Shown here: piece by piece, positions 1 through 64,000 of the stretch
Numbering within the stretch: the stretch's first letter is position 1
How the letters are laid out: each line of letters starts with the position of its first letter
NCBI RefSeq assembly: GCF_028356935.1
Contig: NZ_CP102798.1
Coordinates: 992,001-1,056,000, forward strand
From: Lysinibacillus sp. OF-1
GTDB taxonomy: Bacteria; Bacillota; Bacilli; Bacillales_A; Planococcaceae
Direction of reading: 5' to 3'
Length of the DNA: 64,000 bases
The notes under the pieces: model-generated
Told to the model about the DNA's origin: nothing
The model's input: the letters and a program-made list of their open reading frames with translations, nothing else
Databases searched by the model: none
Made by a program: the position numbers and the translations under genes

Positions 1-8
1 GAAAAACA

Positions 9-713
9 GTGACAAAAATCTTAACAAATTTAAACAAACTACATGATTTAATAACAGCAGCAGAAAAAAAAGGCAATCGTCAGGGTGATAAAGTCCAAAT
101 AATTGCCGTAACGAAAGAAGTTTCTGTTGAAAGAACACAAGAAGCAATTGATGCAGGACTCTCTCATTTAGGAGAAAATAGACCTGAAGGCCTGCAACGT
201 AAAATTGCAGAGATTCACGCTGAAGTACATTGGCATTATATCGGGTCACTTCAAACACGTAAAGTAAAACAAGTCATTAACAGCATTGATTATTTACACT
301 CCTTAGATCGTTTGAGTCTAGCAGAAGAAATTGAAAAAAGAGCAGATCGGCCAGTTAAATGTTTTGTACAAGTAAATGTTTCGGGTGAAGAATCAAAACA
401 TGGCTTAAGTATCGAAGAAGTTTTGCCTTTTGTAGAAGCGTTAAAGAGTTTTACAAAGATTCAAGTTGTAGGTTTAATGACCATGGCACCAAATACAGAA
501 GACGAAGCAATCATTCGCTCTGTTTTCAAGCAATTAAAACAATGTCAACAGCAAATAGCCGAGCAAGGATTCGCACATGCACCTTGTACCGAGTTATCAA
601 TGGGCATGTCTAATGACTTTGAAATTGCGGTAGAGGAAGGGGCTACTTTTGTTCGAGTCGGAACGGCTCTTGTTGGAAATGAAAGAGGGGAACAGGATGA
701 GCATGAAAAATAA
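9..713 (+). CDS. ylmE: YggS/YlmE family PLP-binding homeostasis protein
   Basis: A 234-residue member of the PLPBP (YggS/YlmE) family, which binds pyridoxal phosphate and buffers vitamin B6 and amino-acid pools without a known catalytic activity. The PLP lysine is in the early VTKEVS motif. Later landmarks are [12 protein letters not shown], the phosphate-binding GLMTMAP and the [10 protein letters not shown] segment, all typical of the family. The GTG at 9 gives an N terminus matching B. subtilis YlmE, but the frame stays open to the window edge and no ribosome site is visible in the 8 preceding bases, so a start further upstream cannot be excluded. It overlaps sepF by 17 bases, as part of the ylm division cluster. 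Confidence 0.9.
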
Positions 714-1194
714 AATTAAAAACTTCTTTTACCTTGAAGAAGAACTAGAAGAAGAAATCACGCAAGCTCCTATTCAGCAGCAACAGCCCATACAACAACA
801 GCAACCGATTCATTCCGTAAAGCCTAAAAAAACGATTAAAGAGCGTAGGGCGCCTATTCAAGAAATTATGCCGCAAAGTTCAGCAACGCCTAACAACATT
901 GTAAGCTTGCAGGCAGCTATGAGCTCTAAGGGAGCAAAAGTTGTTTTAATTGAGCCTAGAGTTTATGCAGAAGCACAAGATATCGCGGAGCATTTAAAAA
1001 ATAAGCGTGCTGCAATCGTCAATTTACAACGTATTGAACGAGAGCAAGGTAAACGCATTATTGATTTTTTAAGTGGTACAGTCTATGCACTTGCCGGGGA
1101 TATCCAACGTATCGGTAAAGATATCTTCCTTTGTACGCCAGATAATGTAGAAGTGACTGGTGAAATTACAAACTTTATTTTAGACGATAATTAA
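697..1194 (+). CDS. sepF: Cell division protein SepF
   Basis: A 165-residue SepF, the FtsZ-bundling and membrane-anchoring division protein. The N terminus [16 protein letters not shown] is the amphipathic membrane-binding helix. Residues about 25-45 form a low-complexity linker with two QQQQPI units, and the SepF core (roughly 68-155) carries [16 protein letters not shown] and the [18 protein letters not shown] segment. The start at 697 is chosen over an upstream ATG at 649 because AGAGGGG lies 6 bases before it and the N terminus matches B. subtilis SepF. The start lies inside the ylmE reading frame, implying coupled translation. Confidence 0.95.
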
Positions 1195-1214
1195 TAGCGA
1201 GGATTGTAGTTTAT

Positions 1215-1496
1215 ATGACTTTTTTTATAATACTTGGTTATGTATCATTAGCATTTAGAATCTATTCATTTATGCTAATTGGCTATATTTTAATGTCTTG
1301 GGTGCCTGCCGCTCAAAATTCAGCCATTGGACGTATGCTTGAAAAAGTGTGTGAGCCGTATTTAGGGATTTTCAGAAAGTTCATTCCACCACTTGGAATG
1401 ATTGATATTTCACCAATTGTGGCTATCTTCATGTTGAATTTTATTGAACGAGGGCTTGTTATAGTCATCCAGAAAATATTTCTTATGTTCGTTTAG
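1215..1496 (+). CDS. ylmG: YggT-family membrane protein YlmG
   Basis: A 93-residue YggT-family integral membrane protein with two hydrophobic helices (about residues 3-28 and 63-92) separated by the family segment [22 protein letters not shown] and [14 protein letters not shown]. It is conserved next to sepF in Gram-positive bacteria and is linked to division or envelope organisation, but its biochemical role is not settled. It sits 20 bases after sepF behind a weak GAGGA ribosome site. A terminator hairpin follows directly, so it is likely the last gene of the sepF transcript. Confidence 0.9.
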
Positions 1497-1502
1497 CAGT
1501 AA

Positions 1503-1531
1503 ATCCTCACTCTTAGGTGGGGATTTTTTAT
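1503..1531 (+). terminator. Intrinsic terminator after ylmG
   Basis: An 8-bp stem (ATCCTCAC 1503-1510 with GTGGGGAT 1517-1524, one G-U pair) with a 6-base loop is followed by a T run. It separates ylmG from ylmH. Confidence 0.8.
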
Positions 1532-1769
1532 TTAGCAATGTTTTTGTACGGAAAGAGCAACGGTGGTTCAAAAAAATAGAGGGTGATAAAGGTTTGTTTA
1601 ACGGCTGTTCAAATATCCTTGTATAATGAGACTGCCCCAGTGGAAAAAAGAGCTTTTCAAGTAAATGTAAAAAAATTATACTCAATGATGCAAAGACGTC
1701 ATAACTTGGAAATACTATGTTCATCCAGCCCACCAAGCATATAGAACTAGTGAAAGAGGAGACAACGAG

Positions 1770-2558
1770 ATGGAACACTTAATTCAGCATTTTCGAAAAG
1801 ATGAACAACCGTTTATTGAACAAGTAATAAGTTGGCAGCGTGAGGTAGAGGATCGCTATGCACCTAAGCTAACAGATTTTCTTGATCCCAGACAGCGTTT
1901 TATCGTGACATCTATTATCGGACAGGACGACACATTGAAAACGGCATGTGCAGGGTTATTTGACGGGGCAGAGAGACAGCGTATGCTTATTTATCCTGCT
2001 TACTATGAAGTTATGGAGGAAGACTTTCAGCTGACAGTATTTACAATTCACTATCCTATGAAATTTGTCCAGCTCCGGCATCCAGATGTGTTAGGGGCCT
2101 TGTTATCATTAGGCTTGAATCGTGGTAAATTTGGTGATATACGTGTCAATGAGCAGCAGGTGCAATTTGTAGTAGCACAAGAGGTAGCAGATTATGTTCG
2201 TTTGCATTTAACGGGTATTGGTAAAGTCAAGGTACATGTTGAATCTTTAAAGCAAGACGAGCCACTTCTCTTCAATGAGGATGAGTGGTTTGAGGAATCT
2301 CATACTGTTTCATCCATGCGTTTAGATGTGATTATCGCTACCATTTTAAATGTGTCACGTCAAAAGGCACAAGCTTTGATTACTGGGAATAAAGTACGTG
2401 TCAATTGGACAGAGCGAGATACAGTTGCCTTTGAATTACAAGAAGGGGATATTTTATCGATACGAGGGAGCGGTCGTGTGAAAATTATTATGACAGAAGG
2501 CCGTACAAAAAAGGATAAAATCCGTCTGCAAATCGGTCGATTGGCCCAAAAAAGCTGA
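1770..2558 (+). CDS. ylmH: S4-domain RNA-binding protein YlmH
   Basis: A 262-residue YlmH protein. The N-terminal ~175 residues are the YlmH-specific region and the S4 RNA-binding domain is at about residues 185-245 (MRLDVIIATILNVSRQKAQ, then GNKVRVNW). In B. subtilis YlmH binds 50S subunits and can act in ribosome-associated quality control alongside RqcH and RqcP; rqcH is also in this window at 39.3 kb. AGAGGAG at 1755-1761 sets the ATG at 1770. A TATAAT at 1622-1627 could be the -10 of its own promoter, but no convincing -35 is present at proper spacing. Confidence 0.92.
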   Translation: MEHLIQHFRKDEQPFIEQVISWQREVEDRYAPKLTDFLDPRQRFIVTSIIGQDDTLKTACAGLFDGAERQRMLIYPAYYEVMEEDFQLTVFTIHYPMKFVQLRHPDVLGALLSLGLNRGKFGDIRVNEQQVQFVVAQEVADYVRLHLTGIGKVKVHVESLKQDEPLLFNEDEWFEESHTVSSMRLDVIIATILNVSRQKAQALITGNKVRVNWTERDTVAFELQEGDILSIRGSGRVKIIMTEGRTKKDKIRLQIGRLAQKS

Positions 2559-2653
2559 AAGTGAAGTAAATTTCATTAATTTTTACTGCTAAGTTGTCGG
2601 AACAATTGTATAATAGAAATTACGAATGTACATGTAAAGGAGAGAAGGATTGT

Positions 2654-3178
2654 ATGCCATTATCACCTATTGATATACATAATAAGGAGTTTACAAAAGC
2701 TTTCAGAGGTTATGCTGAAGATGAAGTAAATGAATTTTTAGACCAAATCATTAAAGACTACGAAATTTTGTTACGTGAAAAAAAAGAGGTTGATAAGCAA
2801 TTAGAGATGGCCTTAGAACAGGCGAGGCATTTTAGCTCCTTAGAAGAAACTTTGCAGAAGTCCATTGTTGTTGCACAAGAAGCGGCTGATGAAGTGCGAA
2901 GAAATTCACAAAAAGAGGCTAAACTCATTGTAAAAGAGGCTGAGAAAAATGCTGATCGAATTGTCAATGATGCTTTAACAAAAGCTCGTAAGGTGACGAT
3001 TGAAATTGATGAGCTTAAAAAACAATCTAAAGTATTCCGTAATCGTTTCAAGATGCTTGTTGAGGCACAGCTTGATTTGCTTAATGCTGATGACTGGGAT
3101 CATTTGCTTCAATATGATATTGATTTAACAGAAATTCAAGCATCTGTTGAGGAAGCACAAGAATCTGAAGAGATGTAA
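2654..3178 (+). CDS. divIVA: Cell division initiation protein DivIVA
   Basis: A 174-residue DivIVA, the coiled-coil protein that marks negatively curved membrane at septa and poles. The N-terminal lipid-binding motif IHNKEFTKAFRGYAEDEVN is clear and the remainder is predicted coiled coil rich in E, K and A. The start at 2654 is chosen from MPLSPIDIHNK matching other DivIVA proteins, with AAAGGAGA at 2636-2643; a longer frame opening at 2594 would run through the leader. A TATAAT at 2609-2614 could be its -10 box, again without a good -35. It is followed by the ileS T-box leader. Confidence 0.95.
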   Translation: MPLSPIDIHNKEFTKAFRGYAEDEVNEFLDQIIKDYEILLREKKEVDKQLEMALEQARHFSSLEETLQKSIVVAQEAADEVRRNSQKEAKLIVKEAEKNADRIVNDALTKARKVTIEIDELKKQSKVFRNRFKMLVEAQLDLLNADDWDHLLQYDIDLTEIQASVEEAQESEEM

Positions 3179-3264
3179 CTTTTCTTTTTAATGGTTGCAC
3201 TCGACAAATGAAACTTGACGCCATTGTTTGAATTTCATATACTTTGTAATAGTAATTATTTTGA

Positions 3265-3520
3265 AAAGATATGCATACAGGCAGAGACGAAGACAGTATT
3301 TGTTAGGCGTAGTTAAGCGATTTGGGGACAGTGAGAGCCCAAACATGCAACTAACATTGAACATCACTTCTGAGCTAAATAGCTGAAAAAAGTAGGTTAT
3401 TTCGTGATGCACGACGTTAACGTGCTTGAAAGAGGTAGTGCAATATTTTTGTGCTACAAGTAGGGTGGTACCGCGAGTAGAAGCTTCTCGTCCCTTAGTG
3501 GGATTGAGGGCTTTTTTTAT
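3265..3520 (+). promoter_or_regulatory. T-box riboswitch (isoleucine) upstream of ileS
   Basis: The conserved T-box sequence AGGGTGGTACCGCG is at 3462-3475. Its TGGT can pair with the ACCA end of uncharged tRNA-Ile. It is followed by a terminator (about 3486-3518, CTCG-TCCC pairing GGGATTGAG, then a T run). The upstream 3270-3400 segment is the Stem I region; ATC at 3363-3365 in GAACATCAC is my candidate specifier codon, which fits Ile. The 5' boundary is approximate. Uncharged tRNA-Ile is expected to stabilise the antiterminator and allow ileS transcription. Confidence 0.93.
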
Positions 3521-3609
3521 TTGTTCGCGAATTGTTTGAGTTGCGTTTGCCAATAACTGTCCTAGAAGTAATTGTCTATATGCTTGGGTAAAATAAAGGA
3601 GGAATTTTA

Positions 3610-6378
3610 ATGGTTGAATACAAAGATACGTTATTAATGCCAAAAACAGATTTCCCAATGCGTGGGAATCTACCGGCGAATGAGCCAAAAACGCAAGAAA
3701 AATGGAATGACATGGATATTAACAAATTACAGATGGAACGTACTGCCGATCGTCCAGAATATGTTCTACATGATGGTCCTCCCTATGCAAATGGTGATAT
3801 CCACATCGGCCATGCCTTAAATAAAGTATTGAAGGATATGATTACACGTCATCGTTCAATGACTGGCTACCATGTGAATTATATTCCAGGCTGGGATACG
3901 CACGGTCTACCAATTGAACAAGCACTGACAAACAAAGGTGTAAAGCGTAAAGAAATGTCAGTAGCAGCATTCCGCCAACTTTGTGAAGAGTATGCATATG
4001 AGCAAATTGATAATCAACGTGCCCAATTCCGTCGTCTAGGCATTCGTGGTGATTGGGAAAACCCTTATATTACATTAAAGCCTGAATTTGAAGCACGTCA
4101 AATTGAAGTGTTCGGTAAAATGGCTGAAAAGGGTTACATTTATAAAGGCTTAAAACCAGTTTATTGGTCACCATCTTCTGAGTCTGCTTTAGCAGAAGCT
4201 GAAATTGAATATAAGGACATCAAATCACCATCAATCTATGTTAGCTTTGCTATTAAAGATGCGAAAGGCATTGTACCAACAGATGCTAAATTTATTATTT
4301 GGACAACAACACCTTGGACATTACCAGCAAACTTAGGCATTTCTTTAAATCCTGAATTTATGTATGTTGTAGTTGCTGTAGCTAATAAAAAATTCATCAT
4401 TGCCAAAGAATTATTAACATCAGTAGCGAATGCCCTTGGATGGGAAGACTATGAGGTTGTTCAAGAAGTAAAAGGGGAAGCACTTGATCGTCTTGTAGCG
4501 CAGCATCCATTTTATGATCGTGAATCTCTTATTATGGTAGGAGAACACGTAACTGCTGAAGCGGGTACAGGTTGTGTTCATACAGCTCCTGGACACGGGG
4601 AAGACGATTATCATATTGGTAAACAATATGGTTTAGGCATTCTTAGCCCTCTTGATAATAGCGGCTGTTATACAGATGAAGCACCTGGTTTTGAAGGCGT
4701 GTTTTATAATGATGCCAACAAACTTGTAACAGAAAAACTAAAAGAAGTAGATGCATTAGAAAAACTTGACTTCTTTACGCACTCTTATCCACATGACTGG
4801 CGTACGAAAAAACCTGTTATTTATCGTGCGACACCACAATGGTTTGCCTCTGTTGAAGCATTCCGTGGTGAGTTGTTAGAAGCTGTAAAAGCTACAGCAT
4901 TTACACCAGCTTGGGGAGAAACTCGTCTTTATAATATGATTCGTGATCGTGGAGATTGGGTTATTTCACGTCAACGTGCTTGGGGTGTGCCGATTCCAAT
5001 TTTCTACGCAGAAAACGGAGAGCCAATTATTACACCTGAAACAATTAGCCATATCTCAGCATTATTCCGTGAGCATGGATCCAATATTTGGTTCCAAAAA
5101 ACAGCAAAAGAATTATTACCAGAGGGCTTTACACATCCAGGTAGCCCGAACGGCGAATTCACAAAAGAAAATGATATTATGGACGTCTGGTTCGATTCAG
5201 GTTCATCCCACCAAGGTGTACTTGTAGAGCGCGGCATGAAATATCCAGCTGATTTATACTTAGAAGGCTCTGACCAGCATCGTGGTTGGTTTAACTCATC
5301 TCTTATTACATCTGTTGCTATTAATGGCTATGCACCATATAAAGGACTATTAACACATGGTTTTGTTCTTGATGGTGAAGGACGTAAAATGAGTAAATCA
5401 TTAGGAAATGTGATCATTCCACAAAAAGTAATGGATCAGTATGGAGCAGATATTCTTCGTCTATGGGTTGCTTCTGTTGACTATACAGCGGATGTACGAA
5501 TTTCGATGGATATGTTAAAGCAAGTATCAGAGGTGTACCGTAAAATTCGTAATACATTTCGTTTCTTACATGGCAATATCGCTGATTTCGATCCAAAGAA
5601 AGATCGTGTTGCCTATGCAGAGCTTCGTGAGATGGATCAATATGTCTATATGCGTTTACAGGATGTCTTACAAACTGTTCGTGCAGCATATGATCGTTAT
5701 GATTTCGCTGCTGTTTATCACATCGTCAATAATTTTGTCGCAGTCGAGTTATCTTCATTCTATTTAGATATTGCAAAAGATGTTGTCTATATCGAAGGTC
5801 ACGACAATAAAGATCGTCGAGCGATGCAAACAGTTATTTACGATACATTAATGACATTGGTTAAAATCATGACACCAATCATCCCTCATACAACAGATGA
5901 AATGTGGTCTTATCTACATGCCCAAGGTATTGTAGAGGAAGTTTCTGTTCAATTAACGGACTTCCCAGAGGTAGATGTTCAAGAGAATTTTGAAAGCCTA
6001 CGTACAAAATGGGAAAATATTATTGATGTACGTGACGATATCTTAAAAGCATTAGAGGAAGCTCGTAATGCTAAAACAATAGGTAAATCACTAGAAGCAA
6101 AAGTAACAGTATATGCCAAAGAGGATGTTGTAGCCTTATTGAATGATGTGAACATTGACTTTGCACAGCTTTCAATCGTTTCTGCTTTTGAAGTAGCTAC
6201 TATTGATGAGGCGCCTGCTGAAGCTTTAGCACTTGAACATGTATCCATTGTAGTTGAGAAGGCAACAGGGGAGAAATGTGAGCGTTGCTGGTCAATTTCT
6301 GAAACAATTGGTGCAAATGAGGCACATCCTACAGTTTGTGCGCGCTGTGCAGAAGTTGTAGAAAAATATTACGTTTAA
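3610..6378 (+). CDS. ileS: Isoleucyl-tRNA synthetase
   Basis: A 922-residue class I bacterial-type IleRS that charges tRNA-Ile, with an editing (CP1) domain. Visible landmarks are HIGH at residues 65-68 ([14 protein letters not shown]), the editing region around [21 protein letters not shown] at 593-597, and the C-terminal zinc motif CERCW...CARC. The length agrees with B. subtilis IleS (921). AAGGAGGAA at 3597-3605 supports the ATG at 3610. Expression is controlled by the T-box leader. B. subtilis carries ylyA between ileS and lspA; here that place is taken by the AraC-symporter module. Confidence 0.98.
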
Positions 6379-6392
6379 CGGAAATGAATAAT

Positions 6393-6476
6393 AAGAATCT
6401 GCATTTCTATTGTAGATCATACGCAAGTCTCCTTGATGGGGGCTTGCTTTTTTTCATGGAGGTTTTGCAGATTCTT
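6393..6476. terminator. Nested hairpin and terminator between ileS and the AraC-type gene
   Basis: The inner stem GCAAGTCTCC / GGGGGCTTGC (6423-6447) is followed by TTTTTTT, a good terminator for ileS. It is enclosed by a perfect 11-bp inverted repeat, AAGAATCTGCA (6393-6403) and TGCAGATTCTT (6466-6476). The neighbouring genes converge here. Confidence 0.8.
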
Positions 6477-6482
6477 GTTAGA

Positions 6483-7679
6483 TTATTTAAATAAAATTTC
6501 TGTCGTATTGCGATAGTCCGTTGGAGAGATTCCTACATATTTTTTAAAGGTTAAACTATAGTAATTAGGTGTATTAAAGCCACAGGTGGAGGAGATCTTT
6601 TCTACGGTATAGTCGTACTTCCGTAGAAAGGGTAAGCTCTTGATGATGCGTGTAAAGGCAACATAGTCAACGAAATTACGACCAGTCTCTTTTTTAAATA
6701 GCCTGCTAAAATGTGTGGGACTAAAGCTTATATATTTTGCAACATCACGAACGGTCAATTGCTCATCATAATGTTCTTCAATATAATGAATGGCCTTTTG
6801 AAGCTGCACATGCTTTGTTAAATCTTCATAATATCTGATATGAATATTATCTATAGGTGGTTTTCTACGTGCTTTTCGTGCTTGACTATAGGACTCCTTT
6901 ACGTGCATTGCGTCCTGAAACACTCCTCCAACCCCCATGAAAAGATGGATACAATAGTCCTTTTTAAGTGTCTCGATGACCTCCAATAGACATGATTCGC
7001 CTACTGTCCAATGTTTAAAAGAGTTATACTCAGTCGGAATTCTCATGAGAAGTAATAAGTAGCGTTCGAAATGTAAAAAAGATAAGGGTGCTTTATTGGC
7101 AAAATGCTGACGAAAAACATTTGTAATGTTACTGCTTGCGTCATGAGGAATAGCATCACTATCGATATAGCCCTGAATTAAGAACACAATATTAGGAATA
7201 CAATTTGTTGATAAAAATGATGCAGATTGAATGATTTCTTGTTCATTATCAATTTCGCCACGTATAAGACGTTTCAAAAATGCTTCTCTGAACGGAGAGG
7301 TATGATGCTGGGACACTTGTTGTGATAGCTCAAGCATTGTGAGTGTACTTGCTTTCTTGTCCTGATAGGATGTGTACAGTTTTTTTACGATTCGTAAAAA
7401 TTTTGATTTCTGTAATGGTTTTATGAGAAGTGCAGGTAAAACTAATTCAATTGCTATACCAGTCGAGTAGGTGAGGTGTTCTGTAACAATTGGGACAATT
7501 ATACTATTAGGATAATTTCTTTTTAATCGATTAATCTTCACCCAATCAAATAACCGATTGACCTCATAGACAATAATGACCTCATCTTCTCGCTTAGGCA
7601 CTTTACACTCCTCCAAAGCATTTGGTAAAACCTCTTTTAACCATTCACTCATTTGCTGTTTATCAAATGAGCTTTCCAT
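6483..7679 (-). CDS. AraC-family regulator with receiver-like N terminus
   Basis: A 398-residue transcription regulator. The C-terminal ~100 residues are a standard two-helix-turn-helix AraC domain (AVHYIEE-like start, then VRDVAKYISFSPTHFSRLFK, then GFNTPNYYSLTFKKYVG). The N-terminal ~100 residues look like a response-regulator receiver fold ending in a LIKPLQKS motif (the conserved lysine after beta-5), but the position expected for the phospho-acceptor aspartate lacks a clear Asp, so it may be a pseudo-receiver. The middle resembles the GGDEF-like or CdaR-like module of YesN-type proteins (FMGVGGVFQDAMHVKESY). The start is placed at the second ATG (7679), since AAAGGTGG would abut the first. 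It is divergent from, and probably controls, the DUF485-symporter pair. Confidence 0.85.
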   Translation of the reverse strand: MESSFDKQQMSEWLKEVLPNALEECKVPKREDEVIIVYEVNRLFDWVKINRLKRNYPNSIIVPIVTEHLTYSTGIAIELVLPALLIKPLQKSKFLRIVKKLYTSYQDKKASTLTMLELSQQVSQHHTSPFREAFLKRLIRGEIDNEQEIIQSASFLSTNCIPNIVFLIQGYIDSDAIPHDASSNITNVFRQHFANKAPLSFLHFERYLLLLMRIPTEYNSFKHWTVGESCLLEVIETLKKDYCIHLFMGVGGVFQDAMHVKESYSQARKARRKPPIDNIHIRYYEDLTKHVQLQKAIHYIEEHYDEQLTVRDVAKYISFSPTHFSRLFKKETGRNFVDYVAFTRIIKSLPFLRKYDYTVEKISSTCGFNTPNYYSLTFKKYVGISPTDYRNTTEILFK

Positions 7680-7835
7680 ATACCATACCACCTTTAAAAT
7701 GCTACCAGCCTCCTACGAATGAAAAGATAAAAATATTTTAACTTAAAATAGCAATTATTTGTACTAATACAGCAAAATTTTATATCTATATTGTGGTTGA
7801 AATAGAATAAAATAATTGTAGTGCATAATAATTTG

Positions 7836-7850
7836 AAATTTCAGATAATT
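7836..7850 (+). promoter_or_regulatory. CodY-like box before the symporter operon
   Basis: AAATTTCAGATAATT matches 13 of 15 positions of the CodY consensus AATTTTCWGAAAATT. It ends 32 bases before the ATG of the DUF485 gene and shares TTTCAGATAATT exactly with the box at 24575-24589. Confidence 0.5.
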
Positions 7851-7882
7851 ATTCGCTGATATGACAAAGGGGGAGTTAGCTT

Positions 7883-8218
7883 ATGGCGGAAGTAGGCAGT
7901 CATGATTATGACTACGTGGAGGCAGGAACAATTGATGTGAAAGATCTACCGCCTCTAGATGCAACAACAAATAAAATTATGAAGGATGAATTTACAACAG
8001 GTTTAGGCTTAACGGTATTTTACTTTATTTTGATTTTTAGTATTCCTGTTATGAATTGGTTTGCTCCAGCATTTGCATTCAAGAAAATATGGGGCGGTAT
8101 GACAGTCACATGGTTTGTGACAACGATTGTCATGATGGCTATGGCTTTTATTATTGCGTATGTGCATACGGCCATGTATGAGAAGCGTTTAAAAAAATAC
8201 GATATAGCAAATAAGTAG
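7883..8218 (+). CDS. DUF485 membrane protein (YwcB/YjcH-like)
   Basis: A 111-residue DUF485 protein with two hydrophobic helices (about residues 42-62 and 76-97) and a charged C terminus. DUF485 genes are usually found directly upstream of acetate-type sodium/solute symporters (E. coli yjcH-actP, B. subtilis ywcB-ywcA), and that pairing is seen here. It is presumed to be an accessory of the transporter; its mechanism is unknown. AAAGGGGGAG stands before the ATG at 7883. The symporter gene follows after 24 bases. Confidence 0.88.
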   Translation: MAEVGSHDYDYVEAGTIDVKDLPPLDATTNKIMKDEFTTGLGLTVFYFILIFSIPVMNWFAPAFAFKKIWGGMTVTWFVTTIVMMAMAFIIAYVHTAMYEKRLKKYDIANK

Positions 8219-8242
8219 GTGAAACAAAGGGGGAAGTGTTGA

Positions 8243-9811
8243 ATGATGGAAGCTCTTTTAGAACCAAAGATGTTAATGACCGTTGCGTTAATGGGAACGA
8301 TTGTCTACATTACGTATTTAACCAAGAGAAATGCAACAGCTTCGGATTTCTTTGTAGGTGGCCGAAGCTTTGGATGGTTTACAAATGGTTCTGCCATTGG
8401 CGGAGATTATTTAAGTGCAGCAACATTTCTTGGAATAGCTGGTTTAACATTTCAACTAGGTTATGATGGTGCTTATTATGCTTTTTGTTTCTCTATTGGA
8501 TTAACATTATTAGCTATTTTCGTAGCGGGCCCTTTAAGAAGATTTGGTGCATTTACGGTTGCTGATTTTTTAGGTTATCGTTTTCATAGTAGCAGGGCTC
8601 GACTCGTAGCGGTTGCAGTCGTTTTAGCCATCTCAGGCTTTTATGCGGCTCCTCAATTACTAGGTGCTGCTCAAATATTAAGTATGTTTTTTGGTACTTC
8701 CTATGAATTTGGCATTATCTTTACATGTGTTGTCATGGTTTTTTATGTAGGGATAGGTGGAATGAAAGGTACGACAATCAACCAAGCTTTGGAGCTGTGG
8801 ATTCGCCTTGGCGCATTTATTGTGATGTTAATTGCTGCAGTTTATGGTGGTTTGCATTACGATAAAATTTTAGCTGCCATCCATTCATTCAGTGGCCCTA
8901 TTACAGGAACTTCTCCGTATGCCTTAGATGGTAATGATGTGAATTTTGATGGTGCCGCTTGGACAGGCACAGGCTTTTATTTCCCAACATTTTGGCAAAC
9001 TATTAGTATGACCATTGGTTTAGCCTTAGGGACAATTGGGCTTCCCCATATATTATTACGCTTTTATACAAACCCAAGTGCTAAAGCAGCGCGTAAATCT
9101 GCGCTCATGGCTATTGGCATTGCTAGTACGTTTTTCTTATTAGCTGTTTATTTAGGTGTTGTAGGCCGATCTATTTTCATTTCGGGAACAGCTAGTGAGG
9201 AGGTAATGCGTGATTTAGTATTAGGTGGGAATAACATGGTCATTCCGACGACAGCCCTTGCGCTAGGTGGTAAATGGTTACTTGGTTTAGTAATTGCAGG
9301 TGCATTTGCAGCTATTTTCTCTAATCTTTCAGGGCTATTTATTACAAGCTCTGGCGCATTAGCCCATGATTTATATGCCAATATTATGAAAAAGGATATA
9401 ACACAAAAACAACGTGTTGTAGCTGGTAAAGTGGCCATTGTATTATTAGGGATTTTATATGGAGCACTTGGTTTACTTGTCAAGGATGCATCCATCGGTC
9501 ATTTAGTGGCGCTCGCCTTTACGGTTGCAGCAAGTACATTCACGCCAATCTTTATTCTCGGTATTTGGTGGAGGGGCATGACAGAGAAGGGTGCCATTGC
9601 AGGATTGCTCATTGGTCTTGGCGTGTCAATGTGGATGATCTTTTTACCAGGAACATTACCAAGTTTCTTGCAGTTTAAAATACCAGGTATTGTGACAGTA
9701 CCGGTTGGCTTCTTATCTGTTATTATCGTGTCACTACTAGATCGTAAAGTTCCGGCTGATGTCAATGATTTCATGAAGCGAGTGCATTCGAAAGAATCTG
9801 AAACCGTTTAA
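8243..9811 (+). CDS. Sodium/solute symporter (SSS family, ActP/YwcA-like)
   Basis: A 522-residue SSS-family permease with about 13 membrane segments. Family marks include DFFVGGRSFGWFTNGSAIGG near the N terminus, LLGAAQILSMFFG, and the GTIGLPHILLRFYTNPSAK segment that resembles the SSS signature. With the DUF485 partner, import of acetate or another short monocarboxylate is most likely; the substrate cannot be read from sequence. ATG codons at 8243 and 8246 are both possible, with AAAGGGGG at 8226-8233. A strong terminator follows. The AraC-type gene and the CodY-like box upstream are the likely controls. Confidence 0.9.
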   Translation: MMEALLEPKMLMTVALMGTIVYITYLTKRNATASDFFVGGRSFGWFTNGSAIGGDYLSAATFLGIAGLTFQLGYDGAYYAFCFSIGLTLLAIFVAGPLRRFGAFTVADFLGYRFHSSRARLVAVAVVLAISGFYAAPQLLGAAQILSMFFGTSYEFGIIFTCVVMVFYVGIGGMKGTTINQALELWIRLGAFIVMLIAAVYGGLHYDKILAAIHSFSGPITGTSPYALDGNDVNFDGAAWTGTGFYFPTFWQTISMTIGLALGTIGLPHILLRFYTNPSAKAARKSALMAIGIASTFFLLAVYLGVVGRSIFISGTASEEVMRDLVLGGNNMVIPTTALALGGKWLLGLVIAGAFAAIFSNLSGLFITSSGALAHDLYANIMKKDITQKQRVVAGKVAIVLLGILYGALGLLVKDASIGHLVALAFTVAASTFTPIFILGIWWRGMTEKGAIAGLLIGLGVSMWMIFLPGTLPSFLQFKIPGIVTVPVGFLSVIIVSLLDRKVPADVNDFMKRVHSKESETV

Positions 9812-9824
9812 CTCAACAAGTCAG

Positions 9825-9868
9825 AGCTATTTCTATTGCTTAAAAAGTAAATAGAAATAGCTTTTTTA
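9825..9868 (+). terminator. Intrinsic terminator after the symporter gene
   Basis: A perfect 13-bp stem (AGCTATTTCTATT 9825-9837 and AATAGAAATAGCT 9850-9862) with a T run. Confidence 0.92.
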
Positions 9869-9978
9869 TATTCTTGAAGGAGATTGGGCATCCGCCATCT
9901 TTTGATGTGATATTAGTTATTGTGATGGGTGCTGTTATGGTAGAATAGGTAAGATGTTGAGTGAACGGAGGAATGACT

Positions 9979-10458
9979 GTGTATAAATATTATGGATTGG
10001 CTGCTTTTGTTGTTTTATTAGATCAATGGACAAAATGGCTAATTGTGAAAAATATGGAGTATGCTGAACGCATTGCTGTGTGGGACCCATGGTTTGGCAT
10101 TTTATCTCATCGTAATAGAGGTGCAGCATGGGGGATGCTAGAAGGGCAAATGTGGTTATTTAGTATCGTAACAGTTGCTGTCATTTGTGCCATTCTCTAC
10201 TTTTATCATAAAGAGGCAAAAGGAAAGCCCGTTTTTCAAGTGGGTTTAATGCTATTACTTGGTGGCGCATTAGGAAACTTTATCGATCGTCTTTTTAGAG
10301 GAGAAGTGGTCGATTTTGTTGATGTTTTAATTCCAATTATTAATTATGACTTCCCTATTTTTAATGTGGCAGATGCTGCATTAACTATAGCTGTCGTTGT
10401 ACTAATGATTGGTTTGATTATGGAAGATAAAAAAGAAAAGAAACAGGTGAAACAATGA
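9979..10458 (+). CDS. lspA: Lipoprotein signal peptidase LspA
   Basis: A 159-residue signal peptidase II, an inner-membrane aspartyl protease that cuts prolipoprotein signal peptides before the lipidated cysteine. Four membrane helices are apparent, with family motifs DQWTKW, HRNRGAAWG, LGNFIDR and FNVADAAL; the catalytic aspartates are in the NFIDR and NVAD motifs. A GTG at 9979 is preferred because GGAGG (9967-9971) is 7 bases upstream; the ATG at 9973 would be only one base from the Shine-Dalgarno. Its stop overlaps the rluD start (ATGA). Two OppA-type lipoproteins in this window are probable substrates. Confidence 0.93.
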   Translation: MYKYYGLAAFVVLLDQWTKWLIVKNMEYAERIAVWDPWFGILSHRNRGAAWGMLEGQMWLFSIVTVAVICAILYFYHKEAKGKPVFQVGLMLLLGGALGNFIDRLFRGEVVDFVDVLIPIINYDFPIFNVADAALTIAVVVLMIGLIMEDKKEKKQVKQ

Positions 10459-11366
10459 CGCAAGTAACATATACAATCGAAGAACAGCAGCAAGGAGAGC
10501 GCATTGATAAAGCACTTTCAAGCTTACAATCAGAGTGGTCACGTACACAAATTGGGAACTGGGTTAATGATGGGATTATCAAAGTGAATGGCGATGCTGT
10601 AAAAGCAAAATATAAAGTAAAAGCTGGTGATGTCATCTTGATTGATGTACCAGAAGTAGAAATTCTAGATGTAATAGCCGAAAAATTAGATTTGGATATT
10701 GTTTATGAGGATGCAGATGTCCTTGTTGTCAATAAACCAAAGGGGATGGTCGTTCATCCAGCACCAGGCCATATGTCCGGTACACTGGTAAATGGTTTAA
10801 TGTATCAATGTAAGGATTTATCCGGTATTAATGGTGTGATGCGACCTGGTATTGTCCATCGTATTGATAAAGATACGTCAGGTCTATTAATGGTGGCTAA
10901 AAATGATACAGCCCATGAATCGTTAGTGAATCAGTTAGTGAATAAAACGGTGACACGTAAATATATTGCCCTTGTACACGGTCATATCGCACATGATAAG
11001 GGGACAATTGATGCACCGATTGGTCGCGATCAAAAGGATCGTCAAAAACAGGCAGTCGTTGATAATGGTAAACATGCGGTGACACACTTCCAAGTTGTGG
11101 AGCGTTTTGGTGATTATACACTAGTAGAATGTCGTTTAGAAACGGGACGTACACACCAAATTCGTGTGCATATGAATTATATCGGCTTCCCACTAGTGGG
11201 AGATCCAAAATATGGTCCGAAAAAGACAATAGACTTTGGTGGACAAGTTTTGCATGCTGCAACTTTAGGATTTGATCATCCTTCTTCTGGTGAATATTTG
11301 GAGTTTGAAACACCACTTCCAGTTGATTATGAGCAATTATTAAATGATTTACGAAATAGGCATTGA
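10455..11366 (+). CDS. rluD: RluD-type pseudouridine synthase (YlyB)
   Basis: A 303-residue RluA/RluD-family rRNA pseudouridine synthase. An S4 domain occupies about residues 14-75 (ERIDKALSS, then GIIKVNGDAVKAK), and the catalytic domain has HRIDKDTSGLLMVAKN with the catalytic Asp138, followed by TGRTHQIRVHM. Its place between lspA and pyrR matches B. subtilis ylyB. It overlaps lspA by 4 bases. Its stop codon lies inside the -35 hexamer of the pyr promoter. Confidence 0.93.
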   Translation: MTQVTYTIEEQQQGERIDKALSSLQSEWSRTQIGNWVNDGIIKVNGDAVKAKYKVKAGDVILIDVPEVEILDVIAEKLDLDIVYEDADVLVVNKPKGMVVHPAPGHMSGTLVNGLMYQCKDLSGINGVMRPGIVHRIDKDTSGLLMVAKNDTAHESLVNQLVNKTVTRKYIALVHGHIAHDKGTIDAPIGRDQKDRQKQAVVDNGKHAVTHFQVVERFGDYTLVECRLETGRTHQIRVHMNYIGFPLVGDPKYGPKKTIDFGGQVLHAATLGFDHPSSGEYLEFETPLPVDYEQLLNDLRNRH

Positions 11367-11391
11367 CGAATAAGAAAAGAAAGTCTATACT
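11363..11391 (+). promoter_or_regulatory. Sigma-A promoter of the pyr operon
   Basis: TTGACG (11363-11368), a 17-base spacer, then TATACT (11386-11391). It is the best promoter in the region, placed directly before the PyrR-responsive leader; transcription is expected to start near 11398. Confidence 0.85.
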
Positions 11392-11432
11392 AACCACAGT
11401 GAATGAACAACATAACTAAATATTCACCTTTA

Positions 11433-12152
<720 letters not shown>

Positions 12153-12169
12153 TAAAGTGAGGAAACAAT

Positions 12170-13480
12170 ATGTCAAATGCAGTTTTAGATATTAAGGATA
12201 AACCAACTCCACTTCAGCTTGTGACATTAAGTTTCCAGCATATGTTTGCGATGTTTGGATCAACAATTTTAGTGCCACAGTTAGTAGGACTTAGTCCAGC
12301 GATTGCTCTTTTAACAAGCGGGATTGCTACATTATTCTTCCTATTAATTACGAAATTTCAAGTACCAGCCTATCTAGGGTCGTCCTTCGCCTTTATAGCA
12401 CCAATCATACTTGCGGCAGGCGGTTTAAATGATGATGGCTCGAGTGTCCACCCAGGCAATGCCATGATCGGTGCGATGGCTGTCGGGATTACGTATGGAA
12501 TTGTATCCTTAATCATTTGGAAAAGTGGTTATAAGTGGATTATGAAAATTTTGCCGCCAATCGTGGTAGGTCCAGTTATTATGGTAATTGGACTTGGACT
12601 ATCTGGTACAGCTGTGAATATGGCCATGAACGTCAATGGAGAGTATAGCTTTTTACACTTCTCAGCTGCTTTAGTTACGGTCTTTACAGCGATTATCTTT
12701 ACGATTTTCTTTAAAGGAATTTTAAGCACTATGCCAATTTTGATGGGCTTAATCGTAGGGTATATTTACTCCATGATCGTAGACATCGTAGATTATACAC
12801 CAATTGCCCAAGCAAAATTCTTCGCAATGCCTGATTTCTTAATACCAGGTGTGCATTATGAGTTTGAAATAACAACAAAAATTCTACTTATCATGGTACC
12901 AATCGTGATTGTAACAATTTCGGAACATATTGGTCACCAGCTAGTATTAGGAAAAGTAGTAGATCGAGATTATATTAAAGAGCCAGGGTTGCACCGTTCC
13001 CTATTAGGAGACGGACTTGGAACATTTGTGAGTGCTATAATCGGGGGGCCTCCGAAAACAACTTACGGTGAAAATATTGGTGTACTAGCTATTACTCGAG
13101 TGTACAGTATTTACGTTATTGCAGGTGCAGCAGTGGTTGCCATCTTACTATCATTCTTCGGGAAAGCAATGGCAGTGATTGCAACGATTCCAACCGCAGT
13201 ACTTGGGGGAGTGTCCATCTTACTCTTCGGAATAATCGCAGCAAGTGGCCTACGTATGCTAGTAGATAATCATATTGATTTTGGTAATAGCCGTAACCTA
13301 GTTATTGCCTCAGTCATATTAGTCATTGGTATTGGCGGTGCCAAGTTTGTTATCTCTGAATCATTAAGTGTTGAAGGGATGGCGCTAGCCGCGATTATCG
13401 GTGTGCTATTGAATGCGATTCTACCAGGTAAGAAAGAAGCAGATATACCTGTACAATACAATCAAAATAAAGATTCATAG
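12170..13480 (+). CDS. pyrP: Uracil permease (NCS2 family)
   Basis: A 436-residue nucleobase/cation symporter (NCS2, UraA/PyrP) that takes up uracil. It has about 12-14 membrane segments. Family marks are LSFQHMFAMFGSTILVPQLV near the N terminus and the substrate-site segment ISEHIGHQLVLGK followed by GDGLGTFVSAIIGGPPKTTYGENIG. It lies in the pyr operon between pyrR and pyrB. Unlike B. subtilis, there is no room for an attenuator between pyrR and this gene. A PyrR attenuator follows it. Confidence 0.95.
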   Translation: MSNAVLDIKDKPTPLQLVTLSFQHMFAMFGSTILVPQLVGLSPAIALLTSGIATLFFLLITKFQVPAYLGSSFAFIAPIILAAGGLNDDGSSVHPGNAMIGAMAVGITYGIVSLIIWKSGYKWIMKILPPIVVGPVIMVIGLGLSGTAVNMAMNVNGEYSFLHFSAALVTVFTAIIFTIFFKGILSTMPILMGLIVGYIYSMIVDIVDYTPIAQAKFFAMPDFLIPGVHYEFEITTKILLIMVPIVIVTISEHIGHQLVLGKVVDRDYIKEPGLHRSLLGDGLGTFVSAIIGGPPKTTYGENIGVLAITRVYSIYVIAGAAVVAILLSFFGKAMAVIATIPTAVLGGVSILLFGIIAASGLRMLVDNHIDFGNSRNLVIASVILVIGIGGAKFVISESLSVEGMALAAIIGVLLNAILPGKKEADIPVQYNQNKDS

Positions 13481-13494
13481 TAGTACCTTTTAAT

Positions 13495-13612
13495 GAATTG
13501 TCCAGAGAGGCAAAAAAAGGGAAGTTGTGGACAGGCTGAAGTAGGATGTATGTCTTGCTGTAGTTTGTCACGCCTCCTTATGCCTCGTTGATGACATCAA
13601 CGGGGCTTTTAC
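13495..13612 (+). promoter_or_regulatory. PyrR-dependent attenuator between pyrP and pyrB
   Basis: TTGTCCAGAGAGG at 13498-13510, with AAAGG at 13517-13520, is a second PyrR-binding loop. The terminator GCCTCGTTGATG / CATCAACGGGGC (13582-13606) has a T run. A reading frame opening at 13588 for pyrB lies inside this structure and is not the real start. Confidence 0.9.
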
Positions 13613-13674
13613 TTTATATACAGAGAACGTCATACATAGACGTTCACGATTCACAACCTAATGGAGGTCACATG

Positions 13675-14553
13675 ATGAAGAACTTATTATCGATGGAACA
13701 TTTAACAACAGAAGAGATTAACCAAATCCTAGATCTTGCGCAAGCATTTGAAAATGGTGAAACATCATCGTTATCTCGCCCGTACAAAGTGGCCAATCTA
13801 TTCTTTGAACCAAGTACTCGTACAAAAACAAGCTTTGAAATGGCAGAATACAAAATTGGCTGTCATGTTATCCCTTTCGATGCAGGGTTTTCGAGTGTTA
13901 CGAAAGGGGAAACGATGTATGATACTGTCAAAACGTTAGAAATGATTGGTTTAGATGCTGTCATCATTCGAGCTTCAGAAGATGAATATTACAATGAGCT
14001 GCTGGGTGGTATTAATGTAGCGATTATTAATGCAGGGGACGGTGCTGGGCAACATCCTTCACAATCCTTATTGGATCTTTATACCATCAAAAAAGAGTTT
14101 GGCTGTTTCGAAGGGTTGAATGTCACAATTGCAGGAGATATCTCTCATAGTCGAGTAGCCAAATCAAATGCAACAGCATTACAAAATTTAGGGGCAAATG
14201 TTCATTTCCTTTGCCCAGAAGAATGGTCTGGCGGTTTTGAAGCGCATCATTCATGGGATAATCTGATCGAAATAAGTGATGTCATTATGTTACTACGTGT
14301 GCAACATGAACGTCATAAAGTAAATAAAAGCTTCTCAAAGGAAGGTTACCATCAAGAGTTTGGTTTAACAATTGAACGAGAAAAGCAAATGAAAGAATCC
14401 GCCATTATTATGCATCCAGCACCCGTAAATCGTGATGTTGAAATTGCTTCTGAGTTAGTAGAGTGTGATCGCTCTCGAATTTTTGAACAGGTGCGGAACG
14501 GTGTTTACACACGGATGGCTATTATGGAAACCATTTTAAAGGGGAGAGAATAA
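13675..14553 (+). CDS. pyrB: Aspartate carbamoyltransferase catalytic subunit
   Basis: A 292-residue ATCase that condenses carbamoyl phosphate and aspartate in the second step of UMP synthesis. The carbamoyl-phosphate motif [13 protein letters not shown], the [15 protein letters not shown] motif and [11 protein letters not shown] are all present. GGAGG (13663-13667) is 7 bases from the ATG at 13675 and 4 from the ATG at 13672; the former is preferred. Expression follows the upstream PyrR attenuator. No regulatory pyrI is present, as usual for Bacillales. Confidence 0.95.
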
Positions 14554-14554
14554 C

Positions 14555-15832
14555 ATGACAAAGGTACTTCAAAATGTACAAATGCTAGATGAACAAGGTG
14601 AATTGAAGACAGTCAATATTGCAATGGCAGACGGAAAGATTACGGCTATTGGTCAGGATGTGACTGTAGCAGGTGCAGAACTGATTGAAGGACATGGTTT
14701 AATCGTGGCACCAGGCTTTATCGATGTTCATACACATTTACGAGAGCCAGGATTTGAGCATAAAGAAACCATTGCTACAGGCTCCGCCTCAGCAGCAAAG
14801 GGTGGCTTTACGACAATTTGTGCGATGCCTAATACAAAGCCAGTACCTGATTCGGTTGACAACATGCAGCTCATCAATGGGCTCATTAAGGACAGCGCTG
14901 TTATTCGAGTACTCCCATATGGTTCCCTAACAAAGGATATATCGGGCGAGGTTCGAACAAATATTGAAGAATTAAAAGCACATGGAGCCGTAGCGTTCTC
15001 AGATGATGGTGTAGGCATTCAGCTAGCCTCAACGATGTATGAGCAAATGAAAGATGCGGCCCAGCACGATATGGTTGTTGTAGCACATTGTGAGGACAAC
15101 TCATTAATCTATGATGGTGTGATGCATGAAGGAAAGCGTAATAAAGAGCTTGGGCTTCCAGGGATACCTTCCATTTGTGAATCAGTACAAATTGCACGAG
15201 ATGTACTACTAGCAGAAGCGGCAGGGGCACGCTACCATGTTTGTCACGTTTCTACGAAGGAATCGGTGCGTGCAGTAAGAGATGCGAAGGCAGCAGGTAT
15301 TCGTGTCACAGCAGAAGTTTGTCCACATCATTTATTACTAGAAGAGATGGATATACCATCTGACGATGCAAATTGGAAAATGAATCCACCATTACGCGCA
15401 GCTGATGATAAGGATTCTCTACATGCAGCACTACTTGATGGCACAATCGACTGCATCGCAACAGATCATGCACCACATACAGTAGAAGAAAAATGCTGCG
15501 GTATGGTTGGCGCACCATTTGGTATCGTCGGTTTCGAAACAGCTTTTCCATTGCTTTATACACAATTTGTTGAAACAGGAAAATGGACTTTAAAGCAATT
15601 AATTGATTGGATGACAGTGAGAGCAGCTGAGATTTTTGATCTGCCATATGGCACATTAGCAGTAGGCGCTTCAGCGGATATGATTTTAATTGATATTCAA
15701 AAAGAACAAACAATTGATGCAGATGGCTTTGTATCAAAAGGTCGTAATACACCATTCAACGGCTGGGTGGCAAAGGGTTGGCCAGTACTAACGATTTTTG
15801 AAGGCAATATCGTATATCAGGAGGCAGAGTAA
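14555..15832 (+). CDS. pyrC: Dihydroorotase
   Basis: A 425-residue class I dihydroorotase, a zinc amidohydrolase that closes carbamoyl-aspartate to dihydroorotate. The HxH metal motif is [10 protein letters not shown] (His59, His61), and the later metal ligands are in [17 protein letters not shown] and [10 protein letters not shown]. It starts one base after pyrB and shares its TAATG junction with pyrAA. Confidence 0.96.
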
Positions 15833-16932
15833 TGAAAAAACGTTTACTAGTTTTAGAAGATGGCACAGTATTTACAGGTACAGCATTTGGTAGCGAGCGC
15901 GCTTCACAAGGTGAGGTTGTATTTACAACAGGGATGACAGGTTATCAGGAAACGATTTCAGATCCTTCATTCTATGGACAAATTGTTACATTGACATATC
16001 CTTTAGTTGGTAATTACGGCATTAACCGTGATGACTTTGAATCGATTACGCCAGCCATTCGTGGATTCGTTGTGCGTGAATTGGCTAAAAAACCTTCAAA
16101 CTTCCGCTGTGATTTAACTTTAGATGACTATTTGACAGCAAAGGATATCCCAGGAATTGAAGGCATTGATACGCGAAAATTAACACGTATCATACGCAGT
16201 AAAGGATCGGTTAAAGCGATTTTGACGGCTGCTGATGAAGAAGTAAATGTGGATGAAATTGTAGCACAATTACAAGTGACACCAGCCATTACACACCATG
16301 TCCGTGAAGTATCTCCAAAAGCTGCTTATCCATCTCCTGGTCGTGGTAAACGAGTTGTCTTAATTGATTATGGTATGAAGCACGGAATCCTACGCGAATT
16401 AAACAAACGTGATTGTGATGTGTTGGTAGTACCTTATAATACACCAGCTGAGGAAATTTTAGCTTGGCATCCAGATGGTATCATGCTATCCAATGGACCA
16501 GGGAATCCTGAAGATGTTCAGGAAGGTATTGAAACAGTACGTAACTTAATAGGAAAAGTGCCAATGTTCGGTATTTGTTTAGGACACCAAATCTTTTCAT
16601 TAGCTAGTGGAGCAAAAGCCTTCAAACTACCGTTTGGACACCGCGGTGGTAACCACCCAGTCAAAGACTTACGCACAGGACGTACAGATTTAACATCTCA
16701 GAACCATGGCTATGCTATCGACATCGATTCATTAAAAGAAACGGATTTAGAATTAACACATATCGCATTAAATGATGGAACATGTGAAGGTGTGCGTCAT
16801 AAGAAATATCCGATTTTCACAGTGCAATATCACCCAGAAGCATCACCAGGACCAGAGGATTCAAACCACTTATTTGATGAATTCATCGAAATGATGGAAG
16901 TAGAAGCAGGGAAGGGGAAACAACATGCCTAA
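15832..16932 (+). CDS. pyrAA: Carbamoyl-phosphate synthase small subunit (pyrimidine-specific)
   Basis: A 366-residue glutaminase subunit that supplies ammonia to PyrAB for carbamoyl phosphate. The class I amidotransferase domain carries the nucleophile Cys249 in MFGICLGHQ, and the His/Glu pair is in [13 protein letters not shown] near the C terminus. The N-terminal domain starts [11 protein letters not shown]. It overlaps pyrC by 1 base and pyrAB by 8 bases, indicating coupled translation. Confidence 0.96.
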
Positions 16933-19900
16933 ACGTACAGATATTGAAACTATTTTAGTAATTGGCTCAGGCCCAATCGTTATCGGACAAGCAGCAGAAT
17001 TTGACTATGCAGGTACACAAGCTTGTCTTTCATTAAAAGAAGAAGGCTACCGTGTTATTTTAATCAACTCAAACCCTGCCACAATCATGACAGATACAGA
17101 AATTGCGGACAAAGTATATATCGAGCCAATTTCTCTTGATTTTGTCTCTCGTATTTTACGTAAAGAGCGTCCAGATGCGATTTTACCAACACTTGGCGGT
17201 CAAACAGGTTTAAATATGGCGATTGAGTTAGACAAATCAGGTATTTTAGACGAGCTTGGTATTGAAATTCTTGGTACAAAACTAGATGCTATCCATAAAG
17301 CAGAAGATCGTGATTTATTCCGTAATTTAATGTATGAGCTAGGTGCTCCAGTTCCTGAGTCTGATATTATTCATAACTTAGATGAAGCCAAAAGATTTGT
17401 TGCGAAAATTGGATACCCTGTCATTGTTCGACCAGCCTTTACACTTGGCGGTACAGGGGGCGGTATTTGCTACAACGATCAAGATTTAGAAGAGATTGTG
17501 ACATCGGGTTTAAAATATTCACCCGTAACACAATGTTTATTAGAAAAATCAATTGCTGGCTATAAAGAGATTGAATATGAAGTAATGCGTGATGCGGCTA
17601 ACAATGCCATTGTTGTATGTAACATGGAAAACGTTGACCCAGTAGGAATCCATACAGGTGACTCAATCGTTGTAGCACCAACGCAAACACTATCAGATCG
17701 TGAAAACCAAATGCTACGTAATATTTCGCTAGATATTATTCGTGCACTTAAAATAGAGGGTGGCTGCAACGTCCAGCTAGCACTTGATCCATATAGCTTT
17801 AATTACTATGTGATTGAAGTAAACCCACGCGTATCGCGTTCATCTGCACTAGCATCTAAAGCAACAGGTTATCCAATTGCTAAGCTAGCAGCTAAAATTG
17901 CAGTTGGTTTAACATTAGATGAAATTAAAAACCCTGTAACAGGATCAACATATGCTTGTTTTGAACCTGCACTTGATTATATCGTAGCTAAAATTCCTCG
18001 CTGGCCATTCGATAAATTCGAATCAGCTAAACGTAATCTTGGTACGCAAATGAAAGCTACTGGTGAAGTAATGGCATTAGGTCGCACATTTGAGGAAGCT
18101 ATGTTAAAAGCGGTTCGTTCTCTTGAGACCGGTCAAGTACATTTAGAGTTAAAGCATGCTGAGGAAAATTCAGATTCTTGGATTGAAAAACGTATCCGCA
18201 AAGCTGGAGATGAGCGCCTATTCTTTATCGGTGAAGCTTTACGTCGAGGTGTAACAATTGAACAAATTCATGAATGGTCAGCGATTGATCTATTCTTCTT
18301 AAATAAGTTTAAAAATATCGTGGATATGGAACAAACACTTGCTGACCATAAAAATGATAAAGATGTCCTACGTACAGCAAAACGTTTAGGCTTTGCAGAT
18401 AAGAAGGTTGCTGAGCTTTGGGAAACAACACCAGAAGCCATTTATGCTTATCGTAAAGAACATGGCATTATTCCAGTCTATAAAATGGTTGATACATGTG
18501 CAGCGGAATTCGAATCGGAAACACCATATTTCTATGGCACATATGAAGAAGAAAATGAATCTATTAAGTCAGAAAAACCTTCTGTTGTGGTACTTGGATC
18601 AGGCCCAATCCGCATCGGCCAAGGGGTAGAATTCGATTATGCAACAGTACACTCAGTATGGGCGATTCAAGAGGCTGGCTATGAGGCAATTATTATCAAC
18701 TCCAACCCAGAAACAGTATCAACAGACTTCTCTGTTTCTGATAAGCTCTACTTCGAGCCATTAACAATTGAGGATGTTATGCATATTATCGATTTAGAAC
18801 AACCAATTGGTGTTGTTGTTCAATTCGGTGGTCAAACAGCCATTAACCTGGCCGATAAATTAGCAGCAAATGGTGTAAAAATCTTAGGTACATCTTTAGA
18901 AGATACTGACCGTGCAGAAAACCGCGATAAGTTCGAGCAGGCTTTACGTGAATTAAACATTCCGCAGCCGCTAGGGGAAACAGCCGTTTCTACAGAGGAG
19001 GCTCTTGCCATTAGTGAGCGTCTAGGCTTCCCAGTACTTGTTCGTCCATCGTATGTACTTGGTGGACGTGCAATGGAAATTGTCTACAATCAAGATGAAT
19101 TACAGCACTATATGGAAAATGCAGTGGAGGCATCTCCAGATCATCCTGTTTTAGTAGACCGTTACTTAACAGGACAGGAAATCGAAGTAGATGCTATCTG
19201 TGACGGCGAAAATGTTCTAATTCCAGGAATTATGGAACATATTGAGCGTGCAGGGGTTCACTCTGGAGACTCAATCTCTGTCTATCCACCACAAAAATTA
19301 ACACAGGCACAAAAGGATACATTAGTTGATTATACAACTCGTCTCGCGAAGGGCCTAGGCATCATTGGCTTAATGAATATCCAATACGTAATTTCACAGG
19401 GCGAAGTATTTGTGATTGAGGTAAACCCACGTTCATCACGTACAGTACCATTCTTAAGTAAAATTACAAATATTCCAATGGCTAACATTGCAACGAAAGC
19501 AATCCTTGGAAAATCTATTGTAGAGCAGGGCTACCCAACAGGTTTAGCGCCTGAACAAAAGGGTGTATTTGTAAAAGTACCAGTGTTCTCATTCGCAAAA
19601 TTACGTCGTGTAGACATTACATTAGGACCTGAAATGAAATCCACTGGTGAGGTAATGGGGAAAGATGCAACATTAGAAAAAGCCCTTTATAAAGGTTTAG
19701 TTGCAGCAGGTATGGAAATTCGTACAGAAGGTACAGTATTGTTTACTGTATCTGATAAAGATAAGGAAGAAGCGATTGCATTAGCAAAACGTTTCTCTAC
19801 GGTAGGGTATCGCATTGTAGCTACTGAAGGTACAGCAAAAGCATTTGAAGAAGCAGGAGTACGTACAGATATTGTTGGCAAGATTGGTGCGAAAGGACAA

Positions 19901-20122
19901 ACATTGATTGACCTTATCCAAAATGGTGAAGCTCAGCTTGTTGTCAATACATTAACTAAAGGGAAGCAGCCAGCTCGTGATGGCTTCCGAATCCGTCGTG
20001 AGTCTGTAGAAAATGGCGTACCTTGTCTAACATCTTTAGATACAGCAGAAGCAATGGTTCGTGTTATCGAATCCATGACATTTACAGCAGAACAAATGCC
20101 AAAAGCGGAGGTAGTACACTAA
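16925..20122 (+). CDS. pyrAB: Carbamoyl-phosphate synthase large subunit (pyrimidine-specific)
   Basis: A 1065-residue synthetase subunit with two homologous ATP-grasp halves (about residues 1-400 and 545-930) and a C-terminal MGS-like regulatory domain (about 935-1060). Internal duplication is visible: [20 protein letters not shown] in the first half and [16 protein letters not shown] in the second. Each half has its own ATP-grasp elements (FTLGGTGGG and [21 protein letters not shown] and [12 protein letters not shown]). It acts with PyrAA. Confidence 0.97.
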
Positions 20123-20123
20123 T

Positions 20124-21804
<1,681 letters not shown>

Positions 21805-21805
<1 letters not shown>

Positions 21806-22509
21806 TGAATACGAAACCAATATTAGCACTAGATTTTCCAGGAGAAAAAGAAGTGTTTGATTTTCTAAAACAGTTCAATGAGCCTCTTTTCGTGAAAATT
21901 GGTATGGAATTATATATGCAAGAAGGGCCTGACATTGTTCGAAAAGTAAAGGATTTAGGTCATGATATTTTCCTTGATTTAAAATTACATGATATCCCGA
22001 ATACAGTAGGCTCGGCGATGAAGGGTCTAGCAAAACTAGGGGTAGATTTAGTCAATGTGCATGCTGCTGGGGGACGTCCTATGATGGAGGCAGCACTAGA
22101 AGGACTTGAAGCGGGTACACCTGCTGGCAAAGAACGTCCAGCATTAATAGCCGTTACACAATTAACATCAACAACAGAAGAACAAATGCAAGCAGAACAA
22201 CAAATTGCTCTATCTTTACAAGAGTCTGTCTTACATTATGCAAGTCTTACAAAACAAGCAGGTTTACAAGGTGTAGTTTGCTCTGTACATGAGGCGAAGG
22301 CAATTGCAGAAGTGTGTGGAGATGATTTTCTACGTGTAACACCTGGAATTCGTCTAGCAGGCGGTGCTGCACACGATCAAAAGCGTATTGCCACACCAGA
22401 TGGCGCAAAGCGTGACGGTTCATCACTCATCGTTGTTGGGCGTGCCGTAACTGGTGCACAGGATCCAGTAGCTGCATATAAAATCGTAAGTGAATTATGG
22501 GAGGCATAA
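21805..22509 (+). CDS. pyrF: Orotidine 5'-phosphate decarboxylase
   Basis: A 234-residue OMP decarboxylase, the last step to UMP. The active-site motif [11 protein letters not shown] is present, with [10 protein letters not shown] at the N terminus and TPGIRLAGG plus VVGRAVTGA in the phosphate-binding region. The TGATG junction with pyrD and the direct abutment to pyrE show tight operon packing. Confidence 0.97.
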
Positions 22510-23142
22510 ATGATGACATTACAAAATGAAATTGCACACGCTATGTTAAAAGTGGGTGCTGTAGAATTAAATCCAACTGAATTATTTACATGGGCGTCTG
22601 GTATTAAATCTCCTATTTACTGTGATACTCGTTTAACAATCTCAGACCCAGTTATTCGTAAACAATTAGCAAATGGCTTAGCAGCTGTTATCAAAGAGAA
22701 TTTTGGTGCAACAGAAATCGTAGCAGGAACAGCTACAGCGGGTATCCCACACGCAGCATGGGTAAGTGATATTTTAGAATTACCGATGGTTTATGTACGG
22801 TCAAAAGCAAAAGAACATGGTCGTGGTAATCAAATCGAAGGAAAATACGCAGCAGGTCAAAAAGTAGTTGTTGTGGAGGATATCGTTTCCACAGGCGGTT
22901 CTTCGATTACAGCAGTAGAAGCATTGCGTGCAGCTGGCTGTGAAGTATTAGGCGTAGTTTGTGTCTACACCTATAATCTTCCACGCGCTGAGCAAGCATT
23001 TGATGAGGCTGGCATTCAGTATGTATCGTTAACAAACTTCGATTATTTAATTGAAGCAGCAAACGAATCAGGTGCTATTAAAGAAGAAGATATTCCATTT
23101 TTAAAAGAGTGGCATGCGAAATTAAAGGCTGGAGAGTTATAA
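22510..23142 (+). CDS. pyrE: Orotate phosphoribosyltransferase
   Basis: A 210-residue OPRTase that makes OMP from orotate and PRPP. The PRPP-binding motif VVVVEDIVSTGGSS is clear, and YVRSKAKEHGRGNQIEG is the flexible catalytic loop. It is the last gene of the pyr operon and is followed by a strong terminator. Its place after pyrF is the Bacillales order. Confidence 0.97.
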   Translation: MMTLQNEIAHAMLKVGAVELNPTELFTWASGIKSPIYCDTRLTISDPVIRKQLANGLAAVIKENFGATEIVAGTATAGIPHAAWVSDILELPMVYVRSKAKEHGRGNQIEGKYAAGQKVVVVEDIVSTGGSSITAVEALRAAGCEVLGVVCVYTYNLPRAEQAFDEAGIQYVSLTNFDYLIEAANESGAIKEEDIPFLKEWHAKLKAGEL

Positions 23143-23144
23143 TG

Positions 23145-23190
23145 AAAAGCTGTTCTATAGGTTATTTGACCTGTAGAACAGCTTTTTTCT
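23145..23190. terminator. Terminator at the end of the pyr operon
   Basis: A long stem AAGCTGTTCTATAGGT / ACCTGTAGAACAGCTT is followed by TTTTTT. The next gene is on the opposite strand, and A residues flank the left arm, so it may serve both directions. Confidence 0.9.
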
Positions 23191-23216
23191 TTCTTTATTA
23201 AATAGGATGAGGGTAT

Positions 23217-24005
23217 TTAAAATTGAATACTAAAACCATTAAAACGATGAATACCTGTCCCAAAACGTACTAGATTATTCTCACGAAGTGTCATAATTGC
23301 CCGTTTCACCTCCAATAAAATAGAAGGATCAAGACCTAATGTGTGATGTGAACCAAAAATTTTCGTAAGCGAAGGTAAGTTAGCTATTTTTTCTAAAGAT
23401 TGAACTAAATCCTCGGGGGAAGTAGTTGGAAAAAATGCATAAATAGGTGCTTGATCATAGAGTAAGTCCCCTGTAAACAAATAACCATATTTATGATCCA
23501 AAATAGCAATATGGCCAGGCGAATGCCCGGGTGTGTGGAGAATTGATAATTTTCGGTTCCCCATATCTATAACATCCCCATCTTCTAAAAATCCAGAAGG
23601 CTGTCCCTGAAAAGGCTTGTAATTCGATGGATTAAACGTTTTAGGTGTAGGTAATGTAATATTACGTCCAATATCCTTTCTAATCTGTTCGATAGATAAT
23701 TTAGGGATACCATTGATTAACCAATCAACTTCATCCTTATGAACATAAATATCATCAAATGCTCCATGGCTACCAATATGATCCCAGTGGACATGTGTTG
23801 TCATCACAGAAATGGGCAAAGAGGTTAATTGTTTACTAATCCTTTGAATATTATCAATGCCAAGACCTGTATCAATGAGAACAGCCCGTTTTTCTCCAAG
23901 CAATAAAAAGGAATGTACTTTTTCCCAATGACCATATTCACTTATAGCATATGTTTCATTATTGATTTCTTCTACTGTAAACCATTCATCATTAATTTTT
24001 GCCAT
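23217..24005 (-). CDS. Metallo-beta-lactamase-fold hydrolase
   Basis: A 262-residue MBL-fold protein of unknown substrate. The metal motif THVHWDHIGSHGAF (HxHxDH) is present, with further ligands in HTPGHSPGHIAI, LFTGDLLYD and GSHHTLGL. The general architecture resembles glyoxalase II-like and related hydrolases. The ATG at 24005 is chosen because AAGGAAAGG stands about 9 bases before it and the upstream extension of 45 residues is hydrophobic and atypical. It is monocistronic and converges on the pyr operon. Confidence 0.85.
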   Translation of the reverse strand: MAKINDEWFTVEEINNETYAISEYGHWEKVHSFLLLGEKRAVLIDTGLGIDNIQRISKQLTSLPISVMTTHVHWDHIGSHGAFDDIYVHKDEVDWLINGIPKLSIEQIRKDIGRNITLPTPKTFNPSNYKPFQGQPSGFLEDGDVIDMGNRKLSILHTPGHSPGHIAILDHKYGYLFTGDLLYDQAPIYAFFPTTSPEDLVQSLEKIANLPSLTKIFGSHHTLGLDPSILLEVKRAIMTLRENNLVRFGTGIHRFNGFSIQF

Positions 24006-24574
24006 CACAGACAACCTTTCCTTATGTAAATAATTTAATAAAACTTTGTCATTGGAAATTTTAACATAAAAACATGTAATTTCCTTTAAAAATATTCTAA
24101 ATAGTATTTCTATATCGAAAATTGGAGAAAAAATCGGCAATCAGAAATAATTAAGAAGTATGGTAGATAGCTATAAACTAATAGCTATAAATTATTTTTT
24201 TAAAGTAATTTGAAATATTAGCACTTCAACGTCCAAAATTATTTATTGAAAACAAAAATGTGTGAAATATAACTTTTTCATAAAAAGTATTTTTTTTACT
24301 TTTTGCTTTAAAATACTGAATTAATTGAATTTTTAAGCATTTTATTTGCGCGAATAAATATAATGTGAAATATCATTAATTATATTTATATAATATTCAT
24401 TTGTGAGAATTGTAACTTTGTAAAGAAAAAGTAAAATAATTCTTAACTTTAAATACTGAAATTACTATTTTTTTAAGGAAGAGGTATGGTGGAAATTTAT
24501 ATTTTGGTTTGTAATAATTTGAAAAAGGTACTTGCGTTTATACATGTTTTCTAGCTAAAATAATAGCACGGTTT

Positions 24575-24589
24575 AATTTTCAGATAATT
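24575..24589 (+). promoter_or_regulatory. CodY-like box, distal, before the opp1 operon
   Basis: AATTTTCAGATAATT matches 14 of 15 positions of AATTTTCWGAAAATT. It lies about 45-70 bases upstream of the -10-like hexamers at 24633-24647. Confidence 0.65.
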
Positions 24590-24705
24590 CTATCAGCGGC
24601 TTACGCGTTTAAAGCGAAAAAATTATTAAAATTATACTAGCTATAATGAAAAAGAGAGGGGAAGAGAGAAAAATTAAATATGATTCTGATATAAAGTATC
24701 ATTTG

Positions 24706-24720
24706 TATTTTCAGAATATT
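24706..24720 (+). promoter_or_regulatory. CodY-like box, proximal, before the opp1 operon
   Basis: TATTTTCAGAATATT matches 13 of 15 consensus positions and ends just before the ribosome site of the first opp1 gene, a position where a bound repressor could block elongation. Confidence 0.6.
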
Positions 24721-24741
24721 GAATAATAGAGGAGAGATTGT

Positions 24742-25755
24742 TTGAATACAGCAAAAGACTTATTAACAATTACAAATTTGTCTACAAGTTTTCGCATTAA
24801 AGATACATACCACGCTGCTGTAGATGATGTCTCACTTTCCCTTAAAAAAAATGAGGTATTAGCAATAGTTGGAGAATCTGGTTGTGGTAAAAGTACATTA
24901 GCGACTACTATTGTAGGCTTGCACAATGAAGTAAATACAAAGGTTTCTGGTGATATTTTTTATAATAATCAAAATTTAGCTCAATTGAATGACCAACAAT
25001 TTAATAACTTACGTGGTAATGACATAGGATTTATCTTTCAGGACCCACTTTCAGCACTTAACCCTTTAATGAGAATTAACGAACAAATAGAAGAAGGGTT
25101 AATTTATCATACTAAGCTTTCAAAACAACAGCGAAGTGAAAGAGTATTAGAACTACTAAATCAAGTTGGGATTGCGAATCCAAAACGTGTCGCTAGACAA
25201 TTTCCGCACCAGTTATCTGGTGGTATGCGTCAGCGTGTTATGATTGCAATTGCCTTATCATGTAAGCCTGCTATATTAATTGCTGATGAACCGACAACTG
25301 CTTTAGATGTGACAATTCAGGCCCAAATTTTGGACCTATTAAAAACATTACAGACTGAAACGGAGACAGGTATTATTCTCATTACGCATGATTTGGGTGT
25401 TGTAGCGGAGATGGCTGATCGAGTTGTAGTTATGTATGCAGGGGAAGTAGTGGAAGAGGCTCCAGTTCGGGAGTTATTCAATAATCCAAGACATCCATAC
25501 ACTCGCTCGCTACTAAATTCAATTCCACAAACACATAGCGAAAATGAAAGACTCGAGGTCATTCAAGGGATGGTACCATCTCTAATAAATTTACCTCGAG
25601 AAGGTTGTCGTTTTTCAGGAAGAATTCCGTGGATTGATGCATCTTCACACGAAACAAAACCTCAATTACATGAAATTGCGCCAGGACATTTTGTGAGATG
25701 TACCTGCTGGAAACACTTTCATTTTGAAGGTGAAGAAGGGGGCGGGGCTATATGA
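24742..25755 (+). CDS. Oligopeptide ABC transporter ATP-binding protein (OppD-like, system 1)
   Basis: A 337-residue ABC ATPase of the peptide/nickel importer family. Walker A is GESGCGKST, the signature LSGGMRQRV and Walker B ILIADEPTTALD. The C-terminal extension has the oligopeptide_HPY features (HPYTRSLLNSIP, GCRFSGRIP, then C-x-C). The start is a TTG at 24742 with AGAGGAG (24728-24734) 7 bases upstream; no ATG fits. It is the first gene of a DFBCA-ordered operon and overlaps the next gene by 4 bases. Confidence 0.9.
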   Translation: MNTAKDLLTITNLSTSFRIKDTYHAAVDDVSLSLKKNEVLAIVGESGCGKSTLATTIVGLHNEVNTKVSGDIFYNNQNLAQLNDQQFNNLRGNDIGFIFQDPLSALNPLMRINEQIEEGLIYHTKLSKQQRSERVLELLNQVGIANPKRVARQFPHQLSGGMRQRVMIAIALSCKPAILIADEPTTALDVTIQAQILDLLKTLQTETETGIILITHDLGVVAEMADRVVVMYAGEVVEEAPVRELFNNPRHPYTRSLLNSIPQTHSENERLEVIQGMVPSLINLPREGCRFSGRIPWIDASSHETKPQLHEIAPGHFVRCTCWKHFHFEGEEGGGAI

Positions 25756-26687
25756 GCTTTATGCAGATTAAGGATTTAAATGTTCACTATCCAATACGTG
25801 GTGGATTTTTTAATACTATTGTCGATCGAGTATATGCGGTGGACGGCGTGACGATGGAGTTTGAAAAAGGGAAAACCTATGGATTAGTAGGTGAATCAGG
25901 ATCCGGTAAATCGACTACTGGAAAAGCGATCATTGGCTTAGAAAAAATCACCTCTGGTCAAATTTTTTATGAGGGCGAAAATGTCACAAATCAACGAAGA
26001 CAGCGTGATTCAGCCTATAACAAAGATATTCAAATGATTTTCCAAGACTCTCATTCAAGTATGAATCCTAGGAAACGTGTTCTTGATATTCTTGCAGAAC
26101 CCATTCGAAATTTCATGAAGCTTAGTGATCAAGAGGAACGCAAACGTATTAAAGAGCTACTAGCTATTGTTGGGATGTCAGAGGATGTCTTACTTAAATA
26201 TCCACATGAATTTTCGGGAGGACAAAAGCAGCGTCTTGGCATTGCGCGAGCGGTTGCATGTAACCCTAAAATGATCATTGCGGATGAGCCTGTTTCTGCG
26301 CTAGATCTATCTGTACAGGCACAGGTCTTAAATTTTATGAAAGATATCCAAAATGAATACGGTCTTACTTACTTATTCATTTCCCACGATTTAGGTGTTG
26401 TTAAACATATGTGTGATCATATTTCTATTATGTATAAAGGCCGCTTTGTGGAAACTGGTACAAGACATGATATTTATAAGAATCCACAGCATATTTACAC
26501 GAATCGGCTTCTATCAGCCATTCCGAATATCGAACCAGAGACTAGGGATGAGCGCAAATTGATTCGACAAAAAGTAGAAGAGAATTATCAACAAGAGCAA
26601 CATAAATATTATGATGAGCATGGAAAAGTCTATCCACTGAAATCCATTTCAGAGACACATATGGTTGCAATGTCGGGAGGAATGTGA
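25752..26687 (+). CDS. Oligopeptide ABC transporter ATP-binding protein (OppF-like, system 1)
   Basis: A 311-residue ABC ATPase partner. Walker A is GESGSGKSTTGK, the signature FSGGQKQRLGIARA and Walker B MIIADEPVSALD. NMNPRKR-like and HIYTNRLLSAIP segments match OppF-type proteins. Its ATGA overlap with the upstream ATPase and the 1-base gap to the permease show a single transcript. Confidence 0.9.
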   Translation: MSFMQIKDLNVHYPIRGGFFNTIVDRVYAVDGVTMEFEKGKTYGLVGESGSGKSTTGKAIIGLEKITSGQIFYEGENVTNQRRQRDSAYNKDIQMIFQDSHSSMNPRKRVLDILAEPIRNFMKLSDQEERKRIKELLAIVGMSEDVLLKYPHEFSGGQKQRLGIARAVACNPKMIIADEPVSALDLSVQAQVLNFMKDIQNEYGLTYLFISHDLGVVKHMCDHISIMYKGRFVETGTRHDIYKNPQHIYTNRLLSAIPNIEPETRDERKLIRQKVEENYQQEQHKYYDEHGKVYPLKSISETHMVAMSGGM

Positions 26688-26688
26688 A

Positions 26689-27651
26689 ATGTGGAAAACA
26701 ATTATTAGAAGAGTAATTTTAATGATTCCTCAAATGTTTGTGTTAAGCTTAATTATTTTTATCCTAGCAAAACAAATGCCAGGAGATCCTTTTACAGGGT
26801 TAATTACTCCAGAGACAGACCCTGCAAGAATTGAAGAACTAAGAATTCAAGCGGGTTACTATGACCCTTGGTATGTACAATATTACCATTGGGTAATCAA
26901 TGCCTTTCAGGGCGATTTTGGACAAAGCTATACATATAAACTTGCAGTGTCCACATTGATTGGCGAGCGTGCATTAAACACATTCTGGCTCGCTCTACTT
27001 AGTACCATTCTCGTTTATTTAATAGCTATTCCATTAGGAATGATAGCTGGACGTAAACAGGATACTTTGTACGATAAGTCGATTACTCTGTATAGCTTTA
27101 TAAGCTATGCAATACCGACCTTTGTATTGGGTTTAATCTTCTTATATATCTTTGGATACCGTTTAATGTGGTTCCCAACGAGCGGAACAGTCGATGTAGG
27201 TGTAGAGCCTGGAACACTCGAGTATTATTGGAATCGCTTGTATCATTTAATATTACCTGCAATGACGTATGCAATTTTAGCTACAACGACGATTATTCAA
27301 TACTTACGTTCAGAAATTATCGATGCCAAGACACAGGATTATGTTAAAACAGCACGTAGTAAAGGTGTACCGATGAAAAAAATCTATAGAAGACATATTT
27401 TCCGTAACTCCTTATTACCAATTGCAGCCTTCCTTGGCTTTACAATTACAGGTTTATTAGGCGGCTCGATATTCATAGAGACAATTTTTGGCTTCCCGGG
27501 CATGGGGCAATTATTCATCCATTCCGTAACAAGTCGCGATTATAGTGTTATTACAGCTCTTGTTATGCTTTATGGCTTCTTAGCGTTATTAGGTAGTCTA
27601 TTGTCAGATATAATTATGAGCATTGTTGATCCACGTATCCGCATAGACTAA
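26689..27651 (+). CDS. Peptide ABC transporter permease (OppB-like, system 1)
   Basis: A 320-residue permease with six membrane segments; the first is at about residues 9-28 (VILMIPQMFVLSLIIFILA). The EAA-type loop is near DYVKTARSKGVPMKKIYRRH. It starts at ATG 26689 behind GGGAGG (26675-26680); a longer frame from 26665 overlaps the upstream ATPase and is not preferred. Confidence 0.9.
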   Translation: MWKTIIRRVILMIPQMFVLSLIIFILAKQMPGDPFTGLITPETDPARIEELRIQAGYYDPWYVQYYHWVINAFQGDFGQSYTYKLAVSTLIGERALNTFWLALLSTILVYLIAIPLGMIAGRKQDTLYDKSITLYSFISYAIPTFVLGLIFLYIFGYRLMWFPTSGTVDVGVEPGTLEYYWNRLYHLILPAMTYAILATTTIIQYLRSEIIDAKTQDYVKTARSKGVPMKKIYRRHIFRNSLLPIAAFLGFTITGLLGGSIFIETIFGFPGMGQLFIHSVTSRDYSVITALVMLYGFLALLGSLLSDIIMSIVDPRIRID

Positions 27652-27686
27652 CAGCTAAATTGAACGCATAAGGAGAGGTGAATAAA

Positions 27687-28586
27687 ATGGATCAAAAAAA
27701 TGATGTAGTGAAAGTTGAAAGTACTCCACCAACAGGAATTCAAGTGGTTATACGTGAATTTAGAAAAGATAAATTAGCATTATTTTCATTTATAGGAATA
27801 ACATTACTTATAATTGCGATATTAATTATGTCCTTTTTTATGAACCAGGATGAAATATTACGAATTAAATTATTAGAGCGCTTTACAGAGCCTGGCGTTA
27901 ATGGATATATCCTTGGGGCTGATGAAGCTGGGCGTGATATGTATGGACAGCTTATTATCGGTGCGAAAAATTCTATTTTAATTGCAATTGCTATCACTCT
28001 TATTGCAAATGCTTTAGGGATCGCACTAGGTATAATAATGGGCTACTATGGTGGCTTTATTGATAATTTATTTATGCGTATCATTGATTTTCTTATGACA
28101 TTACCGACATTAATGATTATCATTGTATTAGTTACAATTATTCCTAAATATGGTGTTTTAGAGTTAATTTTGATTTTAAGTGCCTTTCAATGGATAGGTA
28201 CTGCACGTCTTGTTCGAAGTAAAGCTTTATCTGAAGGACGACGAGATTATGTAAGTGCCTCCAAAACAATGGGGACTAGTGATTTTGCCATTATGTTTAA
28301 AGGGATACTACCAAATTTAAGTTCGTTGCTAATAGTAGAGTTAACGTTAAACTTTGCAGGGAATGTGGGTATTGAAACAGGTCTATCATTTTTAGGCTTT
28401 GGTTTACCTCCTTCTACACCTAGCTTAGGGACATTAGTAAGCTATGCAACAAACCCGATAGTATTATCTACAAAATGGTGGATTTGGTTGCCCGCATCAT
28501 TATTAATTTTAGTTTTGATGCTTGGTATAAATTATGTTGGTCAAGCGCTAAGACGTGCGGCTGACGCAAAACAACGATTAGGATAA
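27687..28586 (+). CDS. Peptide ABC transporter permease (OppC-like, system 1)
   Basis: A 299-residue OppC-type permease with six membrane segments. Family marks are LGADEAGRDMYGQLIIGAKNS (periplasmic-side loop after the first helix) and the EAA loop RDYVSASKTMGTSDFAI. GFGLPPSTPSLGTL near the C terminus is typical. AGGAGAGG at 27671-27678 places the start at ATG 27687 instead of the GTG at 27678, which is inside the ribosome site. Confidence 0.9.
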   Translation: MDQKNDVVKVESTPPTGIQVVIREFRKDKLALFSFIGITLLIIAILIMSFFMNQDEILRIKLLERFTEPGVNGYILGADEAGRDMYGQLIIGAKNSILIAIAITLIANALGIALGIIMGYYGGFIDNLFMRIIDFLMTLPTLMIIIVLVTIIPKYGVLELILILSAFQWIGTARLVRSKALSEGRRDYVSASKTMGTSDFAIMFKGILPNLSSLLIVELTLNFAGNVGIETGLSFLGFGLPPSTPSLGTLVSYATNPIVLSTKWWIWLPASLLILVLMLGINYVGQALRRAADAKQRLG

Positions 28587-28603
28587 AAGGGGAGGATTTA
28601 CAC

Positions 28604-30436
28604 ATGAAGAAGAATTGGTTATTCCTATCCGTACTTTTTGCATTCATGCTAATTTTAGCAGCCTGCAATGGTGGTGGAGGCAGTGGGTCTGAAAAAGGCT
28701 CAGAAACAGATAATACAGAAAAGTCAGGTGAAACAGAAAAATCCGGTGAATCTGAGGCAACGAATGATTCGTTACTTCCAATGGAGGTAACAAATGAAGG
28801 AGACGCAATCCAAGGTGGTACTTTACGCGTAGGACTTGTAACAAGCTCTCCATTCCAAGGAATTTTCAACTGGGAGCTATACGAAGATGCTTATGATTCA
28901 GAAATTTTAGCATTTGCTTCAAATGTACTTTTTGAACAAGATGGCAACTTCATTGTTACGGACAAAGGTATTGCAAAATTAGATGTTGATGCTGATGCAA
29001 AAACAGCAACTGTCACAATTCAAGGTGATTATAAATGGTCAGATGGTACACCTTTAACAGCTGATGATTTAATTTTCCCATATGAACTAATTGGTCATCC
29101 AGATTATACAGGTGTTCGCTATGATGATGATTTCAAAAATATTGTTGGTGCAGAAGAATACCATAATGGTCAAGCAGACACGATTTCAGGTATTACAAAA
29201 ATCGATGATAAGAGTATTAAAATCCAACTAAAGAAAATATCACCAGCTATTTATTCAATTGGTGATGGTTTATGGGCATATGCAGAGCCTAAACATCAAT
29301 TAGAATCTATTCCAGTGAAAGATTTACTTGCTTCAGATGCAGTACGTAAAAATCCAGTAACACTTGGAGCATTTAAAATTGATAAAGTCGTAAATGGTGA
29401 GTCTGTGCAGTTTGTAGCAAACGAACATTATTTCAAAGGTAAGCCGAAAGTTGATAAAGTAGTACTTGAGGTTGTTCCACCAACTTCAATCGGTGAAGCT
29501 TTACGTACTGGAAAATATGATATTGCTACATCATACCCAACTAATCAGTATGATAGCATTAAGGATTTACAAAATATAGCATTATTAGGTCGACCAGAAT
29601 TATCATATTCTTATATCGGTTTTAAATTAGGAAAATATGATACAACAAATAAACTAAACGTATTTGATGAAAAGTCAAAAATGAACAGTATTGAATTACG
29701 TCAGGCAGTTGCTTATGCAATGGATGTTGAAGGTGTCGCTGAAAAGTTCTATCAAGGATTACGTGAGCGCGGAAATTCCTTAATTCCACCAGTATTTGCA
29801 TCATACTATGATTCAACATTAGAAGGCTATAATTATGATCCAGAAAAAGCAAAAGAGCTATTAGATAAAGCGGGCTTTAAAGATGTTGATGGTGATGGTA
29901 TTCGTGAAGATAAAGATGGTAAAAAATTCTCTATTCGTTTAGCTTCAATGGCTGGTTCTGAAACAGATGAAGCGATTGTTGAATATTTCCGTCAAAACTG
30001 GAAAGAAGTAGGTTTAGATGTGCAATTAACAACAGGTCGTCTTATCGAATTTAATGCTTTCTATGATAAGGTACAAGCAGATGATCCAGAAATCGATATG
30101 TATCAAGCTGCATGGGGAACTGGAACAAATCCATCTCCTAAAGGTTTATATGGTGAAGGTGCTGAATTTAACTTTAGCCGTTATGTATCACCTGAATTAA
30201 CAAAATTATTAGACGCTATTGACTCAGAAGAGGCAATGGATCAAGATACACGTACAAAAGCATTCCGAGCGTGGCAAGAATATATGAGTGAAAAAGCAAT
30301 GGTAGTGCCGACTTTCTTCCGTACAGAAATAATTCCTGTTAATAAACGCGTGAAAAACTGGAATGCTTCTTATGATAATGGAACTACTGATAATCTTCAA
30401 ACAATTGAATTATTAGCTGATCAACCTATTAAATAG
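28604..30436 (+). CDS. Peptide-binding lipoprotein (OppA-like, SBP family 5, system 1)
   Basis: A 610-residue solute-binding lipoprotein. The signal peptide runs to the lipobox LILAAC (Cys21), followed by a flexible Gly/Ser/Glu linker to about residue 65. The SBP_bac_5 domain contains DYKWSDGTPLTADDLIF and the YDPEKAKELLDKAGF segment. It is longer than OppA of system 2 (551), and the sequences are clearly divergent, so the two systems probably differ in ligands. It is the last gene of the operon, followed by a terminator. Confidence 0.9.
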   Translation: MKKNWLFLSVLFAFMLILAACNGGGGSGSEKGSETDNTEKSGETEKSGESEATNDSLLPMEVTNEGDAIQGGTLRVGLVTSSPFQGIFNWELYEDAYDSEILAFASNVLFEQDGNFIVTDKGIAKLDVDADAKTATVTIQGDYKWSDGTPLTADDLIFPYELIGHPDYTGVRYDDDFKNIVGAEEYHNGQADTISGITKIDDKSIKIQLKKISPAIYSIGDGLWAYAEPKHQLESIPVKDLLASDAVRKNPVTLGAFKIDKVVNGESVQFVANEHYFKGKPKVDKVVLEVVPPTSIGEALRTGKYDIATSYPTNQYDSIKDLQNIALLGRPELSYSYIGFKLGKYDTTNKLNVFDEKSKMNSIELRQAVAYAMDVEGVAEKFYQGLRERGNSLIPPVFASYYDSTLEGYNYDPEKAKELLDKAGFKDVDGDGIREDKDGKKFSIRLASMAGSETDEAIVEYFRQNWKEVGLDVQLTTGRLIEFNAFYDKVQADDPEIDMYQAAWGTGTNPSPKGLYGEGAEFNFSRYVSPELTKLLDAIDSEEAMDQDTRTKAFRAWQEYMSEKAMVVPTFFRTEIIPVNKRVKNWNASYDNGTTDNLQTIELLADQPIK

Positions 30437-30456
30437 TTTTATTATTAATCTAAAAG

Positions 30457-30493
30457 AGCGGCTTTTCTACAAAGAAGAAAAGCCGCTTTTTTA
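30457..30493 (+). terminator. Terminator of the opp1 operon
   Basis: A perfect 12-bp stem AGCGGCTTTTCT / AGAAAAGCCGCT with TTTTT. Confidence 0.93.
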
Positions 30494-30782
30494 ATAATAC
30501 AGCTTAAAAAAAGAATAATTAGATTAATTATTCAACGTAAAACAACAGCCTAATAAGCTGACTATTGTCTAGTGAATGATAGGAGGTTAAGGCCACTCTA
30601 AGCAAAGCTTGAAGCCACAATTAGGAGTAGGACTGGTTCCCATAATAAAAGCAAACAAAATAGTTTTAGTACATTTTTTAATGTTCAACAATTCTAATCA
30701 TATTATGCCAAATAATTGTAAATCTTGTCATATATCAAAAAGGAATTTCATACATATAGAAGAGGAAGATTTTTAAAAGGAA
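30494..30782. other. Intergenic region between the two convergent peptide importers
   Basis: No gene is supported. A short inverted repeat AATAATTA/TAATTATT lies at about 30515-30533. The 30540-30650 part is less AT-rich than its surroundings and includes an RBS-like AGGAGG with no following frame. See findings. Confidence 0.5.
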
Positions 30783-30822
30783 AAACTCCCGTCACAGTAG
30801 TAAAACTGTAGACAGGAGTTCA
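30783..30822 (-). terminator. Terminator of the opp2 operon
   Basis: Read on the minus strand: a stem of AACTCCTGTC-ACAGT with ACTGT-ACGGGAGTT followed by a T run, just downstream of the last opp2 gene. Confidence 0.88.
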
Positions 30823-30826
30823 AGTT

Positions 30827-31753
30827 TTATCGATTATTAACCCAAGTTTTAACTAAATCAGCAGTGCCATATACATAGTGTTGGTTGCCTACTTCATGAT
30901 ACGATGCACTTTCGTCAACTTCAGTATGCTTGTACGGAATACGTTGACGACGTTTCTCTGACATTGGATCAGGAAGTGGGATTGCTGATAATAAAGATTT
31001 TGTATACGGGTGGACAGGGTGATTGTAAATATCATCTGCTTTACCGATTTCCATGATTTTACCGCGGTACATAACAGCAATACGGTCACTGATGTATTTT
31101 ACCATCGAAAGGTCATGAGCAATGAAAAGATATGTTAAGCCACGTTCTTTTTGAAGTTGTTTTAACAAGTTAACAACTTGAGCTTGGATCGATACGTCAA
31201 GCGCAGAGATTGGCTCATCAGCAATGATAAACTTAGGATCTAAGCTTAGCGCACGGGCAATCCCAATACGTTGGCGTTGACCACCAGAGAATTCATGTGC
31301 GTAACGATTCGCGTGCTCTTTGTTTAAACCAACAGCTTCAAGTAGCTCTTGAATTTTTGCACGACGTTCTTTTTTATCCTTGTAAAGGCCATGAATATCA
31401 AAGGCTTCACCAATGATTTCACCAGCCGTCATACGAGGATTTAAAGAAGCGTAAGGGTCTTGGAAAATCATTTGCATTTGGCGGTTAAAATTCTTTAACT
31501 CATTTTTAGATTTTTTTCCATGAACGTTTTCACCATCGAAAACAATCTCGCCACCTGTAATATCATATAATCGAATGATTGAACGACCCGTTGTTGACTT
31601 TCCACAACCTGATTCGCCTACAAGACCAAGTGTTTCCCCTTCATAAACATCGAAGCTAATACCATCTACGGCTTTGATTGGATTACTTGGTGATCCAAAA
31701 TGCTGCTTTAAGTTTTTAATTTCAAGAATTTTTTTAGCACCAGTTTTAGTCAT
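30827..31753 (-). CDS. oppF: Oligopeptide ABC transporter ATP-binding protein OppF (system 2)
   Basis: A 308-residue OppF-type ATPase. Walker A is [12 protein letters not shown], the signature [16 protein letters not shown], Walker [13 protein letters not shown]. The C terminus carries the [16 protein letters not shown] segment. It is the last gene of the opp2 operon, overlaps oppD by 8 bases, and is followed by a terminator. Confidence 0.92.
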
Positions 31754-32801
31754 TTTCTTGTGCCTCCTTTGCTAAATACCCTTCAATACGTTTAGCAACT
31801 GCTTCAGGAAGAGGAATCTTTGGTGCGTCAGGATGCAATAACCACGTTTTTGCAAAATGCGTTTCACTTACTTGAAACATTGGTGGCTCTTGTTCATAAT
31901 CAATCGCCATAGCATACTCGTTACGAGCTGCAAATGCATCACCCTTAGGTGGATTCGTAAGATCTGGTGGTGAGCCTGGAATCGTACGTAATAGCTCATC
32001 AGTATCATTATCTAAATCTGGCATTGAACCAAGTAGGCCCCATGTGTAAGGATGCTTTGGATTATAGAAAATATCATTTACAGTACCATATTCAACGATT
32101 TGTCCAGCGTACATTACCGCTACACGGTCAGCGATATTCGCCACTACACCTAAATCGTGTGTAATGAAAATGATAGATGTTTTCGAGTTCTTTTGAATTT
32201 CCTTCATAAGCTCTAAAATTTGTGCTTGAATAGTTACATCTAGGGCTGTTGTTGGCTCATCGGCAATCAAAAGCTTAGGATCAGCTGCAAGGGCGATCGC
32301 AATAACAACACGTTGACGCATACCACCTGAAAATTCATGTGGGTATTGATTATAACGTTTCTCAGGGAAGGGGATACCTACCTGTGTTAAAAGCTCAATG
32401 GCACGTTTTTTCGCATCATTTTTGGAAACCTTTTTGTGTTGCAAAATTACTTCAGTTATTTGACGTCCGACCTTCATCGTTGGATTCAAACTTGTCATAG
32501 GATCCTGGAAAATCATTGCAATTTCATTTCCACGTACTTTAGACATTTCTTTATCCGTTAACGGAACTAAATCACGGCCATTAAATAAAATTTGTCCTGA
32601 CTCATAAATACCAGGTGGCTGTGGAATTAGTTTCATTAATGCATTACTTGTAACACTTTTACCCGAACCTGATTCACCAACTATAGCGAGTGTTTCACCT
32701 TCCTTTAAATCAAAGTTAACACCACGTACAGCATGAACAAGCCCTGCATAAGTTTTAAAATTAATTTTTAAATCTTTAACTTCAAGAATTGTTTTACTCA
32801 T
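31746..32801 (-). CDS. oppD: Oligopeptide ABC transporter ATP-binding protein OppD (system 2)
   Basis: A 351-residue OppD-type ATPase. Walker A is GESGSGKSVTSN, the signature FSGGMRQRVVIAIALA, Walker B LLIADEPTTALD. The C-terminal HPYTWGLLGSMPDLD and PPKGDAFAARN segments are of the oligopeptide type. The start is placed at 32801 because AGGAGG stands 8 bases upstream; the GTG at 32810 falls inside the ribosome site. Confidence 0.92.
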   Translation of the reverse strand: MSKTILEVKDLKINFKTYAGLVHAVRGVNFDLKEGETLAIVGESGSGKSVTSNALMKLIPQPPGIYESGQILFNGRDLVPLTDKEMSKVRGNEIAMIFQDPMTSLNPTMKVGRQITEVILQHKKVSKNDAKKRAIELLTQVGIPFPEKRYNQYPHEFSGGMRQRVVIAIALAADPKLLIADEPTTALDVTIQAQILELMKEIQKNSKTSIIFITHDLGVVANIADRVAVMYAGQIVEYGTVNDIFYNPKHPYTWGLLGSMPDLDNDTDELLRTIPGSPPDLTNPPKGDAFAARNEYAMAIDYEQEPPMFQVSETHFAKTWLLHPDAPKIPLPEAVAKRIEGYLAKEAQEND

Positions 32802-32814
32802 TTCGGCCACCTCC

Positions 32815-33735
32815 TTATTTACGTAGTTTTGGATCTAGGGCATCACGTAAGCCGTCACCAACTGCGTTAAACGCAAAGATTGTTAGTGAGATAAATACTG
32901 CTGGGAAAATCAAGCGCCATGGAGCATTCGCAATGGCTTTATTTCCATCAGAAGCCATTGTACCCCAAGAAGCTGTTGGAGCAGGAACTCCAAGACCAAG
33001 ATAACTTAGGAATGATTCAGTGAAGATAGCAGATGGAATTGTTAAAGTCATCGTTACTAAAATAGCACCAAGAGCATTCGGAACTAAGTGTTTAATAATT
33101 AAATGGCCTGTACTAGCACCTAATGTACGAGCTGCAAGAACGTATTCTTGATTTTTAATAGATAATACTTCACCACGTACAATACGTGCCATGTTAATCC
33201 ATCCAGTGATAGACAAGGCAATAATCATAGGGAATAAACCTGGTTGCATAACAACTAACAGTACGATTACTACTAAAAGGTAAGGGACAGCTGTTAAAAC
33301 GTCAGCAATACGCATCATAATATTATCAACACGACCGCCTGCTAAACCTGAAATACTTCCCCAAATAACACCGATAATTAAGTCAATAATTGCCGCTGCA
33401 ATTCCGATAAATAGGGAAATACGAGCTCCTTCCCAAATACGAACGAAAATATCACGACCTAGATCATCTGTTCCAAACCAAAATTGTGCAGATGGAGGTG
33501 CATTGTAAACACCAAGCTGATCACTTGATTTATACGGAGAAAGCATTGGTACGAAAATAGCCATTAAAATAACAATGATTAAAATAATTATCCCAATGAT
33601 GGCCATTTTGTTATGAGAGAAACGGAGAAATACTTCTTTCCAAAAGGAAACGGATTTATCAGCTAATTTTTCCGTTGCTTCATGATTGCCACCAACAATT
33701 TTGAACTTATCTTTTTCAATTTGCTGCTGTGTCAT
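32815..33735 (-). CDS. oppC: Oligopeptide ABC transporter permease OppC (system 2)
   Basis: A 306-residue permease with six membrane segments. FWFGTDDLGRDIFVRIWEGAR and the EAA loop NQEYVLAARTLGASTGH are typical of OppC/DppC. Its start overlaps the oppB stop by one base. A short N-terminal cytoplasmic tail precedes the first helix at about residues 42-64. Confidence 0.92.
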   Translation of the reverse strand: MTQQQIEKDKFKIVGGNHEATEKLADKSVSFWKEVFLRFSHNKMAIIGIIILIIVILMAIFVPMLSPYKSSDQLGVYNAPPSAQFWFGTDDLGRDIFVRIWEGARISLFIGIAAAIIDLIIGVIWGSISGLAGGRVDNIMMRIADVLTAVPYLLVVIVLLVVMQPGLFPMIIALSITGWINMARIVRGEVLSIKNQEYVLAARTLGASTGHLIIKHLVPNALGAILVTMTLTIPSAIFTESFLSYLGLGVPAPTASWGTMASDGNKAIANAPWRLIFPAVFISLTIFAFNAVGDGLRDALDPKLRK

Positions 33736-34664
33736 TATTTTTTCGCTCCTTTCAGTTTAATACGCGGATCAATCACACTATATAAAATATCAACGATTAA
33801 TACCGCAAATAAAAGGATGATGGAATAGAACACAGTCGTACCCATAATGACTGTATAGTCACGGTTTGTAATACTTTGTACAAAGTGTTTTCCAAGTCCA
33901 GGAATAGCGAAAATTTGTTCAACAATGAAACTACCTGTAACCACACCAGCTGTTAATGGACCTAGGTATGTTACAACTGGTAAAAGAGCATTTCGTAATG
34001 TATGGCGGAAAACAACTGTCCATTTTCCAATTCCTTTGGCACGAGCCATTTTTACATAATCACTATTGTTTTGCTCAAGCATACTGGAACGTGTTAATTT
34101 TGCGATAAAGCCCATATGTGAAAATGCAATCGCAAGGGCAGGTAAAATGCTGTAACCAAAGCCTTTCCATCCACTAACTGGGAACAATCCTAATTTAAAG
34201 GATAAGAAATACTGCATTAAACCCGCCAAAATAAATGAAGGTACTGAAATACCTAGCACCGCAAAGGACGTTGCCAAATAATCCGGGAACTTATTATGGT
34301 ATAGCGCGGAAACTACGCCAATTAAAACTCCAAATCCAACTGCTAATAGCATAGCCTCAATCCCTAATGTTAGAGACACAGGGAAACTTTCAGAAATCAT
34401 ATCATTTGTAGAACGCGCTTTATACTTCATTGACTCACCGAAATTGAAAGAGGCCGTATCGATTAAATAATCTTTATATTGAATATACCAAGGGTTATTT
34501 AATCCATACGTTTCGTTTAACTTCTCCTCGATTTGAGGTGGGAAATTACGTTCACTCGCAAATGGACTACCAGGAGCGAGACGCATTAAGAAAAACGTAA
34601 CCGTTACGATGACGAAAAGCGCGAGAAGTATATACATCAGCCTTTTCAAAATATATTTAATCAC
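33735..34664 (-). CDS. oppB: Oligopeptide ABC transporter permease OppB (system 2)
   Basis: A 309-residue permease with six membrane segments; it opens [17 protein letters not shown]. The EAA loop is [21 protein letters not shown]. It lies 128 bases after oppA, across an internal terminator-like hairpin that probably lowers permease expression relative to the binding protein. Confidence 0.92.
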
Positions 34665-34720
34665 ATAAAACTCCTCCTTCTATTTGTCAATTGTCAGACA
34701 AATATATGCCTTCGTATTTT

Positions 34721-34767
34721 AAAAAGAGCTGACTCGAGCCTAAGAGACTACGAGGCAGCTCTCTTTT
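34721..34767 (-). terminator. Partial terminator between oppA and oppB (system 2)
   Basis: Read on the minus strand, AGAGCTGCCTCG pairs with CGAGTCAGCTCT (one mismatch) and is followed by TTTTT. It lies within the operon, so some read-through is expected. Confidence 0.85.
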
Positions 34768-34792
34768 TATAGAGCTTAATTAAACAATAGAA

Positions 34793-36448
34793 TTATTCAG
34801 CAATTTTAACATCTTTAAGTTGAATGATACCGATTCTATCTGGAGACATATTTTGTACTTTATCATCTTTAACATATAAGTTAGTGTAGTAATAAATTGG
34901 TCCAACTGGGAATTCAGTCATAGCAATTGCTTCAGCTTGTTTTAAGATTTCAGTACGCTTTGCAGTGTCTATTTCTGAAATAGATTGTTTCAATAAATCT
35001 TTATATTGAGCGTTTTCCCAACCAGTATCGTTATTACCGTTGGCAGCAGTATCGTACATTTCTAAGAATGTATAAGCATCGTTGTAGTCAGCAATCCATC
35101 CCATACGACCAACTTGATAGTCTAATTGGTTAAGTTTTTCTAAATATACTTGCCATTCAGAGTTATCAAGGTTTACTGAAATTCCAAGGTTTTTGCTCCA
35201 ACCTTCTTGGATAAATTGAGCGATAGCAGCATGTCCTTCACTTGTATTAAATGAAAGGTTGATACTGATTTCTTTTGGATCAGAAATACCAAGCTCTTTC
35301 ATTCCAGCTTCAAGTGCAGCTTTTGCTCCTTCAATATCATTGTCTTTATAATAACCACGGTCTTCTTCAAAACCAGAAATTGCAGATGGAACCATACCTA
35401 GAGCAGGCTTTTGTTCACCTTTAGTAACATTGTCAATTAAACCTTGGCGATCAATTGCTAATGTTAAAGCTTTACGAATGTTAGCGTTTCCAGTAATTTT
35501 ATCTTTTGTATTAAATTTGTACCAATAAATAGCTGCATAATCCTCAATTTGTAATGAGCCATCAGCTTTGAAACCATCAATTGCATCAAGTGCTACTGTT
35601 TGGTATGGAGAACCTAAGTAGTCAATTTCTCCATTTTTAAACATTGTTACTGCCGTAGCTTCATTCTCAACCATGCCGATATTAACTGTTTCAAGATCTA
35701 CATTTGCAGCATCCCAGTAATCAGTATTTTTCTTAAGAACTATTGAGTCACTATGTTTCCAAGTATCTAAAACGAAAGGTCCGTTTGTTACATAGTTTTC
35801 ACCAGCATCAGTGTACCATTCATCATTACCTTCAACTACTTTTTGATTAACAGGTGCGTACGTTTTAAAAGCAGTTAATTCTAAGAAGTAAGCAGTCGGA
35901 TTTGCTAATGTAACTACTAAAGTTTTATCATCTTCAGCTTTAATTGCTACATCATCAACAGAACCTTCACCAAGATTGTAAGCTTCAGCACCTTTAATTG
36001 GGTAGAATACAGAAGCATATTCCGATAGGTTTTCAGGATTTAAAGCCCATTTCCAAGCATATTCGAAGTCACCAGCAACTACTGGATCTCCGTTTGTCCA
36101 TTTTGCATCACGTAAATGGAAAGTGTAAGTAAGCCCATCTTCACTTACATCCCATTTCTCAGCCATTGCTGGAGTTGATTTACCTTCTTTGTCTGTACGT
36201 GTTAAACCTTCAAAAATGTTAATTAATACTGCGCTAGATGTAGAATCCGTCGCAAGTTGTGGATGTAAAGATGGTGGTTCAGAAGCTACAACTAGGTTTA
36301 AGTCTTTAGAAGCTGTCCCAGAAGAACCTGAATCTTTTCCATCGTCTTTAGATTTTTCAGACGAATCTCCACCGAAGCCACATGCAGCAAGTACTAAAGA
36401 AAATACTGCAAGAACTGTTAATAATAAAAACTTTTTGTTTTTATTCAT
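34793..36448 (-). CDS. oppA: Oligopeptide-binding lipoprotein OppA (system 2)
   Basis: A 551-residue SBP family 5 lipoprotein. The signal peptide ends in the lipobox LVLAAC (Cys22), followed by a Ser/Lys/Asp-rich linker to about residue 48. The domain opens LNLVVASEPPSLHPQLATD, the usual OppA start, and contains YTFHLRDAKWTNGDPVVAGD. It is the first gene of an OppABCDF operon and has its own promoter upstream. Confidence 0.93.
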   Translation of the reverse strand: MNKNKKFLLLTVLAVFSLVLAACGFGGDSSEKSKDDGKDSGSSGTASKDLNLVVASEPPSLHPQLATDSTSSAVLINIFEGLTRTDKEGKSTPAMAEKWDVSEDGLTYTFHLRDAKWTNGDPVVAGDFEYAWKWALNPENLSEYASVFYPIKGAEAYNLGEGSVDDVAIKAEDDKTLVVTLANPTAYFLELTAFKTYAPVNQKVVEGNDEWYTDAGENYVTNGPFVLDTWKHSDSIVLKKNTDYWDAANVDLETVNIGMVENEATAVTMFKNGEIDYLGSPYQTVALDAIDGFKADGSLQIEDYAAIYWYKFNTKDKITGNANIRKALTLAIDRQGLIDNVTKGEQKPALGMVPSAISGFEEDRGYYKDNDIEGAKAALEAGMKELGISDPKEISINLSFNTSEGHAAIAQFIQEGWSKNLGISVNLDNSEWQVYLEKLNQLDYQVGRMGWIADYNDAYTFLEMYDTAANGNNDTGWENAQYKDLLKQSISEIDTAKRTEILKQAEAIAMTEFPVGPIYYYTNLYVKDDKVQNMSPDRIGIIQLKDVKIAE

Positions 36449-36496
36449 GTGAATCCCCCTTATACAATTTTTAAGCCTTTTGTGAAGCTCCTATTT

Positions 36497-36524
36497 AATA
36501 TACCAAAAAAATCATTGTGCACAA
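36497..36524 (-). promoter_or_regulatory. Probable sigma-A promoter of oppA (system 2)
   Basis: On the minus strand TTGTGC (36519-36524), a 16-base spacer, then TATATT (36497-36502). The -35 lies inside a 10-bp palindrome TTGTGCACAA (36515-36524), which could be an operator. Confidence 0.55.
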
Positions 36525-36567
36525 AATAAAAAAGATTCAAATTTATATAGTATTATCTGACATTTAA

Positions 36568-36600
36568 TAGAGTGATAAATTTTTCTGATTTATCACTCTA
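36568..36600. repeat. Perfect 13-bp inverted repeat upstream of the oppA promoter
   Basis: TAGAGTGATAAAT (36568-36580) and ATTTATCACTCTA (36588-36600) around a 7-base loop. There is no T run on either strand, so it is not a normal terminator; it lies about 45 bases upstream of the oppA -35. Confidence 0.85.
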
Positions 36601-37312
36601 ATGGAATAGAGTGTTTATATGATAATATTTTGATAATTATCTATTTTGAATATCAAAAATAAATCAAAAATAAAAAAATGATTTACTATACCGAAAATTC
36701 CTATTTTTTTGATAATATTATCGATATTTGAAAAATGAATCAAAAGTCATGGATGTAATACCTTGAGGGATTTGTATAGATTTGTAGAAAATCTGTGTAA
36801 AACTAAGTGAATTAGTTTCTTTTGGAGGTAATTTCTTGTAATTTATGATCGCGAAACATGATTATTTTTATCTATTAATGATATATAAGAAACTTGTTTT
36901 GTAATTTTCTAGGATTAACCAATTGTGGATAGGAACAAGAAAAAATAGAGCAAATCTATGAAAAAAGGTACCCATTCTAAGGAAATTTTGGGTTTAACGA
37001 GAAGTGAATGATGATAATTATATTTTTTTGAAATAATTTACTAGCTAACTGACTATACATGCATATATGCAATGCTAACCTATTTTATTCATCTATCAAT
37101 TAATTCAAGTATTGCTTGATTTTTGACCATATTCTCCCAAAACAGCCAACTATGTTAATGGTGTTTTTTTAAGGATGTCATTTGTCTTGCTGACAAGGAT
37201 TGATTATGCAAATAATTACTAAAAATCTGATTTTTAATTGATTGAAACCGCCTTCATTAGCTTTTCAGAAAGATATGCTTCTGGATTCATGAGGATAATA
37301 TGTATGAAAATT

Positions 37313-37354
37313 ACAAAAACAGTGCTCTCATATATATGAAATGCACTGTTTTTT
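37313..37354. terminator. Terminator after the chemoreceptor gene
   Basis: AAAACAGTGC / GCACTGTTTT with T residues on the minus-strand side; A/T runs on both sides allow bidirectional use. Confidence 0.82.
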
Positions 37355-37357
37355 AAG

Positions 37358-39043
37358 TTAAAGTTTGAAATGATTGATTTGATTCTGTAAATCTAAGGAC
37401 TTTTCACTTAGATCAGAGGCAACTTGATTTATTTGTTGCATCGTAATAGATTGCTCCTTACTTGCTGTTGCTACGATTTGAGTATTGTCTGAGCTAGTTG
37501 AAGCACCATGAGCAATTTCTGCAACAGAGGCGGCTACTTGTTCGGCACTGGCTGAAATTTCTTCAGAAGTAGCTGATATATCTTCTATTTGATCTGTCAT
37601 CGTATTAATCGCTTTTACGATTGATTCAAATGCTTGCCCTGCATGTCCAATGGTTTTTACACCCTCTGTGACAGAGTGAAGCCCATCGAAAACTGCTTTT
37701 TCTACATTATGTGTATCTTCCTGAATTTCCTGTGTTAATGTAACAATTTGATTGGCTGATTGCTTGGACTCTTCAGCTAGCTTGCGAACCTCATCTGCAA
37801 CAACGGCAAATCCTTTCCCATGCTCTCCAGCACGTGCCGCTTCAATCGCTGCATTAAGTGCCAATAAATTCGTTTGATCGGTAATGGCTGTAATGACAGC
37901 TGTGATTTGACTAATCTCTTCGGATTGTTTGCTCAACTTTTGAACAAGGGTATTGATTACTTGTGTTGATTCATGAATTACATTCATTTGTTGTTGAGCT
38001 TCTTCTACTGTGTTATTGCCATTTGTCGCTAATTCAGATGTTGTAACAGCATTATGATGTAGTTGTTGAGTTGCTTCCGCTATACGTTGAACACCTACTG
38101 CCGTTTCATCCATAGCATGTGCGCTTTCGTTGGCTGCAACTGTAGCGGCTACAGCTGCATTAGCTGTTTCATTTATACGCATTGTAATCTCGTCTGCAGA
38201 GGTAGTGATTTCTTCAGTTGAGGCAGAAAGTTCTTCTACGGAAGCTGTTAAATGCTCTGCATTATCTTGAATATGGGTTAATAAATTTTTTATATTTCCC
38301 TTCATTTCATTAAAAGCTGTCGATAGCTGACCAATTTCATCCTTTGAATAGTGAGTAAGATTTTCATGAAACAATTCACCGCTGGCAATATGGTTAGCTG
38401 CTTGAACTACCGATTTTAAAGGACGAGAAATAGTGCGTTGTATGTAGAATATTAGGAAAACACCTAGGGCAATACCAATAATAATAGCAATGACAGAAAT
38501 AATTTGAGAGTTGGATACTGCCTGTTTCGATTCTTTTGTCACCGTGTCAAGCTGTTGTTTTTGATAGTTCCCAATTTTATCTGATATGTCCTGTATATTT
38601 CTATTGGCTTGCTGTACGTCACCATTGACCTTTTGCAAAGCTCCTTCAAGATTACCAGCTTCAAATAGTGCCAGTGCTTCGGTTGCCGACTTGTTAAAAG
38701 CATCATTATATGTAGCTAACTCGTTTGCATATGTTTCCATTTCAGCTGAATCCGCTTTTTCCGTTATTGCTTCTACATGCTTATCTAGCATACTTGCATA
38801 TTTTGTAAAACTCTCTTTATTTGCTGGATTGTCTTCAATGATAATGGCACGAATGAAAAGTCCTTGCATGGCCATTTCAAATTGAATATCATCTGCTAAC
38901 TCTACAAGAGCGACATGTCCTTCTAATGCATTTTCAATCTTTTTTTCAATGTTTGAAAATAGCAGGAACATAATCATTAATGAAATGATTAGCGTGAGAA
39001 TAATTGTAAAGAAACCAAAGCTTAATTTTTTACCTACAGACAT
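37358..39043 (-). CDS. Methyl-accepting chemotaxis protein
   Basis: A 561-residue transmembrane chemoreceptor. TM1 is at about residues 9-30, an extracellular four-helix-bundle sensor at 31-180, TM2 at 181-201, HAMP at about 202-255, and the signalling domain to the C terminus. The conserved hairpin tip is [18 protein letters not shown]. Candidate methylation segments with E/Q-rich heptads flank it. The ligand is unknown. It is monocistronic, and its proximity to the peptide importer is suggestive only. Confidence 0.93.
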
Positions 39044-39219
39044 GTGGATACGCCCTTTCTGATGCTATTCAAGTTTTATATTTAAATATTGCTTTTCTGA
39101 AAGGGAGAAGTCAATAACTGATGGGAGAAACAGTTCAGATTATTCATATGTTTTTTTAATGTTATTATAATAAGGAAGATTGTCTGTAAAAAACAATGAA
39201 GATATGGCTGTTTTCATCG

Positions 39220-39254
39220 TTTTATAGTACGGATTACGTGTTTGTACTATAAAA
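39220..39254. repeat. Perfect 11-bp inverted repeat next to the rqcH terminator
   Basis: TTTTATAGTAC (39220-39230) and GTACTATAAAA (39244-39254). It stands beside a separate terminator hairpin, and its own flanks lack a T run in the minus-strand direction. Confidence 0.8.
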
Positions 39255-39257
39255 AAG

Positions 39258-39290
39258 AAGAAACCGAGATGTTTTGTCTCGGTTTCTATC
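39258..39290 (-). terminator. Terminator of rqcH
   Basis: On the minus strand AGAAACCGAGA / TCTCGGTTTCT with a 7-base loop, followed by TCTTTTTT. Confidence 0.9.
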
Positions 39291-40985
39291 TTATGACTGT
39301 TTTTTTAACTGTAAAATGACAGCCTCATCAGGGTCAATATACAGTGTTTTCTGTTCAAAGTAAATGACAAAACCCGGTTTAGCCCCATTTGGTTTCTTGA
39401 CCTGTCGAATTTCTGTGTAATCCACTGGCACAGAAGAAGATTCTCTAGCTTTAGAAAAATAAGCGGCTAATGTGGCAGCTTCTCGTAATGTTGTGTCGTC
39501 TGGTTCACTTGAATGGATGACAACGTGAGATCCTGGAATATCCTTTGTGTGCAACCAAATATCTGTGCGTTTTGCTATTTTAAACGTCAACATATCATTT
39601 TGCTTATTGTTTTTTCCAACAGAGATCGATACACCTGTAGATGAAACATAGCGCTCTGGTTCTGGCTTTACTTGTTTTTTCTTTTTCTTGGCATGACGTA
39701 GTTTTAAGTAGCCTTGCTCTGCCAGCTCTTCGCGAATTTCCTCAATATCCCCTGGAGAAGCTTGCTGTACTTGTTGTGCCAGCATTTCAAAGTAGGCAAT
39801 TTCTTCTGTCGTTTTTTCAAGCTGCTCTTGAACCATAACCAAGGCGTTTTTTGCCTTTGTATATTTTGTGTAATAGCTTTGCGCATTTTCAATCGGTGTT
39901 TTACGTTCACTTACTGGAATCGTAATCACTTCGCCTGTTTCACTATAGTAGTTTGTTACCGTTACCTCTTTGACACCTTTTTCAAAGGCATAAATATTTG
40001 CCATTAATAGCTCACCATAAAGCTGAAATTGATCAAGCTTGGAGGCACGCTCGTAGTCCTTCGTCAGCTTTTTCGTTTTTAAGGATAGTTTATCAATTTC
40101 ATTTTGTAGCCAGCGCTCTAAATCACCTGCTTGTTGTTTCACACGGTCTCGTTCTGCACGTGCAAAAAATACGCGGTCGAGAAGCTCGTGAACATTAGGG
40201 TAGACAGTTACTTCTCCCTGCAAATGACTCAACTCAATAGGTGAGAAATACGTTTTGTTATTAGAAAGTACATACATTGGCTTCATACCACCGTTTGCAA
40301 AGGATGTCATAAATTCCTTGAAACAGGCTGGTGCATTAGATGCTGTTGTCATGCGGTACAATAATTCTTCAGCGTGAAGAGGCGAAAAACCGGCTAACTG
40401 TGTTACGATCTCTTTGGTCGTTTTTGCTTCAGCGAAAAACATTGTTAGCTCTTCATCTGTAACCGTTAATGGGTTCCATTTATTTTGTGTGGGTGGTGCA
40501 ATATACGGTTGACCTGGTAACACAGTTCGGAAGCTATTTACGGATGGAGGTAAATGCTTTAAGCTATCAATAATTTTCCCCTGTTCTTGATCAATCAACA
40601 GTAGATTGCTATGTCTACCCATGATTTCAGCGTGTATTTCCCTTACAATAGGATCGCCAATTTCATTTTTACTGTGAATTTCTACTATTATAATACGATC
40701 AAAATCATGTTGTTTTATGGATGAAATAAAACCACCCTCTAAATGTTTACGCAAAAGCATACAAAACATGGGAGGCTCTGCTGGATTTTCAATCGTATGC
40801 TCCGTAAGATGGACACGTGCATAAGAAGAGTGGATGGAGAACAGTAGTTTTTGATTTTTTCCGTTTGCCCGCACATGTAACACAACTTCTTGTGCATTAG
40901 GTTGATGTATTTTTGTAATCCGACCAGTGACAAGCTGTTGTAGGTCGGCCGTTACTGAATAAGTAAATAAGCCATCAAATGCCAT
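39291..40985 (-). CDS. rqcH: Ribosome quality control protein RqcH (NEMF/Rqc2 family, YloA)
   Basis: A 564-residue NFACT-family protein, historically called fibronectin-binding protein. In B. subtilis RqcH recruits tRNA-Ala to obstructed 50S subunits and adds alanine tails to stalled chains. The NFACT-N domain opens MAFDGLFTYS, the conserved DR pair is Asp96-Arg97 (HDFDRIII), a coiled coil is at about 270-430, and the NFACT-R domain near the C terminus has LHTKDIPGSHVVI. The start at 40985 is supported by AGAGGA 6 bases upstream. It is monocistronic, and B. subtilis yloB (a calcium ATPase) is absent from the next position. Confidence 0.93.
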   Translation of the reverse strand: MAFDGLFTYSVTADLQQLVTGRITKIHQPNAQEVVLHVRANGKNQKLLFSIHSSYARVHLTEHTIENPAEPPMFCMLLRKHLEGGFISSIKQHDFDRIIIVEIHSKNEIGDPIVREIHAEIMGRHSNLLLIDQEQGKIIDSLKHLPPSVNSFRTVLPGQPYIAPPTQNKWNPLTVTDEELTMFFAEAKTTKEIVTQLAGFSPLHAEELLYRMTTASNAPACFKEFMTSFANGGMKPMYVLSNNKTYFSPIELSHLQGEVTVYPNVHELLDRVFFARAERDRVKQQAGDLERWLQNEIDKLSLKTKKLTKDYERASKLDQFQLYGELLMANIYAFEKGVKEVTVTNYYSETGEVITIPVSERKTPIENAQSYYTKYTKAKNALVMVQEQLEKTTEEIAYFEMLAQQVQQASPGDIEEIREELAEQGYLKLRHAKKKKKQVKPEPERYVSSTGVSISVGKNNKQNDMLTFKIAKRTDIWLHTKDIPGSHVVIHSSEPDDTTLREAATLAAYFSKARESSSVPVDYTEIRQVKKPNGAKPGFVIYFEQKTLYIDPDEAVILQLKKQS

Positions 40986-41246
40986 ATGAATTCCTCTTTC
41001 CAACGATATCAAGCATCTTGGTACTTTCGTATTTTTTTCATGGTGTAGTTGCTTTCGCTATCTGTCAGCTCCGACAAATACACAATTTGTATGTTTATCA
41101 TAGCATTTTTTAGGTGAATATTAAAATATAGCTTCAATTGTGGTAGAATTAGCTTTTATTCTAACCAATTTTTTTGGGAGAGTCGTCATAATCGACAGAG
41201 CTTATGTTATAATAATCCCAGTATGCAAAGAAAGGTGTGACGAACC

Positions 41247-42122
41247 TTGGTGCGTAGTATGACTGGTTTTGGCAGAGGTGTCACAACAACTAGAGACTTT
41301 CAATTAACCGTGGAAATGCGCTCGGTCAACCATCGTTTTTTAGAAATTAACGCAAAATTTCCGAAAGAATGGCTTGAAGCAGAAATTTTTGCAAAGAAAC
41401 TAATTTCACAAGCTTTGTCACGCGGCAAAATTGATGTGATGGTATATGTGAAAGACTTAGAGAACGTAGAGCAATCTATTGAAATTAATTGGTCATTAAT
41501 TGAAGCGTATCGTAAGGCAAAAGAGCAATTAGCAAGTAAAGTACCACTTGAAGAAAAATGGACGATGCAAGAGCTTTTATCGCTAGAACAGGCACTTGTA
41601 CAGCAAAAGCCACAGCTTACACCAGAGGATTTGCTAAGTGCTGTTGAACAAGCGATTTCACAAGCAATTAAACAGCTCGTACAAATGCGGGAACGTGAAG
41701 GGCAAGAATTACAAGAAGTTGTTGTACAATATAAAGAACAGTTGATGGAACAAGTGAATCAGATTCGTTTGTGCTCTTCTCTTGCTGTTGAAAAATATCG
41801 TACACGATTAATAGAACGAATTGCTGAAGTCGCAGATGGCACATTGCTAGATGATCGTTTACTAGCAGAAGTAGCGATTTTTGCAGAACGCGTAGACATC
41901 TCCGAAGAATTAGACAGACTAGATAGTCACTTTAATCAGCTGGAGGAAACATTACTTGAAACCATTTCAGTTGGACGTAAATTAGATTTTTTAATGCAGG
42001 AAATACATCGCGAAATTAATACGATTGGTTCAAAAAATCAATCTACAGAAGCAGCGGTTGCTGTTGTTCAGGCGAAAACAATTTTAGAAAAGATGCGTGA
42101 ACAAGTGCAAAACATCGAATAA
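41247..42122 (+). CDS. yloC: YicC/YloC family endoribonuclease
   Basis: A 291-residue YicC-family protein. E. coli YicC and B. subtilis YloC are reported as endoribonucleases. The N terminus is VRSMTGFGRG and the C terminus LDFLMQEIHREINTIGSKNQ, both family signatures. The start is a TTG at 41247 (or the GTG at 41250), after AAAGGTG at 41231-41237. A TATAAT at 41208-41213 is a candidate -10 without a good -35. It is the first gene of the long gmk-rpoZ-coaBC-priA operon. B. subtilis remA (ylzA) normally follows; here only 43 bases separate it from gmk. Confidence 0.9.
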   Translation: MVRSMTGFGRGVTTTRDFQLTVEMRSVNHRFLEINAKFPKEWLEAEIFAKKLISQALSRGKIDVMVYVKDLENVEQSIEINWSLIEAYRKAKEQLASKVPLEEKWTMQELLSLEQALVQQKPQLTPEDLLSAVEQAISQAIKQLVQMREREGQELQEVVVQYKEQLMEQVNQIRLCSSLAVEKYRTRLIERIAEVADGTLLDDRLLAEVAIFAERVDISEELDRLDSHFNQLEETLLETISVGRKLDFLMQEIHREINTIGSKNQSTEAAVAVVQAKTILEKMREQVQNIE

Positions 42123-42165
42123 CTTGCACGTGTCTGTTATAAATTAAGGGAGATATAGAGAATAA

Positions 42166-42783
<618 letters not shown>

Positions 42784-42787
42784 AACA

Positions 42788-43015
42788 ATGTTATACCCAT
42801 CAGTGGACGCTTTAAAAAAAGAAATCGATTCAAAATATTCATTAGTGAGCCTTGCTTCTAAACGTGCTCGCCAAATGCAAGAAGAGCAAGATACAGAACG
42901 TTTACACAAGTATGTTTCTCATAAATACGTAGGAAGAGCACTTGAAGAAGTAGCGGCAGGTGTACTTACGAAGGTATCACAGGATGAGTCCGCTGTGTAC
43001 GAAGACGAAATTTAA
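42788..43015 (+). CDS. rpoZ: RNA polymerase omega subunit
   Basis: A 75-residue omega subunit, which helps RNA polymerase assembly. The N terminus MLYPSVDALKKEIDSKYSLV and the core VSLASKRARQMQEE match RpoZ/YloH proteins. It is directly downstream of gmk, as in other Bacillales. Confidence 0.93.
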   Translation: MLYPSVDALKKEIDSKYSLVSLASKRARQMQEEQDTERLHKYVSHKYVGRALEEVAAGVLTKVSQDESAVYEDEI

Positions 43016-43085
43016 CATACATGTAACGTAGTTGGGTTACATGCATGCTAGTTCGCAGTAGATTTTGATTATACAGAATGCCGAG

Positions 43086-43114
43086 AGCTCCCAGGGAATC
43101 CTTCTTTGGGAGCT
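43086..43114 (+). repeat. Hairpin between rpoZ and coaBC
   Basis: AGCTCCCA (43086-43093) and TGGGAGCT (43107-43114) form a perfect 8-bp stem with no T run. A second stem, ATGTAAC / GTTACAT, is at about 43021-43041. They could be mRNA processing or stability elements. Confidence 0.6.
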
Positions 43115-43140
43115 TATCATTTGAAAGGACGACACCTAGC

Positions 43141-44145
43141 ATGAATAAAAATATTTTACTATGTGTTTCAGGCGGAATTGCAGTATATAAGGCTGTTGCG
43201 CTCGTTAGCAAGCTATCACAAGCAGGGGCCAATGTAAAAGTTATGATGACAGCTTCTGCTAGACAGTTTGTGAATCCATTAAGTTTTCAAGTGATGTCCA
43301 AAAATGACGTTTATTTTGACACGTTTGATGAAAAAGATTCAAGTGTGATTGCCCATATCGATTTAGCAGATTGGGCTGATTTGATTTTAGTGGCTCCCGC
43401 TACGGCCAATATGATTGGCAAATTAGCCAATGGTATTGCTGATGATATGGTCACAACAACCTTGCTTGCTACTACAGCCCCTGTCTGGATTGCACCAGCT
43501 ATGAATGTACACATGTATGACCATCCAGCGGTAAAACGAAATTTAGATCGGCTATCAGCTGATGGATACCAATTCATTGAGCCTTCAGAGGGGTTTTTAG
43601 CATGTGGCTATGTCGGGAAGGGACGTTTAGAGGAACCTGAAAAAATAACGGCCCTAGTAAAGGCTTTTTTTTCAGGACAATCCAAACCATTAAAAGGTAA
43701 AACCGTAATTGTGACAGCAGGTGCGTTGCAAGTACCATTAGATGAAAAGCATATGATTAGCCCACAGGCAAGTGGCATTATTGGACGAGCATTAGCGAAT
43801 GAGGCAAGGATACGTGGGGCACATGTGATTGAAATTGAAAATAGCAATTTGTATGATGTTATTCAACAACTGGAAGCCTATAAAATCCAATATCCCCAAG
43901 CATTTTTTATACATGCAGCGAATGTACCAACCATCGACGAAACGCCGATTATTTCTGTAGAAGGAACGAATGCAATCACTTTCGGACAGCAAGTGCAAGG
44001 TAAACCAATGATCAATATACTTTCTGATAGCTGGATTGATTTTAGTGAAAATGCTCAGCTTAATGGACAATTTTTGGCTACGACAAATCCCCAGCTTTTT
44101 GCACAGACACTCTGGTCTCATATTACAAAGGATGAGGTGCAATGA
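43141..44145 (+). CDS. coaBC: CoaBC-like protein: intact PPC decarboxylase half, degenerate ligase half
   Basis: A 334-residue CoaBC homologue, shorter than the usual ~400. Residues 1-175 are a normal CoaC flavoprotein decarboxylase: SGGIAVYKAV, IAHIDLADWADL (catalytic His), PAMNVHMYD and the Cys loop GFLACGYVGKGR. The rest should be CoaB (phosphopantothenate-cysteine ligase) but is only ~150 residues and keeps merely VTAGALQVPLD and a worn SGIIGRALANEA. The canonical N-x-SSGKMG, AAVADY, K-x-KK and ANDV motifs are missing. The upstream 21 residues of the longer frame (from 43078) do not match CoaC and are excluded. It overlaps priA by ATGA. Confidence 0.85.
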   Translation: MNKNILLCVSGGIAVYKAVALVSKLSQAGANVKVMMTASARQFVNPLSFQVMSKNDVYFDTFDEKDSSVIAHIDLADWADLILVAPATANMIGKLANGIADDMVTTTLLATTAPVWIAPAMNVHMYDHPAVKRNLDRLSADGYQFIEPSEGFLACGYVGKGRLEEPEKITALVKAFFSGQSKPLKGKTVIVTAGALQVPLDEKHMISPQASGIIGRALANEARIRGAHVIEIENSNLYDVIQQLEAYKIQYPQAFFIHAANVPTIDETPIISVEGTNAITFGQQVQGKPMINILSDSWIDFSENAQLNGQFLATTNPQLFAQTLWSHITKDEVQ

Positions 44146-46553
44146 GCTTTTTAATAGCAGAGGTCATTGTAGACGTCTCTACCTACCATGTAGACCGTCC
44201 CTTTGATTATCAAGTACCTCTCGAATGGGTAAACGTAATAGAATTAGGCTGTCGTGTGAAAGTGCCATTTGGTCCAAGAAATGTTTTAGGCTTTATCGTT
44301 GGCTTGAAAAAGGAAACAGATGTACCACTGAATAAATTAAAGGCTATCACTCAAATTTTAGACATGGAGCCGGTCCTGACAGAAGAAATGCTGCTAATGG
44401 CGAAATGGTTAAAGAACAACACGATTTGCTATGAAATAGATGCCTTGCAAGTGATGTTACCATCTGCACTTCGGGCTAAGTATGAAAAAATAATTAAATT
44501 ACAACAGTCTCAAAGTCTACCAGAAGAAGTACAGTACATTTTTGGTAAACGCCAACAAGCTAACTTTAAAGAATTTGAGCGAGCAGGTTTACTTCCTTTA
44601 TTAAAGCAGTTGGTTGCAGAGAGCATTGTTTCAATTGAGAATGTTGTGAAGCAGCAGGGCAATGTAAAAGAAATCCGAATGGTTCAAATTACAGAAGACC
44701 AGCAACTTGTAGAACAGGCTTTGGAACAGTCAAAAAGAGCCGTTAAACAACGTCTATTACTACAATGGATGTGTCAACATCTAGGAGAAATTTTATCACC
44801 CCAGCACATTTGTGAGGAAACAGGAGTCTCGATATCGGTATTAGAGGCAGTAATTGAAAAAGGAGCTGCCCAGTTTATTCAAGAGGAAGTTTTTCGTGAT
44901 CCATTTACGAAGAAAGTTTCTCGTACACAGGCCTTACAATTAACAGAGGAGCAGAGGGGTGCTCTTCAAGCTATTACTACAGCTATAGAGCAGCAACAAG
45001 CGCAAACATTTTTGCTACATGGTGTAACAGGGAGCGGTAAGACAGAGGTTTATTTACAGGCTATTCAAAAGGTGCTAGATGAAGGGAAAGAAGCCATTAT
45101 GTTGGTACCTGAAATCTCTTTAACACCTCAAATGACTGAGCGATTCCGCAGTCGCTTTGGTGAGATGGTTGCTGTTATGCATAGTGGATTATCTGTTGGA
45201 GAGAAGTATGATGAATGGCGTAAAATTCAACAAGGTAAAGTGAAAGTAGTAGTTGGTGCTCGTTCCGCTATTTTTGCACCCTTTACGAATATTGGTCTTA
45301 TTATTTTGGATGAGGAACATGAATCAACGTATAAGCAAGAAGACTCGCCGCGTTATCATGCAAGAGATGTCGCCATATGGAGGAGCGAATTTTATAAATG
45401 TCCTATTATTTTGGGTAGTGCAACACCAGCTCTAGAGTCATTTGCCAGAGCTAAAAAGGGCGTATATACGCTACTCTCATTAACGCAACGTGCTTTACAC
45501 CAAGCATTGCCGACTGTTTTTATTGCAGATATGCGTGAAGAGCTTCGTCAAGGAAATCGTTCGATGTTCTCAGACTCTCTTGCTGAGGCGATTCGTATAA
45601 GACTTGAGAAAAAAGAACAGATGGTGCTGTTTTTAAATCGTCGTGGTTATTCATCGTTTGTTCTATGTAGGGATTGTGGTACGGTTGTACAATGTCCAAA
45701 TTGCGACATTTCCTTAACCTATCATCGGACAACGGAGAAATTAAAATGCCATTATTGCGGTTACGAGGAATCTGTTCCTAAAATATGTCCACAATGTCAA
45801 AGCGATCATATTCGTTACTTTGGTACAGGTACACAAAAAGTCGAGGAAGAACTTTTTAAACTATTTCCTGAGGCAAGAGTGTTACGTATGGATGTAGATA
45901 CCACGAAGCATAAAGGGGCACATGAAGAAATCTTAGATACATTTGGAGCTGGACATGCAGATATTTTACTGGGGACGCAAATGATCGCAAAGGGTCTTGA
46001 TTTTCCTAATATTACTCTTGTCGGTGTACTAAGTGCTGATACATCCTTGCATTTACCTGATTATCGTGCAGCAGAGCGCACATTTCAGCTACTAACACAG
46101 GTAAGTGGAAGGGCAGGACGACATGATAAGCCAGGGGAAGTAATTATTCAGACGTATACCCCTGAGCATTATGCAATTGAGCTAGCCAAAACGCAGGAGT
46201 ATGAACCATTTTATGAACGAGAGATGTTTTTACGTCGTCGCTCCAGCTATCCACCTTATTATTTTGTAGCCCTTATTCAATTATCTCATGAAGATGTCAT
46301 GATGGCTGCTGAATATGCTGGACGAGTGGCAGATTGGCTACGAGGAAATTTATCGAATCAAGTAGCCATTATAGGACCAACAACGGCAAGTATTGCTCGT
46401 CTCCAAAATAGATATCGTTATCAATGTTTGATAAAATATAAAATTGAACCAAATCTAATTCCAGTGTTACAGCGACTGCTTGCCATGTATCGAGCAGAAT
46501 GGATTAAACAAGGAATATTAATGACGGTAGATTTAGATCCGTCTACTATATAG
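44142..46553 (+). CDS. priA: Primosomal protein N' (replication restart helicase PriA)
   Basis: An 803-residue 3'-to-5' helicase that restarts stalled forks. The DNA-binding N terminus opens IAEVIVDVSTYHVDRPFDY. Walker A is HGVTGSGKTEVYLQ, Walker B LIILDEEHE, and the zinc cluster is CRDCGTVVQCPNC ... CHYCG ... CPQC. It overlaps coaBC by 4 bases. A gap of 80 bases to def has no terminator that I can see. Confidence 0.96.
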   Translation: MSFLIAEVIVDVSTYHVDRPFDYQVPLEWVNVIELGCRVKVPFGPRNVLGFIVGLKKETDVPLNKLKAITQILDMEPVLTEEMLLMAKWLKNNTICYEIDALQVMLPSALRAKYEKIIKLQQSQSLPEEVQYIFGKRQQANFKEFERAGLLPLLKQLVAESIVSIENVVKQQGNVKEIRMVQITEDQQLVEQALEQSKRAVKQRLLLQWMCQHLGEILSPQHICEETGVSISVLEAVIEKGAAQFIQEEVFRDPFTKKVSRTQALQLTEEQRGALQAITTAIEQQQAQTFLLHGVTGSGKTEVYLQAIQKVLDEGKEAIMLVPEISLTPQMTERFRSRFGEMVAVMHSGLSVGEKYDEWRKIQQGKVKVVVGARSAIFAPFTNIGLIILDEEHESTYKQEDSPRYHARDVAIWRSEFYKCPIILGSATPALESFARAKKGVYTLLSLTQRALHQALPTVFIADMREELRQGNRSMFSDSLAEAIRIRLEKKEQMVLFLNRRGYSSFVLCRDCGTVVQCPNCDISLTYHRTTEKLKCHYCGYEESVPKICPQCQSDHIRYFGTGTQKVEEELFKLFPEARVLRMDVDTTKHKGAHEEILDTFGAGHADILLGTQMIAKGLDFPNITLVGVLSADTSLHLPDYRAAERTFQLLTQVSGRAGRHDKPGEVIIQTYTPEHYAIELAKTQEYEPFYEREMFLRRRSSYPPYYFVALIQLSHEDVMMAAEYAGRVADWLRGNLSNQVAIIGPTTASIARLQNRYRYQCLIKYKIEPNLIPVLQRLLAMYRAEWIKQGILMTVDLDPSTI

Positions 46554-46639
46554 TGAAATTAACAGCAAGATTTTTTTACAATAGTAAAATGAACAATCAG
46601 CTATTGCACTAGCTTGAATACAGAAATGAGGAAATGAGA

Positions 46640-47134
46640 ATGGCTATAAAAAAAGTAATCGAAAACCCAGCAAAAGTACTATCAACACCATGTGCAGAAG
46701 TGACAGAAATTAATGATGGAATCATTGCATTACTAGATGATTTATATGACACAATGGTGGAATATGATGGCGTTGGTATTGCAGCGCCACAAATAGATGT
46801 AGGCTTACGCGTAGCAATTGTAGAACTAGGTGAGGAACGCGATATTTTAGAAATGATTAATCCAACGGTTATTGAAACAGATGGAGCGGAAATAGATATT
46901 GAAGGTTGCTTGAGCTTTCCAGGGTTATATGGTGAAGTAGAACGTCCTAACTATGTTAAAATTGAAGCTTGTGATCGTGAAGGACGTGTATATGAATTAG
47001 AAGCAGGAGGCTTTGATGCCCGTGCCATCTTACATGAAATTGATCATTTAGACGGCGTGCTGTTTGATTCGAAAATCAAGCGTATTATTACAGCAGAAGA
47101 ACTTGAAGAACTGTACGCAGAAGAGGAGGAATAA
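46640..47134 (+). CDS. def: Peptide deformylase
   Basis: A 164-residue metalloenzyme that removes the formyl group from nascent N termini. The three motifs are [17 protein letters not shown] (Cys90) and HEIDHLDG (His132, Glu133, His136). The ATG at 46640 is preferred over 46634 because TGAGGA is 7 bases upstream. It pairs functionally with fmt directly downstream. Confidence 0.95.
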
Positions 47135-47135
47135 A

Positions 47136-48077
47136 ATGACGTCTATAATTTTTATGGGGACACCTGACTTCTCAGCACCTATTTTGCGTATGCTACATGA
47201 TGAAGGATACGATATTAAAGCAGTTGTGACACAGCCAGATCGTCCAGTTGGGCGAAAGCGTGTATTGACACCACCACCTGTGAAGGCTGCAGCTTTGGAA
47301 CTTGGCTTACCAATTATTCAACCAGAAAAATTGCGCGGCTCTGAAGAGTTACAACAAATTCTTGCTCTACAGCCAGATTTAGTGATAACAGCAGCTTTTG
47401 GACAAATACTACCAAAGGAGCTATTAGATGCTCCTGCTTTTGGCTGCATTAATGTTCATGCCTCACTACTTCCAAAATACCGTGGAGGCGCTCCTATTCA
47501 TCAAGCTATTATAGATGGCGAGAAAGAGACTGGGGTAACCATTATGTATATGGCAGAAAAGCTTGATGCTGGAGATATTATCTCTCAAAGAGCGATTCCT
47601 ATTGAAGAAAACGACTATACAGGTGGCCTTTTTGAAAAGCTAAGCATAGTGGGTTGTGAGCTCCTAAAAGAGACACTTCCTTCTATTATAAATGGTACAA
47701 ATAGCCGAACAGTCCAAGATGAAGCACTTGTTACCTTCGCCAGCAATATTTCGAGAGAGCAAGAACGCATCGATTGGACAAACGATGCTGCTACTTTATA
47801 CAATCAAGTACGTGGTCTTCATCCGTGGCCGGTTGCTTATACAACTTTTGAGGATGGTAATTTTAAAGTATGGTGGGCAGCTATTGGTAAATGCAAGCAT
47901 GAGACGAATCCAGGTACAGTTGTAGCGATTGAGAAAGATCATTTTGAAGTAGCAGCTGGCAACGGTACAACTTTAGCATTATATGACGTGCAGCCAGCTG
48001 GCAAGAAGCGTATGACCGCAGAGGAGTATTTACGTGGTACAGGTTCTAAATTACAGATTGGGGACCAATTTAAATGA
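47136..48077 (+). CDS. fmt: Methionyl-tRNA formyltransferase
   Basis: A 313-residue enzyme that formylates initiator Met-tRNA. The N terminus [14 protein letters not shown], the formyl-folate motif [20 protein letters not shown] (Asn, His) and EKLDAGDII are clear. The ATG at 47136 follows GAGGAGG; a longer frame from 47064 lies inside def. It overlaps rsmB by 4 bases. Confidence 0.96.
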
Positions 48078-49435
48078 GTAAAAAAAGTGTAGTGATTTGG
48101 GATGGAAATGTGCGAGATGCTGCATTATCTATTCTATTAGCAGTTGATAAAAACCAAGCATATAGCAACTTATTGCTAAACGAAACAATTAAACGACATA
48201 AAATTGAGGCGAAAGATCGTGCCTTATTAACTGAAATTACGTATGGAACTTTACAGCATAAAATGACGCTTGATTTTTATTTAGAGCCTTTTATTCGTGG
48301 GTCAGTCGATCATTGGGTACGTTGGTTATTAAGAATATCGTTGTATCAAATTCATTATTTAACTCGTATCCCACCACATGCTGCTGTAAATGAAGCAGTG
48401 GAAATTGCCAAGCGTAGAGGGCATCGTGGTATTGCTTCGACGGTGAATGGGATTTTAAGATCGGTGTTACGTAGCGGCGTTCCTTCTACAGAGGATATAG
48501 CAGATCCAATGGAGCGACTTGCTATTGAAACAAGCCATCCCGAGTGGTTAGTGCAACGATTTGTAGCAAACTACGGTTTAGAGCTAGCAACAGCAATGTT
48601 GCATGAAAACAATGTGCCAGCTATGCAAACAGTGCGTGTGAATACAACAAAAACAACGGTTAAACAGGCTATTGCTGAACTAGAGGAAGAAGGATTAACA
48701 GTACAGCAAAGTGATTTAATGCCTGAATGTTTACGTGTAACCAATGGTCAACCTGCACGTACAAAAGTATTTAAAGAAGGTCACATTACTATCCAAGATG
48801 AAAGTTCAATGATACCTGCTAAAGTGTTAAATCCATCTCCTGGCATGCGTGTCCTTGATATGTGTGCAGCCCCGGGTGGAAAAACAACACATTTAGCCGA
48901 AATAATGAAAAATGAAGGATCTATTTTAGCGACAGACCTTCATCCACATAAATTAGATTTAATCGACCATAATACAGAACGTCTAGGGCTTGATATTGTT
49001 GAAACAGCCCCAATTGATGGACGGAAAGCACCAGAATTTTTACAAGCAGCGTCTTTTGATGCTATTTTAGTTGATGCACCATGTAGTGGGCTAGGGGTTA
49101 TGCGACGTAAGCCCGATATTAAATATACAAAGCGAGAAGAAGATTTAGAAAATCTACAAAAAATCCAATTAGCTTTACTTGAGGCAGCAACTAAAGTATT
49201 GAAAACAGATGGAAAGCTTGTGTACAGTACTTGTACAGTCGATCTACAAGAAAATGAAGGCACAGTTCATGCCTTTTTAACAGCGCATCCAGAAATGGAA
49301 GCAATACAACTAGAGTCTTTACCAACAAAATTAGCGGAAAAGCAAGCTAATGGCATGCTTCAAGTCTTTCCACAAGACTTTGGCAGTGACGGTTTCTTCG
49401 TTGCCGCCTTTCGTAAAAAAGGAGAATCCAACTAA
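48074..49435 (+). CDS. rsmB: 16S rRNA (cytosine-967-C5)-methyltransferase RsmB
   Basis: A 453-residue RsmB (Sun) enzyme. An N-terminal NusB-like RNA-binding domain (about 8-135) precedes the SAM domain with [17 protein letters not shown]. The two catalytic cysteines are in [16 protein letters not shown] and [12 protein letters not shown]. It overlaps fmt (4 bases) and shares TAATG with rlmN. Confidence 0.96.
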
Positions 49436-50577
49436 TGGTGGATCAAGAGAAATTTAATGAACGTATTAACGATTTAGTTGATGAAGCGGAAGACAAGCCC
49501 GTCCGACGTGTCAAGAAAGAAAAACCAAATTTAAAAGAATCTATTTATTCTTTACAGCCATATCAGTTAGAAGAATGGTTAACAGAAAACGGTGAAAAAC
49601 CTTTCCGTGCTACTCAAATTTTTGACTGGCTGTATAATAAACGTGTAAAGACATTTGAAGAAATGTCGAACCTTTCAAAGGGATTGCGTGATAAGTTAAC
49701 AGCCAATTTTGCGTTAACAACACTATCAACCATTATTAAGCAAGAATCTAAAGATGGTACCATTAAATTTTTATTTCAATTGCAAGATGGCTATTCAATC
49801 GAAACCGTATTAATGCGCCATGAATATGGCAACTCTGTTTGTGTAACAACACAAGTAGGATGTCGAATCGGCTGTACATTTTGTGCTTCCACTTTAGGTG
49901 GTTTGAAGCGACATCTACTAGCAGGAGAAATCGTGGAGCAAGTTGTCAAAGTGCAGCAGACTTTAGATGAAGTGGGCGAGCGAGTATCGCATATTGTCAT
50001 TATGGGTATTGGCGAACCTTTCGATAACTATGATGCGATGATGAACTTCTTAAAAGTAATCAACCATGAAAAAGGGTTAAATATCGGTGCACGTCATATT
50101 ACTGTATCAACATCAGGGATTGTTCCAAAAATTTATCAGTTTGCAGATGAACAATTACAAATTAACTTCGCCGTGTCACTACACGCACCAAACCAAGAGG
50201 CACGTCAAAAGCTAATGCCAATTGCTCGTGCATACAAATTGGATGAATTAATGGAGGCTGTTCGTTACTATACTAAAAAAACAGGGCGACGAGTGAGTTT
50301 TGAGTATGGATTGATGTCTGGTGAAAATGATTCAGTGGAAATTGCAGAGGAGTTATCGGCATTAATTAAAGGAATTAAATGTCACGTTAACTTGATTCCT
50401 GTCAACTACGTACCAGAACGTGATTATGTTCGTACGTCTCGTAGTCAAATTTTTGCTTTTGAAAAAACCTTAAAGAAAAATGGGATTAACGTAACGATCC
50501 GCCGAGAGCAAGGCTCAGATATCGCAGCTGCGTGTGGTCAATTACGTGCTCAAGAGAGATCTGAAGAAACGAGGTGA
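49435..50577 (+). CDS. rlmN: 23S rRNA / tRNA adenosine-C2 methyltransferase RlmN
   Basis: A 380-residue radical-SAM methyltransferase that methylates A2503 of 23S rRNA and A37 of tRNAs. The cluster cysteines are Cys143, Cys147 and Cys150 (GCRIGCTFC). [11 protein letters not shown] and the C-terminal catalytic Cys in IAAACGQL are present. It has about 20 additional charged residues at the N terminus relative to shorter homologues ([16 protein letters not shown]). Confidence 0.95.
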
Positions 50578-50580
50578 CCA

Positions 50581-51333
50581 GTGTTGGAATACACAGTCGA
50601 AAGTGATATTGGTTTAAAACGATCAATTAATGAAGACCGTGCTGCATTTTTTAAACGTCCTGACGGGCTTGCACTAGCACTTGTGGCGGACGGCATGGGT
50701 GGTCATAATGCTGGTGATGTAGCAAGTGATATGGCAATTAAACAGATGGAATCCTTTTTTTTACAGGCAGACGCACATCATTTTGTATCAACAACATCAA
50801 AAAAAGAATGGTTATTGCACACAGTTAAGCAATTGAATAAAACGATATATGACTATTCTTTATCACATGAAGACTGTAAAGGAATGGGCACGACGTTTAT
50901 TGCGGTGTTAATAGAAGAGTATCATTGCTTCATTGCACATGTTGGGGATAGTCGTGTGTATTATTTCTTTGAAGATGGTGCACAACAAATAACAAGAGAT
51001 CATTCATATGTAAATGTACTGGTAGAAAATGGCGAAATAAGTGAAGAAGAAGCTTTGACACACCCAAAGAAAAATTTCATTTTAAAAGCTGTTGGAACAG
51101 AGGAAACGCTAGAGCCAGACTTTTATGAAGTAGATTTAGCATCAGAATCGTATTTACTCATTTGTTCAGATGGCTTAAGCAATAAACTCACTGTCTATGA
51201 AATGGCTTCAATTATAACGTATCCAGATGCCATTGAAGAAAAAGGACGTAAGCTTGTAGAATTGGCAAATGCCAGCGGGGGAGAAGACAATATCTCCCTC
51301 GTGCTACTAACAAAAAAGGATGAGGAGGTGTAA
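50581..51333 (+). CDS. prpC: PP2C-family protein phosphatase PrpC
   Basis: A 250-residue Mn-dependent Ser/Thr phosphatase that reverses PrkC phosphorylation. PP2C motifs are VADGMGGHNAGDVAS, HVGDSRVYYF, and the C-terminal GGEDNISLVLL. GAGGTG (50570-50575) allows a GTG start at 50581 or TTG at 50584. It is 2 bases from prkC, the usual pairing. Confidence 0.95.
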   Translation: MLEYTVESDIGLKRSINEDRAAFFKRPDGLALALVADGMGGHNAGDVASDMAIKQMESFFLQADAHHFVSTTSKKEWLLHTVKQLNKTIYDYSLSHEDCKGMGTTFIAVLIEEYHCFIAHVGDSRVYYFFEDGAQQITRDHSYVNVLVENGEISEEEALTHPKKNFILKAVGTEETLEPDFYEVDLASESYLLICSDGLSNKLTVYEMASIITYPDAIEEKGRKLVELANASGGEDNISLVLLTKKDEEV

Positions 51334-51335
51334 GA

Positions 51336-53321
51336 ATGCTTGTAGGTAAAAGAATTAGTGACCGTTATAAAATTTTGCAGCTCATTGGTGGCGGAGGTAT
51401 GTCCAATGTTTATTTAGCGCACGATATGATATTAAACCGTGATGTAGCCATAAAAATATTACGCTATGATTTTTCCAATGAGGATGAATTACATCGACGT
51501 TTTCAACGTGAGGCACTGTCTGCTACAAGTCTTACACATCCAAATATTGTTAGTGTTTATGATGTAGGGGACGATGGCGATCTACATTATATCGTGATGG
51601 AATATGTTCAAGGAAAAACGTTAAAGCAGTACATACAAGAATTTGCACCAATTTCTCCTGCTAGAAGTGTGCATATTATGAAACAATTAACGTCTGCCAT
51701 TGCAAATGCCCATGAAAATCATATTATCCACCGTGATATTAAGCCGCAAAATATTTTAATGGATGCGGAGGGGAATGTAAAAATAACTGATTTTGGTATT
51801 GCCATGACGTTAAGTGCTACATCGTTTACACAAACAAATTCAGTGTTAGGTACGGTGCATTATTTATCGCCTGAGCAAGCCCGAGGCGGGACGGCTACTA
51901 ATAAATCAGATATTTATGCACTTGGCATTGTGCTATATGAATTATTAACAGGTGAATTACCATTTTCTGGAGAATCAGCGGTTTCCATTGCACTCAAGCA
52001 TTTACAAACAGAAACACCTTCTGTTCGTGCTTTTGATGCAACCATTCCTCAAAGTTTGGAAAATGTGGTGCTGAAGGCTACGGCTAAAGATGCTTCCCAT
52101 CGTTATAATACAGTGGAAGAAATATATGATGATTTGGAAACAGTCTTATCACCAACACGAGTAAACGAACCAAAATTTGTCATACCTGTTGATAATGATA
52201 CGACGAAAGCTATACCAATTATTAAAGAGCCTGTTCATAAAAAAGGCGAAGATTTAACCCAAACGAGAGTTATGGAACCGATTATGGAAGTGAAAACACC
52301 ATCTCAAGCAAAGCCTAAAAAAACTGTTGAAAAACCAGCTCCTGTTAAGGGAAAGAAGAAAAATTGGCCAAAGTATGTTGCTGGATTATTGATTGCTGTG
52401 ATTGTCATCTTCCTATTCTTTTTATTTGCAACAGATTCGTTTAGCCCGAAAAAGATTTCTGTACCTGATGTGACAAATTTAACTGTGGAAGAAGCTACAA
52501 AAAAATTAGAAGCAGAGGGGTTTGTTGTTGGTGAGGAGCATCAGGAGCGGAACCATGAGGAAATTGAGAAAGGTAAGATCATTGAAACAGATCCAGCAAA
52601 AAATTCATTGCGTACAAAAGGCACAGAGATTGATTTAATCGTCAGCTTAGGTGTGGAAATGACGACTGTAGATAATTATGTTGGACAGAATTATAGTCAA
52701 GTGGAAGCTTTAATAAAAGGAAAGTATAAAGAAGTACTAAAAGAGGATGTCCCTTCTAATGAACCAGAAGGAAGAATCATTGAGCAAAGTATACCCCCAA
52801 ATACTGAAGTTGTTGCGAAGGAAGAAACAATTACGTTTAAAGTAAGCCAAGGGGTTAGAATGATAAGGCTTGAAAACCTCAATAATTATACAAAAGCGGA
52901 TATGGATGACTATGTGAGGAGAGTTGGCCTTAATTGGCGTATTTCACGTGAAGAATATCATGAGTCGATTCCTGCGGGCAGTGTGATATCACAATTGACA
53001 AAAGCGGGTACTATGGTGGAAGAAGGTTCCTTCATATCCGTTGTGATCAGTAAAGGACCAGCGAAAAAGCCTGATAAACCACTGGTCATACCTGTAGTCA
53101 TTGAGTATAAACCTACAGAAGAGGGTATAGCTCAAAACATTCGCATTGAAATTCAAGATAAAAATCATACATTTTCTGAACCAGTAGAGTTTCCAATTTT
53201 AGATGATACACCTTACAATATACAGCTTGTTATTGAAGAAGGCAAAGATGCAAGTTATAGAATTATCCGTGACTCAGAAATAATCTTAGAAGACAAAGTT
53301 AAATATGAGGATGTCAATTAA
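51336..53321 (+). CDS. prkC: Serine/threonine kinase with PASTA domains PrkC
   Basis: A 661-residue membrane kinase. Kinase domain residues ~10-270: glycine loop IGGGGMSNVY, VAIKIL, HRDIKPQNIL, DFGIAMT. A basic linker leads to one membrane helix at about 347-367, then three extracellular PASTA repeats (about 378-445, 446-512, 513-582) and a C-terminal domain. In B. subtilis PrkC senses muropeptides and promotes spore germination and controls stationary-phase processes. It is co-transcribed with its phosphatase. Confidence 0.96.
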   Translation: MLVGKRISDRYKILQLIGGGGMSNVYLAHDMILNRDVAIKILRYDFSNEDELHRRFQREALSATSLTHPNIVSVYDVGDDGDLHYIVMEYVQGKTLKQYIQEFAPISPARSVHIMKQLTSAIANAHENHIIHRDIKPQNILMDAEGNVKITDFGIAMTLSATSFTQTNSVLGTVHYLSPEQARGGTATNKSDIYALGIVLYELLTGELPFSGESAVSIALKHLQTETPSVRAFDATIPQSLENVVLKATAKDASHRYNTVEEIYDDLETVLSPTRVNEPKFVIPVDNDTTKAIPIIKEPVHKKGEDLTQTRVMEPIMEVKTPSQAKPKKTVEKPAPVKGKKKNWPKYVAGLLIAVIVIFLFFLFATDSFSPKKISVPDVTNLTVEEATKKLEAEGFVVGEEHQERNHEEIEKGKIIETDPAKNSLRTKGTEIDLIVSLGVEMTTVDNYVGQNYSQVEALIKGKYKEVLKEDVPSNEPEGRIIEQSIPPNTEVVAKEETITFKVSQGVRMIRLENLNNYTKADMDDYVRRVGLNWRISREEYHESIPAGSVISQLTKAGTMVEEGSFISVVISKGPAKKPDKPLVIPVVIEYKPTEEGIAQNIRIEIQDKNHTFSEPVEFPILDDTPYNIQLVIEEGKDASYRIIRDSEIILEDKVKYEDVN

Positions 53322-53332
53322 GGAGGAATTGG

Positions 53333-54217
53333 ATGGCGCAAGGCCAAATAAGAAAAGCATTAAGCGGTTATTATTATGTTTATGATGGTCATCAACTTAT
53401 TCAATGTCGAGGACGTGGGGTCTTTCGCAATCGCGGAGAATCCCCGCTTGTTGGTGATATTGTAGAATATTCAACGGAAACAGAAGGATCGGATGGTACC
53501 ATTCAAAAGATTTTGGAGCGTCAAAATGAATTAGTTCGTCCGCCAATTGCCAATATTGATCAAGGTATTTTAGTATTTTCCGTAAAAGAACCTAATTTCA
53601 ATACCATTTTATTGGATCGCTTTTTAGTTGTTTTAGAATCATTCCATGTACATCCTATTATTTGTTTAACAAAAATGGATTTGCTGGAAAATGATAAACG
53701 TGAGGAATTACAGCAATATATCGTCGATTATCAAAACATGGGCTATACGGTTTTACAAACCTATAAAGATGAAGAAGAATTAGTTGAACGCCTACAGCCT
53801 ATTTTAAAAGGAAAAACCACTGTATTAGCAGGTCAATCTGGTGTTGGAAAATCAACTTTGCTGAATACACTAATTCCTGAATTAAACTTAAAAACAGGCA
53901 TCATTTCTCAAAGCTTAGGGCGAGGAAAACATACTACTCGTCATGTCGAGCTTATTGAGGTCTGTGATGGTTTATTGGCAGATACTCCTGGATTCAGTTC
54001 TTTTGATTTTGATGAAATTGATAAAGAGGAATTAGGCGCATGTTTTCCTGAAATGGTCAGAGTGGCGGATGATTGTAAATTTAGAGGCTGTTTACACTTG
54101 AAAGAGCCAAAATGTGCAGTAAAGGCAGCAGTAGAAACGGGAGAAATTCGTGACTACCGCTACAAGCATTATGAACAATTTATGCAAGAAATTATGGATC
54201 GAAAGCCGAGGTATTAA
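53333..54217 (+). CDS. rsgA: Ribosome small-subunit-dependent GTPase RsgA
   Basis: A 294-residue circularly permuted GTPase for 30S maturation. Order of motifs: OB-fold N terminus, G4 TKMD, G1 GQSGVGKSTLLN, G3 DTPGFSSF, and a C-terminal zinc region with Cys/His (CKFRGCLHLKEPKC). GGAGGAATT precedes the ATG at 53333. It shares one base with rpe. Confidence 0.96.
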   Translation: MAQGQIRKALSGYYYVYDGHQLIQCRGRGVFRNRGESPLVGDIVEYSTETEGSDGTIQKILERQNELVRPPIANIDQGILVFSVKEPNFNTILLDRFLVVLESFHVHPIICLTKMDLLENDKREELQQYIVDYQNMGYTVLQTYKDEEELVERLQPILKGKTTVLAGQSGVGKSTLLNTLIPELNLKTGIISQSLGRGKHTTRHVELIEVCDGLLADTPGFSSFDFDEIDKEELGACFPEMVRVADDCKFRGCLHLKEPKCAVKAAVETGEIRDYRYKHYEQFMQEIMDRKPRY

Positions 54218-54888
54218 TGATGATACAAATAGCACCATCAATTTTAGCAGCAAATTTTGCAAAATTAGGGGAAGAAGTAAAAGAAGTAGAGCAAGCAGGT
54301 GCAACACTGATTCATATTGATGTCATGGATGGTCACTTTGTACCGAATATTTCATTTGGCTCAATCGTATTGGATGCTATCCGTCCATTAACGAATTTAC
54401 CGTTAGATGTACATTTAATGATTGAAAATCCAGATCAGTATATTGAACAATTTGCAAAAGCTGGTGCAGATTATATTACAGTGCATGTTGAAGCATGTCG
54501 TCATTTACACCGAACAATACAATTAATTCGTTCGTATGGTGTAAAGGCTGGCGTAGTATTAAATCCACATACACCAATAGAGTCGATTCAACACATTTTA
54601 GAAGATATCGATATGGTATTGTTGATGACTGTTAATCCAGGCTTCGGTGGACAAAAATTTATTCATTCTGTTGTACCTAAAATTGAAGCATTATCGGCAA
54701 TTATTAAAGAGCGGGGTCTAGAGATTGCCATTGAAATTGATGGTGGTATTACTGCTGAAACGATTGTTCCATGTGCACAGGCTGGAGCGACGATTTTTGT
54801 GGCAGGATCAGCTATTTATAGTAAAGAAGATCGAACAGCTGCACTCCAAGAGATTTTAGCGGCTGGTGAGGCAGCGATTAAGAGATGA
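54217..54888 (+). CDS. rpe: Ribulose-phosphate 3-epimerase
   Basis: A 223-residue TIM-barrel epimerase of the pentose phosphate pathway. IAPSILAANFAKLG, HIDVMDGHFVPNIS, DVHLMIE and VNPGFGGQKF are the metal and phosphate binding motifs. ATG 54217 or 54220 are both possible. It overlaps thiN by 4 bases. Confidence 0.96.
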   Translation: MMIQIAPSILAANFAKLGEEVKEVEQAGATLIHIDVMDGHFVPNISFGSIVLDAIRPLTNLPLDVHLMIENPDQYIEQFAKAGADYITVHVEACRHLHRTIQLIRSYGVKAGVVLNPHTPIESIQHILEDIDMVLLMTVNPGFGGQKFIHSVVPKIEALSAIIKERGLEIAIEIDGGITAETIVPCAQAGATIFVAGSAIYSKEDRTAALQEILAAGEAAIKR

Positions 54889-55535
54889 CGATAGTCGTTG
54901 TTTGTGCAGGTGGTCCAAAACAAGAGCTTTGCTCATTTTCATCGTTTCAACAACAGGATGTAGTATTTATTGGAGCAGATCGTGGTGCTTTATATTTACT
55001 GGAGCATGGGATTACCCCTCATGCCATTGTTGGTGATTTTGATTCCTTAACAGATGAGGAATATCAATTTGTGATGGCACAAACCAATGACCAACAACGT
55101 TTTCAGGAAGAGAAAAATGAAACAGACACGGATTTAGCTTTGCTTAAAGCCTATACTTATGCACCTCAAGAAATTGTCCTAACAGGTGTTACAGGTGGGC
55201 GCTTAGATCATTATGAGGCAGCGGTTCGTTCCATTTATCGACTCCAAAAAGAGCATCCTCAAATTGAGCTGAAGATTATTAATCATGCAAATATGTTGCA
55301 ATTTTTATTACCTGGTACGCATACTATTTTTGCAGATGATCGATACCGATACTTGTCTTTTTTTGCTCATGAGGAACCGATTCAAAATGTGACATTACGG
55401 CAAGTAAAATATGAAACAACGAATGAGGAAATCTCTTTAGGAACATCACGATTTACAAGTAATGAAATAATAGGAACTTCAGGGTCTATATCTTTCTCGC
55501 ATGGCATATGTTTAATGATAAGAAGCATAGATTAG
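54885..55535 (+). CDS. thiN: Thiamine pyrophosphokinase
   Basis: A 216-residue enzyme that makes thiamine pyrophosphate from thiamine. Motifs are GADRGALYLL, IVGDFDSL, EKNETDTDLALL and GVTGGRLDHYEAAV. It follows rpe with ATGA overlap and precedes spoVM by 18 bases, as in B. subtilis. Confidence 0.94.
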   Translation: MTIVVVCAGGPKQELCSFSSFQQQDVVFIGADRGALYLLEHGITPHAIVGDFDSLTDEEYQFVMAQTNDQQRFQEEKNETDTDLALLKAYTYAPQEIVLTGVTGGRLDHYEAAVRSIYRLQKEHPQIELKIINHANMLQFLLPGTHTIFADDRYRYLSFFAHEEPIQNVTLRQVKYETTNEEISLGTSRFTSNEIIGTSGSISFSHGICLMIRSID

Positions 55536-55553
55536 CGTAAGGGGGAGAGAGTC

Positions 55554-55655
55554 CTGAAAGTATATACGTTCCAGCTGCCGAAATTCGTGAGTAGTATCAC
55601 GCGTACGTGTATTAACCTATTTAAAAAAGATAAGAAAGTAAAAAAATCCGACTAA
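55554..55655 (+). CDS. spoVM: Stage V sporulation protein SpoVM
   Basis: A 33-residue peptide, KVYTFQLPKFVSSITRTC after the start residue, ending FKKDKKVKKSD. It matches B. subtilis SpoVM (26 residues; similar K-x-YT-x-x-LPKF core, including the key proline) with a 7-residue basic tail added. SpoVM is an amphipathic helix that binds the convex forespore membrane and anchors SpoIVA. The place, between thiN and rpmB, is conserved. The only start in frame is CTG at 55554, behind AAGGGGGAG; the frame back to the thiN stop holds no ATG, GTG or TTG. It is too short for typical gene callers. Confidence 0.85.
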   Translation: MKVYTFQLPKFVSSITRTCINLFKKDKKVKKSD

Positions 55656-55674
55656 TGTTAGTCGGATTTTTTAC
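55641..55674. terminator. Terminator after spoVM
   Basis: AAAAATCCGACTAA / TTAGTCGGATTTTT, a perfect stem overlapping the spoVM stop, with T run. It can work in both directions. Confidence 0.92.
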
Positions 55675-55705
55675 GTTAAGTATATTGAATACTGTAAAAA
55701 GAAAA

Positions 55706-55740
55706 AAATCGATTTGCGCCCAATGCGAAATCGATTTTTT
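55706..55740. terminator. Terminator after rpmB
   Basis: AAAAAATCGATTT / AAATCGATTTTTT, nearly perfect, used by rpmB on the minus strand and possibly in both directions. Confidence 0.88.
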
Positions 55741-55751
55741 AGAAGCGGCGA

Positions 55752-55940
55752 TTAAACGCGCTCGATTTTACCTGATTTTAATGCACGAGCAGAAACCCAT
55801 ACACGTTTTGGTTTACCGTCAACTAAGATACGAACTTTTTGAAGGTTAGCACCCCAAGTACGTTTGTTAGCGTTCATAGCGTGGGAACGGTTGTTACCAG
55901 TACGAGCTTTACGTCCAGTGATTACACATTGTTTTGGCAT
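55752..55940 (-). CDS. rpmB: 50S ribosomal protein L28
   Basis: A 62-residue bL28. [17 protein letters not shown] and [17 protein letters not shown] are characteristic. It lacks a full set of zinc-binding cysteines (only Cys5). In B. subtilis rpmB is divergent from yloU directly; here 8 kb of other genes separate rpmB from the asp23/yloU gene. Confidence 0.96.
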
Positions 55941-56125
55941 GTTGTATTCCCTCCTTACTGTTGATGCTGAAAGATTATTATTTCAGTTCGGTATTTCACA
56001 TACCATAATAATTTAACATACGATGGCGTTCAGTGCAATAGTTTTCACATATCCTTTCAAGAAAAAAACCTTTACAGGCAAAAATCAGTTAGTAAAAGAA
56101 GGGAAACTTAAGAAAAGAAGTATTA

Positions 56126-56869
56126 CTACCCTTTTCCACGATAACCAAGTTTTGTCGATACACGTTTACCAGTATCAACTAAGCGCTCAATTAATGTATT
56201 AATATGATCTTGAGAGACATTAAAATTCACAAAGCCGATGCTCACTGCACCTATCACTTCACCAAAACCATCTTGTACAGATACCGCAATGGAGGAAGTA
56301 CCAGCAGTTCGTTCTCCATGACTTATTGCATAGCCCTGCTGTCGGATGTTTTGAAGTTGTCCTTCTAATTCAGCAATTTCGTCTTTCGTTATTAGCTGTT
56401 CCAAAATTTCTTTTGACTGAGTGTCAGGCATAGAAGCAAGAATGGCTTTATTGGCTGCGCCAATATGCATAGGTATGCGAATGCCAAGTTGGTCATAAAT
56501 ACGAATCGGATTTGCAGCACTGTCTATTCTTTCTATAATAATTGTATCTAAACCAGCAGGCTTACTTAAATAGACACTTTCTTCAACTTCTCTTGCTAAG
56601 CGTTCTAATTCAGGCCTAATTTTACTAATATAATCCATCGTGTCATATACCTGTAAGCCAAGTTCCATCCATATTGTTCCGAGGCGATAATGCTTAGTCT
56701 GCTCATCCTGTTCAATCATACCTTGTTTAATCATGGCTTTTAAAATTCTATGTAAAGTACTTAGTGGTAAATCGCATTTTGTAGAAAGCTCTGAAATAGA
56801 CAAGCTACGGTCATTTGCTTCAGATGCTAAAACCTTCGCAATCGTCATAGCTCGCTCTAATAATTGCAT
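56126..56869 (-). CDS. IclR-family transcriptional regulator
   Basis: A 247-residue IclR protein. The N-terminal winged helix has LSISELSTKCDLPLSTLHRIL and the C-terminal effector domain (about 80-245) has GAANKAILASMP and GISHGERTAGTSSIAVSV-type signatures. The ATG at 56869 is supported by GAGGTG about 6 bases upstream. It is divergent from the guanidino hydrolase cluster and most likely regulates it. The palindrome GGAAAACGTTTCC in the shared region (57099-57111) could be its operator or a cre. Confidence 0.9.
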   Translation of the reverse strand: MQLLERAMTIAKVLASEANDRSLSISELSTKCDLPLSTLHRILKAMIKQGMIEQDEQTKHYRLGTIWMELGLQVYDTMDYISKIRPELERLAREVEESVYLSKPAGLDTIIIERIDSAANPIRIYDQLGIRIPMHIGAANKAILASMPDTQSKEILEQLITKDEIAELEGQLQNIRQQGYAISHGERTAGTSSIAVSVQDGFGEVIGAVSIGFVNFNVSQDHINTLIERLVDTGKRVSTKLGYRGKG

Positions 56870-57045
56870 TTGCCCCACCTCCCTTCCTCCTATTTTATTT
56901 TTATTCTCCAATTACGTCTAGTTCCAATATTTTCGAGCGAATAGATGTCTATACAAAGATGTGTAAAATGAATCCTCGTACAATTGTTTTTCAATGGATA
57001 AATCAAATTTAGATTAAAGGAAAAATAAAAAGTTTTCTAAATATA

Positions 57046-57074
57046 TTGACAGTATAGCATAAAACGAATATATT
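57046..57074 (+). promoter_or_regulatory. Sigma-A promoter of the guanidino hydrolase cluster
   Basis: TTGACA (57046-57051), a 17-base spacer, and TATATT (57069-57074). The start is expected near 57081, 56 bases before the first gene. Confidence 0.8.
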
Positions 57075-57097
57075 TTTCATATAAACTTTCCTCTTAA

Positions 57098-57111
57098 CGG
57101 AAACGTTTTCC
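57098..57111 (-). promoter_or_regulatory. cre-like CcpA site
   Basis: Read on the minus strand GGAAAACGTTTCCG, 12 of 14 to TGWAARCGYTWNCW. It lies about 17-30 bases downstream of the predicted transcription start, a usual position for CcpA roadblock repression. Confidence 0.6.
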
Positions 57112-57136
57112 ACTACACGGAAAAGGGGTGAAGGGA

Positions 57137-58009
57137 ATGCATTATTGTTCATCAATGTATGCACCTTTGAAACACGTTATAGTAAAACATCCGAAAGATG
57201 CTTTCCGAAGCCAGGCACATCTTAGCGATGAATGGAAAACATTTAACTATTTATCTGAGCCTAACTATGAAGAAGCGCTAAGAGAATATGCTGAATTTAT
57301 TAGGATTCTTGAAAAGTATGTTGATACGATTGATTATTTGCCTGCTAATGATGAAGTAGGGTTAGATTCGCTTTATGCACATGATCCAGTTAAATTCACA
57401 CCAAATGGCGCCATTATACTGAAATCTGGCAAAAAATTGAGACAGCCAGAAGCAGCAGTATATAAGGCCTTTTTACAGGAGAAAGGTATTCCAATCATTG
57501 GGGAACTAACAGGAGAGGCGGTATCAGATGGTGGAGATCTTGTTTGGTTAGATGATCGAACACTCGTTGTAGGTAGAGGTTATCGTACAAATGATGAAGC
57601 TATCCATCAATTAAAGGAAATGACAGCGGATATGGTGGATGAGTTTATTGTTGTGCAGCTACCCCATGACTTAGGTGAAGCTGAGTGTTTACATTTAATG
57701 TCTTTCATAAGTATGGTAGATCGAGATTTAGCTGTTGTACATTCACGTTTAATGCCAGTATTTTTCCGACAACTGCTTATCGAGCGAGGTATCCAATTAA
57801 TAGAAGTACCGAAGGATGAGTATGATGCACTGGGCTGTAATGTCTTGGCGCTTGCACCAAGAGTGTGCGTTATTCCTGAAGGGAACAAAGTAACAAAACA
57901 ACAGCTACTTGATGCTAGTGCAACAGTGTTTGAATATAAAGGTGATGAAATTACTGTTAAAGGAACAGGTGGGCCAACATGCCTAACTTGTCCAGTAGTA
58001 AGAGGATAA
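57137..58009 (+). CDS. Arginine deiminase / amidinotransferase family hydrolase
   Basis: A 290-residue pentein (guanidino-group modifying) enzyme. Expected catalytic features are Asp83 (HDPVKF), His186 in ECLHLMSFISMVD, which is close to the HLDTVFTMVD motif of arginine deiminase, and Cys282 in GTGGPTCLTCP. GGDLVWLDDRTLVVG is the second Asp motif. Its reaction is probably hydrolysis of arginine or a substituted arginine to citrulline; exact substrate is unknown. ATG 57137 is preferred over GTG 57128. It is the first gene of the cluster, 14 bases before the second pentein gene. Confidence 0.85.
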   Translation: MHYCSSMYAPLKHVIVKHPKDAFRSQAHLSDEWKTFNYLSEPNYEEALREYAEFIRILEKYVDTIDYLPANDEVGLDSLYAHDPVKFTPNGAIILKSGKKLRQPEAAVYKAFLQEKGIPIIGELTGEAVSDGGDLVWLDDRTLVVGRGYRTNDEAIHQLKEMTADMVDEFIVVQLPHDLGEAECLHLMSFISMVDRDLAVVHSRLMPVFFRQLLIERGIQLIEVPKDEYDALGCNVLALAPRVCVIPEGNKVTKQQLLDASATVFEYKGDEITVKGTGGPTCLTCPVVRG

Positions 58010-58023
58010 AGGAGACGAAAATT

Positions 58024-58785
58024 ATGTTTAAAAATGTTATTGTTAAAAATCCAGGAAATAGTTTTGTAAACGGTTTAACAACTAGTGATTTAGGTAAACC
58101 CATTTTAGAAAAATTGTTTGAACAGCATGAAAAGTATATAGATGCTTTGAAAAAATGTGGCGTTGAGGTTACACAATTACCAGCAAATGAAGCATTCCCA
58201 GATTCAACATTTGTAGAAGATACGGCAGTATTAACATCTGAATTTGCTATTATCTCAAACCCTGGAGCAGCTGCTCGTAATCGTGAAATCGAAGATATTG
58301 AACCAGCAGTGAAACCATTCTTTGAAAAAATTTACTATATTAAAGGCTCTGGAACGCTTGATGGTGGAGATGTATTACAAGCAGAGAAGAAATTTTACGT
58401 AGGGATCTCAGACCGTACAAATGAAGAAGGCGCACAGCAATTTAAAAAAATTGTTGAGCAAGAAGGCTATGAAGCGACTATTATTCCATTAAAAGAGTTC
58501 TTCCATTTAAAAACAGGGGTTGCCTATGTTGGGGATAATCGTATGGTGGTAGCTGGTGAGTTTGTCGATCACCCTGCATTTGAATCTTATGATAAAATCG
58601 TGATTCCTAAAGAAGATGAATATTCTGCTAACTGTATTCAAGTAAATGATTATATTATTATTCCAGCTGGCTACCCAGAAACAAATCGTAAATTACAAAA
58701 TCTTGGCTATCAAACTATTGAACTTGAGATGTCTGAGTTTAGAAAACACGATGGTGGCTTAAGTTGTTTATCATTACGTTTTTAA
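58024..58785 (+). CDS. Dimethylarginine dimethylaminohydrolase (DDAH)-like
   Basis: A 253-residue pentein close in size to Pseudomonas DDAH (254). Asp60 in FPDSTFVED, GTLDGGDVLQ, His161 in FHLKTGVAYVGDN and Cys248 in HDGGLSCLSLRF form the expected active site. DDAH converts N-omega-methylated arginines to citrulline and methylamines. The start at 58024 is supported by AGGAGA before it; the longer frame from 57979 lies in the upstream gene. A hairpin follows. Confidence 0.88.
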   Translation: MFKNVIVKNPGNSFVNGLTTSDLGKPILEKLFEQHEKYIDALKKCGVEVTQLPANEAFPDSTFVEDTAVLTSEFAIISNPGAAARNREIEDIEPAVKPFFEKIYYIKGSGTLDGGDVLQAEKKFYVGISDRTNEEGAQQFKKIVEQEGYEATIIPLKEFFHLKTGVAYVGDNRMVVAGEFVDHPAFESYDKIVIPKEDEYSANCIQVNDYIIIPAGYPETNRKLQNLGYQTIELEMSEFRKHDGGLSCLSLRF

Positions 58786-58800
58786 GACATGCTAACATTG

Positions 58801-58839
58801 CCCAATCAATTTAAAAGGGAAAATTGATTGGGTACTTTT
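58801..58839 (+). terminator. Weak terminator or processing hairpin after the DDAH gene
   Basis: CCCAATCAATTT / AAATTGATTGGG (58801-58812, 58821-58832) followed by an interrupted T run. Partial termination before the permease is likely. Confidence 0.7.
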
Positions 58840-58846
58840 ATTCTTT

Positions 58847-58861
58847 GATTATCTGAATATT
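58847..58861 (+). promoter_or_regulatory. Weak CodY-like box before the permease
   Basis: GATTATCTGAATATT matches 12 of 15 consensus positions, 25 bases before the permease start. Confidence 0.3.
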
Positions 58862-58886
58862 TACACTATATGGGAAGTAGGGATGG

Positions 58887-60308
58887 ATGTTGAATAAAGG
58901 GGATCAGCTTCACAACAATCAATTAAATCGATCGATGAAAAGCCGTCACTTATTAATGCTTTCACTTGGGGGTGTTATTGGAACGGGCTTATTTTTAAAT
59001 GTTGGCTATACCATTAATCAAGCAGGACCAGGTGGTGCTCTAATTGGTTACTTGTTTGGTGGCCTAATTTTGTTTATGGTCATGAACTGTCTTGGGGAAT
59101 TGGCTGTTTATATGCCAGTTACAGGCTCCTTCCAAACATACGCTACACGTTTCATTAGTCCTTCAGCTGGTTTTTCATTAGGCTGGATGTATTTTGTCGG
59201 GTCTGCCGCCACAGCTGGTGTTGAATTTACAGCTGCTGGGATTTTAATGCAACATTGGTTTCCAACTGTACCAATATGGATTTGGTGTGCTGTGTTTATG
59301 GTTCTTTTATTTGTCTTAAATGCTTTAACAACAAAGGGCTTCGCTGAAGCAGAGTTCTGGTTTGCTAGTATCAAAGTTGTTGCAGTCATAGCATTTATCA
59401 TTATAGGTGGTGCGGCCATTTTCGGATTAATTCCATTAGCAGATCGTCCAACGCCACATCTGACAAATTTAGCACCTACTGGTTTATTCCCAGCAGGTAT
59501 TTCTATTATTTTTGTCACAATGATGAATGTTATTTTCTCTTATCAGGGATCAGAGCTTGTTGGTATTGCAGCAGGTGAAACCGAGAACCCTGAAAAAAAT
59601 ATTCCAAGAGCGATTCGTACTATTCTTTTTAGAATTATAGTCTTTTATATTGCCTCCATTATTGTATTATCGGCGATATTCCCAGCATCAGAGCTTGGTC
59701 TTGTAGAGAGTCCATTTGTAACGTTGATGAATATAGCAGGTGTTCCATATGCAGCTAGTATCATGAATTTTGTTATATTAACGGCTATTTTATCAGTCGG
59801 CAATTCATGTCTGTATGCGTCAACACGTTTATTATTCTCTATGTCACAAGAGGGAATGGCACCTAAGTTATTTGGTCGATTGACTAAAAATAAAGTGCCT
59901 TTAAATGCGCTCATTTTTACAATGGCTTTCTCACTATTATCCTTATTAACAAGTGTAATGGAAGCTGATGCAGTATTTGTGTTACTCATGTCGGTGGCCG
60001 GAATCTCTGTCACAATCTCATGGATGGGGATTTGTGCTTCTCAACTAATGTTCCGCTATCGTTATGTAAAGTCTGGAGGAAATTTGGCTGATTTAAAATT
60101 TAAAACACCTCTATTTCCTTTAATACCTGTATTTTGTATTATCTTTTGTGTATTTATTTTAGTATTTTTAGCGTTTGATCCAACGCAAAGAATCGGTTTA
60201 CTGTACGGGATTGGCTTCTTTATTGCCTGTATGATTTTTTATCAATTGAAATTAAAAAATGCAACAACGACAGATAGTAAAAGTGAAGAGTCACTAGAAA
60301 TTCGTTAA
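58887..60308 (+). CDS. Amino-acid permease (APC/AAT family)
   Basis: A 473-residue permease with about 12 membrane segments. The APC entry motif is LMLSLGGVIGTGLFLN and the family segment is GSAATAGVEFTAAGI. YQGSELVGIAAGETENPEKNIPRAI is the AAT-family hallmark. It resembles the RocE/LysP-type arginine/lysine permeases, suiting a cluster that acts on arginine-type compounds. ATG 58887 or TTG 58890 are possible starts. It is separated from the DDAH gene by a weak terminator. Confidence 0.9.
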   Translation: MLNKGDQLHNNQLNRSMKSRHLLMLSLGGVIGTGLFLNVGYTINQAGPGGALIGYLFGGLILFMVMNCLGELAVYMPVTGSFQTYATRFISPSAGFSLGWMYFVGSAATAGVEFTAAGILMQHWFPTVPIWIWCAVFMVLLFVLNALTTKGFAEAEFWFASIKVVAVIAFIIIGGAAIFGLIPLADRPTPHLTNLAPTGLFPAGISIIFVTMMNVIFSYQGSELVGIAAGETENPEKNIPRAIRTILFRIIVFYIASIIVLSAIFPASELGLVESPFVTLMNIAGVPYAASIMNFVILTAILSVGNSCLYASTRLLFSMSQEGMAPKLFGRLTKNKVPLNALIFTMAFSLLSLLTSVMEADAVFVLLMSVAGISVTISWMGICASQLMFRYRYVKSGGNLADLKFKTPLFPLIPVFCIIFCVFILVFLAFDPTQRIGLLYGIGFFIACMIFYQLKLKNATTTDSKSEESLEIR

Positions 60309-60326
60309 CCAAAAATTTAACGAATT
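60299..60326. repeat. 10-bp inverted repeat between the permease and RocB-like genes
   Basis: AATTCGTTAA (60299-60308) and TTAACGAATT (60317-60326) enclose 8 bases; the left arm includes the permease stop codon. It lacks a T run. Confidence 0.75.
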
Positions 60327-60346
60327 GAGGCTAAAGGAGAGTTTGT

Positions 60347-61951
60347 ATGAATAATTATATGTGGAATACACCTGAAAAACTGCGAGCATTGCTATGTGAA
60401 ATTGTCAGTTGGGAAAGCAGGACATTGACAAAGGGTGAAAATGACTTTGCCTATAAATTAAAAGATAAATTGTTAACGCTTCCATATTTTGAAAAACATC
60501 CAGAGCTTATTGAATTACATGATGCAGGGCTTGGAAGAAATGCTGTTTCGGCATTTTATAAGCACCCAACAGCAACAGAAACAGTGGTGTTAATCAGTCA
60601 CTTCGATACAGTGCATACGGAGGAATATGGAGAACTAGAGCCACTAGCTTTTTATCCAGAGGAATTAACAAAAAAACTGATGGAGTCTAAATACAAAGAA
60701 GATTTACCAGAAGCGGCTAGAATTGATTTGGAGTCAGGTAATTATTTATTTGGTCGTGGCACAATGGATATGAAAATGGGACTTGCTTTACATATGCAGC
60801 TCATTGAAAAGGCAAGCTTTGAACAATGGCCAATTAATTTGATTTTAACTACTGTACCTGATGAGGAAGTAAACTCTGCTGGAATGCGAGCTGCTGTTGT
60901 GGAGCTTGTGAGACTTCGTGAACAACATGGGCTAACCTATAAATTATTTTTAAATAGTGAACCTTCCTTTTCGCAAGGGCCATCTGATACAAATGAATAT
61001 ATCTATTCAGGTACTATAGGGAAAATAATGCCAGCTGCTTTATTTTATGGCAAAGAGACGCATGTTGGCGAACCTTTAAAGGGCATGACCGCTAACTTTA
61101 TTGCTTCTTATATGACACAGTACATGGAGTGGAATCCTCTTTTCCGTGAAACAGATTTGGGAGAAAGTACGCCACTGCCAGTTTCTTTACAATTAAAAGA
61201 TTTAAAAATGGAGTATTCTACACAAACACCATATCGTGCGGCTGCACTGTACAATGTATTTTTATTAAAACGTACAGCTGCAGAAGTAATGGCTATCTTT
61301 GAACAAGTGGCATTACAAGCCATGGCTGCTTGTAATGAGCAATACCAAAAAGTTTGCACCCGAGAAAAAGTACAAGGGGTAGGGAATGTACAGGTTTTGC
61401 GATATGAGGCATTGTTGGAGCATGCTATCCATAAATTGGGTGAGGAGGAAGTGCGAACGATCAAACAGCAAGTTCTTCAGCATCACGCATGGGACGATCG
61501 TGAAAAATCTATACGTATTGTTGATCAGCTCATGATTCGTTGTCAGGAATTAGCACCAGCAACAGTTTTGCTATATGCACCACCTTATTATCCAGCAATT
61601 AATTCATCCAATCATCCACTTGTTATTCAATCGATTGAATTGATGAAGAAAACGGCTCAAACATTTGCTATTGAGGTGGAGCAGATTCATTATTTTAACG
61701 GGATTTGTGATTTAAGTTATGTTAACTACACAGATGATTCAAACGAGTGGTTAGCATTCGAACGTAACACACCTGTATGGGGAGATACGTATAGTATTCC
61801 GTTTAAAGAAATGTCTGCATTACAGGGGCCTGTATTAAATGTCGGTCCCTTTGGCAAAGATGCACACCAAAAAACAGAAAGACTGCATGTGGATAGTGCC
61901 TTTAAAGAAATGCCTGTTATGATCGACAAGCTTATTAAAAGTCTTTTTTAG
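60347..61951 (+). CDS. RocB-like M20-family metallopeptidase
   Basis: A 534-residue M20 protein similar to B. subtilis RocB (arginine/ornithine utilisation, activity unknown). Metal-site motifs: LISHFDTVH, GRGTMDMKMG, TVPDEEVNSAG, and a late HxK-type motif DAHQKTERLHVDS. The size and inserted central part are as in RocB and not as in simple dipeptidases. AAAGGAGA precedes the ATG. It is the last gene of the accessory cluster. Confidence 0.85.
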   Translation: MNNYMWNTPEKLRALLCEIVSWESRTLTKGENDFAYKLKDKLLTLPYFEKHPELIELHDAGLGRNAVSAFYKHPTATETVVLISHFDTVHTEEYGELEPLAFYPEELTKKLMESKYKEDLPEAARIDLESGNYLFGRGTMDMKMGLALHMQLIEKASFEQWPINLILTTVPDEEVNSAGMRAAVVELVRLREQHGLTYKLFLNSEPSFSQGPSDTNEYIYSGTIGKIMPAALFYGKETHVGEPLKGMTANFIASYMTQYMEWNPLFRETDLGESTPLPVSLQLKDLKMEYSTQTPYRAAALYNVFLLKRTAAEVMAIFEQVALQAMAACNEQYQKVCTREKVQGVGNVQVLRYEALLEHAIHKLGEEEVRTIKQQVLQHHAWDDREKSIRIVDQLMIRCQELAPATVLLYAPPYYPAINSSNHPLVIQSIELMKKTAQTFAIEVEQIHYFNGICDLSYVNYTDDSNEWLAFERNTPVWGDTYSIPFKEMSALQGPVLNVGPFGKDAHQKTERLHVDSAFKEMPVMIDKLIKSLF

Positions 61952-61991
61952 TCAAATAAATTTTAAAATATTGAACTGAATATAATATAAA

Positions 61992-62022
61992 CAAAGTTGA
62001 TGCTATAAAAGTATCAACTTTT
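61992..62022 (+). repeat. 31-bp direct repeat, copy 1 (hairpin with T run)
   Basis: CAAAGTTGATGCTATAAAAG followed by TATCAACTTTT. It contains the stem AAAGTTGAT / ATCAACTTT and ends in T residues, so it is probably the terminator of the RocB-like gene. Confidence 0.9.
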
Positions 62023-62084
62023 CATCTTGTTGAAAAAAGGTGATGTCAATAGCAGAAAAAGAACCTTTCGCAAGGCGAGGGGTT

Positions 62085-62427
62085 GATTTCCGTTCCGCCA
62101 GACTCCTTTCCAGGGGGCGTCCGACGAGCCGCTTCACTCACTGCGTTTCGCTCCAGGGTCTCACCTGCTAATTCCCCTAGGAGTGACGCTGGCTCCACTC
62201 CAATCTATACTAGCCGAAGCGATCAAAATAGCTCATTATTTGTATAATTAAAGAAAAGAGGCTCTTCAATGTGGAGAAGTGATGAGTGACAACACCTCTA
62301 CATAAAATGAGTAGTGAACATCTACATTTTATTTGAAAACCTTTGCTAAAAAGAAACATTGGCGTGGAAGGCTACTTGACTCCCTTGGGATAGCGAGACA
62401 GGCAAGCAATAGCCTGTAACGGAAATC
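62085..62427. repeat. GC-rich intergenic repeat element with terminal inverted repeats
   Basis: GATTTCCGTT (62085-62094) and AACGGAAATC (62418-62427) bound an element with internal GC-rich parts (62095-62210) such as CCAGGGGGCGTCCGACGAGC and GCTCCAGGGTCTCACCTGC. It resembles, from memory, non-coding repeats scattered in Lysinibacillus-type genomes. No open reading frame is seen, so it is a MITE-like or REP-like unit at most. Confidence 0.65.
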
Positions 62428-62480
62428 CATTTTCACCTTTCACAAAAATTCTATGGATGGTTTTGTTTTTCAACACTATG

Positions 62481-62511
62481 CAAAGTTGATGCTATAAAAG
62501 TATCAACTTTT
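62481..62511 (+). repeat. 31-bp direct repeat, copy 2 (hairpin with T run)
   Basis: Identical to the copy at 61992-62022 over 31 bases, with an additional T run after it. Confidence 0.9.
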
Positions 62512-62611
62512 TTATTTATCAAAAAAATTTCGACCTACTTGTATTTTTCATTCTTTAGACGATACATATAGAACATTATATAACTGAAAGCGGACAATAG
62601 GAGCGAGTATT

Positions 62612-63817
62612 ATGAAAAATCAAGAAAAAATAGCTTTTTCTATTCGCAAAGAAATGGTTCAGTCGAATTTAAAAGGGATGAGAACAGTTGCTTGGTCACT
62701 TATGTATGTATCGGCTATTATTTCCCTTATTCATTATGGAGAGGTTTTCTTTGTCAAAGCAGAAAGAGCCATGGTCCCCGTCTATATTGCCATTCATATC
62801 GCCATGTTTTATATAGATATAGCCGTATTGTTATTTGTTAGGGAAAAACGAATTCACATTACCTCTGTTAATATACAGAAGTATGAACACCTAGTTGTTA
62901 TTTATATTTACACGATTATGCTATTGATTACGGCAATTTCGGTAATGGATGTTTATTTCTTTCATCATGCAGCATTATATGAGGTGATTTTAATCATTAT
63001 TTGTACGGTATTTGCATTACCTTTACGAAAAATTAGTTGGATTATTTTACTTTCTGCACCAGCAATTATTGCGAGTACATATTTGAGTGTTGGCATGTCC
63101 AGTGAGAATATTAAAGTCATATTACCGATGTCTCTTTTAATTCCGATTGGTATCATAATTCAATATCAGACCTACAAGGTTCGAAAACAAATAACTACAC
63201 AGCATATTTTATTGGATGAAGAAATGATCAAAACGAAACAATTATCAGAGCTGCTAGCTGTTAAAAATAAAGCATTAGCAGAGCAAGCACTAAAAGATCC
63301 TTTAACGAATCTGCCAAATCGACGAGCATTTAATCAGCAATTGACTAAAATAGGACATCAGCTTCATCAACCACAAACATTAACGGTAATGATGATTGAT
63401 ATTGATTATTTTAAAAAGTTTAATGATTACTATGGACATATACAGGGTGACGCGGTCATTGTTAAAGTAGCCTCCTTATTGGCGGAAATTGCAGAGAAGT
63501 ATCAGGCGTTTGTTGCTCGTTGGGGTGGAGAAGAATTTATTATGATTAGTCAGCATACTGAGAAGTTTGCTGAGCCTATATGTGAAGAAATTTTAAAGGA
63601 AGTGCGTGACTTAAAGATTCCACATAGGCAATCAGATATTGTTCAATACGTAACGGTTAGTATTGGAATGTGTCATGCTAACCTGACAATGTATGAGCAT
63701 TTACAAACATGCTGTGATATTGCTGACCAAGCGTTATATTTAGCTAAGCAGAACGGACGAAATAACTATTTTCGTAAAATGGCAATTTTTGACGGAAAGG
63801 AAAATGCGTCTATTTGA
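62612..63817 (+). CDS. Membrane GGDEF diguanylate cyclase
   Basis: A 401-residue protein with about six membrane helices in the first ~190 residues, a short coiled linker, and a C-terminal GGDEF domain. DPLTNLPNRRAF starts at residue 229 and the active-site GGEEF is at 305-309. The aspartates for metal binding (MIDIDYFKKFND) are present, so catalysis is expected (2 GTP to c-di-GMP). The product-inhibition I-site RxxD is not seen; the equivalent positions read KYQA. It is a single gene between the repeat element and asp23. Confidence 0.9.
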   Translation: MKNQEKIAFSIRKEMVQSNLKGMRTVAWSLMYVSAIISLIHYGEVFFVKAERAMVPVYIAIHIAMFYIDIAVLLFVREKRIHITSVNIQKYEHLVVIYIYTIMLLITAISVMDVYFFHHAALYEVILIIICTVFALPLRKISWIILLSAPAIIASTYLSVGMSSENIKVILPMSLLIPIGIIIQYQTYKVRKQITTQHILLDEEMIKTKQLSELLAVKNKALAEQALKDPLTNLPNRRAFNQQLTKIGHQLHQPQTLTVMMIDIDYFKKFNDYYGHIQGDAVIVKVASLLAEIAEKYQAFVARWGGEEFIMISQHTEKFAEPICEEILKEVRDLKIPHRQSDIVQYVTVSIGMCHANLTMYEHLQTCCDIADQALYLAKQNGRNNYFRKMAIFDGKENASI

Positions 63818-63860
63818 AGTCAGAAAACGTTGCTATAAAGCCTTTCTATACTGCCTTAGG

Positions 63861-63890
63861 TTGCTTAAATTATAACGAAAGTGTTACAAT
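63861..63890 (+). promoter_or_regulatory. Probable promoter of the asp23/yloU gene
   Basis: TTGCTT (63861-63866), an 18-base spacer, and TACAAT (63885-63890), followed by AAGGAGG and the ATG at 63926. Confidence 0.5.
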
Positions 63891-63925
63891 ATACTTTAGT
63901 CAAAAAGAGCCAAGGAGGCATTCCT

Positions 63926-64000
63926 ATGTCAATTGAATTAAACAATGAATTCGGCCAAATTGATATTTCAACAGATGTACTTGCACAAATTGCTGGTGGT
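63926..64000 (+). CDS. Asp23/Gls24 family protein YloU, 5' part only
   Basis: The first 25 residues, MSIELNNEFGQIDISTDVLA and onward, match the N terminus of B. subtilis YloU (Asp23/Gls24 alkaline-shock-like family). CAAGGAGG precedes the start. The gene runs off the window; in Bacillales it is usually followed by the YloV DAK-like kinase. In B. subtilis it neighbours rpmB, so the 8 kb between is an insertion relative to that order. Confidence 0.85.
   Translation, partial: MSIELNNEFGQIDISTDVLAQIAGG

What the first reader, a model, noticed from the sequence alone, without database searches (positions are those of the whole stretch)
56126..61951. Cluster of two guanidino-group hydrolases, permease and RocB-like enzyme, inserted between rpmB and yloU
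Seen: a divergent IclR regulator, an ADI-like pentein, a DDAH-like pentein, an AAT permease and a RocB-like M20 enzyme in a row. Known: DDAH releases citrulline from methylarginines; B. subtilis RocB is tied to arginine use but has no assigned reaction. No ornithine carbamoyltransferase or carbamate kinase is present, so this is not the energy-yielding arginine deiminase operon. Inference: a scavenging path for methylated or peptide-derived arginine, in which the two penteins have different substrates and the M20 enzyme frees or deacylates the product. In B. subtilis rpmB and yloU are adjacent, so the block is accessory.
Basis: partly seen in the sequence, partly recalled or inferred. Interest (0 to 1): 0.8.

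Follow-up and report, generated by a model that had tools for sequence, protein, structure and literature searches.

The report
Methylarginine-scavenging operon of Lysinibacillus
A conserved set of bacterial genes, apparently switched by one DNA-binding protein, looks built to take up methylated forms of the amino acid arginine and break them down to ornithine, and it includes an enzyme type whose exact substrate is not known.

Summary
The five genes are there, in a Lysinibacillus genome. A divergent IclR regulator faces an operon of pentein 1, DDAH, amino-acid permease and M20 hydrolase; a GGDEF gene also precedes yloU. All five genes stay together in 68 of 80 named loci, in varied order. In 398 Bacilli genomes pentein 1 occurs in 27 and DDAH in 31; all 27 have DDAH. 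Pentein 1 is not an arginine deiminase by signature (HLM, not HxD). A conserved double-palindrome operator, TTCC-N7-GGAA-N5-TTCC-N7-GGAA, follows the operon promoter; it is in 30 of 61 genomes searched. Eleven genomes have one further site, always upstream of a YfcC-type antiporter plus amidohydrolase operon, and that pair lies within the locus in 14 of 80. This predicts a methylarginine-scavenging regulon. Best reading: DDAH makes citrulline from ADMA or monomethylarginine, and the RocB-like M20 enzyme hydrolyses citrulline to ornithine without ATP. Pentein 1 takes a further methylarginine, perhaps SDMA. All substrates are inferred; nothing was assayed. 'Accessory' is wrong at genus level (29 of 31 genomes).

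The parts
56126..56869 (-). IclR-family regulator, divergent from the operon
   Evidence: Pfam HTH_IclR and IclR_C; start set by relatives (MQSIDRAM...) seen; directly divergent from pentein 1 in most of 80 loci
57046..57074 (+). SigA-type promoter TTGACA-17-TATATT
   Evidence: (11 of 12 consensus positions; but the scan as a whole found 19 promoter-like sites against 19.8 in shuffles, so the case rests on conservation): TTGAC-type promoter in 57 of 66 divergent regions, mean 0.12 in shuffles
57088..57122 (.). predicted IclR operator, double palindrome TTCC-N7-GGAA-N5-TTCC-N7-GGAA
   Evidence: binding itself not shown
57137..58009 (+). pentein 1: guanidine-modifying-enzyme fold, separate subfamily, substrate unknown
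   Evidence: Pfam ADI, AlphaFold2 pLDDT 91.4, VIA-align to ADI, DDAH and ArgZ; Asp83, Asp/Glu131, His186, Cys282 kept
58024..58785 (+). dimethylarginine dimethylaminohydrolase (DDAH)
   Evidence: full-length match to P. aeruginosa DDAH, E 7.5e-79; active-site residues invariant in 11 sequences
58799..58834 (+). hairpin between DDAH and permease, perhaps a partial terminator
   Evidence: conservation not tested
58887..60308 (+). amino acid permease (APC superfamily)
   Evidence: Pfam AA_permease E 6e-131; nearest NCBIfam model S-methylmethionine permease, 537.2 bits, below its cut-off of 716
60347..61951 (+). RocB-like M20 metallohydrolase
   Evidence: Pfam Peptidase_M20; DapE/ArgE-type fold; candidate metal ligands H85, D87, D141, E173, E174, E205, H507 (roles recalled) invariant in 30 sequences
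61993..62021 (+). operon terminator hairpin, with a second copy at 62482-62510 on the far side of a dispersed repeat

Best explanation
The block is the core of an IclR-controlled regulon that imports and degrades methylated arginines. The permease imports them. DDAH hydrolyses asymmetric dimethylarginine and monomethylarginine to citrulline plus dimethylamine or methylamine. Pentein 1 hydrolyses a second, related guanidino substrate that matters only where methylarginines are used. The RocB-like M20 enzyme hydrolyses citrulline (and possibly N-methylcitrulline) to ornithine plus carbamate without making ATP. The genome's ornithine aminotransferase can feed ornithine to glutamate. A second operon under the same predicted operator, a YfcC-family antiporter plus an N-acyl-amino-acid amidohydrolase, handles exchange and acylated forms. 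IclR represses from a double palindrome just downstream of the promoter until an inducer arrives. Shown: gene content, co-occurrence, operator and regulon pattern, intact active-site residues. Inferred: every substrate, the M20 reaction, IclR binding and repression.
For: DDAH matches P. aeruginosa DDAH over its whole length, with the catalytic Asp, His and Cys positions invariant in 11 aligned sequences. Among 398 Bacilli genomes pentein 1 is in 27 and DDAH in 31; 27 of 27 pentein-1 genomes have DDAH. Of the 17 pentein-1 genomes outside the window's family I searched 16 for DDAH and M20: 16 of 16 have both, although in 11 of them pentein 1 lies apart from them; the 17th (G314) has both in its cluster. 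Two same-genus genomes without pentein 1 (G010, G022) have no close DDAH and no M20 of this type. All five genes are together in 68 of 80 named loci, in changed orders. The operator motif is in 30 of 61 genomes: all 29 same-genus genomes with pentein 1 plus G035; the reversed-pattern control is in 2 of 61. All 11 second sites lie upstream of yfcC-amidohydrolase, and that pair is within the fetched locus in 14 of 80. Ornithine aminotransferase is present over cut-off.
Against: No assay. Rv2323c of M. tuberculosis, annotated as DDAH, is needed for growth on plain arginine (PMC4569260, passages), so a DDAH label does not prove a methylarginine substrate. The cluster DDAH scores 312.9 bits, below the curated 450 of its best NCBIfam model. 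Four of 31 DDAH genomes lack pentein 1. Two of 80 named loci (L225, L229) show no DDAH within the fetched stretch; their genomes were not searched. G033 has pentein 1 but not the exact operator motif. Homology of the M20 enzyme to B. subtilis RocB itself could not be tested. Co-occurrence counts are not corrected for kinship (8 of 145 genera with pentein 1, 11 of 145 with DDAH).
Confidence: 0.65

Rival explanations
1. Pentein 1 is a plain arginine deiminase and the operon is a non-fermentative arginine path (arginine to citrulline to ornithine) with DDAH as an add-on.
Confidence: 0.18
2. The M20 enzyme is a deacylase or dipeptidase that frees (methyl)arginine from acylated or peptide forms, upstream of the penteins, rather than a citrulline hydrolase.
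For: Its closest solved folds are DapE, LysK, acetylornithine deacetylase and, lower, acetylcitrulline deacetylase; M20 enzymes are mostly deacylases or peptidases (recalled).
Against: The same predicted regulon already holds an N-acyl amidohydrolase (371.2 bits against cut-off 153.75); something must dispose of the citrulline, and no OTC lies in the block.
Confidence: 0.2
3. The substrate is another N-substituted guanidino amino acid from plants or other microbes (for example canavanine- or hydroxyarginine-like), and the operon is for nutrition or detoxification.
For: Penteins vary widely in substrate: the fold matches include the nitroimidazole hydrolase NnhA; pentein 1 has an unassigned pocket.
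Against: Strict company of a recognisable DDAH.
Confidence: 0.12

Closest known systems
Pseudomonas aeruginosa methylarginine catabolism (DDAH regulated by DdaR; Lundgren et al. 2017, reference entry seen)
   Same: DDAH for methylarginines; DDAH of the window aligns over its whole length to the P. aeruginosa enzyme
   Different: Regulator here is IclR-type; a second pentein, an M20 hydrolase and a permease are in the operon (the P. aeruginosa gene neighbourhood was not examined)
Bacillus subtilis Roc arginine pathway (Warneke et al. 2023; reference entry seen, content recalled)
   Same: RocB-like M20 enzyme, amino acid permease, ornithine as hub
   Different: SigA-type promoter with a predicted IclR operator (a SigL-type promoter was not searched for); fed by penteins, not arginase
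M. tuberculosis rocE-rocD-Rv2323c cluster (PMC4569260, passages)
   Same: Permease plus DDAH-annotated pentein in one cluster
   Different: Induced by arginine; no second pentein or M20 hydrolase named in the passages seen
Arginine deiminase operon (arcABC)
   Same: Pentein-fold enzyme, citrulline as likely product
   Different: No OTC in the block; pentein 1 fails ADI signatures

Membership tests
Arginine deiminase (ArcA), pentein 1 | Curated NCBIfam arcA score | tested here: not met
   65.6 bits against 489.1; a fetched deiminase scores 554.7
Arginine deiminase (ArcA), pentein 1 | HxD motif and GGPRCM active-site stretch (defining role recalled) | tested here: not met
   HLMS (invariant in 14 sequences) and GGPTCLT (80 of 80), against HLD and GGPRCM in two deiminases
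Arginine deiminase (ArcA), pentein 1 | Pentein fold with Asp, His, Cys | tested here: met
Arginine deiminase operon | OTC and carbamate kinase beside the deiminase | tested here: inconclusive
   No OTC in the block; the only over-cut-off OTC of the genome is elsewhere. Carbamate kinase was not searched
DDAH | Full-length homology to a characterised DDAH | tested here: met
   P. aeruginosa DDAH, residues 1-253 on 1-254, E 7.5e-79
DDAH | Curated NCBIfam dimethylargininase cut-off | tested here: not met
   312.9 bits against 450, so it is called DDAH on homology and active site, not on the curated cut-off
DDAH | FVED, [DE]GGD, HLK, Cys active-site residues | tested here: met
   invariant positions in 11 sequences; FHLKT in 78 of 78 named DDAH, GGLSCLS in 77 of 78
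DDAH | Citrulline release from ADMA | not testable with these tools
   needs assay
RocB (citrulline hydrolase) | M20 fold with intact metal ligands | tested here: met
   (which residues bind metal is recalled)
RocB (citrulline hydrolase) | Homology to B. subtilis RocB above other M20 enzymes | not tested
   no RocB reference sequence was at hand; the sequence search of the PDB gave one weak M20 match, E 0.075, not RocB
RocB (citrulline hydrolase) | Citrulline to ornithine activity | not testable with these tools
   needs assay
IclR regulator | HTH_IclR plus IclR_C domains | tested here: met

The most novel reading that the evidence does not exclude
Pentein 1 founds a new enzyme family, the first hydrolase for symmetric dimethylarginine, releasing methylamine and N-methylcitrulline, which the M20 enzyme cleaves to ornithine. 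With DDAH, the regulon would then degrade every methylarginine made by protein methylation. Side genes would cover modified forms: the amidohydrolase for N-acetyl forms, and in Cytobacillus depressus, Neobacillus drentensis and G032 an aminotransferase plus a 2-hydroxyacid dehydrogenase for keto- and hydroxy-acid forms.
Probability: 0.2. Interest if true: 0.82.

Novelty: new variant of a known kind. Interest (0 to 1): 0.6.

Why it matters
Methylarginines are released when methylated proteins are broken down, and they act as nitric-oxide-synthase inhibitors or transport competitors in animals (PMC6273216, passages). A bacterial regulon that clears them, with a second pentein of unknown specificity, would give a tractable model for where these compounds go in soil and gut, a possible enzyme for SDMA (not a DDAH-1 substrate, same passages), and a natural sensor (IclR with a defined operator).

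Tried and rejected

Literature: searches for methylarginine operons, Lysinibacillus plus dimethylaminohydrolase, and dimethylaminohydrolase plus IclR showed no paper on such a cluster in Bacillota. Searches found no paper at all; for 14, 72, 75 and 107 I saw only the top 15 of 54, 12 of 13, 12 of 46 and 10 of 8,809. The library is open-licence PMC only. Foldseek of the M20 model in 'pdb' was not run because the machine was busy; the VIA second look was.
Full report
What is there. The block runs from a divergent IclR gene through a four-gene operon: pentein 1, DDAH, an amino acid permease and an M20 hydrolase. A SigA-type promoter lies at 57046-57074 and a terminator hairpin at 61993-62021 (that scan found 19 promoter-like sites against 19.8 in shuffles, so the promoter rests on its conservation, below; terminator-like sites were 11 against 3.8). 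rpmB is upstream and yloU begins at 63926, but a GGDEF gene and a dispersed repeat lie between the operon and yloU. The window lies in a 4.71 Mb single-contig genome. The nearest named relative of pentein 1 is Lysinibacillus fusiformis strain Juneja (100%).

Conservation. Pentein 1 is in 29 of 31 genomes of the genus, own included (E below 1e-160; G010 and G022 lack it). I fetched the locus from the 28 others that have it. In 28 of 28, rpmB, iclR, pentein 1, DDAH and permease are in the window's order. M20 is seen in 27 of 28 and yloU in 25 of 28; the rest are cut by contig ends. The GGDEF gene is the variable item: full length in 13, only pieces matched in 4, not found in 8, cut off in 3. So the five-gene block is core here. 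In most other genera it sits elsewhere, without rpmB or yloU beside it in the fetched stretch.

A scan of one genome per species found 256 relatives of pentein 1; only the best 80 were kept, which favours close kin. All five genes occur within the fetched stretch in 68 of 80; some of the other 12 are cut by contig ends. DDAH is seen in 78 of 80, not in L225 and L229, whose genomes I did not search. The usual order is iclR, pentein 1, DDAH, permease, M20, but pentein 1-M20-DDAH-permease, pentein 1-DDAH-M20-permease, and moved iclR or permease genes also occur. Reshuffled order with kept content is what a functional unit gives.

A less biased sample is 398 Bacilli genomes drawn evenly. Pentein 1 (E at most 1e-30) is in 27, DDAH (E at most 1e-60) in 31; all 27 handles are among the 31, and G032, G235, G218 and G380 have DDAH alone. 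The two calls each drew 398 genomes and appear to be the same draw, but the lists of genomes without a match are cut short. I fetched the neighbourhoods of 21 of the 27 anew: 5 have all five genes in a row, 2 have all five with M20 beyond iclR, 3 have DDAH-pentein 1-permease, and 11 have pentein 1 with only an iclR gene. Even the 11 carry DDAH and M20 elsewhere. A search of 16 of the 17 pentein-1 genomes outside the family found both in 16 of 16; the 17th, G314, has both in its cluster. The two same-genus genomes without pentein 1 had no close DDAH (one weak 25% pentein match in G010) and no M20 match at 1e-10. In one of the 11 (G261, L291), M20, iclR, DDAH and permease form their own cluster.

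The operator. In 66 divergent iclR-pentein 1 gaps from the 80 loci, a TTGAC-type promoter with a TATA-type second hexamer 16 to 18 bases on is found in 57 (shuffle mean 0.12). A strict TTTCC-GGAA-TTCC-GGAAA string is in 39 of 66 (none in 50 shuffles), and all 39 have spacings 7, 5 and 7. Many of the other 27 show the same layout with a weaker half-site. The fixed motif TTCC-N7-GGAA-N5-TTCC-N7-GGAA was searched in 61 whole genomes. It is in 30: the 29 same-genus genomes with pentein 1 and G035. It is absent from G010 and G022. G033 has pentein 1 but not the exact motif. The reversed control pattern hits G034 and G057 only. Each of the 30 has a site before pentein 1, and 11 have one further site. 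I read all 11 (own genome, ten others): 11 of 11 lie upstream, within about 200 bases, of a YfcC-family antiporter gene followed by an N-acyl-amino-acid amidohydrolase gene. In Sporosarcina luteola S00266, several Peribacillus and others the same pair is inside or near the cluster, 14 of 80 loci in seven arrangements. Two independent lines, shared operator and physical linkage, give the same wider set. That IclR binds the site is inferred from position and co-occurrence.

The enzymes. DDAH aligns end to end with P. aeruginosa DDAH, and its active-site positions are invariant in 11 sequences. It does not reach the curated cut-off of the NCBIfam model (312.9 against 450). Pentein 1 is a confident pentein model (pLDDT 91.4) but matches deiminase, NnhA, P. 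aeruginosa DDAH and ArgZ about equally. Its active-site stretches are YAHDP, DGGD (EGGD in some), HLMS and GGPTCLT. Deiminases fetched here have FTRDP, EGGD, HLD and GGPRCM; DDAH has FVED, LDGGD, HLK and GGLSCLS. In established pentein chemistry (recalled) the HxD aspartate grips the unsubstituted guanidine nitrogens in ADI, AgDI, PAD and AGAT, and DDAH lacks it. Its loss in pentein 1 suggests an N-substituted guanidine. The M20 protein keeps the candidate metal-ligand positions (roles recalled) and has a DapE/ArgE-like fold. The assignment of citrulline hydrolysis rests on B. subtilis RocB as recalled; I could not compare with that sequence.

Fate of products. The genome has an ornithine aminotransferase over cut-off, five arginase-family genes, not told apart further, and one over-cut-off OTC with no other arginine gene that I recognised beside it. 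Plain arginine therefore seems to have other routes, which argues against pentein 1 being there for arginine.

Variants that hint at substrate form. In Cytobacillus depressus (L212) and Neobacillus drentensis (L232) the permease is replaced by a Pot-type ABC transporter, with a lactate-dehydrogenase gene and an aminotransferase A gene beside iclR (families scanned for L212 only). In G032 (L061) DDAH is linked to a TRAP transporter, a 2-hydroxyacid dehydrogenase (below the curated cut-offs), iclR and aminotransferase A. An aminotransferase and a 2-hydroxyacid dehydrogenase beside DDAH in two different transporter settings suggest use of keto- or hydroxy-acid forms of methylarginine; in animals an aminotransferase (AGXT2) also acts on methylarginines (PMC6273216, passages). 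This is inference, from 3 loci.

Limits. All functions are predicted. Rv2323c of M. tuberculosis shows that a DDAH-labelled pentein can serve arginine use. Counts are not corrected for kinship. The literature search covers open-licence PMC only, and listings were capped.

Noticed in passing
window 61990-62527: A roughly 490-bp dispersed repeat lies between two copies of the operon terminator. The nearest strain (L168) has one terminator copy and no repeat there, while L. cavernae (L169) has a related copy at the same place; related pieces (79-94%) occur in loci L145, L155, L160 and L248 of the same genome.
   Followed up: partly
window 62612-63817: GGDEF gene at the rpmB-yloU site is the variable gene of the genus: full length in 13, only pieces matched in 4, not found in 8, cut off in 3 of 28 genomes.
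   Followed up: partly
L156 7198-8133 and 8150-9463 (G000:C1:1599198 onward): Third pentein of the genome, with an HLD motif and GGIRCM, beside its own amino-acid permease; well below the arginine deiminase cut-off.
   Followed up: partly
L115-L119: Five Lysinibacillus genomes carry a second M20 copy, 92-95% identical to the window's, beside another iclR gene; in the window's genome a 30% identical M20 lies beside a similar iclR gene (L114).
   Followed up: no
L128, L130, L132: Distant M20 relatives (about 30%) in Lysinibacillus lie in a row with amino-acid-type ABC transporter genes; L131 was fetched too but its neighbours were not read.
   Followed up: no
L196: A record named Arthrobacter beigongshangensis carries the full cluster at Sporosarcina-like identity; contamination or mislabelling is likely.
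   Followed up: no
window 3275-3498 and 13482-13613: T-box leader and PyrR-binding site found by Rfam.
   Followed up: no
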